Positions 1 through 64,000 of a DNA stretch of 64,000 nucleotides are shown here, in pieces. The notes under the pieces were generated by a model. It was given only the letters and a program-made list of their open reading frames with translations. It had not been told where the DNA came from and made no database searches. The DNA is taken from the NCBI GenBank assembly GCA_023935145.1, contig CM043698.1, positions 15,640,501 to 15,704,500 of the forward strand, in the 5' to 3' direction. The stretch comes from Bretschneidera sinensis. Lineage: Eukaryota; Streptophyta; Magnoliopsida; Brassicales; Akaniaceae. The position numbers were made by a program, and so were the translations under genes. The stretch's first letter is position 1. Each line of letters begins with the position of its first letter.

Positions 1-741
1 ATCTCGACCTGTAGTGCAATTTTGAATATTATGCTTCTTTTTAGAAATAGGAGTATTATACTCTTTCTCCATTTATCAGGCATCTTTTTGGTCTTTTAGA
101 TCTTATTAAATAAATTTGGGCTCTGATTCTGCGTGTTGATAGTAGGAGGCACCTCAATAAATTTTTCCTTTGTACCCATGTTTATAAAGACATGACTTAA
201 GTTTTACTTTGTTCATCAACCTATTACAAATCTCCTCTTTTATTCAGGTCTGGGATAGGTCATGAAAAAGATCAAACAATTACGCATGACATAGAGAATA
301 GTAGGAAGGTTCCACTTCCTTCACTCATGCTAAATTTTAGTTGTGAGATCGTTGTAGGATTTCTCAGCTTCCTCTATTTCCACTTCTTTCTTGGTCTTTC
401 TATATTGTTTCAACTTTAGACTCTAGTTTCTGGTATATCTCCTGTTGTTCCATGCACAAGAGCACCACACTTCGTGAGCTTCTAGTAAATTTTATCACTC
501 ATCACATAAAAGAAGAAAAAGCAGCAAGGGAAATTTGAAAACCTCTGTTTCAGACTGGTTTGTCTTCATCAATTCACTCCATTGTTCTGTTTGTTCAAAT
601 GTTTTTTTCTTTTTAAAACTACTCTGTTCAAATGATTTGTTTCTGATGAAATTGTTAGGAAAGAATGCCACAGCATGCACTATTTTATGTCTGCTGGTAA
701 ACTTGAAATATATTTTCTCCTTTATTTTATTTTGTTTGCAG

Positions 742-885
742 ATTCAAAAGAAAAAGATTTGGGAGTCGGTGCAGCCTCATCTTAAGACAGATGCTTCTTG
801 TATTGCTATGCTTGGGGAGCACTTGATGTGGACGCCTGCAGGTCTGGTGGCTTCCAAATCTCTAAAGAATGCAAACATCTCGTGA
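742..885 (+). CDS. 3' terminal exon of an unrecognised gene
   Basis: A frame opens directly after a good 3' splice site (T-rich tract then TTTGCAG at 735-741). It encodes 47 residues and ends at TGA (883-885). The peptide begins IQKKKIWESVQPHLK and ends ASKSLKNANIS. It looks like real coding sequence (amphipathic start, mixed composition, clean stop), but I do not recognise the family. A possible upstream exon follows the acceptor TTTATTCAG near 249 (reading SGIGHEKDQTITHDIENSRK before a GTTCCA donor). The rest of the gene would lie left of the window. It is transcribed toward MTHFR, so the two genes are convergent. Exon status is inferred only from the splice signal and frame. Confidence 0.4.
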   Translation: MQKKKIWESVQPHLKTDASCIAMLGEHLMWTPAGLVASKSLKNANIS

Positions 886-1971
886 TTAAATTGGGAACTT
901 CATGCTACTTCTAGTCCATGGCTTCTTGAGAGCTGAGTTATTCTTAAATGCCATCCAAAAATGTTTTTCTCAAACTAGAGGAAGTTGATGTAGCATCTTT
1001 CACATATTTCTGTAATTTCTCAAGAATGGTATTTTGTCAATTGTTTTATGTCATTATCACACAGGTTTGTGTTGACTATCGATATTATGCTTACCAGTAA
1101 TTTGGTAAGTAATATTTAAGATTTCAGAGGAGTGGAGTTTCTGTCTTGTTTGTCCACATGAAAATCGGGTAGAAAATAAGTAATCAGGGAAACTCGCATG
1201 TTGTACTTCTAGGGAAGAAAAAAAGAATAGTAAACTTCGAAAGCTATTTAACAACCTTATGTTATATGGTGTTACACGTTAATTATAATTCAAAGGGTTT
1301 TTATTTTAGTCTCTTTGCATTTTACTCATTGTTTCAATTTGATCATTAGGACACCACACGAGATATGATGTGGACTTCAAAATGGTGTATTAGGATTTAT
1401 CACTTTCTACACAAGTTTCATTCATCTCTTCACCATATCATTATCAGATTTCCCTTCATCCAATGGAAAGTATTGAAATGCCCGTTCTAGAACTCACTTA
1501 AGGTCACATGCAAAATTGACGACTTGGTTCTAGATAAAGAAGCTATTTGAGACTTTCTTAAATACAAGGGGTAAATTAATGCAACTTTTAGTACAAAGAT
1601 CAAATTGAGACAACGAGTAATGTGAGAGAGTAATCAGATGAAAACCCTAATTCAAATTCAGAACAAACTCCTTTGCGGTAGAAGACCGGAAAGTCTGGAA
1701 TCCTGCTCGACATAGAGATTCAAGCCTCTTTTGTTTATTCAGGCGTACTTTGGTTTCAATATGGTACATTTGATTACCATCCAAATGTGATTTCCACTAT
1801 TAGGCACGGGAGGCATCAAAATCCCAATCAAGTTATTATTACAAATCAATAAGATTAAAATTCAATACAACCCAATGAAAACAGCATGACGATCAACTCG
1901 TGGAAAAGCACCATTTTTTTGAATGGCTACAGTATGCTTCAAGGAGACGAAAACCGAACAAAGCAGCTGTT
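886..1971. other. Convergent intergenic spacer with one MITE
   Basis: Spacer between the 3' end of the first gene and the MTHFR stop codon. It carries the 3' UTRs of both genes and the MITE at 1294-1648. I see no other coding signal. Confidence 0.6.
1294..1648. mobile_element. MITE with about 55-bp terminal inverted repeats
   Basis: The left end (AGGGTTTTTATTTTAGTC...) and the reverse complement of the right end (AGGGTTTTCATCTGATTAC...) match imperfectly over about 55-60 bp. Both arms share the block TCAATTTGATC. The element is flanked by the direct repeat AATTCAA at 1287-1293 and 1649-1655. It is about 355 bp with no coding capacity. The 7-8 bp target duplication and long inverted ends fit a hAT- or Mutator-derived MITE; the superfamily is not certain. 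Confidence 0.6.
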
Positions 1972-4900
1972 TCAGAGATCCGCAAAAACAGCAAATATAT
2001 CACCATGGATGTAATCATTATCTACCAAGCTCACCAAAAAGTAGCTGCTCTCCACCTGCATGCATATGAAAAAACCACCGTATTACAATTACTGAACTTA
2101 ATATTTTTCATAAGAAAAAATAGAAAAATATCTCCTTCTTTCCCTTTCGCCGTGTGTTTCTTGATTAAATCCTAAAAAAAAAAGAAAATAGAATAGCATA
2201 TGTGTGAAGAACTTAATGAAAAAAAATACAAGATCGAACAAATTCACAAAGAGAGTCAACCTCTTCAAGCAATTTTCTTGATGGATCGCCCTCTGGGTAC
2301 AAGGCAGCCCATCCTCTTGACCAAATTTCAAATGCTTCATCCTTCCATACCATGAAGCTGGAAGGATCGACAACTGTTGGCTGGATAATCTCCTTTGCTG
2401 GGAAGACTCCCCAAGTTACAGCATTCACATCAGTTTCGTCAGCGTTAGATATCCAACACCGTTCTTTGTTCACAGCCATGTATGTTATATATGGAAAAGC
2501 CTTGCATTTGTCAACAAGTGCATTCAACTTATCCTTTGAGCAGAAAAACTCTAGATAAGCCTTCTGGTAAACATACCCTCCAGGCCCACCCCAACCTGCA
2601 AGCCATATACAGTCATAACAGGACAATAATACTTAAAGTCTAAAACAACAGAGAATTTTTTTTGAGAAAATTCAATAGCACACCAAAAGCTGTAAACTAA
2701 GTCATATGCAGGCATGATATCCTCCACTGTATTTATAAATTAATGCTATGAAACCCATATGAGACAAGGACACTTCTTCAAGGATGAGAAGGAAATAATT
2801 TCATTTTGTGAATTTCACTGGCATAAAAGTAACCCTATGAAACCTAGGAACTCCATGCCTTCCTGGTTATTTCAAAACTTGTGTTGCATCTTGTTAGATT
2901 CTTAACAATAGGATTTTAAAGAACTGCAAACCAGTAACCTCAACAAAATTAAACCTATATCTAAGCTCACATAAACTTGTCATAAAGAAATTCAATATGA
3001 TTAGATAAGTGATATAATGAGAGGAATCTTTAATGATAAAAAATTTTCAGAAGAACACGTCAGAGACAGACAACAAAAGTAAACATTCAAGCATAAAAAG
3101 TATTTACTTACCAACAGTGGGGGAGTCAGATTTTTCCCCATTGACTGCTGGCTGGCTATTGATGGTAAGGAAACCCTTCAAGTTGATTTTCCCCAGCTGT
3201 TCATTTATGATCCTTGTCTCTGGCTGAAGCCCATCCAATTCAGACCAAGGACTACTTCTCAAATTCCCTAGGCAGTATTTCTGAAATTTCTGATATGTCA
3301 CAATTGGAAATGAAGGGCATTAGCATCTCTGACTACATTTGATTGGATAAAAAGTAAAGAACACTACATGCCGTTTAACATGGAAACACTACCTCAAGTA
3401 CATCTTCAATACTTTTCAAGGGGACAGCCCATTCTTCAAGAAGCTTTTTGTCGCGAGCACGTGGCCGCATGAACTGTCCAGAAAATTATTAGGTCAGAAG
3501 GAGCCAGCTGAAATGAATAAATAGACAACGGCACATCTTCAAACCAAGTCAAGGTTCAACATATCAACCCATCAATTGAAACGTACTTCGAGAAGACAAC
3601 CAAAGACAACATTAGTAATTTCCACAGACAAACGTACAGACTCATGAACTGTCCAGAAAATTATTAGGTCAGAAGTAGCCAGCTGAAATGAATAAATAGA
3701 CAACGGCACATCTTCAAACCAAGTCAAGGTTCAACATATCAACCCATCAATTGAAACGTACTTTGGGAAGACAACAAAGACAACATTAGTAATTTCCACA
3801 GACAAACGTACAGACTCATGAACTGTCCAGAAAATTATTAGGTCAGAAGTAGCCAGCTGAAATGAATAAATAGACAACGGCACATCTTCAAACCAAGTCA
3901 AGGTTCAACATATCAACCCATCAATTGAAACATACTTCGAGAAGACAACCAAAGACAACATTAGTAATTTCCACAGACAAACGTACAGACTCATAGACAT
4001 GTATGGATAAATATGTTTCACAGATTACATTCACTTTGTGTCTCCATTGAAAATATTATACATAGGTACATATGGTTCTGTTTCAACTTTTCAAAGCAAG
4101 ACTACCCTGGAAGAGAAATGAAATTTAACAATGGAAAAACTAGGACAAATACGAAACTGGGTAGCAAACTTACACTAGACCAGTGGCTAAGACTATTTTG
4201 CCATTTATTTTATAAGAAAAGCTAAGACTATTTAATACAGCTTTTACTAATGCTAAGATTTCGTTGTCTCGCATACAACTAGTGAAGCATTAAAGAGTCT
4301 TCTGAAAGAATCTCAAGGGCCTCTTGAGACAGTTTCACTTAGAAAAACTCTCCAACAAGAACTCTCAAGTTTTCAGCAACATAGTCTGATGCAGTCAATC
4401 TTTTTTTTGGATAAAGTAAAGTATATTCACTAAGCGCACCAAGGGGGTGCAAACCCAGAAACAAAATCATTTACAAGACAAAAAATCAATAAACTCTAAA
4501 AGCTTTTCCTCATTAAAGAAGAAGTGCCTGCCAAAAAAAATTTAAGAGTGTGGAGCCATCTATCTTTTTTTTAATAAAGGTGTGGAGCCATCTATCTTTA
4601 ATTACACCTATAGGCTTTTCCACCCCATCAAACAATCTTCTATTTCTCTCACTCCAAACAATCCAAAAAATCGAAAAAGGAATTAAGCAACAAGCTTTCC
4701 CCAACTCTTTAGGACGTCTAACCCTTTTCCAAGTACAAATTTCACCCTTAACTGAACTTGCCACGACCCAACTCAAACCAATAATCACATAGGCCATTTC
4801 ATAATTGTCTAGTCCATGGGCACCATAACAAAAGGTGTGGGACAGACTCGGCCTCTTGCTTACAAAGATAACACCGATTAACAAGAATCTTTCATCAACT

Positions 4901-7900
4901 TTGGGGGTTATCAATAGTTAAAATTCTCTCTCCAAGCGAAGAAAGAAACTTTGGTGGAAGCATGGGATTTCCAAATTTTTTTCCAAAGAAAGTTATCACT
5001 ACACTCCTAAAAATGCCTCCACAAAAAGCCAAGTACAAGGATCTCACATCAAAGCACCCATCACTCTTCAAAGTCCATTTTGCTCTATCTTCACCATTTA
5101 ACAACACCTTCGCATTATAAAGCCTGCTATAAAAAGCTTCAAAGTGATCAACTTCCCAATCATGAGCATTCCTTGTAAATGGCACATCCCAAACAATGCC
5201 ACCCGAGGATAAAGAAGCACACAAAGCCACCAAAGCATCTTTATGCCTAGCTATAGCAAACAGATTTGGAAAAAGTTCCTTGGACGGGGTCTCCCCACAC
5301 CACACGTCATCCCAAAAGAGAACACTAGCTCCACTACCAACCTCAAATCTAACTTTAGGAAAAAAAACTCATCCCACCCTTTTCTAATACACACCCAAAC
5401 CCCAACTCCATACGACCCTATACTCAAGTTAGAAATCCAACCGCCATGTTCCACCCCAAAAATAGCCTCCACAACCCTTATCCACAAGTGCTCTTTTTGA
5501 TTCATAAAACACCACAACCATTTGCCAACGAGAACTTTATTGAATTGAATGAGGAATTTGATACCCAAACCACCTCTCTCCATCGATTGCTTAACAATAC
5601 GCCATATAACGAAATGGTATTTGAACTCATCTCCCGTATTTCCCCAAAGAAATCTTCTTTGAATATCCTCCAACCTACTCGTCACCGAACAAGGAATAGG
5701 GAAAAAAGACAAAGTAAATAGAAGGACTAGAGAGAGTGCTCTTAATGAGAGTCAATCTTCTCTCCTTAGAAAGATAGTCTCTTCCATCCGGCCAAACGCT
5801 TCTCAAATCTCTCCACATACCTACCTCCTTAAACTTTGCACCCAGGGGAAGACCAAGACAGATAATAGGAAGAGCTCCCACTTTACAGCCCAAATCAAAC
5901 GCTAGAAGTTAATCTTTACCAGCCACAAGATCAAATGGTTTATTTATTATGTGATCATTCTTAGCTCCCTAGGGAGATATTTCTGATGCAAAATTGTATA
6001 GGCAATCAAGATTCAAAAATAAGCATTGAACACTAATATTCATATTCATTCCTTATGAAAGAAAGCAACACAAACATTTTAATTGTATTTTGATGAATAT
6101 TGTTTCTTTTTTTTTTGCCAACGAGATCTTGGCTCAATGGTTAAGGCTGAGGCCTTAGGTCCTAAAGATCCCAAGTTCGAGTGGTGTGTGTGTTTTACCA
6201 ATAAAAAAATGAATATTGTTTCTTTTTTTTTTTTATAGAATATAAATTTTGGTTCTTCGTCCTTTAAGTTCTTATGAAAACTGTATCTACTTCCTTGTTC
6301 CAATCATCTCTCTCCATCTCACCCCTAAATCTATGTTTTATCATGCAAGGAATCCATCGATGAAGGTGACACTGCTGGACATTCTCATATACCTGACAGA
6401 TCAGCATATCAATACCATAAATGAAAATATAACAGGCCTTGCTTACACACGCATGTGATACTACCAAAAAATTGTTCCCACACATGTTTAATGGTGTATC
6501 ATTAAGCATAATCCTCAATATCATTTGAAATAATAAGCCCAGAACAAGCATGTTATAATACTAGACTATACTAGACTGCAAAAGCAACAAATTGCACTAA
6601 ATCTCAAAATAACATCGAAGAAATTTAAAATATTAAGTTCATGAAATTTTTTAATTTTATTATGAAATTAGAAAGAATTTAAAAATTGGACCATAAGTAC
6701 CTGATGGTCCGTAAGTGCACCATAAGATGGATTCTGTGAATCACCCCATCGCCCACGTGGATACTGATCCCAGCCTGTAGTTCTTGATAGATAGCTCTTT
6801 GGACGATTGGCCCTGCCAGGATCAGCTAGTAAGATCAGATGTCTCAAATAACTTACCACGCAATGATGATATGAAGCATGTAATTATTTAGTTAATGAAT
6901 TTGAACCAAAATGTCACAGATTTACATATAGTGCATACCAAAATATTGGACGAACATCTTCTTTAACACGGAAAACATTTGTAGGGCGTCTCCAAGGTAA
7001 AGAACGGGAAATTTTGGACTCCTCAATCAATCCAAGATTCTGCCAGCATAATTCTCATTAGTAGGACCTAGATTAGGCTATAGGTAATAACTATGTAAAC
7101 AAATTTATGTACATCTCAAGACATTATGAATGGGATATGAGGAAGTACCATCAATATTGCTAATGCAGATTTCTCCATGTTTAGCGTATAAAGATGCAAA
7201 GTTTTAATGCCATGGGCTAAAATTTTCCGGCACATTTCTGTTCCAAGGTGAATTCCATAGGATCTGACAGCTTCTTCATTGTCCTTGATAGGCTCCAAGG
7301 CAGCAGTAACCTCAGCTGGTATCTGCAATATGTCATTAAACGTAAAGTTTATATTACATCAATTAAATGGCAGACCATCCAACATAACTTTTGAAATGTT
7401 GATTATTACCTACACAATACACAAGAAAAACTATGGTTCAAATTTAGATGAGCATGCCCTAGGACAATACTTCAAATAACAACTTTAAAGAGACCATCCT
7501 GAATCATTAAAGAACAGAAAAGGACCAAACCGCAAAATTGATTAAGGACACAGAAGGGGTCTATGAATTACGAATTCAAGGAAAAAACTTCTAGTCCCTT
7601 AAAGAACTCAAGCTTTAGCCCATTAGAAGATATGCTGATGAAAAAATGCTATCTCGTTACAATTTGGTTTTCCCAATGGAAATCGAACTAGGGAAGATTC
7701 AGAGTTGAATTTTTTAATAAATTGCAGACCATGCACTTAGGATGTGCGCACCTTTTTCCAATTAGCAAGGCATAACGTATTGAAACACTGATCTAATTCG
7801 GGTGCTTGATTTTCACAGCTTATTGATTCTTTGGGAAATATTCCTACAGCTCTACTAAATTAAGAGTCCCAACTTTTAGTTTCACATTTCTATCCAATGA

Positions 7901-9943
7901 TTAGTTAATGATCAAGATATGTAGCATAATGTCGATAAATCAGAAATTCCTTTCCTTTGCCCCAAGAAAGAGAAAATAAATGAGTAAATAAACTACCAGT
8001 GCATCTAAGACACTATACATCACAATTTACAAAAACTTTTAGGAAGAGGTCAACATGTTGAAAACGTCGTTACCTTTGTCTTGCAAAAACCAGTCATACG
8101 TAAGAAGCCCTTATAGTTATTGATGGGCATAATTCCAGGAACAATGGGACAAGTTATTCCGATTTGGCGACAATCATTCACAAATTTGAGAAAGATATCA
8201 GTGTCATAGAAAAGTTGAGTGACAATCAGATCTGCTCCAGCTTCAACCTATTTGGTAAACAAACTGTCAGCTCAAGAAGGAAAAAACGACAAAGAAAAGA
8301 AAAAGAAGCAAAATCAGCAAATTCATAAATAAGAACAGAAACATGGAACAAATCTAGGGAACAAGTCATTCCTTTGCTTCAGAACACTTATGTCATTACA
8401 ATATTACATGACTAATTGTTTTACACAAGAATCATCCCAATAGCATAGGTAACTAGTCTGTTCCATACTTAGAAGAAAGAGGGGACGGGGATAAGAAAAA
8501 AACAGAAGCATAATGGAGAACACATTGAATGGGCAATACCTTTTGCTTCAAATAAGTGAGATCATTCTGATAAGCTTCGGGTGATGCCAAGCCATTGCTT
8601 CCAATGACATCCGGGTGTGCCTCTGAGCAGAGAAATTGAAAGTTAAAAGATACTGTCAGAACGTGCAATGGAGTAAAAAATAAAGGAAATATCAATCATG
8701 AGAAGGAAACTTGATTAGTAGAATATGAGATAAAAAGAAAGATAAGAACCTGGATAGCCAGCAACAGTTACACCAAAGTAGTCACCATATTTGCCTCTGA
8801 TATGTTTGACCTGCAAAGCAATCACATTATCAGGACATGCACACATATATGTATATATGACATTTGTCCCAACAGACTTGACTAGTAGCGTAGAGATCAT
8901 AGATTGGGAAATAACACTGACTTTCAAAAGCAACAGAGACATCAAACACAGTAAAAAAAACCAAATTATTCAACTTCAAAACTTCCGTTCCTTCCTAGAC
9001 ATGGAAACATCAGAAACAAAAAATATAACAAAGAAGAACCTTCCATGTTTTATCAACACATAAATAACTAGAATACAAATTATTAAGAACATACAAATTT
9101 CAGAATCCTAAATAATTCTATGATCATGAGCACTAAAATGAACACTTAGTCCTAAAAAGAGAAAAAAAAAATCATCTCGAATATATGCCACTAAGTACCA
9201 TACCCAATTTAGAAACTTTTAGCAGACAAAATGACTTATAACAAACACGTCTACTGCCATATAACATCCAGTTAAATAGAGCAAAATGAACAGAGAAGAA
9301 TACAAAATTTTTAATGATGAAAACTTTTCATTTCCAAAAAGAAAACAAATCCAATGAATCGAGCTAAGACGAGTTTCACTATGTGGTAAATGAAATTTTA
9401 AAGAAAATCGAATCCCGATAGAGATCTGATGATTAGGAGGTATAGGACAGTGATGAATACTACGACTACTACTTAAAATATTTATTTATTCATTAATGTG
9501 AGAGATTTGTGAACGTGAATATACTGAGAGAGAGAGAGGAATACCAAGTCGAGGGCGCAAGCGAAGCCGCCTTGGACCTGAACGAACTTGTCCTGGCCGT
9601 GAGGTGGATCACCTCTTAGGGCGAGAACGTTCTGGATGCCGTTGGATTTGATGGTTTGGAGTGCGTGATCGATCTTTTCGACGGGCATGTTGGTGCAGGT
9701 GAGATGCATCATAGTCTCCACGCAAATCATGTTCTGCATCCTGTTGGCGATGTCGAGCGTCAGATCGGCCGTGGTCCCACCGGCACCCCATGTGATGTCG
9801 CAGAATGTGGGGTTGTGGGCCACCATTCGGTCCATCCTCTCGAAGAGGTTGTCGACTCCATCATCCGTCTTCGGAGGAAAGAACTCGAAGGAAAACACAA
9901 CCTTCCCTTCCTCCGACGAACTTATCTTGTCTATCACCTTCAT
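1972..9943 (-). CDS. MTHFR: Methylenetetrahydrofolate reductase (MTHFR), 11 coding exons, 593 aa
   Basis: Reduces 5,10-methylene-THF to 5-methyl-THF, the methyl donor for methionine synthesis. The plant enzyme is described as cytosolic and NADH-dependent. Coding exons in transcript order: 9943-9545, 8810-8750, 8622-8540, 8247-8074, 7322-7149, 7039-6939, 6812-6701, 3473-3393, 3289-3112, 2595-2261, 2055-1972. All junctions are GT-AG and all phases agree; the total is 1782 nt. Exon 1 starts [20 protein letters not shown], with the FAD-barrel motif [11 protein letters not shown], then [15 protein letters not shown] and [13 protein letters not shown]. The C-terminal regulatory domain has [31 protein letters not shown] and [16 protein letters not shown]. 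The last exon encodes 27 residues beginning [15 protein letters not shown] and ending FAVFADL. The length matches plant MTHFRs (about 590-600 aa). The long intron between 3474 and 6700 carries repeats and transposons. Confidence 0.96.
3468..3994. repeat. Three tandem copies of a ~175-bp unit in MTHFR intron 7
   Basis: The segment starting CATGAACTGTCCAGAAAATT at 3468 recurs with periods of 175 and 174 bp, near 3643 and 3817. The last copy ends near 3994. Copies differ by only a few bases. The unit overlaps the first six bases and the 3' splice site of MTHFR exon 8, so the acceptor ACAG/TTCATG is present three times. Confidence 0.92.
4395..5905 (-). mobile_element. 5'-truncated L1-type LINE in MTHFR intron 7
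   Basis: Minus-strand frames at 5893-5675, 5712-5251, 5305-4895 and 4914-4513 together read like the 3' half of a plant non-LTR reverse transcriptase. The order is [11 protein letters not shown], then [22 protein letters not shown], then the DVWCGE-type motif ([16 protein letters not shown]), then the zf-RVT-like tail ([17 protein letters not shown]). The frame shifts several times, so it is dead. A T-tract near 4399-4408 marks the poly(A) end on the minus strand. The 5' two-thirds of a full element is missing, as is usual for LINEs. It has the same orientation as MTHFR and presumably is spliced out. Confidence 0.85.
6117..6208 (+). mobile_element. tRNA-derived SINE with 24-bp target-site duplication
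   Basis: A 92-bp body holds a Pol III A-box-like stretch (TGGCTCAATGGTTAAGG, about 6129-6145) and a B-box-like stretch (AAGTTCGAGTGG, about 6173-6184), and ends in an A-rich tail. It is flanked by a perfect 24-bp direct repeat at 6093-6116 and 6209-6232 (ATGAATATTGTTTC plus ten T). This is a typical SINE insertion signature. It lies inside MTHFR intron 7. The inferred Pol III orientation is +, opposite to the gene. Confidence 0.8.
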
Positions 9944-11440
9944 TCTCTTCTTCTTCTGTTAATTCGCTGAATAACCGAAAGATATCTCTATCTATGAATC
10001 TATCTGTCTCACCGGAGATGAGGCAGCTCTACCACACAGCCACCGACACCACCTACTACTTTTGACTGAGATTTCAAATCTTGCACGACATGAAGAAATG
10101 AGATAAGAAAATATATTTCAGATTTGGAAATGGCAATCGCAAGTTTTTTCTATTTTGTGAAGTCTATATATATATAACATGTTACATGATGCATCATACG
10201 CACCAATAAGTTGGTATTTTAGTAATTTTACTATACTACCACATCTACGCCAACAACTACGACTTTTGGAGCCGAGGATTTCACATTACTCGCTTCTTAA
10301 CGATCCGTTTGCGCATTTACCTACGCTTTTGAGGACTTAAAAATGCTGCGAATATAAAACGTCGTAGAGTTAAAATTATTTAATGTTTGGTAGAATTTGT
10401 TATAAGAGTACTTTCAAAATTCGATATGTTTTTGATGAAAAGTTTTTGAAGTGCTTTTACAAGTTAAAAATAATTAAATATAAAATAACTATTTAGATGC
10501 TTATATAAATCTCTTATCATAAAATCGATTTTAGTTTTTGTATGCTAAAATTTTATTTATTCAAACATTATAAAGTATTAATAATAATATCACTGTTTTA
10601 ATAATAATGACAATTATTTAAATTAAACTTTTATAGTGGTTAGGACCTTAGGATCTATTAAATATTCACACATCTGATTATACTTCTTTTTGATAAAAAA
10701 CTGTACCTTTTTATTTTGATTTAAATTCAAGTAAATTTAAGGTTTTTCTTTTTCAATGTTTGATTTTGACTTAAACACTCCACACATTACCAAAATACTC
10801 TTTTATAAACACAATGTCTAGCCTAAACATTTCCTATAGTGTTGTATTCTATTTCTCATTAAAAATTGATGATTAAGTTGATGAGTTCATCAATTTGAAA
10901 GGCAAAAAAGATATTTGAGGACATCCACACCACACATGAAAAGCACATTTATAAAAGATTGGTATTTCATCTCTTTAATTTCATAACTTTGCAAAGATTT
11001 GCTTTATGGTGTTTGTTTTCATGCCACCATGAATATTCGATACTTCATATATATATATATATATATGAATTTGATGTTTTATTTTTATGACGCATTTATT
11101 AAATTATTGCATTCATCCACACCGCTTGGCTCATTTTCACTCTTAGCCATCACACTATTTGTTTCCAAATCTGGTTTGAGCGACTAGATCTGACAACAAA
11201 AGAAAGAGGAAGAGAGAAAATTACATAGGTTGCTGCAATTTTTAGATTAAAACTCCACCTTTTTAAAAAAGAAAATGAAAGAAGGCTAAGAGCATGAAAT
11301 TCATAGGTTGAGCATGTGGCTTGAGTATTTAGGTCTGGGTTTTGTAAATGTAATTAGATACTTGACTGTTTAGTGTTTGTTCGAAGTCAGTTTGCAACTC
11401 GAAAGAGAAAAATGGGTTGCAAATCTAGAGGAAACGGTTT

Positions 11441-11480
<40 letters not shown>

Positions 11481-14400
11481 TTAATATGTTTAATTTTATA
11501 ATAAAAATAAATTTATCATTTTTTAAATTTTACAATCAAAAACATAAATTTAATATTAAAAATAATAAATAAACCACTTTTTTACTTTATCAAGAAACCT
11601 TGAGACCACCACCAACAAAGAAACAAACAATGAATGGTAAAATATTGAGACGAAAAAATTGAACATTACGTCCGAGCTTAGCAACAAGAAACGACCTTCG
11701 CTCCCATTGGGAATAATGCGCCCACTAGTCACGATCTTCTCCTACCCATGGCGTCCCCACTCACCAGCAGCCACAATGAGAAAGCTAAATCGACTTTCAA
11801 TGGGTTGGTAGGTGGACCCCACCACACCAACCCAGCTCCCCAACTCGCCAATTCATCGGCGCCTTTTATCACTCAACAAACCAAAACAGATAAAACCCAA
11901 ATAATGGTTTAAAAGATAGCTGAAATTACGAGCAACATAATTATTCTGATCGTCTGATCTACAAGCTAATGATCACACCAAATTTCAACCTACAGCTTCA
12001 TCAAGAGACATATAACCACCTCAGATGCTCCATGTTGACACAAAAGTTATTAAATCATAATAATGATACAAAACATATGAAATTATTGTTCAAATGGTTC
12101 AGACATGTGAGCACGTAGCCAATACAGATTTGTACCATCGGCACAACCTACTTGGTGGGTTTGCCATCATCCTTACAGTTTCTATGGAGGAGGTGCCTAA
12201 CCAGCTAGCAATTTTCTCCACCGGATAATTTCTACTGTATCTTATTATGGAAAATCAAGAAAAGAATGTGAAGAAACTACATTTGTATACAACAACATTC
12301 TCTCTGGGTAACCCTGTGCAGGGAAGATGATCCTTCTTTTATAAGATCACAAAAAAGGGTTAGTAAGTTTGATACAATGAACATTCCAGTCGATCCCTTA
12401 CAAGGAAGATGGCACAGCACAGTGAGGTCTAAGAGGAGCATCACCAACATTGCCTGCAATGGAACCTAGAAAGTTAAATCCTGGAAAAAAATGTTTACCT
12501 TCTGTTTACAGCAATTTGACTAGACCTCACTCAGGAATACTGTCAAACATGTTACAATTGCTGATCTCTTTAATAAGCCAACTCCTACTACGGAAACCCA
12601 ATCAGATAAAAAGAAGAAAGCAAAAGGGTGGTCCTATTTCCATAGGCATAATGGCTGGTTTAAGTCAGTATGCCCGTGCCTGGGCTTTACTTCCAATTTT
12701 CCGCGGGTTAATGGCACGGATGCAGGCATTAATTCCAGTAGAAATACGACCCCCAAAAAAAACCCAGCAAACACTGGATATTGAATGAGGCTGGTTGAGC
12801 CAATATGAAAAGACACTGACCACCTGCCATTACCCGATAATCAATAATAACTAACAACATGACATGAGTCTTTGCAACCATAACCCATATGTAAAAAGCG
12901 CAGTGCTAACAGTGCAACAGGTACAAAGCCTACACTATTTGAGAGAACACCAGATATAGCATGTTAAGTGTCTCAAGCAAAAGACCACAAGATTTTTATT
13001 TCCTTCTCATAAATGTCCATCATGGAACTGTGATTTCACATATGTTACTGATGAGTCAGTTAATTAGATACTCCATTTCTATCAAAAAGTACTACAAGAT
13101 GTCTCACAAGAAACATTTTGTATTTCCCATTTTGTGCACAACCTCACACACCCAAAAGTTTTGGTTCCCGGTAACTTCAGGTTATAAGTCCGTCCAATTT
13201 GGTCAACAATTTTTTTTAACATGGCACAAGTATCTCCTCAGTCTTCATGGATTAAATCTCAATCTCCAGACAATTGCCATTTCACTAAGAATGATATGAA
13301 TCAGGCAACTTACACAACATTTAAGATAACTCCTCACCCGTTTGGGAACATGAATTTGACATGAGTGAATTTCAAATCTGTGGTTTTGAAAAGAAAAAAA
13401 ACAAAGTTTGGGATCAATTTAAAAATATGAATTTGAATTCAATAGAAATCCATGATTAATTTGAGAAGCTTAAGTACATGTATTTCAAATTTTTATTAAA
13501 ACCACGTCTTTTCACAAATTCATACTAGCTTGATAGCACTTCACTCTGCAAATCCCGATCTCTCCACCGACCATCATTTTTCTTTAGCCTCCTTAATTTC
13601 TCCCTTCATCTTCTTCACTTTTTCTTTGTTGGTTCCAAGACTCGAGAGAGACCAGAGCATCCCTCCCATTATCTCTCGTTGATTTTTCTCTCTCCAAACA
13701 GAACTCAACTGCAGAAATTGGCAGATCAGCTCACAGGACGACTAGATCTTCGAATTCAAGAAGGCCTTCAAAGATTCAGCCTATTCAACAAGGACATCCT
13801 TTCTTGTTGCGCTCCACTTTGCTATGCTCTCTTCTCTTTTTTAGTTTTGTTTGGTGCAAGATGGTCCTTCTCTTCGATTTTTCTTTTTTCTTTTTTTTTT
13901 TGATAAGTTAGTTTTATTTTTTCGATTTTCATGTTCTCATTTATTTCGCCTATTTTGTTTGTCATGACATTATTGACTTCTTGTGTGGTTAATTTGCTTT
14001 TGGCTTTTTCTTCTTCTTCTTGTTTGGTTAATTCCTAAAGCTTTAATCCCCAAAAAAAATCTCATGCTTTAATTATTGGTTTTAAACTGCTAAATTTTGA
14101 ATTAGATGTAAATTGTTGTGTGGTTAACTCCTATGCAATAGGATTGTTCAGTAGGTTGCTTCTAGTATAAAAGTAGTTTTTTAACAGAACCATGACCATT
14201 TATTTATTAACAATATTTTTAATGGGTAACTTATTTTTTTCAATAGAAGGAATCAAATTCAATTTCATGAAGCTTATAACAAAAATCTAAACAACGATTT
14301 TTTAAACACATGATTTTCAAATTCTTAATCTTTATATTTTACCCAAACAATGTATTTCTAAATAGGATCATGATCATCTCCATTTGAAAATTGAAATGGA

Positions 14401-14661
14401 GTCAAGTTTACGGTGAGATTGAATGTCACATCATTAAATGCAGAATATTCAAATTTAAATTTGTCAATGTGGCATTCAATCTGACCATGAACTTGATCTC
14501 CTAAATACATGTAATCCAAATTTATGAGTTCGAAATACTGCATTGGAATTGTGAGTATTTAGAAAGCAATGTCAGAAGGGATATACTATGTCTGGTTAAA
14601 AGTGACACAAATATGGAATACAAGTCAAATCACCCAAAATTGTACTTACCCCACAATGACA
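9944..14661. other. Intergenic region between MTHFR promoter and ASHH3 3' end
   Basis: Positions 9944-10100 hold the CT-rich 5' leader and promoter of MTHFR. There are AT dinucleotide runs at 11047-11066 and 11444-11478. A CT-rich stretch at 13540-13700, followed by a plus-strand frame, could be a promoter or leader, but no protein is recognisable. Positions 12270-12800 are less AT-rich and could be transcribed, yet I find no convincing coding sequence. I see no gene that I can support here. Confidence 0.5.
11444..11478. repeat. (TA)n microsatellite
   Basis: An uninterrupted TA dinucleotide run of about 17 units in the intergenic spacer upstream of MTHFR. No function is inferred. Confidence 0.95.
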
Positions 14662-17600
14662 TCACAAAGGTACAAGCTCCCAATCTTCTTTTGACATATC
14701 AAGAAATTCCAAATTACCATCCTCAAACATGATCTGCAGCAATGTACATGCATTTATATATAATCATCATTCTCACTTGATTTAAAGTAACCATAGTAAT
14801 GCCTTTCTTACCGAGTGCTTTCTTGAACACGTATCAAAATGTTTAATAATCCCAAAACACCTGGAACATTAGATTGATGGAGAAAATATAACTTAGCTAA
14901 ATAATATAAAGGGAAAATATCAGAACTCAATGATAATTAGCAATGACCAAATAAAAAAAAGCACCATGCAGAACAAAACAGTAGTAAATCAATACATTTA
15001 ATTCAATTTGAGGGCAGATAAAACAGCCTAAGAAACAAATTTACAGACTAGTGGTGTGCTTGATTATGGACCCCAGGGAAAGAGAGTTCTCAGAAGTTAA
15101 AAACTTAAAACATATGAATTTCTATCAGTGATACTTTCCCATCCAAAATCCGAACTAAAAACTCTAATCCCAGAAATTGAACAAAGAAAGAAAAAAAAAA
15201 TGCCTTTTGAAAGTTTTCCTTATGTGATGCAAGAATTAAGATGTAAAAACAAAAAATACTTTTACTCTAATTTATCACTATATCTCCTCCCATGTATTGG
15301 TTGAAGAGAAAAAACTAGAATAACTTCAGGAAACAGAAAGATACACCAAGAAAACTGCTTCCCTTAGTTAATTGAAAAAAAAGAGAGTAGAATATCATTG
15401 GAATTGCCAGAATAATTTGTCCCCAAAATGAAATATGATATGACTTACCATAGTACCAAATAATGTAAGAAAAGAGGGAAATCCTAAATTAAAAAGCAAA
15501 TAAAGATTCTGAAAGTACCCGTCATTCATGGGACGAGATAATCTGATCACTTCGCCAATGCAATTGCGAGGGCAGATTTGCCCTTTGCTGTGAGTATTTT
15601 GTGACTTTCCTAAAGGGAAATTGTCAATCACAAACTTCTAATCCATTAAAAGACAAAGAAACAAAACTATAAACATAGAATCAAGGAAAGTTTGATTACC
15701 CATATGCAGACCCCCATTCTGATAAACCTAACCAAATAATAACAAGAATAAGTCCAACTTTTGCAGGAATCGGCAAATATGCACATAATACACATGAAAG
15801 AAGATGTGCAGTGAATGATATAGCTAGAAAGTTTTAAACTGTTCGAATAGTAAATTACATGAACAATTCAGTAGCAATTGATCAACAATTACATAGAGTA
15901 AGCACATCATCCACGGTAAGAGATTGATAGTGAACAAAATGTTCAGTAACTACATCATTCACTGTATGATATGGAGAGTGAACATCAATTTTGAGGACTT
16001 TAGTACATCGTCCACAGTATGAGATGGATAGCGAACAGAAAGTTCGGTAAGTATCTCATCCACTGTGTGAATGGACGGTGAACATCAATTTTTTTTTATA
16101 GAAACATAAATTAATTAAGAGAGAAAAAAAGTACAAAAGTTGAGGACAAGGAGTCCTCCTAAAAGAAAAGGAGACTACATAAGAATAGCCCTCCAAACTC
16201 TATGCATATCATTCAAAGAGAAACCCCTAACAACTCTTGTAGCTGAAGCTCAACGAGAGCAAAGGAAAAATTTTCTATTTCAAAGGAATACACTGTTGTG
16301 GAACTATCTCAAAAAATTCTTTCATCCCTTCCCTTCTAAATCACCCATAGAATTGCAGACCAAGCACATTCCCACAAAATCTTTTATAGCGTACTCCTCC
16401 CATAATCCCAACATTTGATCTTCATAAGACCTTCTACATAAGAGGGACAAACCCAAAACTCACCAAAAATGCCGAGCAAATAATTCAAAAGTTGCTTAAC
16501 TACATGACAGTGGAGAAAGAGATGGTTGTTTCTCATTTGAGGACTCTAGCACATCATCCACCGTACGAGAGAGTAGGAAAGAAGAGGAGGGTGGCAAGAA
16601 CGAACAGATAAGAGAATGAGAAAAAGGGAAATGTTACTTTCTCTCTCCATTTTCACCTTTTTCTTTTTCTTTTGTGTTTTTTTTTTTTTTGGGGGTGGGG
16701 GGGTTGGGGATGGCTAGGAACTTAACTTTCTCAAATATGTTTGATTGTCATGACAGTCAAACTCAAAACCATTCGAAAATGAATCAACAACTTATAAGAG
16801 ATGAGAAACACTTAAATCTTTAAGAAACAATACCGATATAAATTATGAAACAAAAATGTTTAGCACGTATTTTGATTTAAATCTATTTTGACCAAACGCC
16901 ACAGTTTTACATTTTAGTAATGGGAACAAAGTGGTTCACTACGTGGGACTCCCTTTGTAACCTTGGCCCAATAGAAATTTCATTCCTCATATCCATATAC
17001 AGCCTGACTTAGGTTGAGAAATATGCAGGACAGGCCACATTCAAATTTATGCGGCCCCGAGATCAAGTAAAAAATTTAGACTGATTGAAGATGTACATGT
17101 GTAGGGGTGTGCGTTCTTCGGGTAAGGTAAGCTATCCACTATCCTCCCACATATATGGGGTGTCGAGTAAAGAGCTAAATAGTGTATTTACTACCCTACC
17201 TGGCATCTAGTTCCCAGTATAAAGTGAACTACGTACGGTATTTTCAAATGAAAAATGACCAAAATACCCCAGGGTAAAGGAAAATGAAAAAAATTAAGAA
17301 TAAATTAGAACAATGAAATTAAATTCTTAAGAGGGCTTTAATAATGTATCATGTTATAAAAACAACATTGTTTCAAATATGAAATCAAATTCTCAACTAG
17401 TGGAACTTGAGTATGCTTTCATTACTCAACAAAGCAAGTCACACATCACATCTATGGACACCCCTCAAAAATATTAATTCAATTAAAGTAATGTCATTCA
17501 CTACAATAATGCAGCAGAAGCATAAATGAACAGGGAACACTGAAACAGTAAGCATAATACAGAGTAACAGATTTTCAATGAGAAAAATAAATTTTTGAAC

Positions 17601-20310
17601 TGCAATTATAGTAACTCTGAAGAAAAAAGAACAAGAAAAACACAAGAGGGGACTGCAGAGCCATGCTCTCATGTGGGCGCAGCATCAATTTTGACAGGAA
17701 GCAGACGCTGCCTTGCGCAGGAGGGCTTGCAGTGCCACATTGCCCAGGTTCTGCTCCTTCAGTAGGCAGCCAGCACTGCTCATCTTCTCTCTCTCCTCTC
17801 TCCACTGCCAGCAACACAAGCTCAGATCTACCAAATCCTAACAAATCCCAACTTGAAAAACCCAATATCAAAGCTTGATTTTGTTGAGTCTTGAATCTCT
17901 TGATGGATCAGAATAAGATTTGTGGGTTAGAAGTGAATGTTTTGATGAATAATCAAGGGCATGTTGGTCGACTGACATCACTAATTCATAAGGTTTGCCA
18001 CACTAGGTAAGCCCCTATTCAAGGAAAAATTGAGCTGCCAAACGTATGGTAGTGTAGGGTAATGAAGTCTTACCCTTTTCACCCGCCCCTCCAAACATAG
18101 CGTAAGGGACATATTAGCCCCTCTCAACAGAACCGTAGTTAATAGGTTAATACTGAAATTATTTATTTTCCATCCAAACTGAAACTATCAAACAACTAAG
18201 GAGGTATATTAGAAAATTAAAAGGCAGATGGCAATATATTATGATAGCAAAATAACAGCCACCAATACGAACATCCTTTCCAGATATTATTGCTTTAAGC
18301 TTGGGAGATGTCACCGTCACCTGGCATGCTACTAACTTTAATGCAGCATCTGAAGACATCTTAGGCTTGCTAGGTTTGACCCCCAGCTTCTGCCTGCAGC
18401 CTGCAGAACCACAATGGCAAACTTGATCTGCACCAAATTGAACAAACCTGCTAAATTTGTTAGATTGACTGAAAACATGCAGATTTGAAGAAAAATATAT
18501 CTACATGTTGTACCAAATTTTGATATGCCAATTCTTTTGGATTTGGCATTAAAAAAATCATTATGCAGAAAACTCTATTAAAATATGGATGTGTGATCAG
18601 GATAACCAACGTGCTACAATGAAGTTTCTGAAAGTGTACAATTAGAGAGTCGTGCAAGTGTTCATACTGGTAATCGTAGGTCAAGTGCTCGCCCTTTTTT
18701 ATGTCACGGGTTGCAAATATGCCGATTCTTGTTTCACCATCAATTATCCTTGAGCAAAATTAAAGATGAAAATGTAAGATTGACATATAGACTAATAATA
18801 GTAGTACAAGATCAGCAGTAAAGTTTAGTAGAGAACCATTTCTGCATCTCGGTATTGGGACTGCAACTATGATTTATATATCTTGATCTGTTTCCTTTGT
18901 ATGTCGCATCAATTACCATATCTCTATTTATTTCACACAAGTAAAAGTTGGTTTCTCCACGATGTTTCATGTTCCAAAGCCTTTCCTCACAAGTTTTGTC
19001 ATCAATAACTGCAATGAGAAAAGATTCATTAATAGAATGCAAAAAAGCTGCAACTTGAAATAAAGATTAAATCTAACGGAAAGGATAGGCAATGACTGAT
19101 AATCTCACCTTCGCCCACATATTCTATGACAAATTCTCCTTGCTTAATATCTTCATCTGCCACAATCCCCGATCCACATTTTTCGGTCTACAAGCAACAG
19201 CTTATTTAACTTCACATCTTGAGTGCATATATATGATAAAACTATTATATTTTACAAAGCAAATGATATCCAACAAAATGTAAAGCATTAGCATGTGAAA
19301 ACAAGAACAAGAATCAATTGTACAGTATAGAAGCACTTCTTAGGAAAAGAAAGAAGGAATACTTTACCACAACCAGATCTTACATTACCATATCCAGAAT
19401 AGAATGAGGTAGAGAAAATGGGGGACACAATATAGAGAGAGATAAAGTAAAAAAATAATATCCCAGATAGGAGGACAATTTTCTTACTATAATTAATGCC
19501 TTTAAGAAATATTTTCTAGATCTGATGCTAAGCTATCACTTGAGAAAGTATCTCCTGATCTTTCTTGCTTATTTATATTTTATTAAGAAATTTTAGTGTT
19601 CCTGATATATCTCGTCTCCCTACCATAACACAACTCTTCTTTGCAATTTCTCTTTATAGGACTCCTTATTACTTGCAATAAAGAGAACAAAGTGTCTCAC
19701 TCCCTTGCATGTAGCATATCCATCATTAATCATTATGCAGAACCTCCGAGAAGTCATGCACTTGTACCTTCACCAGTTTCATCTTTTTAACAGGTCGATG
19801 ATGGAAAGGCTTGTTCAGGCATGCGCTTCCACACTTGCAGCCTGAGGAACAACTTGACAGTAGCATCCTGTATAACAAGAGCACTGAAATCATGAATACA
19901 AAATATTTTTGGTAATGAATATAACTTTACAACTCCTAAATGGAAGCATAGAAGTTACTGAAAATTGGAAAACAATTGTTGCAACAAATTTCAACATGTG
20001 AACTGCCCATATGTGATATGACATTTTTTTCACACCAGCAACCAACTAAAATTAGTTCAAAGTTCATACAAGGCTTCAACAACCACAATCACAAGTATGG
20101 TGATATTGAAGATGACGATGAACATCACTCCAAACACTTCCCTTTCTATGAAGGACATAAGATACCAAACCCAGGTTATCAATAAATAAAATTACATTGA
20201 TCCAAGTTCAATTCGAGACCAGCTAATCTGTTATAAACTTTAAATATGAACATAATACAATGTACTTGGCTTTAGCAATCAAATACATATGAAACCAATA
20301 AGATCCTCAC

Positions 20311-20351
<41 letters not shown>

Positions 20352-21809
20352 ATATACATATATGTATACATATACATATATATATATATGTATGTATTTA
20401 TTTGTATGTATGCACATGTATGAGTCACCAAATGGCAGTTCCACATCCATTGAGAACTCATAACTGAAAATCTTATTCGCCTACTATGATCAGACCACAT
20501 AAGCACAATTCAACCATTAATAAGTATCAGTGAGCAGATCACCATTGCTACACAATTATGCAGCATTAATTTTAACAGTTTGACTATAGTAAGTAGGGCA
20601 TAAATCTCCCTCCACTTGCGTCGACTCATCTAAGGGTATGTTCATGATAGTACCAAGTGGCGAATAGACTGCACTTATAAGAGGCAAGTGCAGACTGTGC
20701 AGTGCATAATTTGTCATCATACAACACCAAGCATCAGAAATCTGTCAATGAATTATACAAATTGATTAATTCTGACAACAATTACAATAATCTTTTGTTC
20801 AACAAATAATGTGTGGGAAGGGGATAGATGAAGATGGTTTTCAAGGTCATTGAGGGACTTGAAACAACACCAGGGTACGACCGGCAGAAAATACCACCAA
20901 ACATAATGGCGTTTTAAAATTATTTAAACTTTGAAACAAAGTTAAGGTTTACACTAGATAAGTGTCCAAATCTAACGGTTATAGAAAAAAAATGTGTCAA
21001 AATCTAACAAATCCAGTAAGGCATGAAAACAAATTCAAATATGATAAACTTCTGTTTGATAAATCCAATACACGCCTGTATGAAAAGCGAATGCAACTTA
21101 CCCACAATGGCAATCTCTACCACACACAGTAGAAGAGCCCGGTGAAGAGGTGCATGAACAGAATATACCATCATCCTCAAGGCGCCTTTTGATCTTCTTC
21201 GTGAGATATATGTCTAATACGTGTCAATATGAACAAAAGTGAAACACAGCAGAGAGAGAGAGAAGCAATTTCTATATAACATATGGAGATACAAAATCAG
21301 AAGCAAACCAAGCCGTCAGCTGCGCAAGAGTGATGAAGTAATGATCAATGTCATTTTCAATCAGCAATGTAAAGAGAAAAACTGAAGAAGCAACAGAATG
21401 TAATCACTATGAAAACAGTCAGAAAACTTCAATACATTTCATGCAATGATATTCAACCATCTAATGCATGCAGAAACAATAACTTATAACTGATTGTAAA
21501 TGGATACTGCGCTTTATGAAGGTGTAAGATGTAGGCTTCAATCTATTGAACCAATCTGGCAGTTCAAAGTCAACTGGATTTCCAATACCCTGCAACAAAT
21601 TGTCGAATGCGATCCCAACGCGATTGCAATCAGGATTCTGATAAACAAAGGAAAACGCCAATAAGTAAAAGCATAAACAAGAAAATGCCAACTGGATTGG
21701 TCAACTGACATAACCTAAGCAAAGTATATAAACATAAACCAACACGACATAAGATATATGACCCTAGGCAAGTATATAAACTTAAACCAACCTTCTTTGA
21801 AGCAGGCAT
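14662..21809 (-). CDS. ASHH3: SET-domain histone-lysine N-methyltransferase, ASHH3/ASHH4 type, 12 coding exons, 368 aa
   Basis: Nuclear protein that transfers methyl groups from S-adenosylmethionine to histone lysines (ASH1 class, H3K36-type by family). Coding exons in transcript order: 21809-21792, 21637-21508, 21213-21102, 19867-19768, 19187-19109, 19008-18837, 18748-18668, 18447-18273, 15727-15700, 15609-15519, 14860-14812, 14733-14662. All are GT-AG and in phase; the total is 1107 nt. The Cys-rich AWS-like region (CSCTSS, CGRDCHCG, CKCGSACLNKPF) is followed by the SET domain (ERLWNMKHRGETNFYLCEI, RYINHSCSPNTEMQKW, GEHLTYDYQ), then a post-SET CHCGSAGCRQKLG. The final four exons encode a Tudor-like tail (CIGEVIRLSRP, CFGIIKHFDTCSRKH, MFEDGNLEFLDMSKEDWELV). 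Length is close to Arabidopsis ASHH3 (about 363 aa). ASHH3 and ASHH4 cannot be separated here. Confidence 0.93.
15903..16580. repeat. ~50-bp degenerate minisatellite in ASHH3 intron 8, split by a LINE tail
   Basis: Variants of ACATCATCCACGGTAAGAGA followed by a GTGAACA block recur about every 50 bp: near 15905, 15950, 16007 and 16045, and again near 16551 beyond an inserted LINE fragment. The two sides of the insertion rejoin as a normal repeat unit (CATCAATTTTGAGGACT pattern). The tandem array therefore predates the insertion. Confidence 0.65.
16089..16540 (-). mobile_element. LINE 3'-end fragment in ASHH3 intron 8
   Basis: It begins on the plus strand with a T-tract (poly(A) on the minus strand). 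The minus strand reads like a decayed zf-RVT tail: WECAWSAILWVI followed by stop-ridden MICIEFGGLF. It has multiple stops and is short, so it is a dead 5'-truncated LINE insertion. It interrupts the surrounding minisatellite. Confidence 0.65.
20311..20400. repeat. Compound (TA)n(TG)n(TATG)n microsatellite
   Basis: TATATATATG followed by about 14 TG units, then imperfect TATG/TACATA units. It lies in an ASHH3 intron between 19868 and 21101. Likely highly polymorphic. Confidence 0.95.
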
Positions 21810-22735
21810 GGCCTCAAACAGCTTAACCGCCTAGAATATCGAATAATAATTGCCTACAGAACAGACATGGAAGTCAGCATCTAAAAAGGTATGACAAATT
21901 TTAACAAAGATGCTCAAGGACTTGAACTGACTACTGAGAAATTACAACTTCCAAATGAAAATGAGTTGCACTGAATTCATCCCAAAATAGTCAGCCTGCA
22001 AAGATAAAAAGATTAAACAATTGGGTTGGATTATGTAGAAAATTGAATACAGGATCGATAGAACAAGTTTCTCTTTTAGAACTACGTATTTAATACACTT
22101 TAAGCTTCAAAACCCTCAAAGGAGCAAAAAAGTAGCACATCCATGTGCTTAAACTGACGATAGAAAAATGTACCAAACAATTGACGAAAGAAAAGAGCCC
22201 CGGTTCGTCTTCAGTGGATCGTTAGCACTACTCATAAAAAAAGAAGATAACCAGAGATGTGGGGGGAATCTGAGTTTATTATATTATAAACAAATGTAAA
22301 AGGACAAACATATGAAACGACATAACATCTCTCTCTGTCTCTCCCTCTCTCTGTGGGAGGAGTTGTGAGCGCATATGAACAAAGAAATAGAAATCTTTTG
22401 CTCTGCTATCTACTGATTCGGTAACATTTTCCAACTCGAAGGAAAAATTATCAAAGAAAAAGAAAAAATCAAACAACGAAGCAGAGTGTTCTAAATTACA
22501 GTTACTCCATACATTCGAAACACAAACGGTCACAACAAAGAAAAAGAAGAAGAAAGAGTGAGCCAGGCTACGTTTACCTTAAAGCCAAAGAAGAAACAAA
22601 GACAGATCTCAGAATTGTACTTTGATCTGATATATTATCAGTAACTTTGCCTCTCTGTAAAAAAGGAAAACCCGAGACTGAGAATGAGACTGAGACCGAG
22701 TAACTGATGAGACAACCGAATGAGAGATAGATTGC
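21810..22735 (-). promoter_or_regulatory. 5' UTR exons and leader intron of the ASHH3-like gene
   Basis: A short non-coding piece 21830-21810 precedes the ATG after the acceptor ATTCTAG. An upstream leader exon ends at 22578 with the donor TTTAAG/GTAAAC. Its 5' limit, near 22730, is approximate. A leader intron of about 750 bp is typical of constitutively expressed plant chromatin genes. Start and splice choice come from sequence only. Confidence 0.55.
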
Positions 22736-23643
22736 GCCTATAACCGAAATCAAAACCTAAAAATCTGCTGACCCACCCGCCGACCGAGGGCCCGGGCCCA
22801 AGATTATTTCTAAAATCTAATCATTCATGTATAAGTAAAACACGTCCACAGCACGTGAAGTCACAATTACTTGGTCCCTCGTGGTCATTGCCCATGGGCC
22901 GGCCCAACTACGAATTTTCAGGAGGATAGGGCCTATCACATACAAACAGCCCTCATATCAAGTTTTTCTACTGCGGCCACAGCTTAAAATTTAAATATTC
23001 TAAATTACCCTTATTTAATCCAGTGATATCTCTCTCTTTAATTTATTATTGGTCTTGTTAGTTATGATGAAATCCCTAGTAAATAAAATCGGTTGAAGAG
23101 CAAGACTTTTATCTTTCTCAAAATGCAATCATTACACTTACATTTTTACTGTTATTTTCTTTTCTTTGATCCAACGTGACACATCTGAGTTTAAAATTAT
23201 TTATGATAATTTTTTTTGAGATTATCCAATCTGAATTATTTGTTTGTGCTATCATACATATAATGTTTAACAAGTGATTTAAATAAAGTTTAAATTATTT
23301 TAATTATATTCAAATCATTTTAAACAGAACCAATATAAATTTTTGAATTAAAAGAAAAAAAAAGATTATGAGTTATCAATAAAAAATTGTCTCGAAAATA
23401 TAAAAATTAAACACATGTAATTATCACTAAAAACTACATTTAATACCACTCAAAAATAAAAGCTACATTTAATGAAAATAAAATTCCAACACTTCAAATT
23501 TAAAAATGCCTGCAGCTTGTAGGTGTTAATGGCATTTTTGTCCGCTTATAAACAAAAGCTGTGGCCACAGCCGAAAATAGCTCTGCCCTTCTTATATAAC
23601 AGAAGACTCGAAATAAGAGTAAGACATGGTGGAATGAGTACCC
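22736..23643. other. Intergenic AT-rich spacer
   Basis: Spacer upstream of the ASHH3 leader. It is GC-richer near 22780-22920 (CCGGGCCC-type and GGCCGGCCC motifs, presumably promoter-proximal) and AT-rich afterwards. No gene is seen. Confidence 0.5.
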
Positions 23644-23814
23644 ATGTTCCACCCCATCCCGAAAACATTAAAATCTCCAAAATTACTTTCGTTGTTGCTG
23701 TTTTTGTTCGTTGGCTTGGCTATTGGGTTTCTTTCTCTACTATCAATCTTTCCTTCCAACAGAAACAGAAGTAGAAGCGAAGACCCATCATCATTGAATC
23801 AATCCACCAATCAG
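23644..23814 (+). CDS. Orphan first exon encoding an N-terminal membrane anchor
   Basis: An ATG at 23644 opens 57 codons ending at a good donor (AATCAG/GTAACC). The peptide starts MFHPIPKTLKSPK, followed by one strong hydrophobic segment (LLSLLLFLFVGLAIGFLSLLSIF). A basic and then Ser-rich stretch comes next (NRNRSRSEDPSS). This is the layout of a type II membrane protein, such as many Golgi glycosyltransferases. No downstream exon of such an enzyme is visible. If spliced to the acceptor TTTGCAG near 24081, only 15 further codons follow before a stop. It could be a short membrane protein, a gene 5' remnant, or chance. Function unknown. Confidence 0.3.
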
Positions 23815-24187
23815 GTAACCCATCTTTCTCTTTACGTTTCACGTATGTATGTATATGTGTGTGTGTGTATATATATATATGTTGTTCTTCTTGAAAGGCC
23901 TTTTGAATCATTGCGAACTGGGTATCTCTATTTAGATTTTCTTTTTTTCTTTTTCCGTGGGTCTTTATTGGCAATGTTCATAACTGCGTGATGACCCTTT
24001 TATTGCTGTAAATTCATGATGCCAAATTGTTATTCTATGCTTATAACTCAAAAACCGTTATATAACATTTGCATTTTGCAGATCCTGAGCTCATCATTCC
24101 TTATGCCCATGAAATATTACTTGATTTAATTTCTAATCGGTCAATGTTATGCAACTTTATGTTATTACGAGATCATGCAAACGGGAT

Positions 24188-25316
24188 TTTAAGTAGCCAA
24201 TGTTTTGGTTTAGCTCATTATTTAATTTTTACTCTGCTCCAAACTCCTCTCCCCGGGATATCATGTGTGGTGTGGTCGCTGTAAATGCTTGAAATTTGAT
24301 CATAACAAGGGAACATTTTGCTTTTGGTTCATGTCTTTCTACAAAACACACCCCAGTGTCCACACAGTAAGCTTAATTTTGGTATGTGTTATTTTTTATG
24401 GTCCATTGGTGAACAATGGGCTTTTAGGGATACCTGTGGGCAACCGATTAAGGCAAACTCAAGGGACAACTGGGGGGAGTATCCTAGGCGCTAGGCACAC
24501 AAAAGCTACTTAATTTTAAGGAACCCACTTCGGCTACTTCTTCTCTATCCCCAATCGGAAGCAAGTGGATGCCCTTTGCCAAAGCTTTTATGATCCTGAG
24601 AGAGGATGCCAGCAATGAACTACTACCCTGGCTTCCATGAACCGATATGAACTGTCTGCCACTTATAATGTTGTCAATGCAGTGCTAATTCTCATGCTAA
24701 TGTCAATTTGCTTCCTAGAGTTTCACAGTTTTCCTCCTAGACCAAGTAGCAATATCAGACTGATAAGGCTTTCCTAAATGTGCAACCAGTGGGAGGGCGC
24801 TCTAACTTCCCACGGAAAGCTATTTGGGCTTTTAAATAGCTAGTATTTTGATTTAGATTTTTACTACGCTTCAAACTCCCCTCTCCATGACATCATGTGC
24901 AGTGTGGTGGCTTTAAATGCTTGAAATTCGATCATAAGAAGGAACATTTTGCTTTTGGTTCATGTCTTTCTATAAAACACACACCAATGTCCACACAGCA
25001 AGATGGGGTCAGGATCCTAGGCTCTAAGCACACAAAAGCTACTTAATTATAAGGAACCCACTTGGGTACATCTTCTCTATCCACAATTGCATGCTTGTGA
25101 CTGCCCTTTGCCAATGCTTTTATGATCATGAGAGAGGATGCCAATTGCCAACAATGAACTACTACCCTGAAATCCATGGAAATCTATGGACCAATAGGAA
25201 CTGTCTGCCACTTAGAATGTTGTCAATGCAGTGCCAATTCTCATGGTAAAGTCAAATTGCTTCCTCTAGTTTCAAGGTTTTCTTCCTAGCCCAAGCAGCA
25301 AACATCAAATTGGGGA
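24188..25316. repeat. Tandem duplication of a ~490-580-bp non-coding segment
   Basis: Copy A (about 24188-24767) and copy B (about 24829-25316) share long runs. Examples are TGCTTGAAATTTGATCATAA versus TGCTTGAAATTCGATCATAA, and ATTTTGCTTTTGGTTCATGT in both. Copy A has an extra block of about 105 bp (about 24370-24475) missing from copy B. No coding frame is conserved between them. Confidence 0.8.
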
Positions 25317-26572
25317 TTATTAATTATTCATAGACTTTAGTGATCTGTTCATAGTGCCTTTTAGAGCTGTAACTGCTGTTTCTTCCTGTTAAAGGCAATG
25401 TGGCTGTTGTTGAAGGTGTCGGTGGAGTAACATTACTTTTGCTTTCAGTGCACAAGTTTTAGGTACTAGAAGGATAGGAAAATTCTAATTAAGAAGAGGA
25501 CGGGGGAGAAAAGATGGTAGAAATGAATAGTCAAGTAGTATTTGGCTTTAGATAGAGCTAAAATTCTAAAGTATTTGTGTAGCTCTTCACTAGTACACGA
25601 ACTTAAGGCTTTTAGATTATTTTTGCCAAATAGTTATATCATTTTATTAATACTAAGAATAGGCTTGTTACTTGCGAGTAATGATTACTAAAGTTGTTTG
25701 ATGAGAATGGTAGCAATTGTGTTCTTTTTAGCTTTTGCATATCGTTTAGGTTCTGTTTGAGTTACTACATCATTGCTTGGATTTTCTTTTTTTATAAGTA
25801 AAAACTGTGTAACATATGAAGGTACCGAGGGTTTGCCAACCTAAATACAATAGGAATTATTTACAACAAAAGAATTCTACTAACATTAAAATCTCCATCA
25901 TTTAAAAAAATATATCGAGCCAAAGATTTGAAGTGTTAAGCATAGGTCTACAAATGAACCGGAAGCTCACAGAAAGGCTCATGTTCTAGCTCGTTAAAGG
26001 CTCCCTTATGTTCGTTTAATTAGGTTACCGGATGAACACGAACACCAATTTAATGCTTGGTTGATAAATGAATCAAGCATAAACAGTGTAATATCGGCTC
26101 GATTAAGTTCGTGAACATGTCCGTTTATGCATTCGTTAAGGTGCTCATTTGTTTGTTTACATGACTCATTTAGGAGCTCGTTTGTTCATTTATATAAGGG
26201 TGTGTAAATTAAAACTAACTAAAGAACTAAAAATAAAACTAATCCTTGCCACCTGAACTCTCTAATCTCCCTTCTCATCTGCGATACAGAGGACCATTCC
26301 TCTCCCTTCCTCTTCATAAAATCAGACGCTATCCTCTCTCTAGCCCGCCATCGCTCTGTCACCATCACCTTTAACATCTCCGACCCGTGTTTCTACTTCA
26401 ATCTCTCTTCCTTTCTCTCTCTCTCTAAAAATTTTCTTCACATCAATATCACCGGTGCGCCTCCACCTCTACTTGGGCTTTGGGGGTTGGTACTTCGAAA
26501 GCTACTTGCTTTGGAGATGTATTTGACTCCATGGAGGTCATCCTTCTCCTTCTCCTTCTCCTCCTCCACCTC
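25317..26572. other. Intergenic region with LINE-tail and degenerate repeat debris
   Basis: A T-tract plus ATAAGTAAAAACTG at about 25789-25810 resembles the 3' ends of the other minus-strand LINE fragments in this window, so this is probably a short LINE tail. Positions 25950-26190 hold an imperfect repeat of GCTCGTTTG/GTTCGTTTA-type words typical of decayed plant transposons. A CT-rich stretch at 26280-26430 could be an abandoned promoter. No gene is supported. Confidence 0.4.
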
Positions 26573-26999
26573 CTAGGCTTGCTAGGTTTGACACCCAGCT
26601 TCTGCCTGCAGCCTACAGAACCACAATGGCAATCTTGATCTGCACCAAATTGAACAAACCTGCTAAATTTGTTAGATTGATTGAAAACATACAGATTTGA
26701 AGGAAAATACATTTACATGTTGTACCAAATTTTGATATGCTAATTCTTTTGGATTTGTCATAAAAAAAATTCATTACACAGAAAACTCAATTAAAATATG
26801 GATGTGTGTGATCAGGAATAACCAATGTGCTACAATGAAGTTTCTGAAAGTGTACAATTAGAGAGTCATGCAAGTGCTCATACGGGTAATCATAGGTCCA
26901 GTGCTGGTTCTTTTTTATGTCACGGGTTGCAAATATGCCGATTATTGTTTCACCATCAATTATCCTTAAGCAAAATTAAAAAAGAAAAAAAAATGTAAG
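26573..26999 (-). pseudogene. Partial duplicate of ASHH3 exons 7-8 and the intron between
   Basis: This stretch matches 18361-18779 of the ASHH3-like gene with scattered substitutions and small indels. It contains part of exon 8 (FGADQDCHCGSVGCRQKLGV), the whole intron 7, and exon 7 (up to TATCCTTAAGCAAAATTAAA). Because the intron is retained, it is a DNA-level copy and not a processed pseudogene. The copy starts exactly after the PSKP codons and abuts a simple CTCCTT-rich stretch. It ends next to LINE debris. It cannot encode a SET domain. Confidence 0.85.
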
Positions 27000-27530
27000 G
27001 AAAGTTGGCCCTTCCTTCAAAAGAGAGTTGTTCAACCAAAGCCTTGTAGAGAGACTTTGTCTCAAACTCTTTCCTTTTTCAAATTTCATCTCCCTTATCC
27101 TCTCTTTGAAGATCTATTGTAACTTTGTAAACTGTTTAAAAAAAAAATCCCCACACTATTGAGTTCCCAATCTTGGGCATCTCTACTAAAAATGATATTC
27201 CACACAAACTCACTCATGGACGAAGAAACTCAATGACACGCCAAAGCATCTTTTCCCTTGCCAAAGAGAAGACTTCTGAAAATTTATCCTTTGGTGGAAA
27301 GTCCCCACACCACACATCTGGCCGAAACCGAATTGATAATCCATCTACAAAAGAAATGAAGTGGATGCCCATCACCATAGGCTCCTTTTGCCTTGGATGC
27401 CCATCCATATGGATCCAAACCATATTTAGCAACAATCACAGGAACTGTAATTATGTATCTGAATGTAAGTGGTTGGATACAGGTTATTCAATCTTGTTAA
27501 ATTGAGTGTATGTAGAGGGACAGTTGAAGT
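27000..27530 (-). mobile_element. LINE reverse-transcriptase fragment
   Basis: A minus-strand frame (27435-27214) reads SIRFRPDVWCGDFPPKDKFSEVFSLAREKMLWRVIEF. This closely parallels the [16 protein letters not shown] region of the LINE in the MTHFR intron (5305-5220). Only this internal piece is present; both ends are uncertain. It adjoins the ASHH3 partial copy. Confidence 0.6.
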
Positions 27531-27718
27531 TGGCTATTTCAGTATTCTTTTTTGACTGGTAAAATTTGAGCCTAAGAACTGCATTAAGCTCACCCCACCC
27601 TTTCATGATTTGAGCTACAGCCTAAGGGAAAGGTCGTTCTGCGTTTCTCGCACCTAATATTTTAGCTATACATATTCATTTGCAGCTCTGAATCATTCTA
27701 AAGTTATCCTGAATTATT

Positions 27719-27781
27719 TTTTTTCTGATAAGTACAATAAAGTTTCTGAAAGTGTACAATTAGAGAGTCGTGCAAGTGCTC
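27719..27781 (-). mobile_element. 63-bp retrotransposed insert carrying ASHH3 intron sequence
   Basis: The direct repeat AAAGTTATCCTGAATTATT (27700-27718) and its near-identical partner at 27782-27800 flank a 63-bp insert. The insert starts with a T-tract, then CTGATAAGTACAATAAAG (LINE-tail-like), then about 45 bp matching ASHH3 intron 7 (18615-18660). Long target duplication plus an oligo(A) end on the minus strand indicate LINE machinery. Confidence 0.6.
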
Positions 27782-28282
27782 AAAGTTACCCTGAATTATT
27801 AAAATTGTTACCTGTAAATGTTGGAGAAGGATGTTTTAGAAATTATGAGAAGTTTGTACTAGGTAAGGTGAGTGGTATTAAATGTGGTATCTTATCAATA
27901 TTGATGAAAAGGCTATTGCTTTGTATAGATCTGAACGACTAATAGGTTTGAATGATGCTGATCCAGTAAGATTAGAAACTTAAAATTGGGATATGATGTT
28001 ATTGAGTTGAATGTACATTATGTATATCGAGATTGGACTTCAATTATTCAAAAAAAATTCTTTTATTTTCTCTTTTCAGAAAAATATTTTTTTTATAAAG
28101 TTTAACATTTCCTTTAAATTATTTGAAGTCTGGTAGCGCTCTTATGTTTTTTGTATCTATATTTTGTATAATATTTTTATGAAATTTATCCAGTGATAAT
28201 AGTTATTTGTTTTGGTATATATGTTTCAACTGTTTTATTTTTTTCTTCAGAACTTATTTTATGTTTTAGCTTCAAATTGCAG

Positions 28283-28351
28283 ATAAATTTCCAAACTTGG
28301 GTTGCTTCTATGAGCCGATTGTGTCGCTATATACTGCTGCATGACTAGGTA
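28283..28351 (+). promoter_or_regulatory. ATG4 5' leader with two upstream ORFs
   Basis: After an acceptor-like CAAATTGCAG (ending 28282), the leader holds an ATG at 28310 with a 12-codon uORF ending in TAG at 28346-28348. That is three bases before the main ATG at 28352. A second ATG at 28341 gives a 3-codon uORF whose TAA (28350-28352) overlaps the main ATG as TAATG. Such an arrangement would be expected to lower or couple translation of ATG4. It depends on this leader being in the mature mRNA. Confidence 0.5.
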
Positions 28352-31300
28352 ATGAAGGGTTTCCATGAGAAAAGTACAACTGATACCTTAAATAGAACTC
28401 CAGCATCCGGAGGTTCAGAATCAGGGGACAGTAAGTTTTCCAAGGCTTCCTCATGGTCAAGCTTCTTTGCATCTGCTTTCTCAGTCTTTGAAACATATAG
28501 TGAGTCATCAGCTTGCGAAAAGAAGACAGTTCATACCAGACACAATGGGTGGACAGCAGCTGTAAAAAGAGTTGTGACAGGTGGCGCAATGAGGAGAATT
28601 CAAGAGCGTGTTTTAGGGCCAAGCAAGACTGGCATTCCTAGCTCAACCAGTGACATATGGCTTCTAGGTGTGTGCTATAAAATTTCTCAGGATGAATCTT
28701 CTGGAGAAGCAGCTGCTGGGAATGGATTAGCAGCATTCAAACAAGATTTCTCCTCACGAATATTGATGACATATCGGAAAGGTTTGTATTGTTGAAAATT
28801 GTCTTTTGCATGGGACATTTAACTGGCAGATTAGAGTTGGTCGGAAGATTATTTGGGATTGTTCATTTACAGGTTTTGATCCCATCAGAGATTCAAAGTT
28901 TACCAGTGACGTAAACTGGGGTTGTATGCTTCGAAGCGGCCAGATGCTTATTGCTCAGGTATACGTCTGTATCTTTTTATATTGCATTTTCAAATGAGCA
29001 TGATTAATCTTTCGTATGAATTTCAAGTCGATTGGTTGTGAACTGATAATTTTCTTCTTGCTTAATCATGCTTTCAATCCAATGAGTCCAATACTGATGG
29101 CTTTCTATTTGTATAGGCATTGCTTTTTCATCAATTGGGGAGATCTTGGAGAAAACATGTTGAAAAGGTATGGTGATTGGTATTGCATGCTGTATTTTGT
29201 TGATTTTCATTTTTAAGTGATATTAACTTTCAACTAAATATCATGGAAGGTAAAATCTGGTTGATCTTGAGATATTTTCGTGAATCAAAGTTCAATTGCC
29301 AAATAAGTATGTTCATGCTGGTGCAATTCTAAATATGCAGCCATTCGAACAAGAATACATTGAGATCTTGCAACTTTTTGGTGATTCTGAGGCATCAGCT
29401 TTCTCCATCCACAGTCTTATTCAAGCTGGAAAGGCTTATGGCCTTGCTGCTGGGTCATGGGTAGGTCCATATGCCATGTGTCGCTCATGGGAGTCTCTAA
29501 CACGCTGTAAGAGGGAGGAAATTGACCTTGAATACCATTCTCTTTCCATGGCTGTTTATATTGTTTCTGGTAGTGAAGATGGGGAGCGAGGTGGAGCTCC
29601 AGTTGTCTGCATTGAAGATGCCTCTAAACATTGTTTTGAGTTTTCAAAAGGTCAAGCTGACTGGACACCAGTTCTTCTACTGGTTCCTTTGGTTCTTGGG
29701 CTTGAAAAAGTAAATCCCAGGTTCGTAATGTTCTGAACTTTATCCACTTGATAAGGTTGTTCTTTGGTTCTAAGTTAAGTTGGAAAAATGAGTTGCTTGT
29801 TTCATTCTTTTAATAATGAGGGAAAAATCTGTTGGTATTTCTATTCATTTCCAACTTCACAATTTTGGTTTTGTTTCTTCAGTTTTCTTTTTGTTTTCAT
29901 TTATGCATAAGAAATTGTCTGAAGTCATTTTAGTGTACTGCCTTGCTTTATGATTGATCTTTTCTGCATTGGACCTTTTTCTTTGATCTCAATTAGAATA
30001 ATATTTTTGTCAGACTTGTACAACCCTTAAGCTCACTTCCTTACCCTTTTGCTTATTTTTTGGCCTTAATAATATAAGCTCTGGTAAGTTGGCCAATTGA
30101 AGATGATGGAATAGGGATGCCTTTGAGTATTTTTGAATAGCAATACAATCACTGTGAGGAAATCAGCCAATTTGAAATCTTGGGTTCTAGTGGATCAAAG
30201 AAGGTGTGCATGACATTAAACCTTAAAGAAAAGGTTTCATGTCTAATAGAATTGGAAGAATAAAATAATATTCTTGAAATATCTTGTATTCCTCTTTTCA
30301 CAGGCTCTTGAGAAAAGATAAGAGTTGGGGATTTGGATAGATGCCCCAAATACTAAGATCTTAACACCATTATGGTATCAGATATGAGCTTTTGAGAAGC
30401 TTTCTGGAGAAATTTTATCGTGGTAGAGCCTTTGATTAGAGCACCAATTCCACTTTTTTTGTTCTTAATAAAAAAGGAGGGACTGCCAGAGATTTGTAGC
30501 TTTGAAGATATCTGATCCATCCCTTTGTCTGTAGGGGTACCATGTGGCGGATTACAAGGGAAAGGATATGTGCTTGAGTTTTTTCATTTTTTGTTTATTT
30601 GCCTGCATCAGTCTTGTTTTAGGACCTTTTGTATTTTTTTTCCTTCCGTGCTTGGAGAATAATTTTTCTTTCATTGAAATACAAAGGCATATTGCCAGCA
30701 ACTTTTGGATGGAGTTAAGAAAGCCATCCCTGATAGCAATTCTCCTCCTAGAGGAGCCTTATTCTTAATTTGATCTACACTGTCAATAATTGAAGAGTAG
30801 TGGAACGTTTGCACTTTGTAGTAGCAATAGAACTTGATTATAGAAGAATCTGTAGCCTGTTGGTTGGGGATTCCTAGATTTTGTTAGGGTAAATTGCACT
30901 GGAGGTCCCTGTACTTTGACTTGGTTGCATCTAAATCCTTGTGCTTTTAATTTTGGCAATCACAACCCTGTACTATTGATTGCTACCAACATGGTCCTTT
31001 TACCACAATTCCATTTGAAAAAACCTTATAGGACAAGTGAAAAGACCAAAAGGGACATATTAAACAAGGGAAAAAAAGCAAAATGGCTGGACAAATAAAA
31101 AAGGAAATCAGAAAAGTTATGGAGCATCGTGGTCTGTATTGCATATTTAAAGGTTTTTTCCAATTCAGATCAGTAAGGCTCCTATGTGGTTGGTAATGAG
31201 CAGCTCCATCATCAACCTGCCAATATTTCTTTCTCCATTTTCTTTAATCTAATCATGCTTTTATTTGTTTGTAGGGGTGGGAAATATAGAGACAACTTTC

Positions 31301-33803
31301 CACTTCCCAGCTCTCAATATAATCGGAAAGGGTGGGGTTATTTTCACGGGATTAATAGCCGCATCCGTGAAAAACTGAAAATTTAAATCCAAAAAGAGCA
31401 TAGTGATGTGGAACCAGCCATTTTATAGAAATAGAACCACCCATCAGGAAATTTTATTAGTCTTGGTAATTGCATGAGTTTCCAGTTGCTTTTTTTATTT
31501 GTTTTTTTTAATTATTTTCCTTGTTTAATGTCTCTTTTGGTCTTTCCACTTGTCTTTTTAAGGGTTTTCAAATGGAATTATGGTAAAAGGACCACATGGC
31601 TAGTAATCAATAGCACATGGTTGTGATTGCCAAAAATAAAAGTACAGGGACCTCCGGTGCAATTTACCCATTTTATTATTGAGAAGAATGTGGCCTTAGT
31701 GCTGAATTGGGCAATGGATCTTTTGTTGCTTTATCTTCACTAATTTTGCCTTTTTACTAGAGGAGACAGATTTGCACATGTTGCAAATGTTTTGTCAGAT
31801 TAGTTACACGCCCTGAAGATTTCCTTGGTTGGTAGGAGCAGAATTAGAAACCTTCACATGTAGTTGGCAGGCAATACTTCATTAATTGTCTCAAGAAATA
31901 TTAAATTCTCAAAGTGATTTTTCTAGGAATTTAACAGCTGTCGCCTGTCGCTGTGGATGATTCTGTCTTTTTGGATGGAATTATAGATGGTTGCTTGGGG
32001 CATAGAGACTTGAGTTTTCTCTGGTTGTGTGAAAGATCGGTAACTGTTTTGCTTTGCTATCTATGAAACAAATGTTTTTATTCAAGTTTCTGGTTTAGGT
32101 GGTCATTATGGTTGAGAATTTCAGAGCAATTTTCTATCAGCTAATATTTATGATAAGTCAGCTACATCTTTCCAGAATCTCCTGAGCTTTGGGTTGGTGA
32201 CATGGTGACCAAAACCTTTAGTTGGCATGGTCCTTAGATTTTACACGGATGTAAATATGTCCAGCTTTATATGATCATAGCTGGAGTTTGTCTTTATAAT
32301 CTTTATGAGAATCATTTGGACCATTTTTTAACTTAAAATTCAACAGGTAAACATGTTCACTATGAATCCTTTGGTAGTATGATTAAATTTGCATCTAAGT
32401 GGGTTCTATATTTATGTGTATATTCAAGACTTTCACCATTTATGGCGTTGGTTTGTAACTTGAAACTTGCATTTCAGTTCCTGTCAATGTTAATCTGTTG
32501 GGATTTCTTATTTTCTTATTTAAAAAAAAAATTGAGGAAATTTTTTAATTTCTGATCAGGTACATTCCATCTTTGCGGGCAACGTTCACCTTCCCTCAGA
32601 GCCTTGGCATTTTGGGTGGCAAACCAGGTGCCTCAACTTACATTATTGGTGTGCAAGAAGAAAACGCTTTCTACCTTGACCCACATGAAGTTCAGCTGGT
32701 AAAGAATAAATCTAACTGATACTTTAATCTTTTATGCTTGAATCACATATATTTGATGGCTGATCTACCTTGACTCGCATGAGAGTTCAGCTGCTAAAGC
32801 ATAAGCCTAGTTGATTACTTTATTATTAATTACTCATTTATGCTTTAATCACATACATTAGATGGCTGAAGTACTATAGATCTGTGGGAGACATTCTTTC
32901 AACTTACTATTCATTTTTTTGTTTACTCAATGTTGATGAATGAGAGTACAATCTTTACCCAGCTCTCGATGCCATGGTCATCATTAAAATAACTAGGCAT
33001 CTTAAGAACACAAGTATTCTATGTCGTTTTCTAGCATCAGAAAATGCTGATTGCTTCTGATTCTAGACCAGTACCAATTGATTGATTTGGCCATATTTTC
33101 TAAAATTTGATAATAGGAGAAGTGTAAAAGTCCTACTAATGAAAACCCTAGTAGTAAAATGTGCTCATGATACTATATATTTTCCGTATTGGTCATAATT
33201 CTATTGTACTTTTATTTGATTGTGAGAGCTGTAAAACTGACTGCGGTTTTTTTATGATGCTGGATTATCAGGTGGTCAATATCAGCAAGGATAATCTAGA
33301 TGCTGATACTTCATCTTATCACTGCAAGTAAGCCTCTTGCAAATTCTGATTTTTTGTACTTTTGCCCGAATTTATCTGTAATATGATCTTGTTTCTTGTT
33401 TCCGATAATTGCTCCAGTGTCATACGTTACATTCCTCTGGACTTGATTGATCCATCTTTAGCTATTGGATTTTATTGCCGAGACAAAGGTTTGTTGCTGG
33501 TTGCTCTTATTAGCTTGAATTTTGATGGTTTTAGGATTAGAACAAAGCTTATATAGGCCATGATATTTTTTCTTCTTGACAGATGATTTTGATGATTTCT
33601 GTTTCCGAGCATCCAAACTAGCAGAGGAATCAAATGGTGCTCCATTGTTTACCGTGGCTCAAACCCATAATTTGCCGAAGCCAGTCAGCCACAATAATAT
33701 CTTTGGTGATGGCAGTGCAGTTCGAGACGATGATTCATTAGGTGTTGTACCCATGAGTGATGCAGAGGGATGTGCACAAGAGGATGATTGGCAACTCCTT
33801 TGA
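28352..33803 (+). CDS. ATG4: Autophagy cysteine protease ATG4, 8 coding exons, 477 aa
   Basis: ATG4 cleaves the C-terminus of ATG8 to expose the glycine used for lipidation, and later releases ATG8 from membranes; it is cytosolic. Coding exons: 28352-28781, 28873-28958, 29117-29167, 29341-29720, 32560-32698, 33272-33327, 33418-33488, 33583-33803. All are GT-AG and phase-consistent; the total is 1434 nt. Motifs in order are SDIWLLGVCYKI, FKQDFSSRILMTYRK, and the catalytic Cys in VNWGCMLRSGQM. Then come FGDSEASAFSIH, GLAAGSWVGPYAMCRSWES, GERGGAPVVCIEDASKH and SLGILGGKPGASTYI. The catalytic Asp/His pair is in FYLDPHEVQ, followed by HCNVIRYIPLD and FYCRDKDDFDDFC. The C-terminus EDDWQLL fits an ATG8-interacting (W-x-x-L) motif and matches Arabidopsis ATG4 ends. 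The fourth intron (29721-32559) contains a foldback transposon. Confidence 0.96.
30887..31669. mobile_element. Mutator-like foldback MITE in ATG4 intron 4
   Basis: The left end GGGTAAATTGCACTGGAGGT and the reverse complement of the right end GGGTAAATTGCACCGGAGGT begin inverted repeats. These can be followed for roughly 150-190 bp (shared inner blocks TTTTGGCAATCACAACC and AATTCCATTTGAAAA). The left arm has an extra insertion of about 30 bp. The 9-bp flanks ATTTTGTTA (30878-30886) and ATTTTATTA (31670-31678) look like a target duplication with one change. Long TIRs and a 9-bp duplication fit a non-autonomous Mutator-like element. Confidence 0.8.
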
Positions 33804-35186
33804 TTGGAAATCATTTCCCAGATTGGGAAGCTAGCATTTGGGGTGGGAAAGTGTACATGGCTTGGCTTCTGTTGGATTATACCTGATTCCACAGCACCCA
33901 AACTAGCACAACCATATACGAGTTCAGATGACTCATGATACTGTTCATTACCCTTGAATTTGTTGGACTTGAGATTTGTAGAGTACATTAAATTAACATT
34001 ATTCTTTTTTTCATTAAAAATTATTTCCAAGGTGTTTGTATAATTAATTAGTCAGACATTAATGTTGTAAGATAAATGCAGGTATACGATTTAAATATGA
34101 CATTTGTGCTGTTTGCGAGTGTTACTGTTCCTGGATCTAGGTAAAAGCTTAAGACGGATTTTGCTTCTTGAAAGTAAAAAAAACGAAAATAAAAAATATT
34201 TTTCAAAACCCAACACATCATAACTATTTCACATAGTTCATCCAAACAAGCATGCGTTGACTATATATTCTGCAATATTAAGTCTTGGCAATTATCTATC
34301 ATGTTTCTATAAATGCAATTGTCATTTTAATATTTCAGGTGGCCCTAAACGCAAATACATAATCAAGTTGTGATTCCCAGAAAAGAAAATTCTGATTTAG
34401 CGCACTCTCTCTGAATGAATTGGGCAAAAGAAGAAATGGAATTGGCTTCTGCCAGTTGCCCATAGGGCTATTGACAATTTTGCTTGGTAGTGACTCATCT
34501 TTGCCCGACTCGGCTCAATAAAATCTTTCCCTTTTGCTTTAAATTTCATTTAAATATTTACTCAAACGACATTAAATCATTTTTTATGAATAAAAGGAGA
34601 TGGAATTTCAATAAATAGAAGATTCATAACTCACTTGGGCAACGCATATTCCGAACTTTAACCGATATATGTTGACATGACTATTTAAAATTTAACAAGC
34701 CGGAAAACTTACATGTGGGTCACTTTTTTTCTCATTACATTATCCATTGAGACTTTTCATATACAACGCACATAAACATTATACAGCAAATATAGTAATT
34801 ACTAAATTATACAAAATTGAACAGCAATAGATTTGGTTGATGTTTGTTTAAGAAATCTCTTTCACTCCCACCTCATGATCTTCTAATCCTTTAGCAAGCT
34901 TGAGTGGCAAACAAAATCATCATATTTTATCTAAACAAATACCGTAGTACCCAACATAAATGAGACTGTAAACTCAACAAAATTAGAAGTCAACAACATA
35001 TTTGATCGTTATTTGTTAAAGGAAATCAATTACCAAAGAGGGCAAATATCACAAGTCAAACGTGAGCACCGAAAAAAAAAAGCAGAAAAAACAAAACAGC
35101 ACATGCCACTCCTCAAACTAAAAACTAAAAAAAGGCTCTGCAGTTACAGATGATAACTAAAGAGAAAGAAAAACTAAATCACTAAC
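33804..35186. other. Convergent intergenic spacer between ATG4 and the F-box gene
   Basis: Contains the 3' UTRs of the two convergent genes and AT-rich DNA. No further gene or transposon is recognised. Confidence 0.5.
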
Positions 35187-36545
35187 TCAGACGAGCATGT
35201 AAGAAGCTGAGAATGGGAAGGTAGAAAACCCCAGGGGAGTATGAACATGGCTCCACTTAGTATTACCAGTACTAGTATCCCTCTCCATTATGAAGCTCCC
35301 TTCTCTTTTACATTCTTCATCTCCCAATCCTCTGCCACCACTAATCATTGCAAACACCCGATTCTTCTGTTTACCATAATCTAGACTTGTTGTCGCAAAA
35401 CTGGTTGAACCAATCATGTTACTTGGAATTGGAATTGAATTAGCAATCAGCTTCCAATTTTTCTCCTTATCCTCAAATTCCTCAACCCCCTCCTCATGTT
35501 GCTGTTGTTGGGTTCCCAAGAACCACCACCATTGGCACTGATCCTTGAAATTGAGCGCAGTGGTGGTTCCTCTGGGGCTTGTTTTACGAAATGGCCAAAC
35601 CTTTTCAATTTTAGACCAATACCCACTTACAGGATCATAGCATTCAGCATCAGATTTGAATTCTCCTTGGTTTTCAGTGCCATATCCACTCACTACACAG
35701 AACCTCAAATCCCCATCTCCCTCCCAAGAGAGTCCCTTGCATTCGTCTCTTCCTTGTGCCATCTCTGGTAACATCTTCCACTCGTTTTTCTCCACATCGT
35801 ACACTTCAGCTGAACGCAGTGCGTTCTTCTGGTTGTCGTGTCCACCTGCCACGTACACCGTTGAGGGCCCCACCACCGCGCAGGCGAAGAAAGAGCGTGG
35901 GACCGACATGGGAGCCCCTCGTCTCCAGCTGCACTGCTTCTCTCCTCCGGTGAAATCAAGGATGTATACATCACTTACAGGCTCAAGGGTATCTGGGTCC
36001 CAGCCACCTAAGAGCAATAATTTGCTGGAGGAAGGAATCGCCACACATTCGCAGAACATGGGGATTCCTCCCTTTTTAAACCGAATTCTCTGCCATCTGT
36101 CATGGGTCGCATTGTAGATGCTCACTCCATACTGTGGTGGGCTGTAGATCTGCTGCTGGTGCTGCTGTTGCTGGTTCTCTTCGTTCTTGGTGATATTGGT
36201 CCTTGTAATCTCATCATAAATTACCTCGATGAAATATTCTTCTTCCTCTTCCTCTTCCTCTTCCTCTTCCTCTGCTGGTGGTACTGGGAGAGGTTGTACA
36301 AGGCAAACAAGGTGCTCTGCTTTGCCAGATTTGCGTCTTTCTTGATAAAAGGAAGGGTGAGATATCAAGTTTCGCCAACAATGGCAAACCAATTTCATGT
36401 TGGAATGGAATTCGTAAGGCACTCTTACCATGCACTCCACGGCTATCTCAACAGGCAGACCTGGAATCAAGTTGTCAATTTTCTTCCCCGCATCTCCCAT
36501 TTTTTTAACTTTCTGCCTATGAATTTGATACTCAGATCTCTTCAA
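35187..36545 (-). CDS. F-box/kelch-repeat protein, SKIP20/KMD type, 452 aa, single exon
   Basis: Predicted substrate receptor of an SCF (SKP1-cullin-F-box) ubiquitin ligase. Arabidopsis relatives (KFB/KISS ME DEADLY) target phenylalanine ammonia-lyase and type-B response regulators; that role is by family only. The F-box is at about residues 27-70 (LIPGLPVEIAVECMV, MKLVCHCWRNLISHPSFYQE), followed by GKAEHLVCLVQPLPVPP. Kelch motifs follow: LLLLGGWDPDTLEPVSDVYI, VYVAGGHDNQKNALRSAEVY, GRDECKGLSWEGD, CVVSGYGTENQGEF and YDPVSGYWSKIEKVW. A run of about 12 Glu and a Gln-rich stretch (ENQQQQHQQQ) sit between the F-box and the first kelch repeat. The frame opens at MKRSEYQ; an in-frame Met at residue 16 (MGDAGKK) is an equally plausible start. 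Length is a little above SKIP20 (about 420 aa) because of the low-complexity insert. No intron, as usual in this family. Confidence 0.93.
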   Translation of the reverse strand: MKRSEYQIHRQKVKKMGDAGKKIDNLIPGLPVEIAVECMVRVPYEFHSNMKLVCHCWRNLISHPSFYQERRKSGKAEHLVCLVQPLPVPPAEEEEEEEEEEEEYFIEVIYDEITRTNITKNEENQQQQHQQQIYSPPQYGVSIYNATHDRWQRIRFKKGGIPMFCECVAIPSSSKLLLLGGWDPDTLEPVSDVYILDFTGGEKQCSWRRGAPMSVPRSFFACAVVGPSTVYVAGGHDNQKNALRSAEVYDVEKNEWKMLPEMAQGRDECKGLSWEGDGDLRFCVVSGYGTENQGEFKSDAECYDPVSGYWSKIEKVWPFRKTSPRGTTTALNFKDQCQWWWFLGTQQQQHEEGVEEFEDKEKNWKLIANSIPIPSNMIGSTSFATTSLDYGKQKNRVFAMISGGRGLGDEECKREGSFIMERDTSTGNTKWSHVHTPLGFSTFPFSASYMLV

Positions 36546-36671
36546 GAATGAATAGAGGGTATAAACTTAATTTCGTCAAATTGATTTGAGAAAATTAAGA
36601 AACTGTGTTTTATGGCAAATGGGTGAGTAGAGGGGAACAGGTTGGGATGTGGAGCTTGTGGGGATGGGAAG

Positions 36672-36710
36672 ATATATATATACATAGAGAGAGAGAGAGA
36701 GAGATAAAAA
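36672..36710. repeat. (TA)n/(GA)n tracts in the F-box gene promoter/leader
   Basis: ATATATATATACATA followed by about 10 GA units, some 130-160 bp upstream of the F-box ATG. GA/CT tracts are common in plant core promoters and leaders. The TATATATA on either strand could serve as a TATA element. Confidence 0.6.
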
Positions 36711-39700
36711 GTCGGGATTGGATTAGTACTGATGGGTTGTGTGGAAAGCAGGGGCCCACTGTTTTATGAGATAACTCTTCATCGGTAAAAATAAAATTGT
36801 GATGTAAAATCAGTAGCGCATATGGTAAATTTTATTTTTAATTTTTTTTAAGTTTGACTCATGTTTATATTTAGTTTTCGTTTTTTTTTGGGATGGTTTA
36901 AGTTTAACAGTCGTTTGAATTAGGTTTTTTATTCAAATGATTTTATTTTATTAATTATTGATTTAAATTTATATATTATATGCATAAAAGTTTCCAAAGT
37001 CAAGAATAGTTGAACTTTATTTAAAGCATAAAGTTATCGTTGAAGTAATGAAAAATCAGTTAAATAATGTTGATAAAGATGTGGAGATAACAAAAGATGT
37101 GAAAATTGTTGAAAAAATCAGCTCTAAGAGTTTATTTTAGACCATTTTAAGGTCTTAATTTGAGCAAATTAATTATCATTAAAAACTTTTAATTGGGTGC
37201 ATTAAATTAAACTTGAGTTTGAGATTTAATGGGCATTTATTTTGATTCAAAATGAATATTAATGTATGATCTTAAAATGAGAATAAAGGGTTGTTTGAAA
37301 ACCAATTTGACTTTGTCCTACATTGATAAGAAAATGATAAATAGAATGCTTTATGAGCATTTATTTGGGATTCTTATCTACTTTTGTTTTAAAAAAATGG
37401 ATAAAGGTGAAGGCTCACAGTGTATTGACGCACCACACGCCTTTGCCCCAGTCCAAGCTCATGCTCGAGCCCGATCGCGTCGCATTAGAGCTTTATGCGC
37501 ACTTTGCACTTCGCACATGCGCATCCTCTCTGAGGAGCCCTCGTCCCAAGCCCAAAAGCTCAAGATTTAATAAAAAATGTGTCAAATTAAATCAAAAGAA
37601 ATTTGTTTAAATCTAAAGGCTGTGATTTAATCAGAGATGTATGACTTAAATCCAAGGGTCATGACTTAATCAAAAAGGTGTCAGATTAATCAACTGTTTT
37701 TTTAACTGACAGACCATTTAAAATTAAAAGAAATGATCTAGAGGCTCATATTAAATCTGAAAAAATCATGATTTTCCAAATTGGAAAGATATATTTGTTC
37801 AGAATTACTTTAAGAGGTGTCCTTACACTTATAAATACCATGTCTCCCTCTACATTAAGATACAATTCATTTCTTTCTTTCTTCTCTCTTTTTCTCTCAA
37901 AACTCTTTGCCATAATATTTCAATTATTTCAAAGCAAAATAAAATCCAAAATTCTTCAGATTTTGTTGTTTGCAGACTTCAACCTAGAGACTTAGATGTA
38001 TCCTGGATGACTATTCGTCTGTACCCATAGCAAACTTGTTTATTCAAGTGGCGAAGAATAAAGCTTTAAAGACAGTGATTAATTCACGCCTCTAAGTCTT
38101 GATTCTCATATTATGTTCCAGTTAGAAAAAATATCACAACAAGAATTTTATAAAACTGTTTTTTACTATACTGTTTAACTTGGCGTGAATGAGCCTATTG
38201 TGAATGAACTTGTTGTAAATATATTGGGTCATTTGGGTGAAGGACTTGATAGGAACGAGTACTAAACATAAAGGACCCAATAAGGACACGAAGCAAACTA
38301 AAAAGACTAAAAATAGAATTTAGTCTACAAATTTTGGTTATAAAGTTGTTTCATCACATTCCATAGTTTAAAAAGTTTAAATCTATATGTAAAATCAATG
38401 TACAATAGGTTTTACTCTATAATTTTTACTGCGGAGGAGTTGAACTCCTGTTTATTTAACGGGAGTTACCCGTACTTCTTTTTTTTACTGTAACTGCCTT
38501 TAAATTAATACCAACAATAGTGAATGGCCAACTAGTCAAAAGTTAAGATGATGATAAATTAAAGAACAAATATGGTATGATTTGAGTGGTGTGATTTGTT
38601 TTGATGGTCTACATAGCAATATTTTTTTTTAGTTTGACTTACTTTTAAGAGCGGTGTTATTGAACGAGTTAAGACAAGCGAAATGAACACACATATTGTT
38701 TTAAAATATTCACAAATAATTTGTAACGGTGGAAAAGTGTTTGTCACTTTTAGTTTTTATGTTAAATATTCAATATGAATGGACAACTAGCAATTCAGGT
38801 ATGTGAAAGCAAATCGCGTAGATTTGATTGGATCCCACACTAAATCCCTTCCCGCTCACGATCTCCATTAGTCCCCGTATAGCCTCTGACCCGACCCAGA
38901 CTCTCCCATCTGTATGATTGGAGCTCCGATTGGAACTGAGAGAGATGACTGTCTACACAGCATTGATGTGTGCAAATTTGCGATGCAGATTTTCAATCGG
39001 CGTATGTGAAAGCAAATCTATGATGGTGAACTTAGACGACACTGTTGAAGAATAAAAACAAGAACTCGCAATGGTGCAAAACTAGATCTGCGATGGTGGA
39101 GCCAAAAAAGGGAAAGAAAAAGAAGGATAGGGGAAAGAGGAAGAAGAAAAAAAATGGAAGAAAGGATTGACGAAGAAGAAGAAGAAAAAAAAAATGGAAG
39201 AAGGGATTGACGAAGAAGAGGACAACGAAGTTTTGTGTCATACTCTTGCGAATTTGTGTTGGTCCCGATGGCGACCTTTTTTTAACTTCTTTTTTCTTTT
39301 CTTTTTCTTTTATGTGTTGATTCGGGTGAGTGGTGTTGTTAATGGTTTCGAGTTTGATTTTGAATTTTAAAGAATAATTTGTAGAGATCTGTATTTTGTT
39401 TTGATTTTTTTTTTCTTGAAGTTTTGAGAGGAAAATTAAAGGTGAGCATGGAAACCAGTAGACCTGCGAACCCGACCCAAACCTGTGTAATAGGTTAGGT
39501 TGGGTTGGGTTAAGGTTTTCAAAAATTGGGTTGGGTTTGGGTTGATAATTTTTTGAACCAAGTGGGTTGGGTTGGGTCATGGGTTAAAAAAATTTAACCC
39601 GATCATTATATAATTATATTTTATATATATTTAATTAAAATATACTTACTTTAAGGATTGATGGACAACATTCATATTTTGGTAAGTTAGTTTGGATTGC

Positions 39701-42700
39701 AATATATATTTTGTGTGTGTGTGTATATATATATATATCGTTTTTTAATTTTTTGTCTTTAGAAACCCTCCAACAAAAAATGATAATTTTCATAAAAAAA
39801 ATCAATTAGAATTTAAATATGTGAGGACTATGTTTCTTTTTAATATTTTTTAGTTGAAGAACACCATCTGTTCTCGTGAACTTTTTTTTTTTTACTTTCA
39901 ATTTGCTTTTCAAAAACTTGTTGAATTGATTTGCTTGTCTTATGTTCATTCATTTTATATTTTTTGTATGATAGAACTTGGTTATAGAGATTCTAGGATC
40001 AAGTCTATACTAGTGCTGAAGTTTGGGTTTTAGAGATTCTATACTAGTGTTTAACTTGGTTATAGAGATTCTAGGATCAACTCTATCTTATATTCATTCA
40101 CTTTATGTTTTTTTGTATGATTGAACTTGGTTTAATTTAGAAAGAAAATCCGGTATAATTTTTTGGGTTTAATTTGGAAAGAAAACATGCTAGAAATTTT
40201 TTGGTTTAATTTTGATTCTATTGTTGAATGGAGAGAGAATGAATAAGATCAAGGAATAAGAAGGGTATCATTGGGTTTTTAGAAATAATTAATGAGGTGG
40301 ATAACATTTTTGATCGAAATCTAATATGTTGACTCACAAAAGACTTAACAAAAAATGGTTTCTGTTTAAAAAATGTTAAAATTGAATAAAATAAAAATGT
40401 TTTTGTTTATTACTAAACGAGAAGAATGTAATAAAAAAATGGATCAAAACACTAGGTGATTGATGCAATTTTCTCTAAAACTTATAATGATAGAAAAGTG
40501 TGTCACTTATCACTTTTCGTGTTAGAATATTCAATATAAACGAACAATTAGCAAGTATCATTTATAAATTTTAAAAAAGATTCATTGATTATTTGTAACG
40601 GCAAAATAAGTTTTTGTTACTTGTCAATTTTTGTGTTATTTAATATGTTCAAGTAGTATTGTTACCTTCATACTGATCCAAAACATATAGTCAATCTTGC
40701 TAACAAATTAAGATTGTGCGTTAAAAAAAATTGAATTACCGTTTCGATATTAAATCTTAGTTTGAGTATTATTTTAAAAATTCAATATAAAATTTGAAAC
40801 GGTAAAAAAATACCCGTCACTTGTAAGTTTGTGTTAAAATATTCACTATAAAAATTTCTATAGTTCGTTTTTTACTAGTCGATAAAAGTATGATAGGGCA
40901 ACCTGTGTGACAAATTTCTTTGGGCGTCATCATGAAAACTCCTATTTATTTGAGAAACCAATTTCAAAAAAGGCTTATGCAATAAAAATTACAGATTCTC
41001 CTACAAAACGGTTTCAACCATAACCCTACCCAAAATTACCCAATTAGGGATGGTACCTTTATCTGATAAAGCTGCCTAGTAGTGCCTACCTTATAACTGT
41101 CCATAAATAGTGCAGGTCCACGAGGAAAACCATCCCATGTATATGTTAAAATCTTCTAGAAGGCATGTTAGGGTAGTGTTGCTTTCCAGTTTACCCTACT
41201 TTGCGTGGATGGGCGTGTGGGACTGCGAACTTGAATAAAGGGCTAACAACCCACACTGTTTCCATCTCACGCTTGCTGCAAAATATATATATATAAAATA
41301 AAACCTTTTACATTGAAAGAAAATTTATTTGATAATTTTTTATTATTTTATTAATAATTTTTATATATATTTAATTAATATTATCAATAAAATTTATAAA
41401 ATTTATCAATTAAGTTTATACTTGGTGCAAACAATAATTTTCTGTTGGTAAGATTATTAATTTTAATTTTCATATTTACGAGTATTCAGAATACAAAGAT
41501 TTTTTTTTTCTAAATTTCCTAGATCAGGCGTAGTTGGTATGCTTTTAATTTGTTTGGGAAAGTTAACATAGTATAATGCGCGCAAATTGATCTGTGATAC
41601 TATTTTACTTTTGAATAAAAAAATAATATGATTTAAAATAATTCTCATGAAGTTTATAAATTTTTATTTAAAAAATAGTATTTAAAAAAAGTAAGATAAT
41701 ACTTTATCATTTAATAAATCAAATACAATATTTCAATTAAAAATTATCATTCTAGTGTACGATTTTGCCCATATTTCATCAATGATTAAAATTTATAGAA
41801 ATTTGTACAAAAAAAACTAGAGTTTAGAACGTTGATACAATTTTTTTTAGTAAATTTTCTATCGATATAAAGTCTAAATTTCCTATTGATTTCTTTAACA
41901 ATTTTTTTTCCAAATTTTTTAAAAACTTAAGAAATTTTTGAGATATTAAAAAATTGTCATCAATTTTTATGATTGAATATGTAACATTTCGATTAATTAT
42001 CAATAAAAATGTGTTTTAACAATGGTGCTCTTTTGTTATCTTTTGATCATTTCGAATCGAAATCAAAATTTCAATAAATGTTGAAAAGTTTGTATTTTTA
42101 GTGTCGAAATTCTTATCAAACTCGAAATTTTTTTTCAACACAGGGGTATTGCACTTCTAACATGAATTAACTAATCATATTTCCTTTTGGACAAAACTTA
42201 AAAGGAAGATTTATTTTACAGAGTTCATGAACTCCTTAACAAAAATAATGTTTTTCAAAAATAAAATCTTTGATCAAATTTTATTTTTCAATAAAACTCA
42301 TGTAATAGGTTAATTATATAAAATTTTAACAAAAAAAAATTATCATTTTAGTATATGATTTAACTTATATTTTATTAAGGGTTTAAAACTTATCAAATTT
42401 TATATGAAAAACTAAAACTTAGATAAATAATTAAAATTTATCAAAATACGTTATTTTTTGTAACTTCAAAATTCTCATATATTTATTTTAGATGATAAAT
42501 CACAATCATTAATTGTATTAATATAAAAATTTAAAAAAAATTACGAACTTCATATAAAATTTACCTTTCATCATATCTTTATCAATGAAAAAAATCTAAT
42601 GATATTTATAAAGTATTTCCATTTTTACTTTAGTCTCTTTTGAATGACAAAACTATCGAGACAAATCAATATTGAATGATAATTTTACGAATCTGATTTT

Positions 42701-45700
42701 ATAAAAATTATTATGAAATCAATAAAACATATTAATAATCATAAAAAAATTAAATATTAAAATTACTATTTAATTACCTTACGTTTGTGTTTCTATTGCA
42801 ATGTGACCCCACAAGATATGAAAAATCAGTACTGCCTTTATCTTGAGATTTCCATTTACGCTTTTAGCAGCGGTGGGAGAAAAAAACAGGGATCATAAGA
42901 TCTGAATGTTGATCATCATGATTCATAAAGTTCCATTATTGATGTCAAAACGTCTACGTACAGCCTGGTTGGGACCTAAAATAAAGCCATCTTCTAGAAG
43001 CTATTAAATCACGAGGGACACCTCTCTCTTTCAGTCTTCTAGAAGAATTATTTTCTTAAAAAAAAAAAGAAACAAATATAGAAAAAAATATAATTATATA
43101 TTTGAGTGAGGCTGTGGAAACAAAATTTGCAATTAAGGATTATACAAACAAAAGAATTATGCCACTTCCGTAAATACTTCGTCGACGTGGTCGGTGCGTG
43201 AAAATGACCGACTGAATAAAGAATAGTAAACTCAACGTTAAAATATAGACCTTTGTCACTCTCAGGGACGAATCTACGAGAGAGACTAGGGGCACTTGCC
43301 CCACTCAAATCCCAAAACCTAGAGTTTTTTCTTAAAATGCTCTTTAGAGCCTCTCATTTTTATTTTTATTCGGGTTAATAATCAATAAAAATTATTATTT
43401 TCACTCATTATAATATTAAATAATAATTTTTAAAGGTAAAATAATAATTGAACTATCTAATTTTCATAAATATGATTTGATTATCAATTGGCTGGAGATA
43501 TAAACAAAATCAATCGATCCAGTAAGAATTTGATGCATAGAACGTAATAATGACCAATCACTCTAGATTGTGTAGGAATCAAATTTTTCCGTACAATAAT
43601 GAGATCACTACCCTAAAAATTTGAATATTTTTTCATTGATGGGATAGTTCACAAGCAGGTCATATGTTATAGGACTTTAAGGCTTGAAAAGTCGCGTCCC
43701 TGTTGGGGTATGCTCCGAAATATTTCGGGACAAAAGACCTCCAATGCCTATATAAATATCTCTCTAAGCTTTTACTTTTATGTTACTTCGATGTATTTAT
43801 TGACTTAACCATCGAAAAATTTTTCTCATAACATCAAACTCATAATGACTTTCAAATTCATATACCAAACAAACATATCATAGCAACAAAACCAAAATCG
43901 AGTTTCATTTTCCTTAAATCCAAATCGTTAGAATCAATTTCATCTCGTTGAAGTAAAAAAGAAGACAAACAACATATGATTCTAACATTGATATATCAAT
44001 AATGACAAAAAAATAAAATATAATCATGTGGTGCCCATTTGATAACTAGTCTTATCTTTTATAGATGATATTTTAGGTATAGTTGTTAATTTCATTTTGT
44101 TTTGATCGAAATCATGATGGTAAATTTTATAACGGGTAACATTTCGATTTACTTAATTATATAAAATGTTTCGGTTTCAGTTTGTTTAAGTGTATCGTTT
44201 TCGATTTAACAATATTTAAAAATAAATATCATAAATTCATATTTTAATTTATAAAAATTATTAATATTGTTGCTATACCGTTTCGATCTGTTTCGACTAA
44301 AACAAATCAATCTCCATATAACCATCTGAATTTTAAGCCATGGTCAATGGAGATCTCTTCTCTTCTTTGAAATTGAGATTAGAAAATAGGCAGGAATGTG
44401 AGAGTTTGCTAATTGGACATGAGCTTGAAAATAGGGCATGGTGGTAATATTTGATATTTTCGCAAATCAAGAGATGAATTTATGATATGTATATAAAAAA
44501 AACTGTTCACTAAATAATTAAGTTTTATTATTCTTAAGTTACTAGAGAATATCTTTATTTTTTTATTATATAACATTTTCAAAAAATAAAATATAAAAAA
44601 ATAATGAAGCTGATCATGAGTTACTCGAATCTTGGCTTGTGATAGTTTACTCAAGTCATTTCAATTAAGTTTTCAAATCGAGTTTAAACCCGTTCTTAAG
44701 CTTATTTAATATAACAAGCCGAGTTCAAGATAGTTTGGAAGCTCACGAACTCAACTCGGATATATATATTAAAAAATAATATTTAATTTTAAATAAATAT
44801 ATATAATCTTTATTATAAAAAATTGAAATACATATATTAATACTCAAAAGTTTATGTTCGTTAGATTCAAAATCAGGTTTATTGAAATTTTAAACTGATT
44901 CCAATTCGATTTGAATCAAATTTAAATTTAAAAATTAAAAAATAAATTTTTATGTAGAATAAATCGGATCGGCTTACTAGTATTTTGTCCACTATTGCCG
45001 ACATTATTTGATGGAAGAATTTTTGAGTGCTTGTACTTGTTGCAGGCAATTAACCAAGCTCTAGTGGAAAATAAAGAAATGGAAGACTTCATTTTTCTAT
45101 ACAAAGACTCCGTTAGCGTCCTACCCTTTGGCTTGTCATACACCAACATGAGTAATTCGATCGGACACATACAAACAAATGTAATTGACTACTGACCGAA
45201 AAATAGAACCTTAGTTGCGAGCAGTAATGGTGACAATTGGATAAGAGCAATGATATTGACTGTTGACTCCATCTATAACCTTGGACATTTAAAATGGAGA
45301 TTAGGACGAGACATTTATCTAATTTGAGCGGTGAAAAAGGTATTTTTGTTTTTTATATTTAATTTTTGATTTAATGGTAAAAAAATATTTTATGGTTGAT
45401 TGTATTTTTAAAAAATACTTTGAAGTATTTTTTTGTGGTAAAAAATATTCTATGATTGACTCTATTTTCAAAAAATACTATGTGATATGTTTCTGTTAGC
45501 AAAAAATACCTTATGGTTGACTAAAACAAATATATCACAGGGTATTTTTGACTAACAAAAACATATTATAGGATTTTTTTGCTAACAGAAATATATCTCA
45601 GGTTATTTCTTACCAAAAAAAATCTCAATACATTTTTTGCCACAAAAAATGTCAGTATATCTTTTAAAAATACAATCAACTACATGATTTTTTTTTTATA

Positions 45701-48693
45701 ATTAAACCTTAATTTTTTTATAAGCTATTTATTATTTAAATTGATGTTGATAACATTTGTTCTTTTTTGTATGAAATTGTTCAAGTAAGAGGTAAAATTG
45801 GAACTTGAGCTCAACTCGTTAATAAAAAATATATTTGAGTTGAATCGAATTAAAAAAATTCAAAATTAAACTCTGACTCTTTTGATGAAATTCAAACTCA
45901 ATAACCTAAGCTATTGAGTGAACTCAAACACTCCCAAACTAATGATTCATCCCTTCCATCATTCAGAATTCAATCAACATCATAGTGGCCAAATTTTCTA
46001 CCTCACCTTCACTGAAGATAAGACAGAGATATCTTTCCACTTTTTGCTGTTGAAAAGAAATATTTTGACGTGTTTACTTTTGTGTAAAAAAGTCTTGTAA
46101 AACCGATCCTACACATAAATTATTCAGCTTGAAGTTTACTAATTAAACTGATCATAACAATATTACCGATCAGGTCAACATCATCAAGAAAGTCTTGGTA
46201 TGCGTACCGTGAAGAAATGAAGAAGTAGGACATTGATTTAGATGCTTATAAATTCAGCTCATCATCTGCCAATTATACAGAATCCTACGTCTCTGATTAA
46301 TTGGGCCAATAGATCGATTCAACACAGAATCCTTTTCATCTTTGGGGTCATTGTGTTCTTGTCCATTCTAATTATTATAGATAAGGTCAAGTGAGCATGA
46401 AATGGAACAACTGACAAGGCTGCAACTTGAGGAGGGTGAACACTACTTGTTCTGATCTACATACATATTCTGCATCTTTGGCTGAGCCACTAAAGATAAG
46501 ACTTTATCAAATTGCCAATGTTGATAAAGGACTAATCATTAGTACTTGTAAAGTGAATGTAATGGCAAATGGAAGCCATGTATGGAACAGAAGAAGTGAA
46601 ATGTAGCAACAAGTTAATTTATATTAGTTGTTGTTAGCACATAGTTGAGCTTGAGTTAGGTCGGGTCAGATTTGAATTCAACTCTAATTTAATTTATTAT
46701 ATATATATATATATATTTTAATTCTAATCTATTTTAACTCATGATTGTTACGTAAATCTCAACCTTAACTCAACAAATAAAAACTTTAATTGGATTCGGG
46801 TTGAATTTGTATTGGTTTGTAAAATCAAATCGGGTTTAAATTAGATTGGATATGATTAGATTCTTAAATTCTATTTCTTTATATCATATGCATACAAATT
46901 TTAAAGTATCAAATTAAATTATTAAAATTTTATTATCTCTCGGATATGCGAATTTCAAAAGTCCAAGTATCTTACTTAAACTCAAATTACTAGCTAATGA
47001 TATTGATTACATAATTAAATTCGGGCTCACGGGTTACGGATTGGGTCAATGTTGAAAAAACTTCAACTCTAATCTAACTCAAATTTAATTCTGATTGAAA
47101 TTTTTCAATCTTAACCCAACCTTATCTTAAAAAAATCTCAACTTTAACTTACTAAAGATTGGAGTTGGATTCTGATTAGATCGGTTAGCTTGCTCAAGTG
47201 GCACGCCTAGTACATATATTGGTTGTCTATTGTATGTTATTCTTTTAATTTTTGGGGGGTATTGTATGTTATTCTTGATTTTTGATGATAAACTTTTCAC
47301 ATATTAAGGTAGACTTACCCCTAGCTAGTATGTTTGTGGAAAAAGAATTGTAATCTAGTTGTCAAAGTGAGTTTCAAATTTTTTATTTATTTCAAACATT
47401 TTAACATAAAAATTCAATTGAATTCTAAAATTTAATATAAAAAAATTAAACATAAAATTTCATTTGAATTCTTTTTTTTTTCAGCTCGTTTAAAAATAAA
47501 ATGAATTCTACTTTAATTTTGATTTCAAACGGAGTGGAATTAACAAATCAAAAATGAATAATCTTTATCCAATATGAAATATAAATTGAAAAACATACCT
47601 TTATGTATATATTAATCGGCCTCCATATCATTTTAGAATATCTTATTAATAATATAATTTTTAAATAAAATTATTCATTATAAAATATAAAATCTTGGTA
47701 AAATTTTAAAAAAGCTATTAAACTTGACGATGTTTGCTTATTAGTTTATTATAAATTGTTAAGATTTATGTTAATATAAAACTTACAAGTATGACACTCG
47801 TATATGATTTAAAATACATGTAAATTTTTTAATTTAAATGTATTCTTTTTCTTAAGAGAAAACATAAGAATTGTCTTTTAATAAAATGTATGCCTTTTAA
47901 TCGAATAAATTTTAAAATATCTTTTAAGTAATCCGATTACCTAATTATAATGAAATGAATTGAGTTTTAGAAAATATATAAAATAAAAATACTTTACAAA
48001 TCCGATTCAATAATATTTTAGCAAATTGAATTGTATATAGTGTGATACTTAGCCGAAGAAAAATAAAATGCTTGGGTCTCAAGAGCGGCCCATTAGGTTT
48101 CAAAAAATGGCCCATTATGTTTGGCTTATGGACTTGAGCCCATAAATTAGAGTTAAGAAAAAGAAGAGTTCCAGCAAGACTGACCCATTTACTATCATAT
48201 ACTTTAAATGAACAAAGCATCATATGTCAACAGCCAAAGCTATTTAACTAAGTGGCCATTATCCGCAATTTGGTCTGAAAGCCTATTGTTGCAGTCATAA
48301 GTTGGTCTTGATGGCCCTATGCAGTTCCGCTTTTCATTCATCCTTACATCTTTATAACAAGATGAGCCAAGGATAAATCGAATATGTTTGGTGGACACGG
48401 ATAAGGTAAATGGAAGAGTGGGATGATTTTATGTTAATATGTTCGGTAAATATAATAATTAATGAATAAGAAGATAAAATATTTTATTCGATTATAATAA
48501 AATAAAATTATAATACTTTAAAAAAAAAATAAATTATTTTTTATCTTTCTCGTCTTGTTCATCGGAGACGCTATTAATTTACGATGAAAGTCATTTTTTA
48601 TTTAAAAGCTTCCATGTGATCTTCAAAGACTTAATTTCGAGTATTAGAAAAAGCTAGTAAACTACTGGAAAAAGCTTTTTCCTGGGGAGGTGA
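36711..48693. other. 12-kb AT-rich intergenic region with decayed repeats and no supported gene
   Basis: Read in all frames, this stretch has only short, low-complexity or biased frames. Notable sub-regions follow. Positions 37250-38060 contain TATAAATA (37831-37838) and a GC-richer patch at 37415-37560, and look like an old solo LTR. Positions 39060-39240 are A/G-rich with a duplicated GGAAGAA(A/G)GGATTGACGAAG. Positions 39440-39600 contain GGGTT-rich degenerate repeats. Positions 41280-42760 are very AT-rich. Positions 43266-43330 include GGGGCACTTGCCCC, a motif often seen in plant repeats. Positions 44640-44760 and 46630-47200 carry degenerate inverted words typical of old DNA transposons. 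A foldback lies at 45362-45725. Confidence 0.5.
45362..45725. mobile_element. Foldback (inverted-repeat) element
   Basis: The left arm (45362-45525) and the reverse complement of the right arm (45535-45725) share, in order, GTTGATTGTATTTTTAAAA, a TTTTTTGTGG(T/C)AAAAAAT block, TTTCTGTTAGCAAAAAA, and a central TGATATATTTG-like end. The arms meet near 45528. It is AT-rich, non-coding, and could form one long hairpin of about 160 bp per arm. Target duplications were not identified. Confidence 0.6.
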
Positions 48694-49014
48694 ATTGTGA
48701 ACTAACAAAGAAATTTAAAAAAAAAAAAAAAAACATAAAGGTTAAAAAAAGGTGGAGCTTCGCATATGTCATTCTTTTTTAATTAGTAAAAGAAAACTAT
48801 CAACCAACTCTTACGCAGAACTTATACAGGAAGGTAGAGGTATCACCAACAAGAGTACTTGTGTTCACATACATTTCTCAAACTTGCCTGTAATTTTTTT
48901 ATAAAAAAAATTACCTCGTTGACTGAACCAGAGCCCTTAATTGGACCTTGACCCGCCTCGTCGATTATTTCTAAAAAAATAACTCAAGAAGATACTTTCT
49001 ATTATGTTGCATTG
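48694..49014. repeat. Left copy of a ~320-bp direct repeat flanking the Copia nest
   Basis: Starts ATTGTGAACTAACAAAG and includes ACATAAAGGTTAAAAAAAGG, GCAGAACTTATACAGGAAGG and TTTCTATTATGTTGCATTG. The same sequence with modest divergence recurs at 63384-63701. It is adjacent to the first LTR base of the oldest element. Confidence 0.8.
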
Positions 49015-49657
49015 TGTTTGAATTTTACAACTCAAATTTTTGGGAAAAAAAAAACATAATTGTAATAATTAAATAACCAAAACAAACAAAGATTAATAAC
49101 ACAACAATAATCTCATTGTTTACGCCTACCAATAAATCCCACCGGTTTATTAATCTTTAATTATAATTTTAGAAACAGTAAAGTTGTTATACTCTCATTA
49201 CCTCACAACTCAAAAGCTCTAACACACACAAAGCTCTCAATCTATCTCTAGTTGTAAGCGTGTTCTCTACTTAACAACTCAAAACCTCAATACACCCAAA
49301 ACTCTCAACCTAGCTCTAATTGTAAGCGTGTTCTCCACTTAACAACTCAAAACCTCAACATATTCAAAGCTCTCAACCTAACTATAGTAGTAAACCCTTA
49401 TGATTTATATTGTATATTGAAATTGTGAGTATGCCTCAAACTTTCTCTAGGACTCCTTTTATATAGAGGATATTTTTCTAGTACTGCTATGAAAAGGATA
49501 ACAATATCATAGTAAACTACTACAACTTGTACATGCAACAATCCAATAGGAAACTACTACTCCTTCTATTAGAACAAGTAATTATAAAAGAGAAAACTAC
49601 TTTTCCCCAAACCAATTAGAAGTCTTCATTGTGGGAATTTGAGCCAAAATCCTAACA
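49015..49657 (-). repeat. 3' LTR of the oldest Copia-type element (layer 1)
   Basis: On the minus strand it begins TGTTAGGATTTTGGCTCAAA (plus-strand end CCTAACA at 49657) and ends at about 49015. It parallels the LTRs of layer 2 in U3 (TGTTAGGATTTTGGCTCAATT) and also the 50143-50310/62866-63240 pieces. Internal repeats of AACTCAAAACCTCAA(T/C)A occur two to three times. It is preceded on the minus strand by GAATTTGAGTCAAGGTGGACG, the equivalent of a PPT region. Confidence 0.7.
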
Positions 49658-50142
49658 ACGTCCACCTTGACTCAAATTCTCCACCTCGTCATCAAATTGT
49701 ACTTTCTTTTTTGGTTGAATCCTTCATTTTGATCTTCCCATCTCCTTTACTTATTCTTCGAAGCAATCATCCCCTCATTGTTCGGCTCATCTCTTGATAT
49801 AATCACAAACAATTCTTTATCCTCGAATACACTTGGTCTCTTCAATTTCTCTTTCTCTAGAGGTACCTCCAGAACTTCTTCATCCATACAAACTCTATTC
49901 ATCATCTCTAGTGGCTTGGACTCTTCAATCGTCTTGTAGAGCCATTGTCACATCAACACAACGTTGACGAAACTTTTTCAAAGAGAGAAATCATTCCCCT
50001 CATCAAATAACTCAATATTAATTTTATATATCTTTAGTATTTTTGTCATCGCAACCATAACTCTGATACCACTTGTTAGGATTTGTCCACCAAAATTTCA
50101 TTCAAGATCCACGTAAATAATTAACATAGCTCTTATACCACT
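49658..50142 (-). mobile_element. Shrunken internal region of the layer-1 element
   Basis: Only about 485 bp lie between the two LTR pieces. At its right end a minus-strand primer-binding site, TGGTATAAGAGC (50129-50140), abuts the LTR edge. A second PBS/LTR-edge-like stretch (TGGTATCAGAG, plus-strand CTCTGATACCA) occurs at about 50061-50071. No gag or pol frame survives. The element is an internally deleted relic. Confidence 0.55.
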
Positions 50143-50310
50143 TGTTGGGATTTTACCTATAAAATCCACTAACTTAAATTTTAGGCAAAAAACACAATTA
50201 CAACAATTAAATAACTAAAACAAATAAAGGGTAAAAATACAACAATTTAATGTGGTTCAACAATCTCTTTGCCTACATCCACCAACAAACCCCACCAGTT
50301 TGTTAATCCT
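50143..50310 (-). repeat. Left part of the layer-1 5' LTR, split by layer 2
   Basis: Starts TGTTGGGATTTTACC next to the PBS and runs to GTTAATCCT, where the layer-2 LTR begins. It is homologous to 49015-49190. The remainder continues at 62866 after the nested insertions. Confidence 0.65.
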
Positions 50311-50752
50311 TGTTATGATTTTGGCTCAATTCCCAACAAGGAGGACTTCTTATTGGTTTGGAAAAAATGATTTCCTATTTTATAGTTGCTTATTCTAGTA
50401 GGAATAATACTAGTAGTTTATTATTATGTTGTTATTCTTTTCCTAATAGTATTAATAAAATATCATCTATATAAATTGGGCCTTAGAGAAAGTTTGAGAC
50501 ATACTCATAATTCCAATATCATTACTAGAGCTAGGTGGAGAGCTTTGGGTGTACTGGAGATTTTGGGTTGTGAGGGCAATAATTTTTTTTTCTTCATAAA
50601 GTTGTTGTTAAGGATTAATAAAATTGTGAGTTTGTTGATGACATAGGCAAGGAGATTACCGAACCACATTAAATTGTTGTGCTTGATATTTTTTTATTTA
50701 TTTGCCTATTTATTATTATATGTAGGTAAATTTTAAGGGTAAAATCTCAACA
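50311..50752 (+). repeat. Layer-2 5' LTR
   Basis: 442 bp, TG...CA bounded, followed by a PBS-like site with one mismatch to initiator tRNA-Met. The TATA-like TATATAAATTGGG near 50469 would lie in U3. The partner LTR is at 62423-62860. Confidence 0.8.
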
Positions 50753-50820
50753 AGTGGTATCAAAGCCTGGTCATCTATTTGAAGAAGCTACCTACTACTA
50801 TTTGTTGTGTCTGCACCACC

Positions 50821-51292
50821 ATGTTGACAGGTATACCTAAATTTGATATTCCTTTATTTAATAGAAGCAACAATTTTACTCTGTGGTAGAGTACAATTCA
50901 AGATCTTCTAGTGCAACAAGATCTTGATAAGACTTTAGAGGAAGAAAAGCTAAAAAAGGTGACTGACAGAAAGTGACAATCGATTCAGAGGAAGACTGTA
51001 AGTACAATCAGGTTAGCTCTTGCTCCCGAGATCAAGTATACTGTGTTGAAAGAAACTAAACCCAAAGGTTTGTGGGATAAGCTCGAGAGCATCTATGCGT
51101 TAAAGTCTTTGACCAACAGATTGTGTCTCAAGATGAACCTCTATTCTCTAAATATGGAAGAAGGTACAAGTCTTCATGATCACTTGAATGAATTTAACAA
51201 GTTAATGTCTCAATTGTTGAACACAGAAGAAATATTGAAGGATGAGGAGAAGTCATTCCTCTTTTTATAATCTTTACCAAAATCTTACAAAC
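50821..51292 (+). pseudogene. Decayed Copia gag, 5' part (layer 2)
   Basis: From ATG 50821 (MLTGIPKFDIPLFN) the frame has internal stops, then stays open from 51043 to 51270. It reads ETKPKGLWDKLESIYALKS and EGTSLHDHLNEFNKLMSQLL, the UBN2/gag core of Copia elements. The stop in FLFL*SLPKSYK shows it is dead. The young element inserted right after this SLPKSYK codon run, and gag resumes at 61534. Confidence 0.85.
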
Positions 51293-52543
51293 TGTAGCTC
51301 GAGGTTTCAACCCAAGAGGGGGGGTGAATTGGGTTTTTAAAAACTTTTGCGGAATTTATACAAGTTTATAAAAACTGATAAGCAACAAATAATTGATACA
51401 AGTAGAAAGCTGTAAATAAAGAGTTTAAGGAAAGAGGATGCAAACACAGTTATAGTGGTTCGGCAATATCGGATTCGTTCCGACCCTACGTCCACTCTCT
51501 TCAAGGAACTCCTTGAAGTAATCCACTAAGAAAACTTAGTCGCACAACTTAGCCGGGTGTTGCACAAACCGTACACAAGCAATTTACAGGAATTGCTTAA
51601 ACCGAAAAATCCCCTTCCTTTCGGAAGTTTCCCCTTCCTCTCGGAAGTAATCCCTTTACAAAGATGGTGTAAAGTAAAAGGTAGAGAGACAACAAATGAA
51701 AGCTTATTACAACAGAAATGTCTCTCTTTCAAAGTAAAGCTTGAAGAAATGGCTCAATAAGATTATTTCAAAGCTTTTTGTGTTTCAAGAGTATAAAAAC
51801 TTGATTATATGAGATCAACTCTTTTTGAATATGTGCTGCTTGTTATTGAATGCTTTGCTGAGTGGGTTTATATAGCAATCAATTAATATGGCCGTTTTGG
51901 ACTTTAATTTGAAAAAGATTTACTTTAAAACGTTCAGATTTGGAGTCCAACGGTCATATTTTTGAACTACCAGTCGACTGGGTCGAGATACCAGTCGACT
52001 GGGTTCACTTGAAAAATATACGTTTTCAGACCTTCTGGGTATCCAGTCGACTGGTATATATCATCCAGTCGACTGGGGACTTTCTGTCCATTTTACCAGT
52101 CGACTGGGTTGATTCATCCAGTCGACTGGAGACTTACTGGTCAAAGTACCAGTCGACTGGGTTGTTTGATCCAGTCGACTGGGTTCCTTCTGACCTTTAT
52201 ACCAGTCGACTGGTATATGTACCCAGTCGACTGGGTTGTCTTCCAACCCAGTTTTTCTTCTGTTTTTCATTTAAAAACATTTTAAAATTAATGGTTTTAG
52301 AAAAACCATTTGTGTTTGAGCCATTAAACAAGCTAATACAATGTATGAGTGAGACTTACATTGGTTCTAAACCTTAAGACCTATACTAGATCTTCAGTCT
52401 TCACTTGATACTTGATTTGGTTCGAGTTTTTGCACTTTGTTCCTTGGTTGAATGTGTTTGATCCTTAATACAACTTAGTTTAAACATGTTAGTTAAATAA
52501 CAGTTGTGTTTTGCCATCATTAAAATACGGGCGAGGGTCAACA
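51293..52543 (-). repeat. 3' LTR of the young Copia element
   Basis: Direct repeat of 60283-61533. On the minus strand U3 carries ten CCAGTCGACTGG palindromes (51970-52234), then a TATA box (TATATAAA, 51867-51874), then R/U5. Reading frames full of PVDW/SRL/STG across this LTR are by-products of the palindromes. Confidence 0.95.
51970..52234. promoter_or_regulatory. Array of ten CCAGTCGACTGG palindromes, 3' LTR
   Basis: Exact 12-bp palindromes start at 51970, 51991, 52043, 52065, 52096, 52118, 52149, 52171, 52202 and 52223. They form five pairs with spacings of 21-22 bp inside pairs and 31 bp (once 52) between pairs. Spacer sequences differ while the core is invariant. The nearest palindrome is about 95 bp upstream of the LTR TATA box on the minus strand. 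Confidence 0.9.
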
Positions 52544-52557
52544 ATCTCCCCCTTTTT
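52544..52557 (-). other. Polypurine tract of the young element
   Basis: Minus strand AAAAAGGGGGAGAT lies directly before the 3' LTR start (TGTTGACCC). This is the primer for plus-strand DNA synthesis and is typical of Copia elements. Confidence 0.9.
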
Positions 52558-53085
52558 GATGATGACAAAACTAATAATGTAAAAACAGTTTTAAAAACTA
52601 AGTGTTAAGATTTTACAAAAATTTGGACAGAGTCTCCTCTGTTTTTCGAGTAAAACCACCCTGTAAACAAGCAAACACAGTTTATATTTCTTTCAACCAA
52701 TCCAGAATTAAACTCAACCAATCAATAAACATTTTTACATAGATATGGAGCAATGCTCCCCCTAAATCTATGCATTGGTTGCGTTTTTACTTAGATTTTC
52801 TCGTTTTTCTCATTTTTCTCCCCCGTTTTGACAACAGCAACCAAAGGGGGCAGAACAATTAACAAATAAGCTATGAGACAAACAGATATTTAAAAAACAG
52901 TTCTAACATATCACAAATAGCTTAAATAAATGCAAGAAATATGGCTTATAGTATTACATCATCATAGAAAAAGTCAATACAAGTAGAGTCTTATAGAGCC
53001 ATAACTAAGAAAAAACAAACATGAGATGTCCGTGCTAAGTGACAAATACTGGAAAAGTGCTAAGAACTGATTAAATGAATGAGAC

Positions 53086-54342
53086 TCATGGTGCGGGAGA
53101 GTCCGAGCTGTCACGAAGAAGTTCCCTAATCTCAGCTAGGGAACCCTCGGTGTGCTCTCGATGTAACTCGAAGTCATCCCGTAGATGGTCTATGGAGGAG
53201 CTCAGCCTCTGATAATCGGACTGCATGGACTGAAAACCGGATTCCATCGTCATCTGAAGACTCGTGATAGCTCGTAGGATGTCACCATATCCAGTCTGAC
53301 CAGTACTCGAGCCACCAATGGGAGGTGCTCGGGTATCTGTCTCCATCTCAGCAGCCGTATCAGCATCCTCACCACTGTCACTCGCATCCTCTCGAATCCT
53401 TAGGCGCTTTCCAGCCTTAGGATAGAGAAACCCTTCACGAACAGTACATCCCATCTTCTTCAGAGATGAGATGTTGATGATATCCGTCAATCCGATATCC
53501 TGAGCCTCGGAGGCAGGCAAAGGTACCCGGAAGTGCTGGAGGATGAGTGTAATGAGCATCCCATAAGGAAGACACCCGGAGTCGTTTGCTTCACCGTTTA
53601 TCATGTTGGCGAGCAGCAGAGGATATATATTGAAGTGGTGCCCAGATTTTAGGCACCAAATCAATACCGTATCTATTTTAGATAGATACCCTCGACTCCC
53701 GAGTCTCGGGTGGATGGTCCAACTGACAATCAATTGAAACATTTTTGAGTCGAGGGGCAAGTCACTACATGTGTGAAATGTAGTGGGTCTGTACACATAG
53801 TTAGGGTCGCCCCTGACTATCCGACAGGCCTCCTCAACTTCAAAGTTGTCTGGCCATCCATCCAGACTCCATTGAACCCCCCTTATAGGGATTCTCAGAA
53901 TGCTCATCAAGAGGTCAGTGTTGACCTCAAACTCCACACCGCTAACTCTGGTTCTGAATCTCAGAGCCAGAGGACTGGGTTTCACCAAGTTCGCATAGAA
54001 CTGGTGAATCAGTCGCGGGTAATATTTTTCATGAATACTGACCAGTGGGGTCAGATTTATTGCCTCAAAGGCTGGAAGAATATCGAAATTACCATGACGA
54101 ATGGAGTCGAAATCAACGACTCTACCCGTCATGATTTTCTTGTGACGGATTATAGAGTTATACCTCTTATGAGCAGCTGGGCTGAAAAACAGAGCCTGCT
54201 CCAACTCTGTTCTGGACTCCTTGCTGGATGACCCTGCTACTCCCTTCCCTTTTGATTCCGAAGCCGAAGGTTTTGAAGACCTAGGCTTTTTGGGCGCATT
54301 AGGTCCACTTGTTGTGAGTTTTATACGGATTTTGTCACTCAT
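53086..54342 (-). CDS. Extra ORF (418 aa) in the env-like position of the young element
   Basis: Intact ORF, sense with the element, between pol and the 3' LTR. Residues 1-45 are basic and Ser/Lys-rich (NAPKKPRSSKPSASESKG). Residues about 60-290 resemble the 'putative plant transposon protein' domain found in many plant repeat ORFs: KIMTGRVVDFDSI, YYPRLIHQFYANLV, VSGVEFEVNTDLLMSILRIP, LIVSWTIHPR. An acidic linker (ASDSGEDADTAAEMETD) follows, then a C-terminal helical, coiled-coil-like region (SLQMTMESGFQSMQSDYQRL, LREDxF-type heptads). There is no signal peptide and no membrane segment, so it does not look like an envelope protein. The ATG lies about 210 bp downstream of a private TATA box and palindrome array. 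The domain name is from memory; function unknown. Confidence 0.85.
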   Translation of the reverse strand: MSDKIRIKLTTSGPNAPKKPRSSKPSASESKGKGVAGSSSKESRTELEQALFFSPAAHKRYNSIIRHKKIMTGRVVDFDSIRHGNFDILPAFEAINLTPLVSIHEKYYPRLIHQFYANLVKPSPLALRFRTRVSGVEFEVNTDLLMSILRIPIRGVQWSLDGWPDNFEVEEACRIVRGDPNYVYRPTTFHTCSDLPLDSKMFQLIVSWTIHPRLGSRGYLSKIDTVLIWCLKSGHHFNIYPLLLANMINGEANDSGCLPYGMLITLILQHFRVPLPASEAQDIGLTDIINISSLKKMGCTVREGFLYPKAGKRLRIREDASDSGEDADTAAEMETDTRAPPIGGSSTGQTGYGDILRAITSLQMTMESGFQSMQSDYQRLSSSIDHLRDDFELHREHTEGSLAEIRELLRDSSDSPAP

Positions 54343-54552
54343 TTTCGAGAAATTTGAAGTTTTTGGAAAAAGGAAATTTGGTAAAAATGAGAGATTGTAA
54401 CCGTAGAAAGTTAAAAATCTCTTTAGGAATGAGTAGATCGGTGTGTTTAGAAGGGATTTGGATGATTTTTAGATCAAAAAGATGAATTTTTCTAGAGAGA
54501 GAAAGCTTGGGTTCTTTGAAAATGGCGTAAAGAGGGCGAAAATGAACAGTCC

Positions 54553-54560
54553 CTTTTATA
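54553..54560 (-). promoter_or_regulatory. Candidate TATA box for the extra ORF
   Basis: Minus strand GATTTTATAAAAGGG contains TATAAAAG. It lies 12 bp downstream of the last palindrome and about 210 bp upstream of the ORF start at 54342. It copies the palindromes-then-TATA order of the LTR U3. Confidence 0.6.
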
Positions 54561-54571
54561 AAATCGCGATA

Positions 54572-54909
54572 CCAGTCGACTGGGTAAACTTACCAGTCGA
54601 CTGGGCCCTTTTGTAAAGATGAACAGTTTCTCTTACCAGTCGACTGGGTAAACGTACCAGTCGACTGGATCAACTGACAGTGAGATACCAGTCTACTGGG
54701 CTATTGTTACCAGTCGACTGGGGGTTCAAAAAAAATGAAAAAATTTGGCTCCAAGCATGATTTGATTTTATAGACGACTGGAGAAGACTTACCAGTCGTC
54801 TGGAGTTTTTGGCAGAGAGTTACCAGTCGACTGGGTCAAAATTACCAGTCGACTGGAAAAACAGGCAGAGACTTACCAGTCGACTGGAGAACATTTACCA
54901 GTCGACTGG
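54572..54909. promoter_or_regulatory. Internal array of about twelve CCAGTCGACTGG palindromes
   Basis: Sites start at 54572, 54593, 54636, 54657, 54688 (one mismatch), 54710, 54770 (half-degenerate), 54792 (one mismatch), 54823, 54845, 54876 and 54898. They again form pairs 21-22 bp apart, with most pair-to-pair steps 31 bp (others 43 and 60). The array lies between the pol stop and the extra ORF. Spacer sequences are unlike those in the LTR. Confidence 0.9.
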
Positions 54910-55049
54910 ATCCTGAGTAAAATTTCCAGTCCTGAATTTTTAGCACGATTTTGTTTATCTATGACATTTTTGAGTGAAGGGAATAATTAAACATGGATTA
55001 ATACTCTATCACTCAATGTCAAACATGCAAATGATGAAATGAGATGCAA

Positions 55050-58000
55050 TCAAACATTCAATTTATCAAAATCAAGCAATCCCATCAACTTTCTTATTTT
55101 GCAAAAACTAGCTTCACTTAAGGGTTTTGTAAGAATATCAGCTATTTGATCTTCTGAAGGTATAAATTCTAATCTTATATCACCTTTTTGAGCATGGTCT
55201 CTTAAGAAATGATGTCTAATCTCTATATGCTTGGTTCTAGAGTGCTGAATAGGATTTTTGGTTAGGTTGATGGCACTAGTATTATCACAAAATATAGGAA
55301 TATTTTTGAGACTCATGCCATAGTCTTCTAGTTGTTGTTTCATCCATAATACCTGGGCACAACAACTGCCAGCTGCTACATATTCCGCCTCAGCGGTTGA
55401 TAGTGCAACTGAATTCTGTTTCTTGGAGAACCAAGAAGTTAACATAGCACCTAAGAATTGGCATGTTCCACTTGTGCTTTTTCTATCTAACCTACATCCA
55501 GCAAAATCAGCATCCGAATATCCTACTAGCTCAAAAGATGATTCTCTAGAATACCATAATCCTATGGTCTGGGTCCCTTGTAGATATCTAAGGATTCTTT
55601 TTACTGCAACTACATGTGATTCCTTAGGATTAGATTGAAATCTAGCGCACATGCATACACTGAACATTATATCAGGTCTACTTGCAGTCAAGTACAGTAA
55701 AGCACCTATCATGCTTCTATAATATTTAGAATCTACAGTTTTACCTCCTTCATCAAGATCAAGTTTGGTGGTTGTGCTCATAGGCGTTCCAATTGGCTTT
55801 GAGCTTTCCATCCCGAACCTCTTTAGTAGATCTTTGATGTACTTTTGTTGATTGATGAAGATACCTCCTTTTAGTTGCTTGATTTGCAGTCCAAGGAAGT
55901 AGGTAAGTTCTCCCATCATGCTCATTTCAAATTCACCTTGCATGCACTTTGCAAACTCTTGACACATAGATTCATTAGTAGCACCAAATATAATATCATC
56001 AACATATATTTGAACTATCAAAGTGTCATTTTTGTGAGTTTTTGTGAAGAGAGTTGTATCTATTTTTCCTCTTACAAAATCATTATCAATCAAAAATTTG
56101 CTTAGTCTTTCGTACCATGCCCTTGGAGCTTGCTTCAGCCCATATAAAGCCTTAGAAAGCTTGTAGACATGATTTGGAAGACTAGGATTTTCAAAACCAA
56201 GAGGTTGTTCAACATAAACCTCTTCTTCTATAAAGCCATTTAAAAAGGCACTTTTCACATCCATTTGAAATAGCTTGAATTTATTAAAGCATGCAAAGGC
56301 TAATAACATTCGAATAGCTTCTAATCTAGCTACGGGAGCATAGGTTTCATCAAAATCTATTCCTTCCTCTTGATTATATCCCTTAGCAACTAGCCTAGCC
56401 TTATTTCTAGTTACTATACCATTTTCATCCATTTTATTTCTATATACCCATTTAGTTCCAATAATTGAATGATCTTTAGGTCTTGGAACTAGTTCCCAAA
56501 CATTGTTTCTCTCAAATTGATTTATCTCTTCCTGCATTGCAATTATCCAATCATTATCTTTTTCAGCTTCTATAAATGTCTTAGGTTCTACTTGAGACAA
56601 ATAAGCTACAAAATTGCAAATATTTCTAATGGAAGAACGAGTTCTTACCCCTTGTGAAGGATCACCAATTACTTGATCAATTGGATGATGATTTACATAC
56701 CTCCAATCCTTGGGTAGATTTTCCTCTTGTTGACTTGAGGATGGTTGGTCCAAATTTGGAGTTGCCATCCCTTCATTTGTTTGAGAAGAACTCACTTTTG
56801 GGTCAACAATGGGAGTAGAAGTTTCCATTCTTGGAATAAAATCTGCATCATCTTTAAAGGAAACTTCTCCACTACTCATTGGGTTAGATTCATCAATAGT
56901 TACATGCACAGATTCTTCTACTACTAGAGTTCTCTTATTGAAAACTCTATAAGCCTTACTAGTAGTAGAATATCCTAAAAATATCCCTTCATCGGTCTTG
57001 GAATCAAATTTACCCAAGTTAGTTTTATTGTTATTTAAGATGAAGCACTTACTACCAAAGGCACGAAAATAGGAAATATTGGGCTTTCTCCCTTTCCATA
57101 GTTCATAAGGAGTTTTATCAAGCAGGGGCCTTATCAAAATTCTATTTAAAATATAGCAAGAAGTATTCACGGCTTCAGCCCAAAAATATTTTGGTAAATT
57201 ATTTTCACAAAGCATTGTTCTTGAAAATTCTTCTAGAACTCTATTTTTCCTCTCAACAACTCCATTTTGTTGAGGAGTTCTAGGAGCTGAAAAGTTGTGA
57301 TTAATTCCATTTTCATCACAAAATTTTGAAAAGCTTTGATTTTCAAATTCTTTGCCATGATCACTTCTTATGCTTGAAATACAAATTCCTTTTTCATTTT
57401 GTACCTTTTTGCAAAACTTTTCAAATCCTTTGAAAGCTTCATCCTTATAAGCAATAAAAATAACAAAGGTATATCTTGAATAGTCATCAACAATAACAAG
57501 AGCATATTGATGGCCACCTAGACTAATGGTACTAATTGGACCAAATAAGTCCATATGCAAAAGTTCCAAAGGTCTAGTAGTTGAGACAACATTTTTTGCT
57601 TTGAAAGATATCCTTGATTGTTTTCCCATTTGACAAGCATTGCAAATTTTATTTTTCTCAAAATTGATTTTAGGAAGACCAATAACTAAATCTTTTCTTG
57701 AAACAATTTTTAGCAAGTTCATATTTACATGACCAAGCCTTCTATGCCATAGCCATTGATTTTCACTAAAAGCAGGAAAACATTTTTCATTATTGGAATG
57801 TAAGGATTTCAAATCAACTATATAGACATTTTCATGTCTATGGCCAATGAATTTGATCTTGTTGCTCTTGATGTCTATAACTAGACAATGAGAGGTCTCA
57901 AATGTGACTTTATATCCTTTGTCACATAATTGACTAATGCTAAGTAAATTTGGCTTTAAGCCTTGTACTAGCAATACATTATCTAAAGTTGAGAAATCAT

Positions 58001-58172
58001 TACCGACTTTTCCATGCCCGATGATCTTTATTTTAGTATTGTCTCCAATGGTCACAAGTCCACCATCTCTTAGAGTTAGCTCCTTGAATACGCTTTTATC
58101 ACCGGTCATATGCTTCGAGCAACCGCTATCAAGGTACCAACAGTTACCTTTCTCCTTGGTATGAAGGCAAAT
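55050..58172 (-). CDS. pol: Copia pol: protease, integrase, reverse transcriptase, RNase H
   Basis: Open frame of about 1040 codons; the first internal Met is at 58109. The protease active site [14 protein letters not shown] lies at its very start. GAG-pre-integrase has [10 protein letters not shown]...CNACQMGKQ (HHCC zinc finger). The integrase core has [28 protein letters not shown] and [17 protein letters not shown] (D,D,E). RT has [44 protein letters not shown] and the catalytic YVDD ([10 protein letters not shown]). RNase H has [31 protein letters not shown] and ILTKPL. There is no frameshift or internal stop. Enzymes act in virus-like particles in the cytoplasm; integrase acts in the nucleus. 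It is in the same frame as gag, separated from it by a single TAG. Confidence 0.95.
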
Positions 58173-60227
58173 CTACATCACACAAGGATATACGATAGCA
58201 TTTTTAGGTACCCAAAATTTCTTGGGTCCTTTGGGGTTAGTTCTTGAAAATACGGTTCCTTTTGGGACCCATACTTTCTTAACAATATATGGTGCTCTAT
58301 GAACATGTTGATGATGCACATACCTAGCATTATAGTCATAGTAATTTCTAGGAAATTTTACATGTGCATTCCTATAATCCTTAGGATGATAGTTCCTAGG
58401 ATACATGATTCTACGGTAAGGGGTATGAAAATGCATGTCATTTCCAGAAAATGAACGATGATGCATTCTAGGATACATGCTAGCATATGTATGCAAGTTA
58501 TTTCTAGAATAGCCATGATGGTGATTCCTAGGATGAGCAGAATGCATTCTTTGATTATACACATTGTTCCTAGAATGAGCATGATGATTATTTCTAGGAT
58601 GTGTATGAGCATTTCTAGAATGAGCATACAAATAAGCATGAGTATTTTTAGGATGCTTCAATTTAGTATGATCATTTAAGTTTCTAGAGTTCCTCGGATT
58701 TATTAAGGGAGTGCTTTTAACAAGGTTAGGAGCTTTCGAAGTAGAAGCTCCATCTACACAAGAGGCTTTCATGAATAAGCTCTCTTTTGTTTTTTGTTTT
58801 CCCAATGGAGAATATCCTACACCAGATTTTCCTCCACTTAATCTTTGGGAAGAAAGCACTTCATCAAGTTTTTCTTTACCAAGCATAAGTCTAGATACAG
58901 TGCTGTTTAATTCAGAAATTTTATTTTTCAAATTCTCATTTTCATCTTTAAGAAAATCTTGAGACGAATTATACAGTAAAGATGATAATTTTTCTTTTTC
59001 TTCTCTAAGAACTATCATTTCCTTAGAAAGAGATGATACTTCTTTCTTAAGAACAGAATTTCTAGAATCAAATTTCTTTAATTCTTCATGCATTTCATTT
59101 ATGACTTCTAGTAATTCTTCACTACTAGTAACAATATTATTTTTTGAAGAGGGAGAAGATGTTACCTCACTTTCATCATCGATTGCCATTAAACAGAGGT
59201 TGGCAATCTCTTCGTATCCAATTTCTTTGTCTGATGACTCATCTTCTTCGTCATCGCTCCAGGTAGTTGCTACCATAGCTTTCTTCTTGAAGCCCTTGTA
59301 TGGTTTGCTTGAAACTGGACAGTCAGCTTTTATATGTCCTGGCTTCTTGCAGCCATAGCACATAAGTGGTTCCCTTTTTGAGGTGGGATCCTTTGAGTAA
59401 GGTTTCTTGCTTTTCTTCAAGAACCTATGGAATCGTCTGGTGATTAAAGCCATTTCACCATCCTCTTCACTGCTCTCTGCTTCTTGTTCTAATTCCTTTT
59501 CTTTGTTGCTCGTAGAAGCTTTGAGAGCAATTTGCTTCTTCTTCTTCTCATCATCATTGACGATGGGAGTCATTTCTTCCATCTCGTATGTCAATAATGA
59601 CCCAAGCAGCGTCTCAACATCAAGCTTGTCAAGATTTTTGGCCTCTTGAATGGCTGTCCTCTTTGGTTTCCATTCTGGAGGTAGAGATCTTAAGATTTTT
59701 CTGGTTAGTTCAACTTCCTCAATATTCTTGCCAAGCAATTTTAAACTATTTATAATAGTAGTAAATCGTGAGTGCATTTCAGAAATGGTTTCATTAGGAG
59801 ACATCTTAAAAGATTCATATTCAGAAATTAGCATGTAAATTTTAGACTTTTTTACTTCACTTGTTCCTTCATATGTGACTTGCAATTTGTCCCATATTTC
59901 TTTAGCAGAAACGCATGCAGATATTTTGTTATATTCAGAAATATCTAAAGCACAATGTAGCATGCTTGTTGCTCTGCTATTGAGAGACATTGTTCTACAA
60001 TCCTCGTCAGTAAACTCAGTTTTGAGTTTAGGCATTGTATGAAGAGTCTCTCCAATAACTATTTCTTTTGAGGGAATTTTAGGTCCCTCTTCTATAATTC
60101 TCCATAGATTGTAATCTTGTCCTTCGACGAAGATTTTCATTCTATTTTTCCAGTAGTTATAATTTGATCCATTGAACAATGGAGGTCTAGTATAAGAGTG
60201 TCCCTCAGAGTAGCTATTTGCTGCCAT
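58173..60227 (-). CDS. gag: Copia gag polyprotein, 684 aa
   Basis: Starts MAANSYSEGHSYTRPPLF, followed by NGSNYNYWKNRMKIFVEGQ (Copia gag N-terminal domain) and the UBN2-type core (EIWDKLQVTYEGTSEVKKSK, SEMHSRFTTIINSLKLLGK, KILRSLPPEWKPK). One CCHC zinc knuckle, CYGCKKPGHIKADC, lies near residue 290. A long coiled-coil stretch with heptads (EELLEVINEMHEELKKFDS...) comes next. A C-terminal His/Asn/Arg-rich repeat region with recurrent PRN/SRN units (about residues 540-650) ends the protein. It forms the capsid of the virus-like particle. The frame ends at TAG (58173-58175), directly upstream of and in frame with pol. The start is close behind the PBS and LTR, as expected. Confidence 0.93.
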   Translation of the reverse strand: MAANSYSEGHSYTRPPLFNGSNYNYWKNRMKIFVEGQDYNLWRIIEEGPKIPSKEIVIGETLHTMPKLKTEFTDEDCRTMSLNSRATSMLHCALDISEYNKISACVSAKEIWDKLQVTYEGTSEVKKSKIYMLISEYESFKMSPNETISEMHSRFTTIINSLKLLGKNIEEVELTRKILRSLPPEWKPKRTAIQEAKNLDKLDVETLLGSLLTYEMEEMTPIVNDDEKKKKQIALKASTSNKEKELEQEAESSEEDGEMALITRRFHRFLKKSKKPYSKDPTSKREPLMCYGCKKPGHIKADCPVSSKPYKGFKKKAMVATTWSDDEEDESSDKEIGYEEIANLCLMAIDDESEVTSSPSSKNNIVTSSEELLEVINEMHEELKKFDSRNSVLKKEVSSLSKEMIVLREEKEKLSSLLYNSSQDFLKDENENLKNKISELNSTVSRLMLGKEKLDEVLSSQRLSGGKSGVGYSPLGKQKTKESLFMKASCVDGASTSKAPNLVKSTPLINPRNSRNLNDHTKLKHPKNTHAYLYAHSRNAHTHPRNNHHAHSRNNVYNQRMHSAHPRNHHHGYSRNNLHTYASMYPRMHHRSFSGNDMHFHTPYRRIMYPRNYHPKDYRNAHVKFPRNYYDYNARYVHHQHVHRAPYIVKKVWVPKGTVFSRTNPKGPKKFWVPKNAIVYPCVM

Positions 60228-60268
60228 TGGATCAACTCTAGGATTTTAAGCCTTATAAAGAGAACTAG

Positions 60269-60280
60269 GCTCTGATACCA
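60269..60280 (-). other. Primer-binding site (initiator tRNA-Met)
   Basis: Minus strand TGGTATCAGAGC, two bases inside the 5' LTR edge. It is complementary to the 3' end of initiator tRNA-Met, the usual primer for Copia minus-strand synthesis. Confidence 0.95.
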
Positions 60281-60282
60281 AT

Positions 60283-61533
60283 TGTAGCTCGAGGTTTCAA
60301 CCCAAGAGGGGGGGTGAATTGGGTTTTTAAAAACTTTTGCGGAATTTATACAAGTTTATAAAAACTGATAAGCAACAAATAATTGATACAAGTAGAAAGC
60401 TGTAAATAAAGAGTTTAAGGAAAGAGGATGCAAACACAGTTATAGTGGTTCGGCAATATCGGATTCGTTCCGACCCTACGTCCACTCTCTTCAAGGAACT
60501 CCTTGAAGTAATCCACTAAGAAAACTTAGTCGCACAACTTAGCCGGGTGTTGCACAAACCGTACACAAGCAATTTACAGGAATTGCTTAAACCGAAAAAT
60601 CCCCTTCCTTTCGGAAGTTTCCCCTTCCTCTCGGAAGTAATCCCTTTACAAAGATGGTGTAAAGTAAAAGGTAGAGAGACAACAAATGAAAGCTTATTAC
60701 AACAGAAATGTCTCTCTTTCAAAGTAAAGCTTGAAGAAATGGCTCAATAAGATTATTTCAAAGCTTTTTGTGTTTCAAGAGTATAAAAACTTGATTATAT
60801 GAGATCAACTCTTTTTGAATATGTGCTGCTTGTTATTGAATGCTTTGCTGAGTGGGTTTATATAGCAATCAATTAATATGGCCGTTTTGGACTTTAATTT
60901 GAAAAAGATTTACTTTAAAACGTTCAGATTTGGAGTCCAACGGTCATATTTTTGAACTACCAGTCGACTGGGTCGAGATACCAGTCGACTGGGTTCACTT
61001 GAAAAATATACGTTTTCAGACCTTCTGGGTATCCAGTCGACTGGTATATATCATCCAGTCGACTGGGGACTTTCTGTCCATTTTACCAGTCGACTGGGTT
61101 GATTCATCCAGTCGACTGGAGACTTACTGGTCAAAGTACCAGTCGACTGGGTTGTTTGATCCAGTCGACTGGGTTCCTTCTGACCTTTATACCAGTCGAC
61201 TGGTATATGTACCCAGTCGACTGGGTTGTCTTCCAACCCAGTTTTTCTTCTGTTTTTCATTTAAAAACATTTTAAAATTAATGGTTTTAGAAAAACCATT
61301 TGTGTTTGAGCCATTAAACAAGCTAATACAATGTATGAGTGAGACTTACATTGGTTCTAAACCTTAAGACCTATACTAGATCTTCAGTCTTCACTTGATA
61401 CTTGATTTGGTTCGAGTTTTTGCACTTTGTTCCTTGGTTGAATGTGTTTGATCCTTAATACAACTTAGTTTAAACATGTTAGTTAAATAACAGTTGTGTT
61501 TTGCCATCATTAAAATACGGGCGAGGGTCAACA
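60283..61533 (-). repeat. 5' LTR of the young Copia element
   Basis: Same 1251-bp sequence as 51293-52543. It acts as the promoter LTR on the minus strand: U3 is from 61533 downward, the palindrome array is at 60960-61224, and the TATA box (TATATAAA) is at 60857-60864. Confidence 0.95.
60960..61224. promoter_or_regulatory. Array of ten CCAGTCGACTGG palindromes, 5' LTR U3
   Basis: Same ten sites as in the 3' LTR, shifted by 8990 bp. It sits roughly 310-575 bp into U3 and about 95 bp upstream of the TATA box, the position expected for an enhancer. Confidence 0.9.
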
Positions 61534-62422
61534 CAAACCATTGGTGCAAACATGGTTGGTGGGCAAGTAAACATTGAGTTTAAATGATGTGACCGTGCTT
61601 CTACGTGAGAATGAAAGGTTGATGGGAAATGAGAGCTTGTCTTGTGGTAGTCAAGTGCTTCCTGTGGAGAGGTGTAATCGAAGAATGAGCCAATGGAGAA
61701 CGAACAGTGGCTCAAGGTAGAGATCCAAATCTAGTCCCAAAGATGACGATGACAATGAGTGCTTCTATTGTGGAGAGATAGAACAAATATAATATTATTT
61801 TAAGGGCATGAAGGATGATTTAAAGGAATTGAGAAGGATGAGTGGGAATAAGAGTCATGATGGTAAGAGTAGTGAAAATGTTAATATCACCAAGGGAAGT
61901 GATGAAGAGGTGCTAGCTATTGAGCATATTGAAGAAAAAGTTGATAAGTTTAATATGATGCTACTTGATTCGACGTCCTCCATTCACATATTCAATAAGA
62001 AGAAATACTTTGGTTGTATATAGGAACCTACATATGTCAAAGTTGCTACCGCATGTGGGAAACACAAAGCAATTGATAGTGAAAGAAGCTTAAGGTTGAA
62101 GCTCCATGATGTAAACGCGAAGACACTTGAGAAGGTAAAGTTTGCTTCCTCTCTCACTACATATATCACCTTTTTAGTGGAACTTGATAAGATAGGATAC
62201 ATATTGACTGCATGTAATGGAGAACTGCAAGTTCTTATTGGATTAAATGTAGTGCTGAAGACTACTATGAACAAGAAGGGCTTGTATGTGTTGGATGAGA
62301 ATATTTTGATTGGAAAATTAGGTGGATGAGATATAGAATGACCAAAAAGAAGGATCGCACCAACCAAGAAGAAAGTTAGATTTGTTGATGAGGTGTGGAG
62401 AATTTGAGCCAAGATGGAGATT
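61534..62422 (+). pseudogene. Decayed Copia gag 3' part with protease and pre-integrase traces (layer 2)
   Basis: Continues the layer-2 gag from the target duplication (PLVQTWLVGK). A zinc-knuckle remnant follows (NECFYCGEIEQI), then DDLKELRRMSGNKSHDG. A protease-like MLLDSTSSIHIFNKKK and a GAG-pre-integrase-like stretch (DKIGYILTACNGEL...KKGLYVLDE) come after. Several stops interrupt it. It then runs into the PPT-like GATGGAGATT and the right LTR, with no integrase or RT. Confidence 0.75.
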
Positions 62423-62860
62423 TGTTAGGATTTTGGCTCAATTCCCCACAATGAGGACTTCTAATTGGTTTAGGAAAAATGGTTTTCTATTTTATAATTG
62501 TTTATTCTAATAGGAGTAGTAGTAGTAGTTTATTATGTTGTTATTATTCTTTTCCTAATAGTATTAGGAAAATATCATCTATATAAAGGGGGCTTTAGAG
62601 AAGGTTTGAGACATATTCATAATTCCAATATTATTACTAGAGCTAGGTGGAGAGCGTTGGGTGCATTGAGATTTTGGATTGTGAGAGTAATAATTTTGTT
62701 TTTCCTAAAGTTGTTGTTAATGATTAATAAAATTGTGAGTTTGTTGGTGGCATATGCAAGGAGGTTGCCGAACCACATTAAATTGTTATGTTTGATATTT
62801 GTTTTTTATTTTCCTATTTATTATTATAAGTAGGTGAATTTTAACGGCAAAATCTCAACA
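62423..62860 (+). repeat. Layer-2 3' LTR
   Basis: 438 bp, partner of 50311-50752. It contains the TATA-like ATCTATATAAAGGGGGC (near 62577-62593). The ends are TGTTAGGATTT and AAATCTCAACA. Confidence 0.8.
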
Positions 62861-62865
62861 ATCTT

Positions 62866-63240
62866 CAATACAACTTTAGGAAAAGCAAAGTTGCTAAAAT
62901 CTTACTACCTCACAACCCAAAAGACCTAATATATACACCCAAAGCTCTCAACCTTGCTCTAGTTATAAGTGTTTTCTCTACTTTATAACCCAAAACCACA
63001 ATCACCCAAAGCTTTCAATCTAGCTTTAGTGTAAGTGTTTTTTCTACTTGACAACCCAAAACCACAATACACCCTAAGCTCTCAACCTAACTCTAGTAGT
63101 AAACCTATTTAATTTATATTGTATATTGAAATTGTGAGTGTACCTCAAACCTTACGTAGATGATATTTTTCTAATACTACCAGGAAAAGGACAACAACAT
63201 TATAGTAAACTACTACAACTTGTATAAGCAACAATCCAAG
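62866..63240 (-). repeat. Right part of the layer-1 5' LTR, truncated
   Basis: Homologous to 49195-49545 of the layer-1 3' LTR (shared CTCAACCT(A/T)(A/G)CTCTAGT words, TTTATATTGTATATTGAAAT, TAGTAAACTACTACAACTTG). Homology stops near 63240, so the outer U3 end (TGTTAGG...) is missing. Confidence 0.65.
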
Positions 63241-63383
63241 AAGAAAAAGAAAAATTGTTATCCCAAAATGGCAAGGGATGAACAATATCTTCATCTTTTC
63301 TTTTCTATAAATAGGAATTTTATTAATTAATAAAACAACAAGCCAAGCTCAGAAGGTTTTCATTTTCCTCAAAAGTTTTCAAT

Positions 63384-63701
63384 TTTGTGAACTAACAAAG
63401 AAACTAAAAAAAAAGGAAAAAACATAAAGGTTAAAAAAAGGTGGGGATTCGCATGTCAATTCTTTTTCATTAGTAAAAGAAACCTTGATACCAACTCTTA
63501 TGCAGAACTTATACAGGGAGGTTGAGGTATGACCAACAAGAGTAGTTATCTTCAGATAAATTTGTCAAACTTGCCTTTATTTTATTTTAAAAAAAATATT
63601 ACTTCATTGACTGAACCAGAGCTCGCTCTTGGTTTCTGAATCTCTTCGTTTAATATTTCTCAAGAAGAACTCAAGAAGACACTTTCTATTATGTTGCACT
63701 G
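63384..63701. repeat. Right copy of the ~320-bp direct repeat flanking the nest
   Basis: Partner of 48694-49014: TTGTGAACTAACAAAGAAA, ACATAAAGGTTAAAAAAAGG, GCAGAACTTATACAGGGAGG, TTTCTATTATGTTGCACTG. About 140 bp of unrelated DNA separates it from the truncated layer-1 LTR. Confidence 0.8.
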
Positions 63702-64000
63702 AAAGCTCAACAATTTTACGTAAGATGTCGTACTTCCTGTATTATCATAAGATGGTAGTACTTATATTATTGGACAAATTTTTTTGGTTGGTTCGGCTCT
63801 AAATTTAATGGTGGTCTAAATCAGTTGAAAACTTTATTGGTAATTTTGAGAAGTTTCATTGATAATGTTAATATAGGTGTGGGATCCAAAAATTGACATT
63901 ATCAGTAAAATTTCTAATATTACCGATAGAGTTTCCAGCCGCCAGCCAAGAAATCCTCTATACATGAATAAATAATGCCATCCCAATTTGATTATCATCT
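63702..64000. other. Unassigned right edge
   Basis: AT-rich. It contains short inverted words (TTGATAATGTTAATAT / ATTATCAGTAAAATTTCTAAT) at about 63850-63930 that could be a small MITE end. No gene is seen. Confidence 0.4.

Follow-up and report, generated by a model that had tools for sequence, protein, structure and literature searches.

The DNA studied here, called the window below, is a stretch of 64,000 nucleotides from Bretschneidera sinensis (GCA_023935145.1, CM043698.1:15,640,501-15,704,500, forward strand), and the genome-wide counts refer to the whole plant assembly of 1.21 Gb in which it lies. The window contains a 10,241-bp retrotransposon that occupies 51293-61533 on the minus strand and so reads from right to left, with the TSD CAAAC at 61534-61538, outside the 5' LTR, and at 51288-51292, outside the 3' LTR. 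Its features, in the order in which the element is read, are the following.

60283..61533, minus strand: 5' LTR, 1251 bp, identical to 51293-52543, with the PBS on its inner side
60960..61224, minus strand: U3 array of the 5' LTR, 10 exact cores
60269..60277, minus strand: PBS TATCAGAGC, preceded by ATTGG
58173..60227, minus strand: gag (Retrotran_gag_2)
55050..58109, minus strand: pol (gag_pre-integrase, integrase core, RVT_2)
54572..54909, minus strand: linker array between pol and the third ORF, 12 sites, 9 of them exact
54553..54560, minus strand: putative internal-promoter TATA TATAAAAG, 11 bp past the last linker core
53086..54342, minus strand: third ORF, 418 aa, PF20167 (Transposase_32, putative plant transposon protein), in ENV-like position
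52546..52553, minus strand: PPT AGGGGGAG, adjoining the 3' LTR
51970..52234, minus strand: U3 array of the 3' LTR, 10 exact cores
51867..51875, minus strand: LTR TATA box CTATATAAA, 95 bp past the array, with a second copy in the identical 5' LTR
51293..52543, minus strand: 3' LTR, 1251 bp, identical to the 5' LTR

Judged by its sequence, the element is a Sirevirus-type copia retrotransposon; it is young and of a known Sirevirus type. The domains follow the copia order, gag_2, gag_pre-integrase and integrase core and then RVT_2, and the PBS and PPT junctions are those described by Bousios et al. (2010, PMC2829016), a paper that is cited here and below from excerpts of its text. The junction between 5' LTR and PBS, CA-ATTGG-TATCAGAGC, matches the Sirevirus definition of that source exactly. 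A second exact PPT copy, AGGGGGAG, lies at 52756-52763 and the 7-mer GGGGGAG at 52818, in agreement with the repeated PPT of Sireviruses, for which the same excerpts give a mean of four copies. The Sirevirus polyC-rich signal near the LTR 3' end was also considered, and CACCCCCCCTC was found by eye about 25 bp before the LTR end. A BLAST comparison of the element with the rest of the window (E 0.001) gave no match, and the IMG/VR contigs held no exact core pair and no confirmed relative of pol.

Similar tandem repeats of 67-68 bp flank the element at 49205-49393 and 62933-63102 (compared by eye), and may belong to an older element in which the retrotransposon landed. Farther away in the window there are an F-box/Kelch ORF of 452 aa (35187-36545, minus strand), an exon-like ORF that matches methylenetetrahydrofolate reductase, PF02219 (9482-9943, minus strand), and three 175-bp tandem copies with 97% matches at 3468-3994. 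At another place in the assembly (L022/L023, G000:C1:1608500-1630399), an old Sirevirus (L022a/L023b), whose own two LTRs differ by 4.3%, has been split by a younger copy of the window element's family (L022b/L023a).

The feature that concerns us is a perfect 12-bp palindrome, CCAGTCGACTGG, hereafter the core. Its exact copies in the element number 29: each LTR has 10, and the linker that separates pol from the third ORF has the other 9. The linker array also has three eroded sites, with a single change at 54688 and at 54792 and three changes at 54770. These counts bear out an earlier note on this DNA, which had listed ten palindromes per LTR and about twelve in the linker, and the step lengths that it gave were reproduced for both arrays: 21, 52, 22, 31, 22, 31, 22, 31 and 21 bp in the LTR, and 21, 43, 21, 31, 22, 60, 22, 31, 22, 31 and 22 bp in the linker, with the badly eroded site 54770 at the end of the 60-bp step. 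With up to three mismatches allowed, the window has 38 matches to the core, in comparison with a mean of 7.87 (sd 2.85, maximum 15) in 100 shuffles. Taking as clustered any palindrome of 8, 10 or 12 bp that is not purely A/T and occurs at least four times within 600 bp, the core is the only one in the window, listed together with its inner 8- and 10-mers. A literature search for the letters of the core returned nothing related, as judged by title.

Most sites are helically phased, as had been proposed, with a phase coherence at 10.5 bp of 0.94 in the LTR array and 0.88 in the linker array. Steps of 30, 50, 60 and 82 bp fall off whole turns. Coherence as high as observed arises in 1.0% (LTR) and 1.8% (linker) of the trials of a crude null in which the alternation of two steps is retained and, as the two arrays are related and not independent, phasing alone is modest evidence. 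The arrays have a CpG observed/expected ratio of 0.78 and 0.69 (with GC at only 0.48 and 0.46) versus 0.49 in the window. In the part of the LTR that lies on the TATA side of the array, the ratio reaches 0.74, similar to the 0.78 of the array itself, and for this element the 2010 paper's argument from CpG islands therefore adds little.

Spacing was also counted over the whole genome. Pairs of exact cores are separated by a gap of 9-10 in 14757 cases and by a gap of 19 in 7156 cases, far above the 300 pairs with the other gaps below 19, namely 53 with gaps 0-8 and 247 with gaps 11-18, where gap 18 accounts for 42 of the 50 places listed. A reversed-pattern control gave 0 matches for every gap class counted. 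In 24 arrays from 12 stretches, all in the first 2.94 Mb of contig C1, 133 of 160 steps measure 21, 22 or 31 bp, the remaining ones being of 42-43 (3), 50-53 (19) or 74-85 bp (5). The unique spacers of up to 20 nt in the aligned pieces, 66 from LTRs and 40 from linkers, are all 9, 10 or 19 nt long, and spacers of 18 nt turned up in later samples (L032, L054 and L060). For reference, small indels in the flanks of diverged LTRs occur at 0.029 per bp. The gap lengths are thus near-fixed, although the letters of the aligned spacers differ by about 37%, and the spacing does not vary freely.

The position of the arrays with respect to TATA-like boxes is also near-fixed, in both places where the element uses the array. 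In the LTR, the distance from the end of the array to the TATA-like box is 94-96 bp in 18 of 19 LTRs from 14 elements (the window's included), even though the array varies from 135 to 265 bp in length and the LTR flanks are up to about 32% diverged; the exception is L023b, with 74 bp, and three LTRs have an altered box, TATTTAAA or GTATAAA. In the linker, TATAAA is found 11 bp past the last core in 5 of 7 cases. The two remaining linkers, L020 and L021, have half an array and lack the TATA; with about 1.45 kb by coordinates, versus 2.5 kb, they seem too short for the third ORF. The linker of the old element in L022 keeps the TATA, while its main pieces are about 71-77% identical to those of the window. 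A TATA-like hexamer comes cheap in A/T-rich DNA. The longer string formed by the core, TATCGCGATT[C/T] and TATAAA occurs 941 times in the genome. Ten further linkers were selected by the core plus TATA pattern and, since this pattern contains the TATA, its conservation among them is not counted as evidence; in 7 of the 10 the distance from the start of the last core on to that of the ORF is 241-242 bp, and in the window it is 241 bp. Between LTR and linker, the distance from array to TATA differs by 84 bp, or eight turns, which may be chance. To judge from the sequence, the geometry at the linker TATA is consistent with the third ORF having its own internal promoter, and this would agree with Bousios et al., who, in the excerpts, favour an internal promoter for the ENV-like gene that they had not conclusively identified (PMC2829016).

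Sequence comparison between elements indicates which parts of the arrays are kept. When 13 other elements (one LTR each, all located within the initial 2.94 Mb of a single contig) are compared with the window LTR, differences amount to 107/1342 in cores (8.0%), 585/1595 in spacers (36.7%) and 2441/11996 in flanks (20.3%), where core conservation is inflated because the elements were found through an exact core pair, the core counts are lowered and the spacer counts raised because the aligner anchors on identical 12-mers, and the cells are not independent of each other. Change after insertion, measured in five LTR pairs of single elements, gives 10/478 in cores, 8/596 in spacers and 66/4067 in flanks, so that the cores are not protected at this stage. 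The contrast between the within-element and between-element figures (Fisher P 0.0017 for core/flank and 0.07 for spacer/flank) means that the cores are not mutational cold spots but are held between lineages. An alignment-free count in 10 diverged elements points in the same direction: among 75 sites with at most three mismatches, more altered sites being left out, 45 are exact, whereas 2.45 would be expected if they changed like the flanks. If one exact pair is left out for each element, the figures are 25 exact sites among 55, with 1.79 expected. For six linkers, the differences from the window are 92/739 in cores, 267/1054 in spacers, 277/1422 in the near flank and 98/672 in the far flank, totals that include L020 and L021, which lack the proximal half of the array and contribute 78 of the 92 core differences.

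A second sample was chosen by the flanks, with a 608-bp query without the array. It yielded at least 40 near-identical LTRs (40 of 1326 candidates were scored), the window's two included, and 20 of them were compared, no two from one visible LTR pair. Ten sites are present in 19 of these LTRs and nine in the other one. Their differences from the window are 6/2388 in cores, 6/2694 in flanks and 223/2859 in spacers, and the variable columns are 6/120, 6/135 and 25/145, respectively. Among these 20 near-identical LTRs, cores were not found to be less variable than flanks, so the constraint shows only between lineages, over older divergence. At 10 spacer positions, in four spacers, the window copy is unlike all 20 flank-chosen copies, and no core or flank difference from the window is shared by all 20.

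The claim that the core is kept while the spacers differ therefore holds for the comparison between elements, with 8% versus 37%, but the spacers of the LTR and linker arrays are not wholly unrelated. Compared in the same orientation, the 19-nt spacers of the two arrays are 27.4% identical (P 0.33); compared inverted, they reach 45.3%, against 27.3% in the null (P 0.001). No relation was found between the 10-nt spacers of the two arrays in either orientation, and the 9-nt ones are borderline (P 0.045 in the same orientation and 0.062 inverted), with only three linker spacers available. A lack of relation between LTR and linker spacers, and with it the idea of convergent spacing, is accordingly rejected. 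The 19-nt spacers of both arrays carry a weak motif near TGGnCAG, in LTR orientation, which has the opposite orientation in the linker. Within an array they are 58-61% identical, versus 27-28% when shuffled, which indicates that a unit of about 53 bp was duplicated as the arrays grew; such units have been gained and lost among elements. Inversion is also seen at the level of single spacers. One spacer of L047 is the exact reverse complement of the spacer that its near-identical relatives have in that slot, and L018 and L019 provide a second case of exact inversion in place. These are two cases among 68 unique LTR spacers and none among 36 linker spacers. As the core is palindromic, such flips leave a site unchanged.

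Arrays of this kind are known. They are the Sirevirus RM boxes, described since 2010 as palindromic repeated motifs in 13 Sireviruses with 8 to 32 copies each, which in the LTR are mostly clustered in its upper half, shortly before a conserved TATA (Bousios et al., PMC2829016, excerpts). According to Table 3 of that source, all nine RM-bearing Sireviruses with an ENV-like gene have extra copies, nearly all of them upstream of ENV. The present arrays share with these boxes, as far as the excerpts describe them, the dyad-symmetric palindrome, the number of copies (at least 8), the LTR cluster before a TATA and its recurrence upstream of an ENV-like gene, since pol is on one side of the array at 54572-54909 and the ORF at 53086-54342 on the other. 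They differ in the core itself: CCAGTCGACTGG has the form CAG...CTG and not CGG...CCG, a form found in 12 of the 13 RMs listed and not obligatory, as Tnd-1 is an exception (PMC2829016, excerpts). The Tnd-1 motif, ACAATCGATTGT, also has TCGA at its centre, as the present core does; by the same table, Tnd-1 has neither an ENV-like gene nor linker copies. The RM of a Vitis Sirevirus, CGGTCGACCG (Table 3), has the GTCGAC centre in common with the present core and differs from its inner ten bases, CAGTCGACTG, at two symmetric positions, both by transitions, and it is of the CGG-CCG form. It is tempting to see the present core as a CpG-decayed CGG-CCG box, but exact CCGGTCGACCGG pairs at gaps of 5-25 number 0 in this genome, and the idea stays a guess. 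The excerpted text of PMC2829016 gives no account of paired near-fixed spacing, an inverted relation between the arrays, spacer inversion or a linker TATA. As far as we have seen in the literature searched, what is new is in the details: the variant core, the genome-wide near-fixed spacing, the inversion of spacers and the positioned internal TATA.

On these grounds we think it probable that both arrays are RM boxes of the class found in ENV-bearing Sireviruses and that their function lies in the DNA, as a platform on which a dyad-symmetric binding protein, probably of the host, docks at two promoters. With cores about whole turns apart, bound dimers would line up near the TATA box. The platform in U3, which ends 95 bp before its TATA, would serve the genomic transcript, and that in the linker, which ends 11 bp before its own, a separate transcript of the third ORF that would start from the internal TATA. 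We infer that the protein binds as a dimer and activates rather than represses. A core that reads the same on both strands allows units to be flipped, swapped or deleted while every remaining site stays intact, and this would be why the spacers turn over quickly whereas core and grid persist. A bolder version of this mechanism holds that only the core and its rotational spacing are selected and that the spacers are continually inverted or replaced, which would shield the promoter from host small RNAs without moving the sites; the inverted grid would drive the second promoter, that of the third ORF, whose protein may bind both arrays. We consider this version unlikely.

Small RNAs may also be given the main role. 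The arrays would then be mainly targets of small RNAs and DNA methylation, kept at a cost to the element, and spacer turnover would be an escape from small RNAs. In maize Sireviruses, the parts of the LTR rich in palindromes evolve fast and are hotspots of small RNAs (PMC5311732 and PMC10760457, excerpts). Here too, it is the spacers that change fastest between elements, and the 10 positions at which the window copy departs from all flank-chosen copies lie in spacers. Of 65 changes in decaying cores, 46 are C>T or G>A, as expected of methylated DNA. Such pressure explains fast spacers but not the persistence of the core and of the gap lengths, and it is compatible with a regulatory function without replacing it. 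As the main explanation we judge it distinctly unlikely.

The earlier note had offered a reading at the RNA level, in which the self-complementary cores are kept for hairpins or intermolecular pairing in the genomic RNA, for dimerisation or packaging. Both arrays do fold more stably than dinucleotide shuffles (z -14.3, 0/200, and z -11.9, 0/100), and the pairs at gap 9-10 can form 12-bp stems with short loops, but good folding is expected of any array of repeated palindromes. Despite this very stable single-strand folding, altered core positions are compensated in the neighbouring core in 2 of 88 comparisons, the other 86 being single changes, and this rarity favours a function at the DNA level. 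Moreover, pairing into stems would not call for these particular loop lengths, 9-10 and 19 nt, or for a TATA at a near-fixed distance. Selection on RNA pairing thus appears quite improbable.

Next comes the possibility that the binder is the element's own third-ORF protein (PF20167), as a self-encoded activator or anti-silencing factor acting on both arrays. This ORF follows directly after the linker array and is intact at 418 aa in four copies, those of the window, L016, L027 and L023, the last three being 97-99% identical to the first. Residues 1-45 have a net charge of +8, with KKPR and KRLR clusters, and a simple hydropathy scan detected no transmembrane-like stretch (largest 19-residue mean 1.19). 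A transmembrane segment and a coiled coil are named as a common trait of Sirevirus ENV-like genes in the excerpts of PMC3414828, which also doubts their envelope label; for the third ORF, we take "envelope" as a positional label only, and a doubtful one. A structure model from the four near-identical copies has a long C-terminal helix with residues 371-410 as its most confident part, but is unusable as a whole (mean pLDDT 36.6). The domain search matched no known DNA-binding domain, and no protein relatives were found at E 0.001 among 5033 candidates. Elements that supply their own binder do exist: in VANDAL elements, the VANC proteins bind to arrays of short motifs within the noncoding DNA of the element itself (PMC5735166 and PMC10398659, excerpts). 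Those arrays are likewise dense and turn over fast, but they have the motif YAGTATTAY, belong to a DNA transposon and have a known element-encoded binder. In Sireviruses, linker boxes accompany the ENV-like ORF in 9 of 9 RM-bearing elements with ENV (Table 3), yet four Sireviruses without the ORF retain LTR boxes and six other ENV-bearing ones have no boxes (PMC2829016, excerpts). Similarly, L020 and L021 retain their LTR arrays with linkers that, by estimate, look too short for the ORF. We therefore regard a self-encoded binder as very improbable.

Least probable of all is ordinary tandem-repeat drift with homogenisation and no function, which would account for the related spacers within arrays, the duplication, gain and loss of the unit of about 53 bp and the lack of core protection in near-identical LTRs, but not for cores that diverge less than flanks between lineages, though not after insertion, or for gap lengths and a TATA distance that are near-fixed while array length varies; gene conversion that renews 12-bp cores and spares spacers of 9-19 bp seems unlikely too. 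The earlier note had named as signs of such drift a core no better kept than the spacers or a freely varying spacing. Within the sampling limits given above, we find instead a kept core, a near-fixed spacing and an array used twice near a TATA.

To return to the docking platform at two promoters, we think that this family offers a natural experiment, with one core, near-fixed gaps, freely changing spacers and many copies. The contrast between core, gap and spacer could separate selection for protein binding from the pressure of host small RNAs, and the linker TATA, together with the string that recurs 941 times, gives an exact place to look for the transcript starts of the ENV-like gene.
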